Positions 1 through 12,470 of a stretch of DNA of 12,470 nucleotides are shown here, in pieces. Both the position numbers and the translations under genes were made by a program. The notes beneath the pieces are model-generated. The model was not told where the DNA came from. It worked only from the letters and a program-made list of their open reading frames with translations, and did not search any database. Numbering within the stretch: position 1 is the stretch's first letter; every line of letters starts with the position of its first letter. This stretch comes from Caryophanales bacterium (GTDB taxonomy: Bacteria; Bacillota_I; Bacilli_A; RFN20; CAG-826): contig JAEEHE010000061.1 of the NCBI GenBank assembly GCA_016280685.1, positions 1 to 12,470 on the forward strand, given 5' to 3'.

Positions 1-576
1 ACTAAAAGATTTTATAAGAAGTTTGATCAAAAGAAATTTGATGAAGCGTGTCGTTTATTTAATTTAAATCAAGATAAGAAATTAGAAGAATTAAGCAGTG
101 GCATGAAAGTCAAATATTCTGTCGCTATCGCGTTATCTCATGAAGCAGAACTACTAATTTTAGATGAGCCGACTTCTGGTCTTGATCCTGTTTCTCGTGA
201 CGAGATATTAGATATCTTTCGTAAGATAGTGAAAAATAAAGATCGCGCTATTCTTTTCTCCACTCATATCACTAGTGATTTAGATAAATGCGCGAGTGAT
301 ATCACATATATTCACGATGGAGATATTATCTTTTCAGGTAATAAAAATGACTTTATTAATTCTTATTTATTTATCAAAGATAAATCAATGAATAAAAATC
401 TCGTAAATGAATATATCGCTTATAAAGAATTTGATGATCGTATTGAAGGGTTAATTGCCGTAGATAAAAAAGATGTTTTCTTAAAGAACAACATCACTCC
501 AGTGGAACCAGATTTAGAGCAAATTATGATTTATATTGAAAGGAGCAAGAAAGAAGATGAAAGCTTTGATTTATAA
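1..576 (+). CDS. ABC transporter ATP-binding protein, 5'-truncated by window edge
   Basis: This is the C-terminal 191 residues of an ABC ATPase that would energise the membrane protein encoded next. The frame is open from base 1, so the ATG at 103 is internal: it lies inside the signature motif LSSGMKVK (visible residues 31-38). Further on are Walker B and D-loop LLILDEPTSGLD (51-62, catalytic Glu56) and the H-loop His89 in FSTH. Walker A and the Q-loop lie upstream of the window. The tail after residue 95 (DLDKCASDITYIHDGDIIFSG) is typical of the YtrB/BcrA/PmtA-like ABC-2 exporter ATPases. The stop overlaps the permease start by 20 nt, which implies translational coupling. The substrate cannot be read from sequence; small exporters of this class move peptides, lipids or antibiotics. 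Confidence 0.93.
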   Translation, partial: TKRFYKKFDQKKFDEACRLFNLNQDKKLEELSSGMKVKYSVAIALSHEAELLILDEPTSGLDPVSRDEILDIFRKIVKNKDRAILFSTHITSDLDKCASDITYIHDGDIIFSGNKNDFINSYLFIKDKSMNKNLVNEYIAYKEFDDRIEGLIAVDKKDVFLKNNITPVEPDLEQIMIYIERSKKEDESFDL

Positions 577-1240
577 AGAGATGCGCTTATCCATGCATCC
601 TATTTGCTATATTTTTATCGTTTTATTCCCTTTAATGATTCTTATTCCTTCTTATCCTTTAGGAATCGGATTCATCTATGTCCTAACCTGTTATCCAATC
701 CTCTTTTTAGGAGCAAATAAAGGCCAGCAAAGCAATGATCTTTTATATTCAACTTTGTTGCCAGTGCGCAAAAAAGATATCGTCATGGCTAGAATATTCA
801 CGGTGATATTTATGCAAGTCGCTTTTATCGCCTTCTTATCAGCCTTATACCCACTTGCCAGATTCATCAATACCATGATTGCGCAATCAGCGGATAATCC
901 AAAGGAATTCGTTGTTCCAGGTTTAGGATTTGATAGCTTTGTGCTTCTACTTGCGATCGCCATCATCGGCTACGCTATTGCGGATTTGATTTTCTTTCCT
1001 ATATATTACAAAAAAGGAAAATCGATTGTCATGTCGACATTATTTACCATCTTAGGGTTTGTTGCATATATCGGTGTATTCACCATTGGTTTACCATTTA
1101 TTCCTGGATTAGAGTTTCTCAATAATCTCCATATTGGTATCCAATTCGGCGTGTTAGCGGGAGCATTGCTTATCTCCTTCGCTCTTCACTTGGTGGTTTA
1201 TAAAGTATCTTCCAAGCGTTTAGAGAAAGTCGATTTCTAA
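557..1240 (+). CDS. ABC-2 type transporter permease, six-helix
   Basis: An integral membrane protein of 227 residues and the partner of the ATPase just upstream. It begins MKALIYKEMR, the usual amphipathic cytoplasmic start of ABC-2 permeases (ABC2_membrane_5-like, as in PmtB/PmtD or YtrC-type exporters). About six hydrophobic segments are visible, near residues 15-35, 37-57, 82-104, 130-152, 160-185 and 190-215, followed by a basic tail SSKRLEK. I chose ATG 557, not the in-frame TTG at 536, because AGGAG at 541-545 is correctly placed before 557 and conserved ABC-2 permeases start with this K-x-L-x-x-K-E pattern. It probably forms a homodimer or heterodimer with the ATPase; a second permease may lie upstream, outside the window. 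Substrate unknown. Confidence 0.9.
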   Translation: MKALIYKEMRLSMHPICYIFIVLFPLMILIPSYPLGIGFIYVLTCYPILFLGANKGQQSNDLLYSTLLPVRKKDIVMARIFTVIFMQVAFIAFLSALYPLARFINTMIAQSADNPKEFVVPGLGFDSFVLLLAIAIIGYAIADLIFFPIYYKKGKSIVMSTLFTILGFVAYIGVFTIGLPFIPGLEFLNNLHIGIQFGVLAGALLISFALHLVVYKVSSKRLEKVDF

Positions 1241-1245
1241 TAAAT

Positions 1246-1273
1246 AAGTCACTGTTAAAAAGGTGACTTTTTT
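1246..1273 (+). terminator. Rho-independent terminator of the ABC operon
   Basis: The perfect 7-bp stem AAGTCAC / GTGACTT (1246-1252 with 1263-1269) has a 10-nt loop and runs into a T stretch at 1268-1273. It begins five bases after the permease stop codon. Confidence 0.85.
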
Positions 1274-1300
1274 GTAGCGTTTAGTGTTGCTTTGTATAAT
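1272..1300 (+). promoter_or_regulatory. Predicted sigma-A promoter upstream of the small ORF
   Basis: TTGTAG (1272-1277) lies 17 bp before a perfect TATAAT (1295-1300). Transcription would start near 1307, about 13 nt before the ATG of the 39-codon ORF at 1320. The -35 box overlaps the T tail of the preceding terminator. The -10 is a consensus match; the -35 is only moderate. Confidence 0.45.
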
Positions 1301-1319
1301 TTCCGAACCTCCAGGTTCT

Positions 1320-1439
1320 ATGTATCGTTATGGTAACCCCGATTGTATGGAAGACATCAAAGAAATCTCCAAAGAAGAAACGGAGAAATTTATCGGAAAA
1401 ACACTCGATGAAGAAGAACTAATGTACTTGTTAAAATAG
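1320..1439 (+). CDS. Small acidic ORF of 39 residues, or remnant of a larger gene
   Basis: An open frame of 39 codons starting MYRYGNPDCMEDIKEI and ending LDEEELMYLLK, TAG stop. Its codon choice and amphipathic, Glu/Lys-rich composition (K-E-E-T-E-K) look like real protein, and it fills an otherwise empty intergenic gap. The frame stays open upstream to 1278 and reads SEPPGS just before the ATG, with no convincing ribosome site (only AGGTT close to the start). It is therefore either a small protein expressed from the promoter at 1272-1300 or the 3' end of a gene whose front was deleted. I do not recognise the family, and no function is assigned. Confidence 0.35.
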   Translation: MYRYGNPDCMEDIKEISKEETEKFIGKTLDEEELMYLLK

Positions 1440-1478
1440 TGATAAAAACTAGATTACATCAAATATAAGTAAAACAAA

Positions 1479-1514
1479 TGTACGCACTCGCATTTGCGAG
1501 TGTTTGCATGTACA
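1479..1514. repeat. Nested palindrome next to a promoter
   Basis: The inner arms CACTCGC / GCGAGTG (1485-1491 and 1496-1502) around ATTT are flanked by outer arms TGTAC (1479-1483) and GTACA (1510-1514). The right outer arm runs into the spacer of the promoter predicted at 1504-1532. It could be an operator for the surface protein gene, or a weak terminator (only TTT follows the inner stem) for the small ORF that ends at 1439. Confidence 0.6.
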
Positions 1515-1532
1515 GCAAAAAAACTTTAAAAT
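1504..1532 (+). promoter_or_regulatory. Predicted promoter of the surface protein gene
   Basis: TTGCAT (1504-1509), a 17-bp spacer and TAAAAT (1527-1532). Transcription would start near 1539, giving a leader of about 40 nt that carries the GGAGG ribosome site at 1567-1571. The -35 box sits directly against the palindrome at 1479-1514, so binding there could control access. Confidence 0.5.
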
Positions 1533-1578
1533 TAAAATGATAGAAAATTGTTTTTCTAGTTATTTTGGAGGTAAATTT

Positions 1579-4197
1579 ATGAACAAATTAACGAAGATAA
1601 TCCTTGCCTCAAGCCTAGCCATCGGTGCAGGTGCTGCGGCAATTTTGAGTTTTAAATCCACAATTAAAGAACAATCAGTGGAATCTAAAGCTGAAGAAGA
1701 AGTGGTTCCTGATGGTACTGTTTCTAGGCCTTATAAAATTTCTTCTTATGAAGATTTGCAATTGATGAATAACACTCCAAGAGATGGAACGCCTACATAT
1801 TATTCTTTAGCGGAATCTTGGGTTTATCACGAAAAAATGAACATAAACTATGTTGATATTTCTTGCTATGGTTCTGACGGCAAAAAAGTAATTTGGCTCG
1901 ATCTCAATGGTAAAACAATCATGAGAGAGGGTAAATCAACCGATACTTCTACGTTCCATATTTTTGGTCTTGTTGAAATGTATATTTACGATTCTCATCG
2001 AGGATCAGGTGAGATACAAATGTGGCTTGATAATTACAGCAGTGATTCATCTTTATTTTCTGTAACAGCAGGAGCTACTTTGAATATCATTAATGGTAGA
2101 TATACTTATCTAATGGAATATAGGGATTCCGTTTATGGTGGTGGCAGTCAATTCGCGCATCGCGGTGATATTTTTAATATTAGTGGTACTGGCAAAGTTA
2201 ATATCTATGATGGTTATTTCAATGCTGCTGACCATGTTATTTATTCCGAAAAATCCTCGGGAGTAACCATATATAATGGACAATTTAGAAATTTAAGAGA
2301 TTATACTGTCTTTGCGAATCGTATACTTGTTACTCTATATGGCGAGGGGGAAAAATTTGCCGATACTTTAGGACCTTCAACGACATTCTCTCCCGAACCA
2401 GATGAATGGTGTGGCGATGATCAATTATGGGGCGCAGCTTCTTTTACATTCACTTCCAAGAATTCCTACCTCATCTACTCAAACATTCCCAATAATTTCA
2501 GCGAGATAACTATTGATCAAGGCGGAGAATACGCTTTTACCATCTGGCGTTCCAATGCTTATGATTTTAAATGGAAATTAGATAATACAACCATTACTGA
2601 AGATAGCCATCCAGCATTACAGTTAATTGGTGAAAATACTTTAGTGATTAAGCCGTCATTAGCTAATGGGTTATTAGATAATCATTACATTTTTTTGTCT
2701 TTTAAATTTATGAAAAACCAAGAATTTGTGACTAGAGACAATGAATATATTGGAATTCATGTTAATAGAACACATTATGTCATTACTTTTGATTTAGATG
2801 GACATGGTGAGAATATGTATGAATTTTCGCCGATGTCTGAAAGTAGAACTTTTGCCGATGTCGTCAATAGTGTTACTCCACCAGAAAATGATTATGACTA
2901 TTATTTCTTAGGTTTCGCTAAAGATAAACTTAGCTATTACGCAAATGCTAATTCTTTCGTTAGAGCCGCGAATGCCTTAAAAACCGATACCAATCTTATC
3001 GACTTTGACTACATCTTATATGGTGGTTGGAGAGGATACGATGATGATGTGGATGGATTAACATTCAATCAACCGACAATTAAACAACTTGATGCAAATG
3101 GTGATTTACAAAGTATTGGTAAAGTTAGCTTCTCTGGTTTAATAGAAAAATCTTTATATTACACACAATTCTATGAATTTTTATTGAAAATTACTTTTTC
3201 CTCATTCCATGCACAAGATGATGAAACCGAGACATTAGATTACTCTATCTATTATAAGATTGGCGACGCTGAACCAGTTAAATACGATGGAGTTTCACCT
3301 AAATATATCACCTTCTTCAACAAAGGAAATGGTGTGACTGATGAAGTGGAATTATTAATTCAAATTGATGGTTTCGCTAATAGAAATGCTGATAAGAATT
3401 ACGTTGGTGAATTCTCTTATAAAACATACATTTATGATAGTGAAGATGTCATAGCTAAATCTTATTCTGATGCCGCTCCCACAAATCTTTATATGCTTAA
3501 AGATGAGCCGGTTCCAGTGGTTTTAGAATCAATCAGTTTATCCGGTACACAACAAACTACATTTAGATTAGGAGATACATTCTCATCTGAAGGTTTAGTG
3601 GTCACTGCAAATTATAGCAACGGTACATCTAATGATGTTACTGGCGCATGCACAATCAGTGAACCAGATATGAGTACAACGGGTGTCAAAGATGTTAATG
3701 TCAGTTATACTGATGGTGATGTCACTAAAACAGCATCATATCAAATCAATGTGGTTCCTGCAGAAACACCAGTTCTATTTGAATCCATTAGCTTATCTGG
3801 TGATTATAAAACTGAATTCAAAGTTGGTGATACATTTACTTCTGAAGGTTTAGTGGTCACCGCTCATTATGATGGCAAAGACGATGAAGAAGTCACAGGC
3901 TTTGAAGTTGATTCTTCTGCCGTTAATATGAATGAAGCTGGCATTTATACAGTTACAGTTAGTTATACAGTGGAAGAAGTCACCAATTCTGCAACCTATC
4001 AAGTAACAGTTACTGAAGAAGAAACTCCAGTTGATCCAGGTTCATCTGAAGAACCAGAAACACCAGAAACATCAGAAACCCCAGAAACCCCCAAGAAAAA
4101 AGGTTGTGGTGGTTCCCTCTTAGCGGCTTCTATCGCAATTCCTACTCTCTTAGGATTAGGTGCCTTAATGCTCATCAAAAAGAGAAAAGAAAAATAA
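1579..4197 (+). CDS. Large secreted surface protein with Ig-like domains and Cys-Gly-Gly C-terminal anchor
   Basis: This 872-residue protein is exported and probably displayed on the cell surface. ATG 1579 follows GGAGG (1567-1571) at ideal spacing and gives a clean signal peptide (residues 1-24, KIILASSLAIGAGAAAIL); the longer frame from TTG 1504 has no ribosome site. Residues 40-280 carry repeated short beta units such as WLDLNGKTI, FNISGTGKVNIYDGYF and GVTIYNGQF, suggesting a right-handed beta-helix. Residues 398-485 (ITFDLDGHG to YGGW) resemble the Listeria/Bacteroides InlB repeat. Two Ig-like domains of the Big_3-like type follow (649-728 and 733-813), then a Pro/Glu/Thr linker and a terminal KKKGCGGS (Cys843), a hydrophobic helix and KKRKEK. 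There is no LPXTG motif. Ligand binding or adhesion is inference only. No catalytic motif was recognised. Confidence 0.85.
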   Translation: MNKLTKIILASSLAIGAGAAAILSFKSTIKEQSVESKAEEEVVPDGTVSRPYKISSYEDLQLMNNTPRDGTPTYYSLAESWVYHEKMNINYVDISCYGSDGKKVIWLDLNGKTIMREGKSTDTSTFHIFGLVEMYIYDSHRGSGEIQMWLDNYSSDSSLFSVTAGATLNIINGRYTYLMEYRDSVYGGGSQFAHRGDIFNISGTGKVNIYDGYFNAADHVIYSEKSSGVTIYNGQFRNLRDYTVFANRILVTLYGEGEKFADTLGPSTTFSPEPDEWCGDDQLWGAASFTFTSKNSYLIYSNIPNNFSEITIDQGGEYAFTIWRSNAYDFKWKLDNTTITEDSHPALQLIGENTLVIKPSLANGLLDNHYIFLSFKFMKNQEFVTRDNEYIGIHVNRTHYVITFDLDGHGENMYEFSPMSESRTFADVVNSVTPPENDYDYYFLGFAKDKLSYYANANSFVRAANALKTDTNLIDFDYILYGGWRGYDDDVDGLTFNQPTIKQLDANGDLQSIGKVSFSGLIEKSLYYTQFYEFLLKITFSSFHAQDDETETLDYSIYYKIGDAEPVKYDGVSPKYITFFNKGNGVTDEVELLIQIDGFANRNADKNYVGEFSYKTYIYDSEDVIAKSYSDAAPTNLYMLKDEPVPVVLESISLSGTQQTTFRLGDTFSSEGLVVTANYSNGTSNDVTGACTISEPDMSTTGVKDVNVSYTDGDVTKTASYQINVVPAETPVLFESISLSGDYKTEFKVGDTFTSEGLVVTAHYDGKDDEEVTGFEVDSSAVNMNEAGIYTVTVSYTVEEVTNSATYQVTVTEEETPVDPGSSEEPETPETSETPETPKKKGCGGSLLAASIAIPTLLGLGALMLIKKRKEK
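3523..4020 (+). repeat. Tandem duplication encoding two Ig-like domains
   Basis: Two domains of about 80 residues share L/FESISLSG at the start and SEGLVVTA in the middle, and both end in a T-A/S-x-Y-Q-x-x-V strand. A 20-nt stretch is identical in both copies (3586-3605 and 3841-3860), 255 nt or 85 codons apart. The rest has diverged, so this is an old in-frame domain duplication that kept a short conserved core. Confidence 0.75.
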
Positions 4198-4217
4198 TAA
4201 ATATTATTATTAATATT

Positions 4218-4241
4218 AAGGTCGAGTCTTCTCGGCCTTTT
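4218..4241 (+). terminator. Rho-independent terminator of the surface protein gene
   Basis: The 9-bp stem AAGGTCGAG / CTCGGCCTT (4218-4226 with 4231-4239, one G-T pair) closes a TCTT loop and is followed by TTTT. AT-rich flanks TAATATTAA and TTAATATA can extend the stem, so it may work in both directions. It lies 20 nt after tandem TAA TAA stops. Confidence 0.85.
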
Positions 4242-4260
4242 AATATAGGCGATTTATAAG

Positions 4261-4297
4261 TGTCGTTTAAGACATAGCATCACTAAAGTGATATAAT
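4261..4297 (+). promoter_or_regulatory. Leaderless promoter of the DUF1848 gene with two dyads
   Basis: AAGACA (4269-4274), a 17-bp spacer and a perfect extended -10, TGATATAAT (4289-4297). The ATG begins at 4304, seven bases after the last T, which is where transcription should start. No Shine-Dalgarno sequence is present. Two dyads cover the promoter: TGTC-N6-GACA (4261-4274) over the -35 and ATCACT-AA-AGTGAT (4279-4292) in the spacer, so a repressor site is plausible. Confidence 0.65.
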
Positions 4298-4303
4298 CTA
4301 AAC

Positions 4304-5230
4304 ATGATTATTAATACTGGACAAAGAACTGATATCCCCGCCTTCTATTCTAAATGGTTCATTAATCGTATTAGAGAAGGATATGTTTTAGTTCGTAATC
4401 CTTATTATCCTAATTTAGTAACCAAATTTAAATTGGATCCAAAAGTCGTGGATATTATCGGTTTTTGCACGAAAAATCCTAGACCGATGTTTCCTTATTT
4501 AGATGAATTAAAGGATTATGGACAGTTTTGGTATATCTCCATCACTGGTTTTGATAGAGATTTAGAACCTAATGTTCCTCTAATTGATCAAGTGATTGAA
4601 GACTTTATCTATTTATCTAAGAAGATTGGAAGTCATGCGATTGGTTGGAGATACACACCGATAATTGTTAATGATAAATACACGAAAGAAAGACATATCA
4701 AGACCTTTGAATATATTGCTTCTAAATTAGAAGGTTATACCTCTTTAGTGACCTTTGGCTTTGTTGATATCTATGACAAATTAGCGAAGAATCATCCCGA
4801 GATAAAAGATACAGATGATAAGACGAAAATAGAAATAGCAAAAGCCTTTATGGAAATAGCGAAAAGACATCATATGGAATTAAGATTATGTTCCAAAGAG
4901 AAATGGTTAAAAGATTATGGTGTGGATATCGATGGCTGTATGCGCATCGAAGATTATGAACATAGTATTAAGAACGCATTAGATATCAAACAGAAGATGC
5001 AAGCTAGAAGAGGCTATTGTGCGTGTTATTTATCTAATGATATCGGTGCTTATAATTCCTGCCCCCATCTCTGCAAGTATTGCTATGCAAACGGGAACAA
5101 GGAACTCATTTTAAAGAATTATAAGAATCATGATGATAACTCTCCTTTATTAATTGGACATTTAAATCCAGAAGATAAAGTGAGAGAAGTAAAACAAGAG
5201 TCCTATAAAAAGGAGATATTACTATTCTAG
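4304..5230 (+). CDS. DUF1848 family protein with C-terminal radical-SAM-like Cys cluster
   Basis: A soluble protein of 308 residues and uncharacterised function. The opening MIINTGQRTDIPAFYSKWF, followed by NRIREGYVLVRNPYYPN, is the hallmark of DUF1848 (usually SRRTDIPAFYSEWF), and the length suits the family. Near the C-terminus it has CAC (Cys239, Cys241) and then SCPHLCKYCYAN, a C-x3-C-x2-C motif (Cys253, Cys257, Cys260) matching the [4Fe-4S] ligand pattern of radical SAM enzymes. In those enzymes the motif lies near the N-terminus; here it is near the end. A SAM- or cluster-dependent role is therefore possible but unproven. The start is fixed by family homology even though no ribosome site precedes it. 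TAG stop. No terminator separates it from the lipoprotein gene downstream, so some read-through is likely. Confidence 0.88.
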   Translation: MIINTGQRTDIPAFYSKWFINRIREGYVLVRNPYYPNLVTKFKLDPKVVDIIGFCTKNPRPMFPYLDELKDYGQFWYISITGFDRDLEPNVPLIDQVIEDFIYLSKKIGSHAIGWRYTPIIVNDKYTKERHIKTFEYIASKLEGYTSLVTFGFVDIYDKLAKNHPEIKDTDDKTKIEIAKAFMEIAKRHHMELRLCSKEKWLKDYGVDIDGCMRIEDYEHSIKNALDIKQKMQARRGYCACYLSNDIGAYNSCPHLCKYCYANGNKELILKNYKNHDDNSPLLIGHLNPEDKVREVKQESYKKEILLF

Positions 5231-5236
5231 TTTTTG

Positions 5237-5245
5237 TGATATATT
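5237..5245 (+). promoter_or_regulatory. Predicted extended -10 element before the first lipoprotein
   Basis: TGATATATT (5237-5245) matches the TGn extended -10 pattern and resembles the element before the DUF1848 gene. No good -35 box is visible, because that region is the end of the previous gene. Transcription would start near 5252, giving a leader of about 18 nt that contains GGAGGG (5257-5262). Confidence 0.4.
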
Positions 5246-5269
5246 AAACAATACATGGAGGGTTTTATG

Positions 5270-6016
5270 ATGAAAACTTCTAAATTAATTAAATTATTAC
5301 CATTAACAACATTGTTATTAACAGGCTGTTTCGATCAATCTATCAGCAAAGAAGACTTCGCTGCTAAATTAGAAGAAATCAACCAAAATCTCAATGTGGA
5401 AAATGAAAAACTCAAAAACTGTAGAGCTCAATCTCGTTTAGGCATTGAAACATATAACTATAAAGAAGGCGAATATTATTCCTATAAATATTTCGCTCTC
5501 ATTTTAATTATCCCAGTGAGCTATGGTTCTTATACTTGGAAAGATGATGCTGGTTATCACAATTTCGAAGATAAGTCTATTGGTAATGATGTAAAATCAG
5601 AATTAACTGAAGAAGAATTCAACACCAAGATGGAAGGCCGCAAAGCCACAATTCTCGGTGTCTTTAGAAAACCATATGAAATCGCGAAGGCTTTAATGGA
5701 TGAAAATTACTTAAATTATTTAAATCCAGAAGGATTCTTTGATTATTCTTTAACTTATGCGAATAAATATACAAAGAACGGTAATACCTATAAGATTATT
5801 TCTACCGCAACATATACTTATAATGCCGATCATCAAAATGGAAATGATGACGTTATGAGCGTTAAATACACGATTACTTTCAAAGATAACTTACCAACTA
5901 AGTTAGAAACCGAAAAGAAAGAACGCGATGGTGATAAATCCAAAGACCACTGGAAATATTCCTATAGCAATTCCGCTTTCTCTGACCCAACCGCATCTAG
6001 TGAACAATCTGAATAG
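5270..6016 (+). CDS. Putative lipoprotein of unknown function (paralogue 1)
   Basis: A 248-residue exported lipoprotein. The signal MKTSKLIKLLPLTTLLLTGC ends in the lipobox LTGC, making Cys20 the lipidated N-terminus after cleavage, so it should sit on the outer face of the membrane. The upstream ATG at 5255 is rejected because it overlaps the ribosome site GGAGGG (5257-5262). ATG 5270 is at the best spacing, with 5267 a close alternative. The mature part is charged, with NYKEGEYY, YTWKDDAGYHNF, SELTEEEFNTKM and YTITFKDNLPTKLE in order, and no known domain is recognised. The same blocks recur in order in the next gene, so the two form a duplicated pair. Function unknown; a solute-binding or envelope structural role would be speculation. 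Confidence 0.83.
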   Translation: MKTSKLIKLLPLTTLLLTGCFDQSISKEDFAAKLEEINQNLNVENEKLKNCRAQSRLGIETYNYKEGEYYSYKYFALILIIPVSYGSYTWKDDAGYHNFEDKSIGNDVKSELTEEEFNTKMEGRKATILGVFRKPYEIAKALMDENYLNYLNPEGFFDYSLTYANKYTKNGNTYKIISTATYTYNADHQNGNDDVMSVKYTITFKDNLPTKLETEKKERDGDKSKDHWKYSYSNSAFSDPTASSEQSE

Positions 6017-6036
6017 TTAACGGTTATATAGAATAT

Positions 6037-6067
6037 AAAGGGCAACTTGAAAAAGTCGCTCTTTTTT
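6037..6067 (+). terminator. Rho-independent terminator between the two lipoproteins
   Basis: The outer stem AAAGGGC / GCTCTTT (6037-6043 with 6058-6064, one G-T pair) and inner stem ACTT / AAGT around GAAA are followed by TTTTTT (6062-6067) and a further T-rich run. It begins 21 nt after the stop codon. Confidence 0.82.
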
Positions 6068-6113
6068 ATTTTTTTGAATAATGTTATATGATATTTAGTT
6101 AGGAGGAATAACC

Positions 6114-6836
6114 ATGAATAAATTATTACTCGTATCATTAAGCTTAATGGCAATCTTATCCTTAGGCGGATGTAAAAACAAAGGTAAAGACAAATCTGGA
6201 CAAGAATCCGGTGGCTCTTCCGAACAAAAAACGACCTGTACATTAGAAGAATTTAAAGAGAGATTAAACGCTAACGATGCTTCTTTTGGTGAAGAAGAAA
6301 ACCCAAAACTTAAAAATATCTCTTATAAATCCGGAACTGTTTTAAGTCTACATCCTGTCAATTATAAAGAAGGCGAATTCTACGATAGTCAAGAAGGATT
6401 AGGCGGTAGAAGAAGCATTTGGAAAGATAGTGACGGCTTCCACAAATATGTTAAAACATTATTTGGAGGAGAGACTTATTCAGAATTAACCGAAGAACAG
6501 TTTGAAGCGGAAATGGCTAGCGGCAAACAAACAGTCCATTCTATTGTCTATACACCTATTCAAATGGCAAAAGAATTAATCGCTGAAAAAGAGGGTGGCG
6601 AAAGCGAAAGAAGAATATCCTTTAAATTCTCTGTCTCTATCTTAGGTAACTATCGTATGGAAGCGACAGTGGTGTTTACTGAAAAGGATTATGAAGAAAA
6701 TATCGTGGAACACACTGATGTTTATACAATTTCTCTTGGTGAAGATCTACCTTATCAATATCAATATGATAGAGATGATAGCAATCAAACCGCTCATACA
6801 TTCCAATACGGTAACGCAAGTTTCGATAGACCATAA
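6114..6836 (+). CDS. Putative lipoprotein of unknown function (paralogue 2)
   Basis: A 240-residue exported lipoprotein. The signal MNKLLLVSLSLMAILSLGGC gives a lipobox LGGC with Cys20 as the lipidation site, followed by a flexible Lys/Ser/Gly-rich spacer to about residue 40. AGGAGG (6101-6106) is ideally placed before ATG 6114. The folded part repeats the landmarks of the preceding gene in the same order: NYKEGEFY, SIWKDSDGFHKY, SELTEEQFEAEM, an I-x-M-A-K-E-L helix, YTISLGEDLPY and a final YGNASF. No domain of known function is recognised. A terminator stands between the two genes, so they can be expressed separately. An outer-surface location follows from the lipobox; any ligand is unknown. 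Confidence 0.85.
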   Translation: MNKLLLVSLSLMAILSLGGCKNKGKDKSGQESGGSSEQKTTCTLEEFKERLNANDASFGEEENPKLKNISYKSGTVLSLHPVNYKEGEFYDSQEGLGGRRSIWKDSDGFHKYVKTLFGGETYSELTEEQFEAEMASGKQTVHSIVYTPIQMAKELIAEKEGGESERRISFKFSVSILGNYRMEATVVFTEKDYEENIVEHTDVYTISLGEDLPYQYQYDRDDSNQTAHTFQYGNASFDRP

Positions 6837-6852
6837 TTAACAAACAATTTAT

Positions 6853-6875
6853 AGAGGGTTTCGGCCCTCTTTTTT
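6853..6875 (+). terminator. Rho-independent terminator of the second lipoprotein
   Basis: The stem AGAGGG / CCCTCT (6853-6858 with 6865-6870) has a TTTCGG loop that can tighten to a UUCG tetraloop by a U-G pair, and is followed by TTTTTT (6870-6875). It lies 16 nt after the stop. Confidence 0.88.
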
Positions 6876-6918
6876 GTATCATTTTTCCTTATTTTTGCAG
6901 GTTTTTTAGAAATATTTG

Positions 6919-6940
6919 CGCAAAAAATCGCTTTTTTGTG
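6919..6940. repeat. AT-rich hairpin of unknown role in the intergenic gap
   Basis: CGCAAAAAA (6919-6927) can pair with TTTTTTGTG (6932-6940, one G-T pair) around a TCGC loop. It lies between a proper terminator and the next promoter in a very AT-rich stretch (6876-6966) holding no gene. It may be a backup terminator, a protein site or just curved A-tract DNA. Confidence 0.35.
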
Positions 6941-6966
6941 AAAATTTACAAAAAATATTGGAGATT

Positions 6967-6991
6967 TCGCGTGCCTGCGATAGAATATAAT
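6967..6991 (+). promoter_or_regulatory. Predicted promoter of the stalked membrane protein gene
   Basis: A perfect TATAAT (6986-6991) gives a leader of about 18 nt containing AGGAGG (7003-7008). No recognisable -35 box is present at 16-18 bp. Instead, the dyad TCGC-N6-GCGA (6967-6980) reaches into that position, which would fit an activator-dependent promoter. Confidence 0.5.
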
Positions 6992-7015
6992 TAAGTATTT
7001 TTAGGAGGTTTCCTT

Positions 7016-8569
7016 ATGGACAAAATGAAGTCCTTGAGAAAGAGCGTTATCGCTTTAGGTGTTTTCGCGTTATTAGCCTTTGTTGTTTGGGGTGGTGTTT
7101 TTGCGACATTATTCTTAACAACCAAAGATTTTGATTTCTTGAAATTACACCTTAATCAGTTGGTCGACTTAATTGCCTTACCATTTAAAGGTGGTTTCGG
7201 TCCATCAACAGTCTATTTCCCAGAAGCACTTGTTGTTGTTTCTATTTTAGGATTAGATGTTTTATTCCTTGTCTTAACAATCATCTTCAGTATTGTTAAA
7301 CGTCGTGGTGTTATGGTGTTCCCATTCATCGCTTTCTTACTCTGTGGCGCAGCATCTGCAGAAGTCGCTGCTAACTTACCTACTTACACAGTTGGTGATA
7401 CATCCACAGCTTCCGGTTATTTAGCCTTAGTTAAATTAGGTTCATCTAACATTATCGGAACATTAATGGGCATTTTAGCGTTAGTATTTGGTACCTTAGC
7501 TGGTGTCTTAGCCTTATTAGCCATGATCTTATCAATGCCATGCAACTTCATGAAGAAAGCCAATAAAGAAGAAGAAGCTGCTCGTTTTGCTGAAGAACCA
7601 GAACCAGAGGAAGAAGAAGTTGAACTTACCGCTGAAAATATCAGAGGCATGATCAGAGATGAATTAAGAGCTGCTCAACCTGCTGGAAACAATGTCACCG
7701 GTGCGACATTTGCCGGTCCATTAGTGGTCCAATATTTCAATGGTCCTGCTCCAGTTCAACCACAACCTGAACAAAAAGAAGAACCCAAAAAAGAAGAACC
7801 AGTTCCATACGTGGAAGAAGTTGCTGTTCCTGAACCATATTGCGAACCAGAGCCAGTTAAAGAAGAAGAACCTGCTCCAGTCGAACCCGAACCACAACCA
7901 GAACCACAACCTGAACCCGAGCCACAACCAGAGCCCGAGCCAGAGCCACAACCTGAACCAGAACCAGAGCCACAACCCGAACCAGAACCAGAGCCACAAC
8001 CCGAACCAGAACCAGAGCCAGTTCAACCTGAACCAGAGCCAGTCCAAGAAGTAGTGGTCCCTGTCGTTGAAGCCCCAGTTGAAGAACCCGCTCCCGAAAA
8101 GAAACCAATTATCCGTATTCCTTTCGAAGAACGTATGGTCAAAGCTGATAAGGAAATGAAAGATAACTATAACGAAATTAAGAATGAAATTCTTAGTTAT
8201 GGTGTCAAATCTCGTATTTCCAATTCTGGCGACACATTCCGTTTACACCGCAAAACATACATTAAGCTCACAATTGCTGGTAAGAGCTTAAAATTATACT
8301 TCGCTCTTGATCCTAAAGATTACAGAGATACTACTATCCCAGTGCAAGATGCTGGTGAAAAAGGCATCTATGAAGAAATCCCATTGGTCTTCAAAGTCAA
8401 ATCCGGTTTATCCATCAAGAGATGTAAACAACTCATCGCTGATGTCATGGAAAAAGACAATTTAGTCCAAGGCGAAATCGGTAAAGTCAACTGGGTTAAA
8501 GAAATCCAAGCTAACTTAAGAGAAGAAAAGAAAGCCGCTAAAGCTGCTGCTGAAGCTGACGAAGATTAA
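7016..8569 (+). CDS. Membrane protein with Pro/Glu repeat stalk and conserved C-terminal domain
   Basis: A 517-residue protein of unknown function. Four hydrophobic segments are visible, near residues 10-32, 68-92, 98-118 and 143-172. An acidic linker with a helical [15 protein letters not shown] stretch leads to a long Pro/Glu/Gln-rich region (about 240-350) containing four PQPEPEPE units. The C-terminal domain (about 363-500) contains [20 protein letters not shown] and then [17 protein letters not shown], a pattern I recognise as recurring in Bacillota proteins but cannot name. The tail is Lys/Ala-rich. AGGAGG at 7003-7008 fixes the start. The basic KRRG after helix 2 and KKANK after helix 4 suggest that the stalk and C-terminal domain are cytoplasmic, by the positive-inside rule. 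A structural or scaffold role is a guess. Monocistronic. Confidence 0.83.
7922..8017 (+). repeat. Four tandem 24-bp repeats encoding PQPEPEPE
   Basis: Units start at 7922, 7946, 7970 and 7994. The last two are identical and the first two differ by a few silent changes. Looser Pro/Glu codon repeats extend on both sides (about 7880-8045). Because the unit is a multiple of three, gain or loss of copies keeps the frame. The same periodicity creates long open frames on both strands that are not genes. Confidence 0.93.
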
Positions 8570-8590
8570 TATTCTCTAATATCAATAATG

Positions 8591-8617
8591 AAGAAGGTAT
8601 GTTATTCATACCTTTTT
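8591..8617 (+). terminator. Rho-independent terminator of the stalked membrane protein gene
   Basis: AAGGTATG / CATACCTT (8594-8601 with 8607-8614) around a TTATT loop is followed by Ts to 8617. The stem can extend outward to 8591-8617 by A-T pairs. It starts 21 nt after the stop codon. Confidence 0.88.
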
Positions 8618-8638
8618 CTTTTTGTCCTTTTGTCAATA

Positions 8639-8667
8639 TTTACAGTTTATATTATTTTTGATAATAT
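8639..8667 (+). promoter_or_regulatory. Predicted promoter of the CorC-type pair
   Basis: TTTACA (8639-8644), a 17-bp spacer and TAATAT (8662-8667). The leader would be about 36 nt. The ribosome site is weak: GAGAGGAAGTGG at 8691-8702, so either GAGG is far (13 nt) from the ATG or AGTGG is near (7 nt). Confidence 0.45.
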
Positions 8668-8709
8668 CTTTATCACGAGCCTAATGCTTAGAGAGGAAGT
8701 GGTTAGTCG

Positions 8710-9729
8710 ATGGATGATCCTATATCGTGGTTGTTAATCGGGATATGTATAATCGTATCTTTCTTTTCTTCAACCTGTGAGACCGCCATTGGACTAGTCA
8801 ATCGTTTTAAACTCCAAGTTAAAGCGGATGATGGTAGTAAAACTGCCAAAATATTATTGAGAATATGCGATCATTATGATCGTTCTATAAGCACAGTATT
8901 AATCACTCATAATGTGGCTTCCGTTATTATGTCTACTATCGGAACCATTATCTTTTATGATATGCTAGCATCTAAACCAGAATTAGATAGCTATGTACCA
9001 ATTATTTCTTCTATTGCTGTAACATTTGTTATTTATATCTTAGGTGATATTTTACCAAAGACTATCGCTAAAAAGATTCCCGATACTATTTCGACTATTT
9101 TTGCATGGCCTTTATATATTCTTTTAATTTTATTAACACCTTTATCTATTCTCTTTGAACTACTCGCTAAACTATTCGATAAGATTTTTAAGACGAGCCA
9201 CGAAGAAGAATTCACTGAAGAAGATTTTGAAAACATTGTCGAGAAGACTACTGATGAAGGATTATTAGAAGAAGAACAAGGGGATATCATCCAATCCGCT
9301 TTAGAGTTTGAAGACACAAATGTCAAAGAAGTTTTAACACCGAGAAATAAAATGTTCGCCTTAGATATCCGTGGTCTAACTCATGAGAAATTACAAGAGA
9401 TTTTATTAAATACCAATTATTCGAGAATTCCGATATATGAGAGAGAATTTGACAATATTATCGGTGTTTTGCTCGTGAAAACTTATATTAAGCAATATTT
9501 AGATAATCCGCAAAAAGCGATTAGAAGAATGCTGCAAAAACCATATTTCGTCTCTGGCAAAATCATGATTGATGATTTATTTAATGGTTTTAAACGTCAT
9601 CATTCTCATTTAGCAATCGTCAGAAATAAAGATCAAAAAGTCATCGGCATGGTCACCATGGAAGATGTTTTAGAAGAACTAGTGGAAGATATTAGTGAAC
9701 CCACTAATCAGAAAGTGAGAAAAGCCTAA
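8710..9729 (+). CDS. CNNM/CorC-type membrane protein with CBS pair, no CorC_HlyC domain
   Basis: A 339-residue member of the hemolysin C/CorC/CNNM family, whose studied members are linked to Mg2+ transport or efflux. The CNNM (DUF21) membrane domain spans about residues 5-160, with TM1 near 7-28 (Glu24), TM2 near 58-82, TM3 near 95-118 (GDILPK, Asp113) and TM4 near 130-158. An acidic linker and a CBS pair follow (about 205-325, with TPR and YSRIPIYE). It ends soon after, lacking the terminal CorC_HlyC domain found in its neighbour. In the second CBS domain the DEYGGTEG loop of the family is replaced by RNKDQKVIG, so nucleotide binding may be lost. The next gene starts 1 nt after its stop, so the two are almost certainly co-expressed and may form a heteromer. 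Confidence 0.88.
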   Translation: MDDPISWLLIGICIIVSFFSSTCETAIGLVNRFKLQVKADDGSKTAKILLRICDHYDRSISTVLITHNVASVIMSTIGTIIFYDMLASKPELDSYVPIISSIAVTFVIYILGDILPKTIAKKIPDTISTIFAWPLYILLILLTPLSILFELLAKLFDKIFKTSHEEEFTEEDFENIVEKTTDEGLLEEEQGDIIQSALEFEDTNVKEVLTPRNKMFALDIRGLTHEKLQEILLNTNYSRIPIYEREFDNIIGVLLVKTYIKQYLDNPQKAIRRMLQKPYFVSGKIMIDDLFNGFKRHHSHLAIVRNKDQKVIGMVTMEDVLEELVEDISEPTNQKVRKA

Positions 9730-9730
9730 T

Positions 9731-11017
9731 ATGCAATATTGGTGGTATTGGATTATTATCGGTGTTTGTGCAGTCTTTAGTGCTTTCTTTTCCGCTGCTG
9801 ATTTAGTCTATGGTTTAGTCGACCAGGATAAACTCAAAAAACATATCGAAAATAAAGAAAAAGGTTATAAGAGAGCGAAAATCGCTCTTCGTTTAGCGGA
9901 AAAATATGAATTCTCTATTGCTACAATTTTATTCTCTAATAATGTGGTGAACGTTTTATCTTCCTCTTTAGTGGCCGCAATCGCAGTTTATATTGATAGA
10001 CAAAATGGCACTAATTATGCGACGACTATCGCGACTATTATTATGACAGTCACAATTATTATATTCTGTGAATTCTTGCCGAAAGCTTTAGCGAAGAGAT
10101 TTTGTTATCCCTTCTCTATCTTGTTTGCTCCTATAGTGAGATTCTTTGAATTCTTATTCTTTATTTTCGTTTGGCCCATCTCTAAATTCTTTGAATTAAT
10201 TGGTCGCCTCTTTAAAAAGAAATCTAAAGAAGAAGATATCGTCGATGAGGATGTTTTGAATGAAATGGTGGATGAGATTGAAGAATCTGGTGATATTGAA
10301 GAAAATAGTGCGGAAATTGTTCGTAATGCAATCGATTTAAATGATATTCAAGCATTTGAAATTATGACTCCAAGAGTGGATGTCTTCTCTATTGATATCG
10401 AAGATGATATCGATGAGATTATCCAAGAAGGAGAAATCTTCAATCATAGTCGTATCCCGGTTTATGAAGACACGATTGATAATATTATCGGTATTTTACC
10501 TATCAAATCGGTCGCTAGAGCGTTATTTAATCATGAAAAGATTAATGTTAAGTCTTTGATGTATAAACCGCTTATAATCCCGAGAAACCACCAAATACTC
10601 GATTTATTACAAGAATTTAAACAGACGAAGATTCATATCGCTGTTGTTATCGACGAATATGGTGGTACAGAAGGTATCGTCACCATGGAAGACATCTTAG
10701 AAGAAATCGTCGGTGAGATTTTTGATGAGACCGACGAAGTCAATGAAGAATACATTATTAATAAAGATGGTTCTTATGTTGTCAGCGGTAGTATGAATAT
10801 CGATGATTTCTTTGAACTTATCGGATTTGAATCGGAAGACTATGAAACCGACTACACAACTGTCGGTGGTTTCTGCCAAGACATCTTAGATAGATTTGGT
10901 AAGAAAGATGATGAATTTGATTTCGATCATTATCATTTCCGCATCTTAGAAGCGGATAAATACACAATTGAAAAATTGTTGGTTACTAATCTAGATCCTA
11001 TCGATGATGAAGAATAA
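9731..11017 (+). CDS. CNNM/CorC family transporter, full domain set
   Basis: A 428-residue protein with the complete CorC architecture: a CNNM membrane domain (about 5-165, with SNNVVN in TM2 and CEFLPK, Glu114, in TM3), a CBS pair (about 206-328, with MTPRVDVF, HSRIPVYE and the canonical VIDEYGGTEGIVTMEDILEE) and a C-terminal CorC_HlyC domain (about 343-425, GSYVVSGSMNIDDFFELIG to HFRILEADKYTIEKLLV). The family moves Mg2+ (possibly exchanging Na+) across the plasma membrane, with nucleotide binding at the CBS pair as control. In TM1 the usual S-E-T-A is A-D-L-V, with Asp24 in place of Glu. Start ATG 9731 lies 1 nt after the upstream stop with only a poor purine-rich site, which indicates translational coupling. 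Confidence 0.92.
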   Translation: MQYWWYWIIIGVCAVFSAFFSAADLVYGLVDQDKLKKHIENKEKGYKRAKIALRLAEKYEFSIATILFSNNVVNVLSSSLVAAIAVYIDRQNGTNYATTIATIIMTVTIIIFCEFLPKALAKRFCYPFSILFAPIVRFFEFLFFIFVWPISKFFELIGRLFKKKSKEEDIVDEDVLNEMVDEIEESGDIEENSAEIVRNAIDLNDIQAFEIMTPRVDVFSIDIEDDIDEIIQEGEIFNHSRIPVYEDTIDNIIGILPIKSVARALFNHEKINVKSLMYKPLIIPRNHQILDLLQEFKQTKIHIAVVIDEYGGTEGIVTMEDILEEIVGEIFDETDEVNEEYIINKDGSYVVSGSMNIDDFFELIGFESEDYETDYTTVGGFCQDILDRFGKKDDEFDFDHYHFRILEADKYTIEKLLVTNLDPIDDEE

Positions 11018-11038
11018 AAAAAGATGCATTAGCATCTT
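11014..11038 (-). terminator. Terminator of the guanylate kinase gene, shared convergent region
   Basis: The perfect 7-bp stem AAGATGC / GCATCTT (11021-11027 with 11032-11038) has a 4-nt loop. Read on the minus strand it is followed by a run of Ts (complement of the As at 11016-11020 and beyond), giving a strong terminator. On the plus strand only TTATAAATTT follows, so it would stop the CorC transcript less well. The stem overlaps the minus-strand gene's stop codon. Confidence 0.8.
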
Positions 11039-11582
11039 ATAAATTTCTTTCTTTAATTATTTCTAGATATTTCTGATAGACCATATCGGTCACTTGCTCG
11101 ACATCGAAATGTTGACTATCTATATGAAGGTCGACATCAGCGATGTTTTCTTTTCTAAAGGCGATGCGATCATTAGCGATTCTCGCCTTTGCATCATCTT
11201 CGTTGTCTCCTCTTTGAAGCATTCTTTGATATCTTGTATCTTCGTCTGAATCTAAGAAGAAAGTGACGATATGTGGATCATTTAAAGCGATGTAGGCTTT
11301 TAATCCAGCTGGGTCGATGACAACACATTTATTTTGCGCGATTTGATCTTTAGTAGAACCATAGAGTTTTTTGTTATACAAAGTATATTCGACAAATTTT
11401 CCATCTTTAATCATCTGTTCAAATGTTTCTTTGCTCACGAAAAAGTAGTCGCGACCATTAACTTCGTTAACACGCATTTCACGTGTGGTAGTGGTAATCA
11501 CTTTAGTGACACCATATTTCCTCGCTAATTCTTTAGCGACTTCGGTTTTGCCACTTGCACTTGCGCCCGCTAAAACAATCAT
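11037..11582 (-). CDS. Guanylate kinase family protein, short form
   Basis: A 181-residue cytoplasmic nucleoside monophosphate kinase, expected to catalyse ATP + GMP to ADP + GDP. Walker A is GASASGKT (6-13, Lys12), where the usual form is GPSGAGKG/ST. The GMP-binding residues of the family can be located: Arg34 and Arg37 in TTTTREMR, Tyr46 in GRDYFF, Glu65 in FVEY, and Tyr74 and Ser76 in LYGST. The usual DVQG loop reads DPAG (Asp90). The lid/arginine region is QRMLQRGDNEDDAKARIANDR. It is somewhat shorter than typical Gmk (about 205), with trimmed ends. The P-loop change leaves room for a second, specialised paralogue, so I give no symbol. It has its own leaderless-type promoter and terminator and runs opposite to both neighbours. 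Confidence 0.85.
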   Translation of the reverse strand: MIVLAGASASGKTEVAKELARKYGVTKVITTTTREMRVNEVNGRDYFFVSKETFEQMIKDGKFVEYTLYNKKLYGSTKDQIAQNKCVVIDPAGLKAYIALNDPHIVTFFLDSDEDTRYQRMLQRGDNEDDAKARIANDRIAFRKENIADVDLHIDSQHFDVEQVTDMVYQKYLEIIKERNL

Positions 11583-11588
11583 GTCCTT

Positions 11589-11616
11589 ATTATAAAATTT
11601 TTCTCTATTTAGTAAA
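11589..11616 (-). promoter_or_regulatory. Leaderless promoter of the guanylate kinase gene
   Basis: On the minus strand, TTTACT (11616-11611), a 16-bp spacer and a perfect TATAAT (11594-11589) are followed by AAGGAC and then the ATG at 11582. Transcription is expected about seven bases after the -10, exactly at the start codon. AAGGA is present, but one base from the ATG is too close to act as a normal ribosome site. Confidence 0.6.
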
Positions 11617-11649
11617 GAATATAATAAAAAAGTTTTTTCTTATCGTTTT

Positions 11650-11681
11650 TTAGTTAACTTTTTAAGTTAATTAGTTATAAT
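11650..11681 (+). promoter_or_regulatory. eno: Enolase promoter with overlapping inverted repeat
   Basis: A perfect TATAAT (11676-11681) is preceded at 16 bp by TTAACT (11654-11659), a moderate -35. The perfect inverted repeat TTAACTT-TTT-AAGTTAA (11654-11670) covers the -35 and most of the spacer. TTAGTTA also occurs directly repeated 21 bp apart (11650-11656 and 11671-11677), about two helical turns. The leader is about 22 nt with AGGAG at 11697-11701. Confidence 0.65.
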
Positions 11682-11709
11682 ATCTATGGTCAAAAAAGGA
11701 GTTTTTTAA

Positions 11710-12470
<761 letters not shown>

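Follow-up and report, generated by a model that had tools for sequence, protein, structure and literature searches.

The question raised by this locus is how a secreted protein can be held at the cell surface when it carries neither a lipoprotein signal nor a sortase motif. The stretch of DNA that was analysed (12,470 nucleotides, GenBank contig JAEEHE010000061.1; hereafter, the window) contains the gene of a surface protein of 872 aa, for which no lipobox Cys was seen at the N terminus by eye and whose sequence has no LPXTG. An alternative in-frame TTG start at 1504 in the window's ORF listing would extend the protein to 897 aa. The full tail of the protein reads KKKGCGGS-LLAASIAIPTLLGLGALMLI-KKRKEK (Table 1), and re-reading of the ORF and its translation confirmed what the initial annotation had described, i.e., the layout of this tail, its coordinates, the numbering of Cys843, and the lack of LPXTG. 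The annotation had also suggested that the tail marks a cleavage/lipidation sorting system. This idea is supported by the spread of the tail and by its co-occurrence with two enzymes in related genomes. Based on these sequence comparisons, we consider it likely that the tail is a sorting signal, with a second Lgt (Lgt2) lipidating the Cys and a CPBP protease removing the helix, which would leave the protein on a C-terminal lipid anchor. Downstream of the tail gene are two genes, starting at 5255 and 6114, that likely encode lipoproteins.

Table 1. Features of the tail gene and its downstream neighbours in the window.
Feature	Position	Strand	Basis
Surface protein gene, 872 aa from ATG, Sec-type N terminus MNKLTKIILASSLAIGAGAAAIL	1579..4197	+	ORF; N terminus by eye
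Big_3 (PF07523) bacterial Ig-like domain, residues 743–811, better of two stretches	3805..4011	+	E 4.4e-12
Pro/Glu/Thr/Ser-rich spacer, residues 813–838	4015..4092	+	sequence
Signature KKKGCGGS, residues 839–846	4093..4116	+	sequence
Cys843 (tgt codon), proposed lipidation site, cleavage proposed just after it	4105..4107	+	no variation at the Gly842 or Cys843 position among 75 aligned tails or among 40 full-length proteins (Gly-Cys was a selection criterion for each set)
Hydrophobic helix, one 20-residue stretch, residues 847–866, proposed to be removed	4117..4176	+	sequence
Basic cytoplasmic end KKRKEK, residues 867–872, taa next	4177..4194	+	sequence
LLTGC-lipobox gene, likely ordinary lipoprotein	5255..6016	+	lipobox by eye
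LGGC-lipobox gene, likely ordinary lipoprotein	6114..6836	+	lipobox by eye

Spread of the tail over secreted proteins

When the last 40 residues of the window protein were used as the query, five of 27 scored candidates proved to have the tail. One was an orthologue, and the other four differed in make-up, based on their Pfam matches and sequences, and included endonuclease I and InlB-repeat proteins. The resemblance of these tails is not due to chance, given these proteins and the spread of the tail over related genomes (see below). Searching for orthologues of the window protein matched 14 of 19 genomes, with the matches confined to query residues 569–872. In the closest relatives, those complete Big_3 proteins that were read had C-terminal helices without a Cys. 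Two other types of query were discarded: a DNA pattern (K-G-C-G-G plus half a codon) matched 9/95 genomes and missed variants, and the window's own tail as a protein query was too narrow (2/7 genomes).

A profile of 11 tails (A1), run against 144 related genomes, detected the tail in 32 of them at E ≤ 0.01 and in 27 at E ≤ 0.001, with up to 10 copies in each; across 279 genomes of the order, 77 had the tail at E ≤ 0.001. Eighty tails from 26 genomes were read, these being a subset of the profile matches that was preselected for the GC dipeptide (there were 81 before removal of L032, an antisense ORF artefact). The motif takes the form G-C-x-G-S/N and is frequently preceded by K. Gly-Cys was the sole invariant pair in 75 aligned tails, with all other columns below 90%, and it alone was invariant over the 3,323 columns of an alignment of 40 full-length tail proteins (the window protein, 35 from loci, and P0002–P0005), although both sets had been preselected for Gly-Cys. 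Masking of the Cys lowered the scores by a median of 12 bits; all 80 tails would still reach at least 20 bits, and copies without the Cys ought therefore to have surfaced in the search. The weaker Cys-less matches that were read, L074 (E 2.6e-5), L075 (1.6e-3), and L076 (2.0e-3), begin at profile positions 13, 7, and 10, beyond the Cys. A lack of conservation of the Cys, which would have spoken against a sorting signal, was therefore not observed: Gly-Cys is present in 80/80 of the (GC-preselected) tails, and the masking control bears this out.

The 40 full-length tail proteins were diverse in their Pfam domains, with matches to Big_2 in 10, Peptidase_S8 in 9, GH3 in 9, Endonuclease_1 in 8, Big_3 in 8, GH32 in 2, and LRR_5 in 1. 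That is, in these related genomes a tripartite tail with an invariant Cys, as judged from Gly-Cys-preselected tails and the masking control, is borne by many unrelated secreted proteins (GH3, subtilase, GH32, endonuclease I, Ig, and LRR types), a pattern that the annotation had named as support for a sorting system, and the diverse architectures dispose of the possibility that the tail belongs to one protein family only.

A CPBP protease and a second Lgt that accompany the tail

The annotation proposed that the tail should track with one intramembrane protease, either of the rhomboid or of the CPBP type. The rhomboid part of this proposal failed in the related genomes tested, as rhomboids (PF01694, the GlyGly-CTERM/rhombosortase type of enzyme) were present in 4/144 genomes, none of them tail-bearing; sortase (PF04203) was likewise rejected as the processing enzyme (2/144 genomes, none tail-bearing). 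CPBP copy number alone is too coarse a measure, because 138/144 genomes carry a CPBP of some kind. Five CEELTYR-type copies were read and set apart by eye, four of them also by tree. The CPBP part of the proposal held for one clade of CPBP/Rce1-type intramembrane proteases, which was found in 68 of the 77 tail genomes vs. 14 of the 202 others. These and the following co-occurrence counts for tail, CPBP, and Lgt2 take no account of kinship among the genomes, which are related, and most sequences in the profiles used (A2 and A6) came from tail-bearing genomes, with A6 also drawing on new genomes; in many genomes the CPBP and Lgt2 searches scored at most nine first-look candidates. Foldseek gave no match of the CPBP model to the PDB at E ≤ 0.001, and nothing was found with the CPBP profile among the sequences of solved structures; fold comparison, unlike the sequence search, did give a solved-structure match for CPBP.

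The CPBP gene is overlapped or adjoined by another gene in 17 of the 21 neighbourhoods examined. Ten neighbours were scanned, and all eight that were CPBP partners matched PF01790 (Lgt) at the Pfam gathering score; the remaining two, from loci without the pair, were unrelated. The nearest solved structure of this protein, Lgt2, is E. coli Lgt, by both sequence and fold. Family counts made without the Lgt2 profile showed at least two Lgt genes in 63/77 tail genomes vs. 20/202 others. With the Lgt2 profile (A6), 73 genomes scored at least 168 bits and the next match was at 158 bits, the cut-off of 160 bits having been chosen after this gap was seen. Lgt2 was thereby assigned to 66/77 tail genomes vs. 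7/202 others (of 279 genomes, 66 have both, 11 the tail alone, 7 Lgt2 alone, and 195 neither). The annotation had allowed for a transferase family that tracks with the tail, and the finding that a linked Lgt-type lipid transferase follows it goes beyond that proposal.

Lgt2 was also associated with CPBP (both 71, CPBP only 12, Lgt2 only 2, neither 194, of 279 genomes). Among the 71 genomes with both genes, the two lay within 200 bp of each other in 63, about 2 kb apart in three, and on separate contigs in five; 58 of the 77 tail genomes have an adjacent pair. Four arrangements were observed in the 63 adjacent pairs: 33 with Lgt2 first, 21 with CPBP first, six divergent, and three convergent. 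Retention of the linkage through such rearrangement argues for a joint function of Lgt2 and CPBP, beyond what shared ancestry explains.

A joint function could also lie elsewhere, in an accessory maturation of N-terminal lipoproteins that resembles the role of LnsB in N-acylation in S. aureus, with the tail serving as an uncleaved stop-transfer anchor. Lipoprotein N-acylation does involve a protein of CPBP fold, according to the available text of PMC7387801, and likely lipoprotein genes adjoin the window gene. LnsB, however, is described there as being without the CPBP catalytic residues, which (E, E, R, H, H) are kept in 37/37 of the Lgt2-adjacent CPBPs tested and in 7/7 others, and this explanation would leave unaccounted for both the Gly-Cys on unrelated proteins and the co-occurrence with the tail. 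We therefore view it as very improbable. A CPBP with intact catalytic residues co-occurs with the tail in the relatives of the window organism, as the sorting-signal reading would lead one to expect, with changed sites in the six closest genomes (see below).

The co-occurrence was not without exceptions. At the cut-offs used, 11/77 tail genomes were without Lgt2 and 9/77 without CPBP. Three of the former (G190, G201, and G228) had no Lgt match whatever and one of the latter (G237) had a partial CPBP (1.1e-18), which suggests that their assemblies are incomplete. Another tail-bearing genome, G126, has two Lgts, neither of Lgt2 type, and in seven genomes Lgt2 was present and no tail was found. 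There is one stop within the CPBP of G154, and likewise within the Lgt2 of G195 and of G236. In G037, which has 10 tails, the most among the 144 genomes, the CPBP gene is split over two frames. This last case would suit a tail that is a plain membrane anchor, its Cys kept for disulfides or by descent, and its co-occurrence with the enzymes a product of shared ancestry. The relatedness of the genomes, in tests that ignore the tree, and the Cys-less helices at the ends of Big_3 proteins in the closest relatives can be read in the same way. Of the alternatives weighed here, we nevertheless assign this one the lowest probability, because the full-length tail proteins have nothing else in common, the enzyme pair stays together through repeated changes in gene order, and loss of the tail is accompanied by loss of the protease active site.

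Comparison of Lgt2 with housekeeping Lgts revealed differences in sequence. In an alignment of 51 Lgt2 and 15 housekeeping sequences (five further housekeeping loci were unscored and omitted), the housekeeping motif GRWGNFFNxEVxG was replaced in Lgt2 by GRIGCFxxGCCxG, of the form GR-x-G-C-F-x-x-G-C-C. The positions of N146 and E151 were Cys, and those of R143 and R239 were Arg, in every ungapped Lgt2 row, while phmmer instead puts a gap at the E151 position. The H103 position is L, Y, or F in Lgt2, and the equivalents of R143, R239, R246, Y235, and G154 are kept. All five Lgt2 proteins scanned fell below the TIGR00544 cut-off of 118.9, at 47–76 bits, and both housekeeping copies scanned passed it. 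Mutagenesis has shown that Y26, H103, R143, N146, G154, and R239 are essential in E. coli Lgt; N146C/E151C variants are recorded in distant Lgts, with N146C in L. interrogans and MSMEG_5408, and Myxococcales are placed among the Lgts without R143 and R239 (PMC13251419, available text). Since N146, essential in E. coli, is replaced by Cys, the chemistry of Lgt2 may differ. We infer that Lgt2 probably still binds phospholipid and acts on a different protein substrate; a Cys ahead of a C-terminal helix has a membrane topology opposite to that of a signal peptide.

The closest relatives of the window organism

The second CNNM-type protein of the window is 77.5–80% identical to those of the MAGs L001–L004, and on this sequence comparison the source of the window is a relative of rumen Bacilli. 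The six closest genomes in the set searched were compared (G001–G004, G008, and G009), all of them MAGs whose completeness is not given. Profile searches found no Lgt2 in any of the six (G003 had no Lgt match at all), and the tail searches found no tail in five. Each tail search gave one weak match in G008, the first of which (L074) is Cys-less, the place of the second being unlisted; no Cys tail was found in the six genomes among the matches read. The CPBPs of these six relatives form one clade (support 100/99), which is nested with the Lgt2-adjacent CPBPs in a larger group that is not firm (89/87). The second catalytic His is lost in all six CPBPs and the first also in two, i.e., where Lgt2 and the Cys tail are gone, the active site of the protease has changed as well.

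This joint absence bears on the possibility that CPBP alone processes the tail, Lgt2 having another purpose (e.g., N-terminal lipoproteins) and the Cys being either lipidated by the housekeeping Lgt or a recognition residue only. MrtX in E. coli cleaves a MYXO-CTERM tail without an added transferase (PMC11980579, available text), N146 is missing from Lgt2, and some tail genomes (G008, G141, and G156) have CPBP with no Lgt2 detected, the G008 match that was read being the Cys-less one. We find a protease acting alone unlikely, given that Lgt2 adjoins CPBP in 63/71 genomes and in four arrangements, that the tail and Lgt2 are concordant in presence or absence in 261/279 genomes, and that the six nearest relatives are jointly without Lgt2, a Cys tail, and an intact CPBP active site. 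A role for both enzymes on the tail is the reading we continue with.

The state of the system in the window organism itself is less clear-cut. Because neither Lgt2 nor a Cys tail was found in its six closest relatives, whose CPBP is changed, the organism may be without a working Lgt2–CPBP pair; or, since the segment 1504–6840 is absent at the matching place in L004, the tail gene may be a newcomer. Five database proteins, the orthologue included, share the window's variant of the tail with the Cys intact, although their hosts are possibly other organisms. Judged from these sequences, an intact Cys in each of five window-type tails is not what one would expect of a defunct system.

A proposed C-terminal lipidation pathway and its relation to known systems

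Under the sorting-signal reading, and by analogy with MYXO-CTERM, the precursor would be exported by Sec, and its C-terminal helix would halt in the membrane and place GCGGS on the outer side. Lgt2 would then transfer a diacylglyceryl group onto the Cys thiol, and CPBP, an Rce1-like glutamate/histidine enzyme, would cleave immediately behind the Cys once this is lipidated. The protein, stripped of its helix and basic end, would stay at the outer leaflet on its C-terminal lipid-cysteine. The order of the steps, the nature of the lipid, the cleavage site, and the presence of the pair in the window organism are inferred. In its broader form, the proposal is of a lipoprotein pathway that mirrors Lgt/LspA at the C terminus and employs two enzymes, an Lgt paralogue with a GCC motif and an Rce1-like protease. 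It would be a main surface-anchoring route in sortase-less Bacilli and would include a kind of transferase absent from the myxosortase model; on balance we lean towards this wider view. It would explain the surface retention of glycosidases, proteases, and nucleases in sortase-poor Bacilli (sortase in 2/144 genomes). With an Lgt paralogue located beside the protease, two small genes and a single tail would suffice to test the lipidation step directly.

Pairing of a Cys-containing C-terminal signal with a CPBP is of a known kind, and what is new here is the signal, the lineage, and the linked candidate transferase. In the literature searched, which left most subscription papers and Haft 2024 outside its scope, there was no GCGGS-type tail in Bacilli and no linked Lgt–CPBP pair. 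The best studied relative is MYXO-CTERM/MrtX of Myxococcus xanthus, for which cleavage by the CPBP and its dependence on the Cys pair have been shown (PMC11980579). The two systems have in common a tripartite tail (Cys motif, helix, and basic end), its presence on many secreted proteins, and a CPBP protease. They differ in that the motif here is G-C-x-G-S/N, often after K, and in Bacilli. Prior lipidation has been proposed for MYXO-CTERM, with Lgt as the leading candidate for a cognate acyl-transferase that, in the available text of Guo et al. 2025 (PMC11980579), is not identified; unlike MrtX, the CPBP described here is linked to a dedicated Lgt paralogue. If our proposal is true, unusual Lgt paralogues in other phyla with Cys-CTERM signals may carry out the same lipidation step. 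JDVT-CTERM/MrtJ (PMC11980579, available text) and, judging from its model name, Synerg-CTERM/MrtS likewise combine a Cys-containing C-terminal signal with a CPBP-type enzyme.

Profile searches set both the tail and its protease apart from these systems. The MYXO-CTERM model, TIGR03901, matched 1/75 tails at E ≤ 1 (best E 0.037), and the 75 tails matched 30 NCBIfam families, of which the 25 listed did not include Synerg-CTERM, JDVT-CTERM, or CGP-CTERM. CGP-CTERM pairs with MrtA, and Haft in 2024 reportedly described this pair together with Synerg-CTERM/MrtS and JDVT-CTERM/MrtJ. Six tail-associated CPBPs were scanned, and all were far below the cut-offs of MrtS, MrtJ, MrtC, and Mrt_core (NF040589, NF033192, NF040594, and NF040914), the best scores being 32.2 vs. 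a cut-off of 130 for MrtS and 30.2 vs. 75 for MrtJ. Weak matches to Mrt families, MrtJ included, are unspecific, as they were also given by 2/2 housekeeping CPBPs; NF041647 was the best match of most. Lgt2 resembles Lgt in its PF01790 match, its fold, and the residue equivalents it keeps, and is unlike Lgt in its two Cys replacements and in its scores against TIGR00544.

In overall layout the tail resembles the LPXTG sorting signals that sortases process, although it has no LPXTG and neither of the two sortase-bearing genomes has the tail. No model made for the GCGGS motif was present among the families listed for the tails (25 of 30 NCBIfam and 25 of 26 Pfam), in which the commonest matches at E ≤ 1 were LPXTG_anchor (41/75 tails) and Gram_pos_anchor (40/75). 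The window's 40-aa tail scored 16.7 bits against TIGR01167 (cut-off 15.9), on its helix and basic end, at profile positions 12–33 of 34, and the whole protein had no match to this model. GCGGS-type tails can hence be mislabelled as LPXTG_anchor by automatic annotation.

Integrity of the CPBP proteases and an additional Lgt paralogue

The CPBPs (members of the Rce1-type intramembrane protease family whose presence tracks the tail) of the closest relatives of the window were found to have lost one or both catalytic histidines (L276, L277, L243-L246). These proteins may be decaying or, by analogy, may have turned to a non-proteolytic role, as has been suggested for SpdC and LnsB in PMC7387801. 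A different case was observed in genome G037, in which the CPBP gene is split over two frames (L125) alongside an intact Lgt2, the divergent second Lgt paralogue. This genome carries the most tails of any among the 144 genomes (10), and the split reflects either genuine damage to the gene or an error in sequencing.

An additional Lgt paralogue, separate from both Lgt2 and the lower-scoring Lgt copies, scored 139-158 bits against the Lgt2 profile (G041, G101, G117, G163, G172 and a second gene of G157).

The segment around the surface gene

Comparison of the window with L004, a locus from a related MAG, revealed that the segment containing the surface gene has no counterpart at the matching place in L004 (4899-8840). 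Two different ORFs lie there instead, flanked by the ABC permease on one side and the Pro/Glu-rich membrane protein on the other.

Features of the window
Feature	Position	Remarks
Segment absent from L004	1504-6840	Surface gene, DUF1848 radical-SAM gene, two likely lipoprotein genes
T run and terminator-like hairpin	about 4218-4242	Just after surface gene; read by eye
Pro-Glu-Pro-Gln repeat	7721-8108	Inside ORF 7016-8569

The Pro-Glu-Pro-Gln repeat gives rise to long antisense ORFs, which are not credible as genes.

Tail-bearing neighbors and a tail without cysteine

In five genomes (L263-L267), a repeated gene family, f2, which we take to be GH3, is found near the Lgt2-CPBP pair. A distance of 4 to 7 kb separates the pair from the nearest tail-bearing member of this family, with a tail-less member in between.

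In related genomes, some large secreted proteins (L172-L174, L177, L195) end in a different helix tail that lacks cysteine and follows a conserved block similar to A-R-x-R-L-x-A-W-A-x-x-x-G-K.
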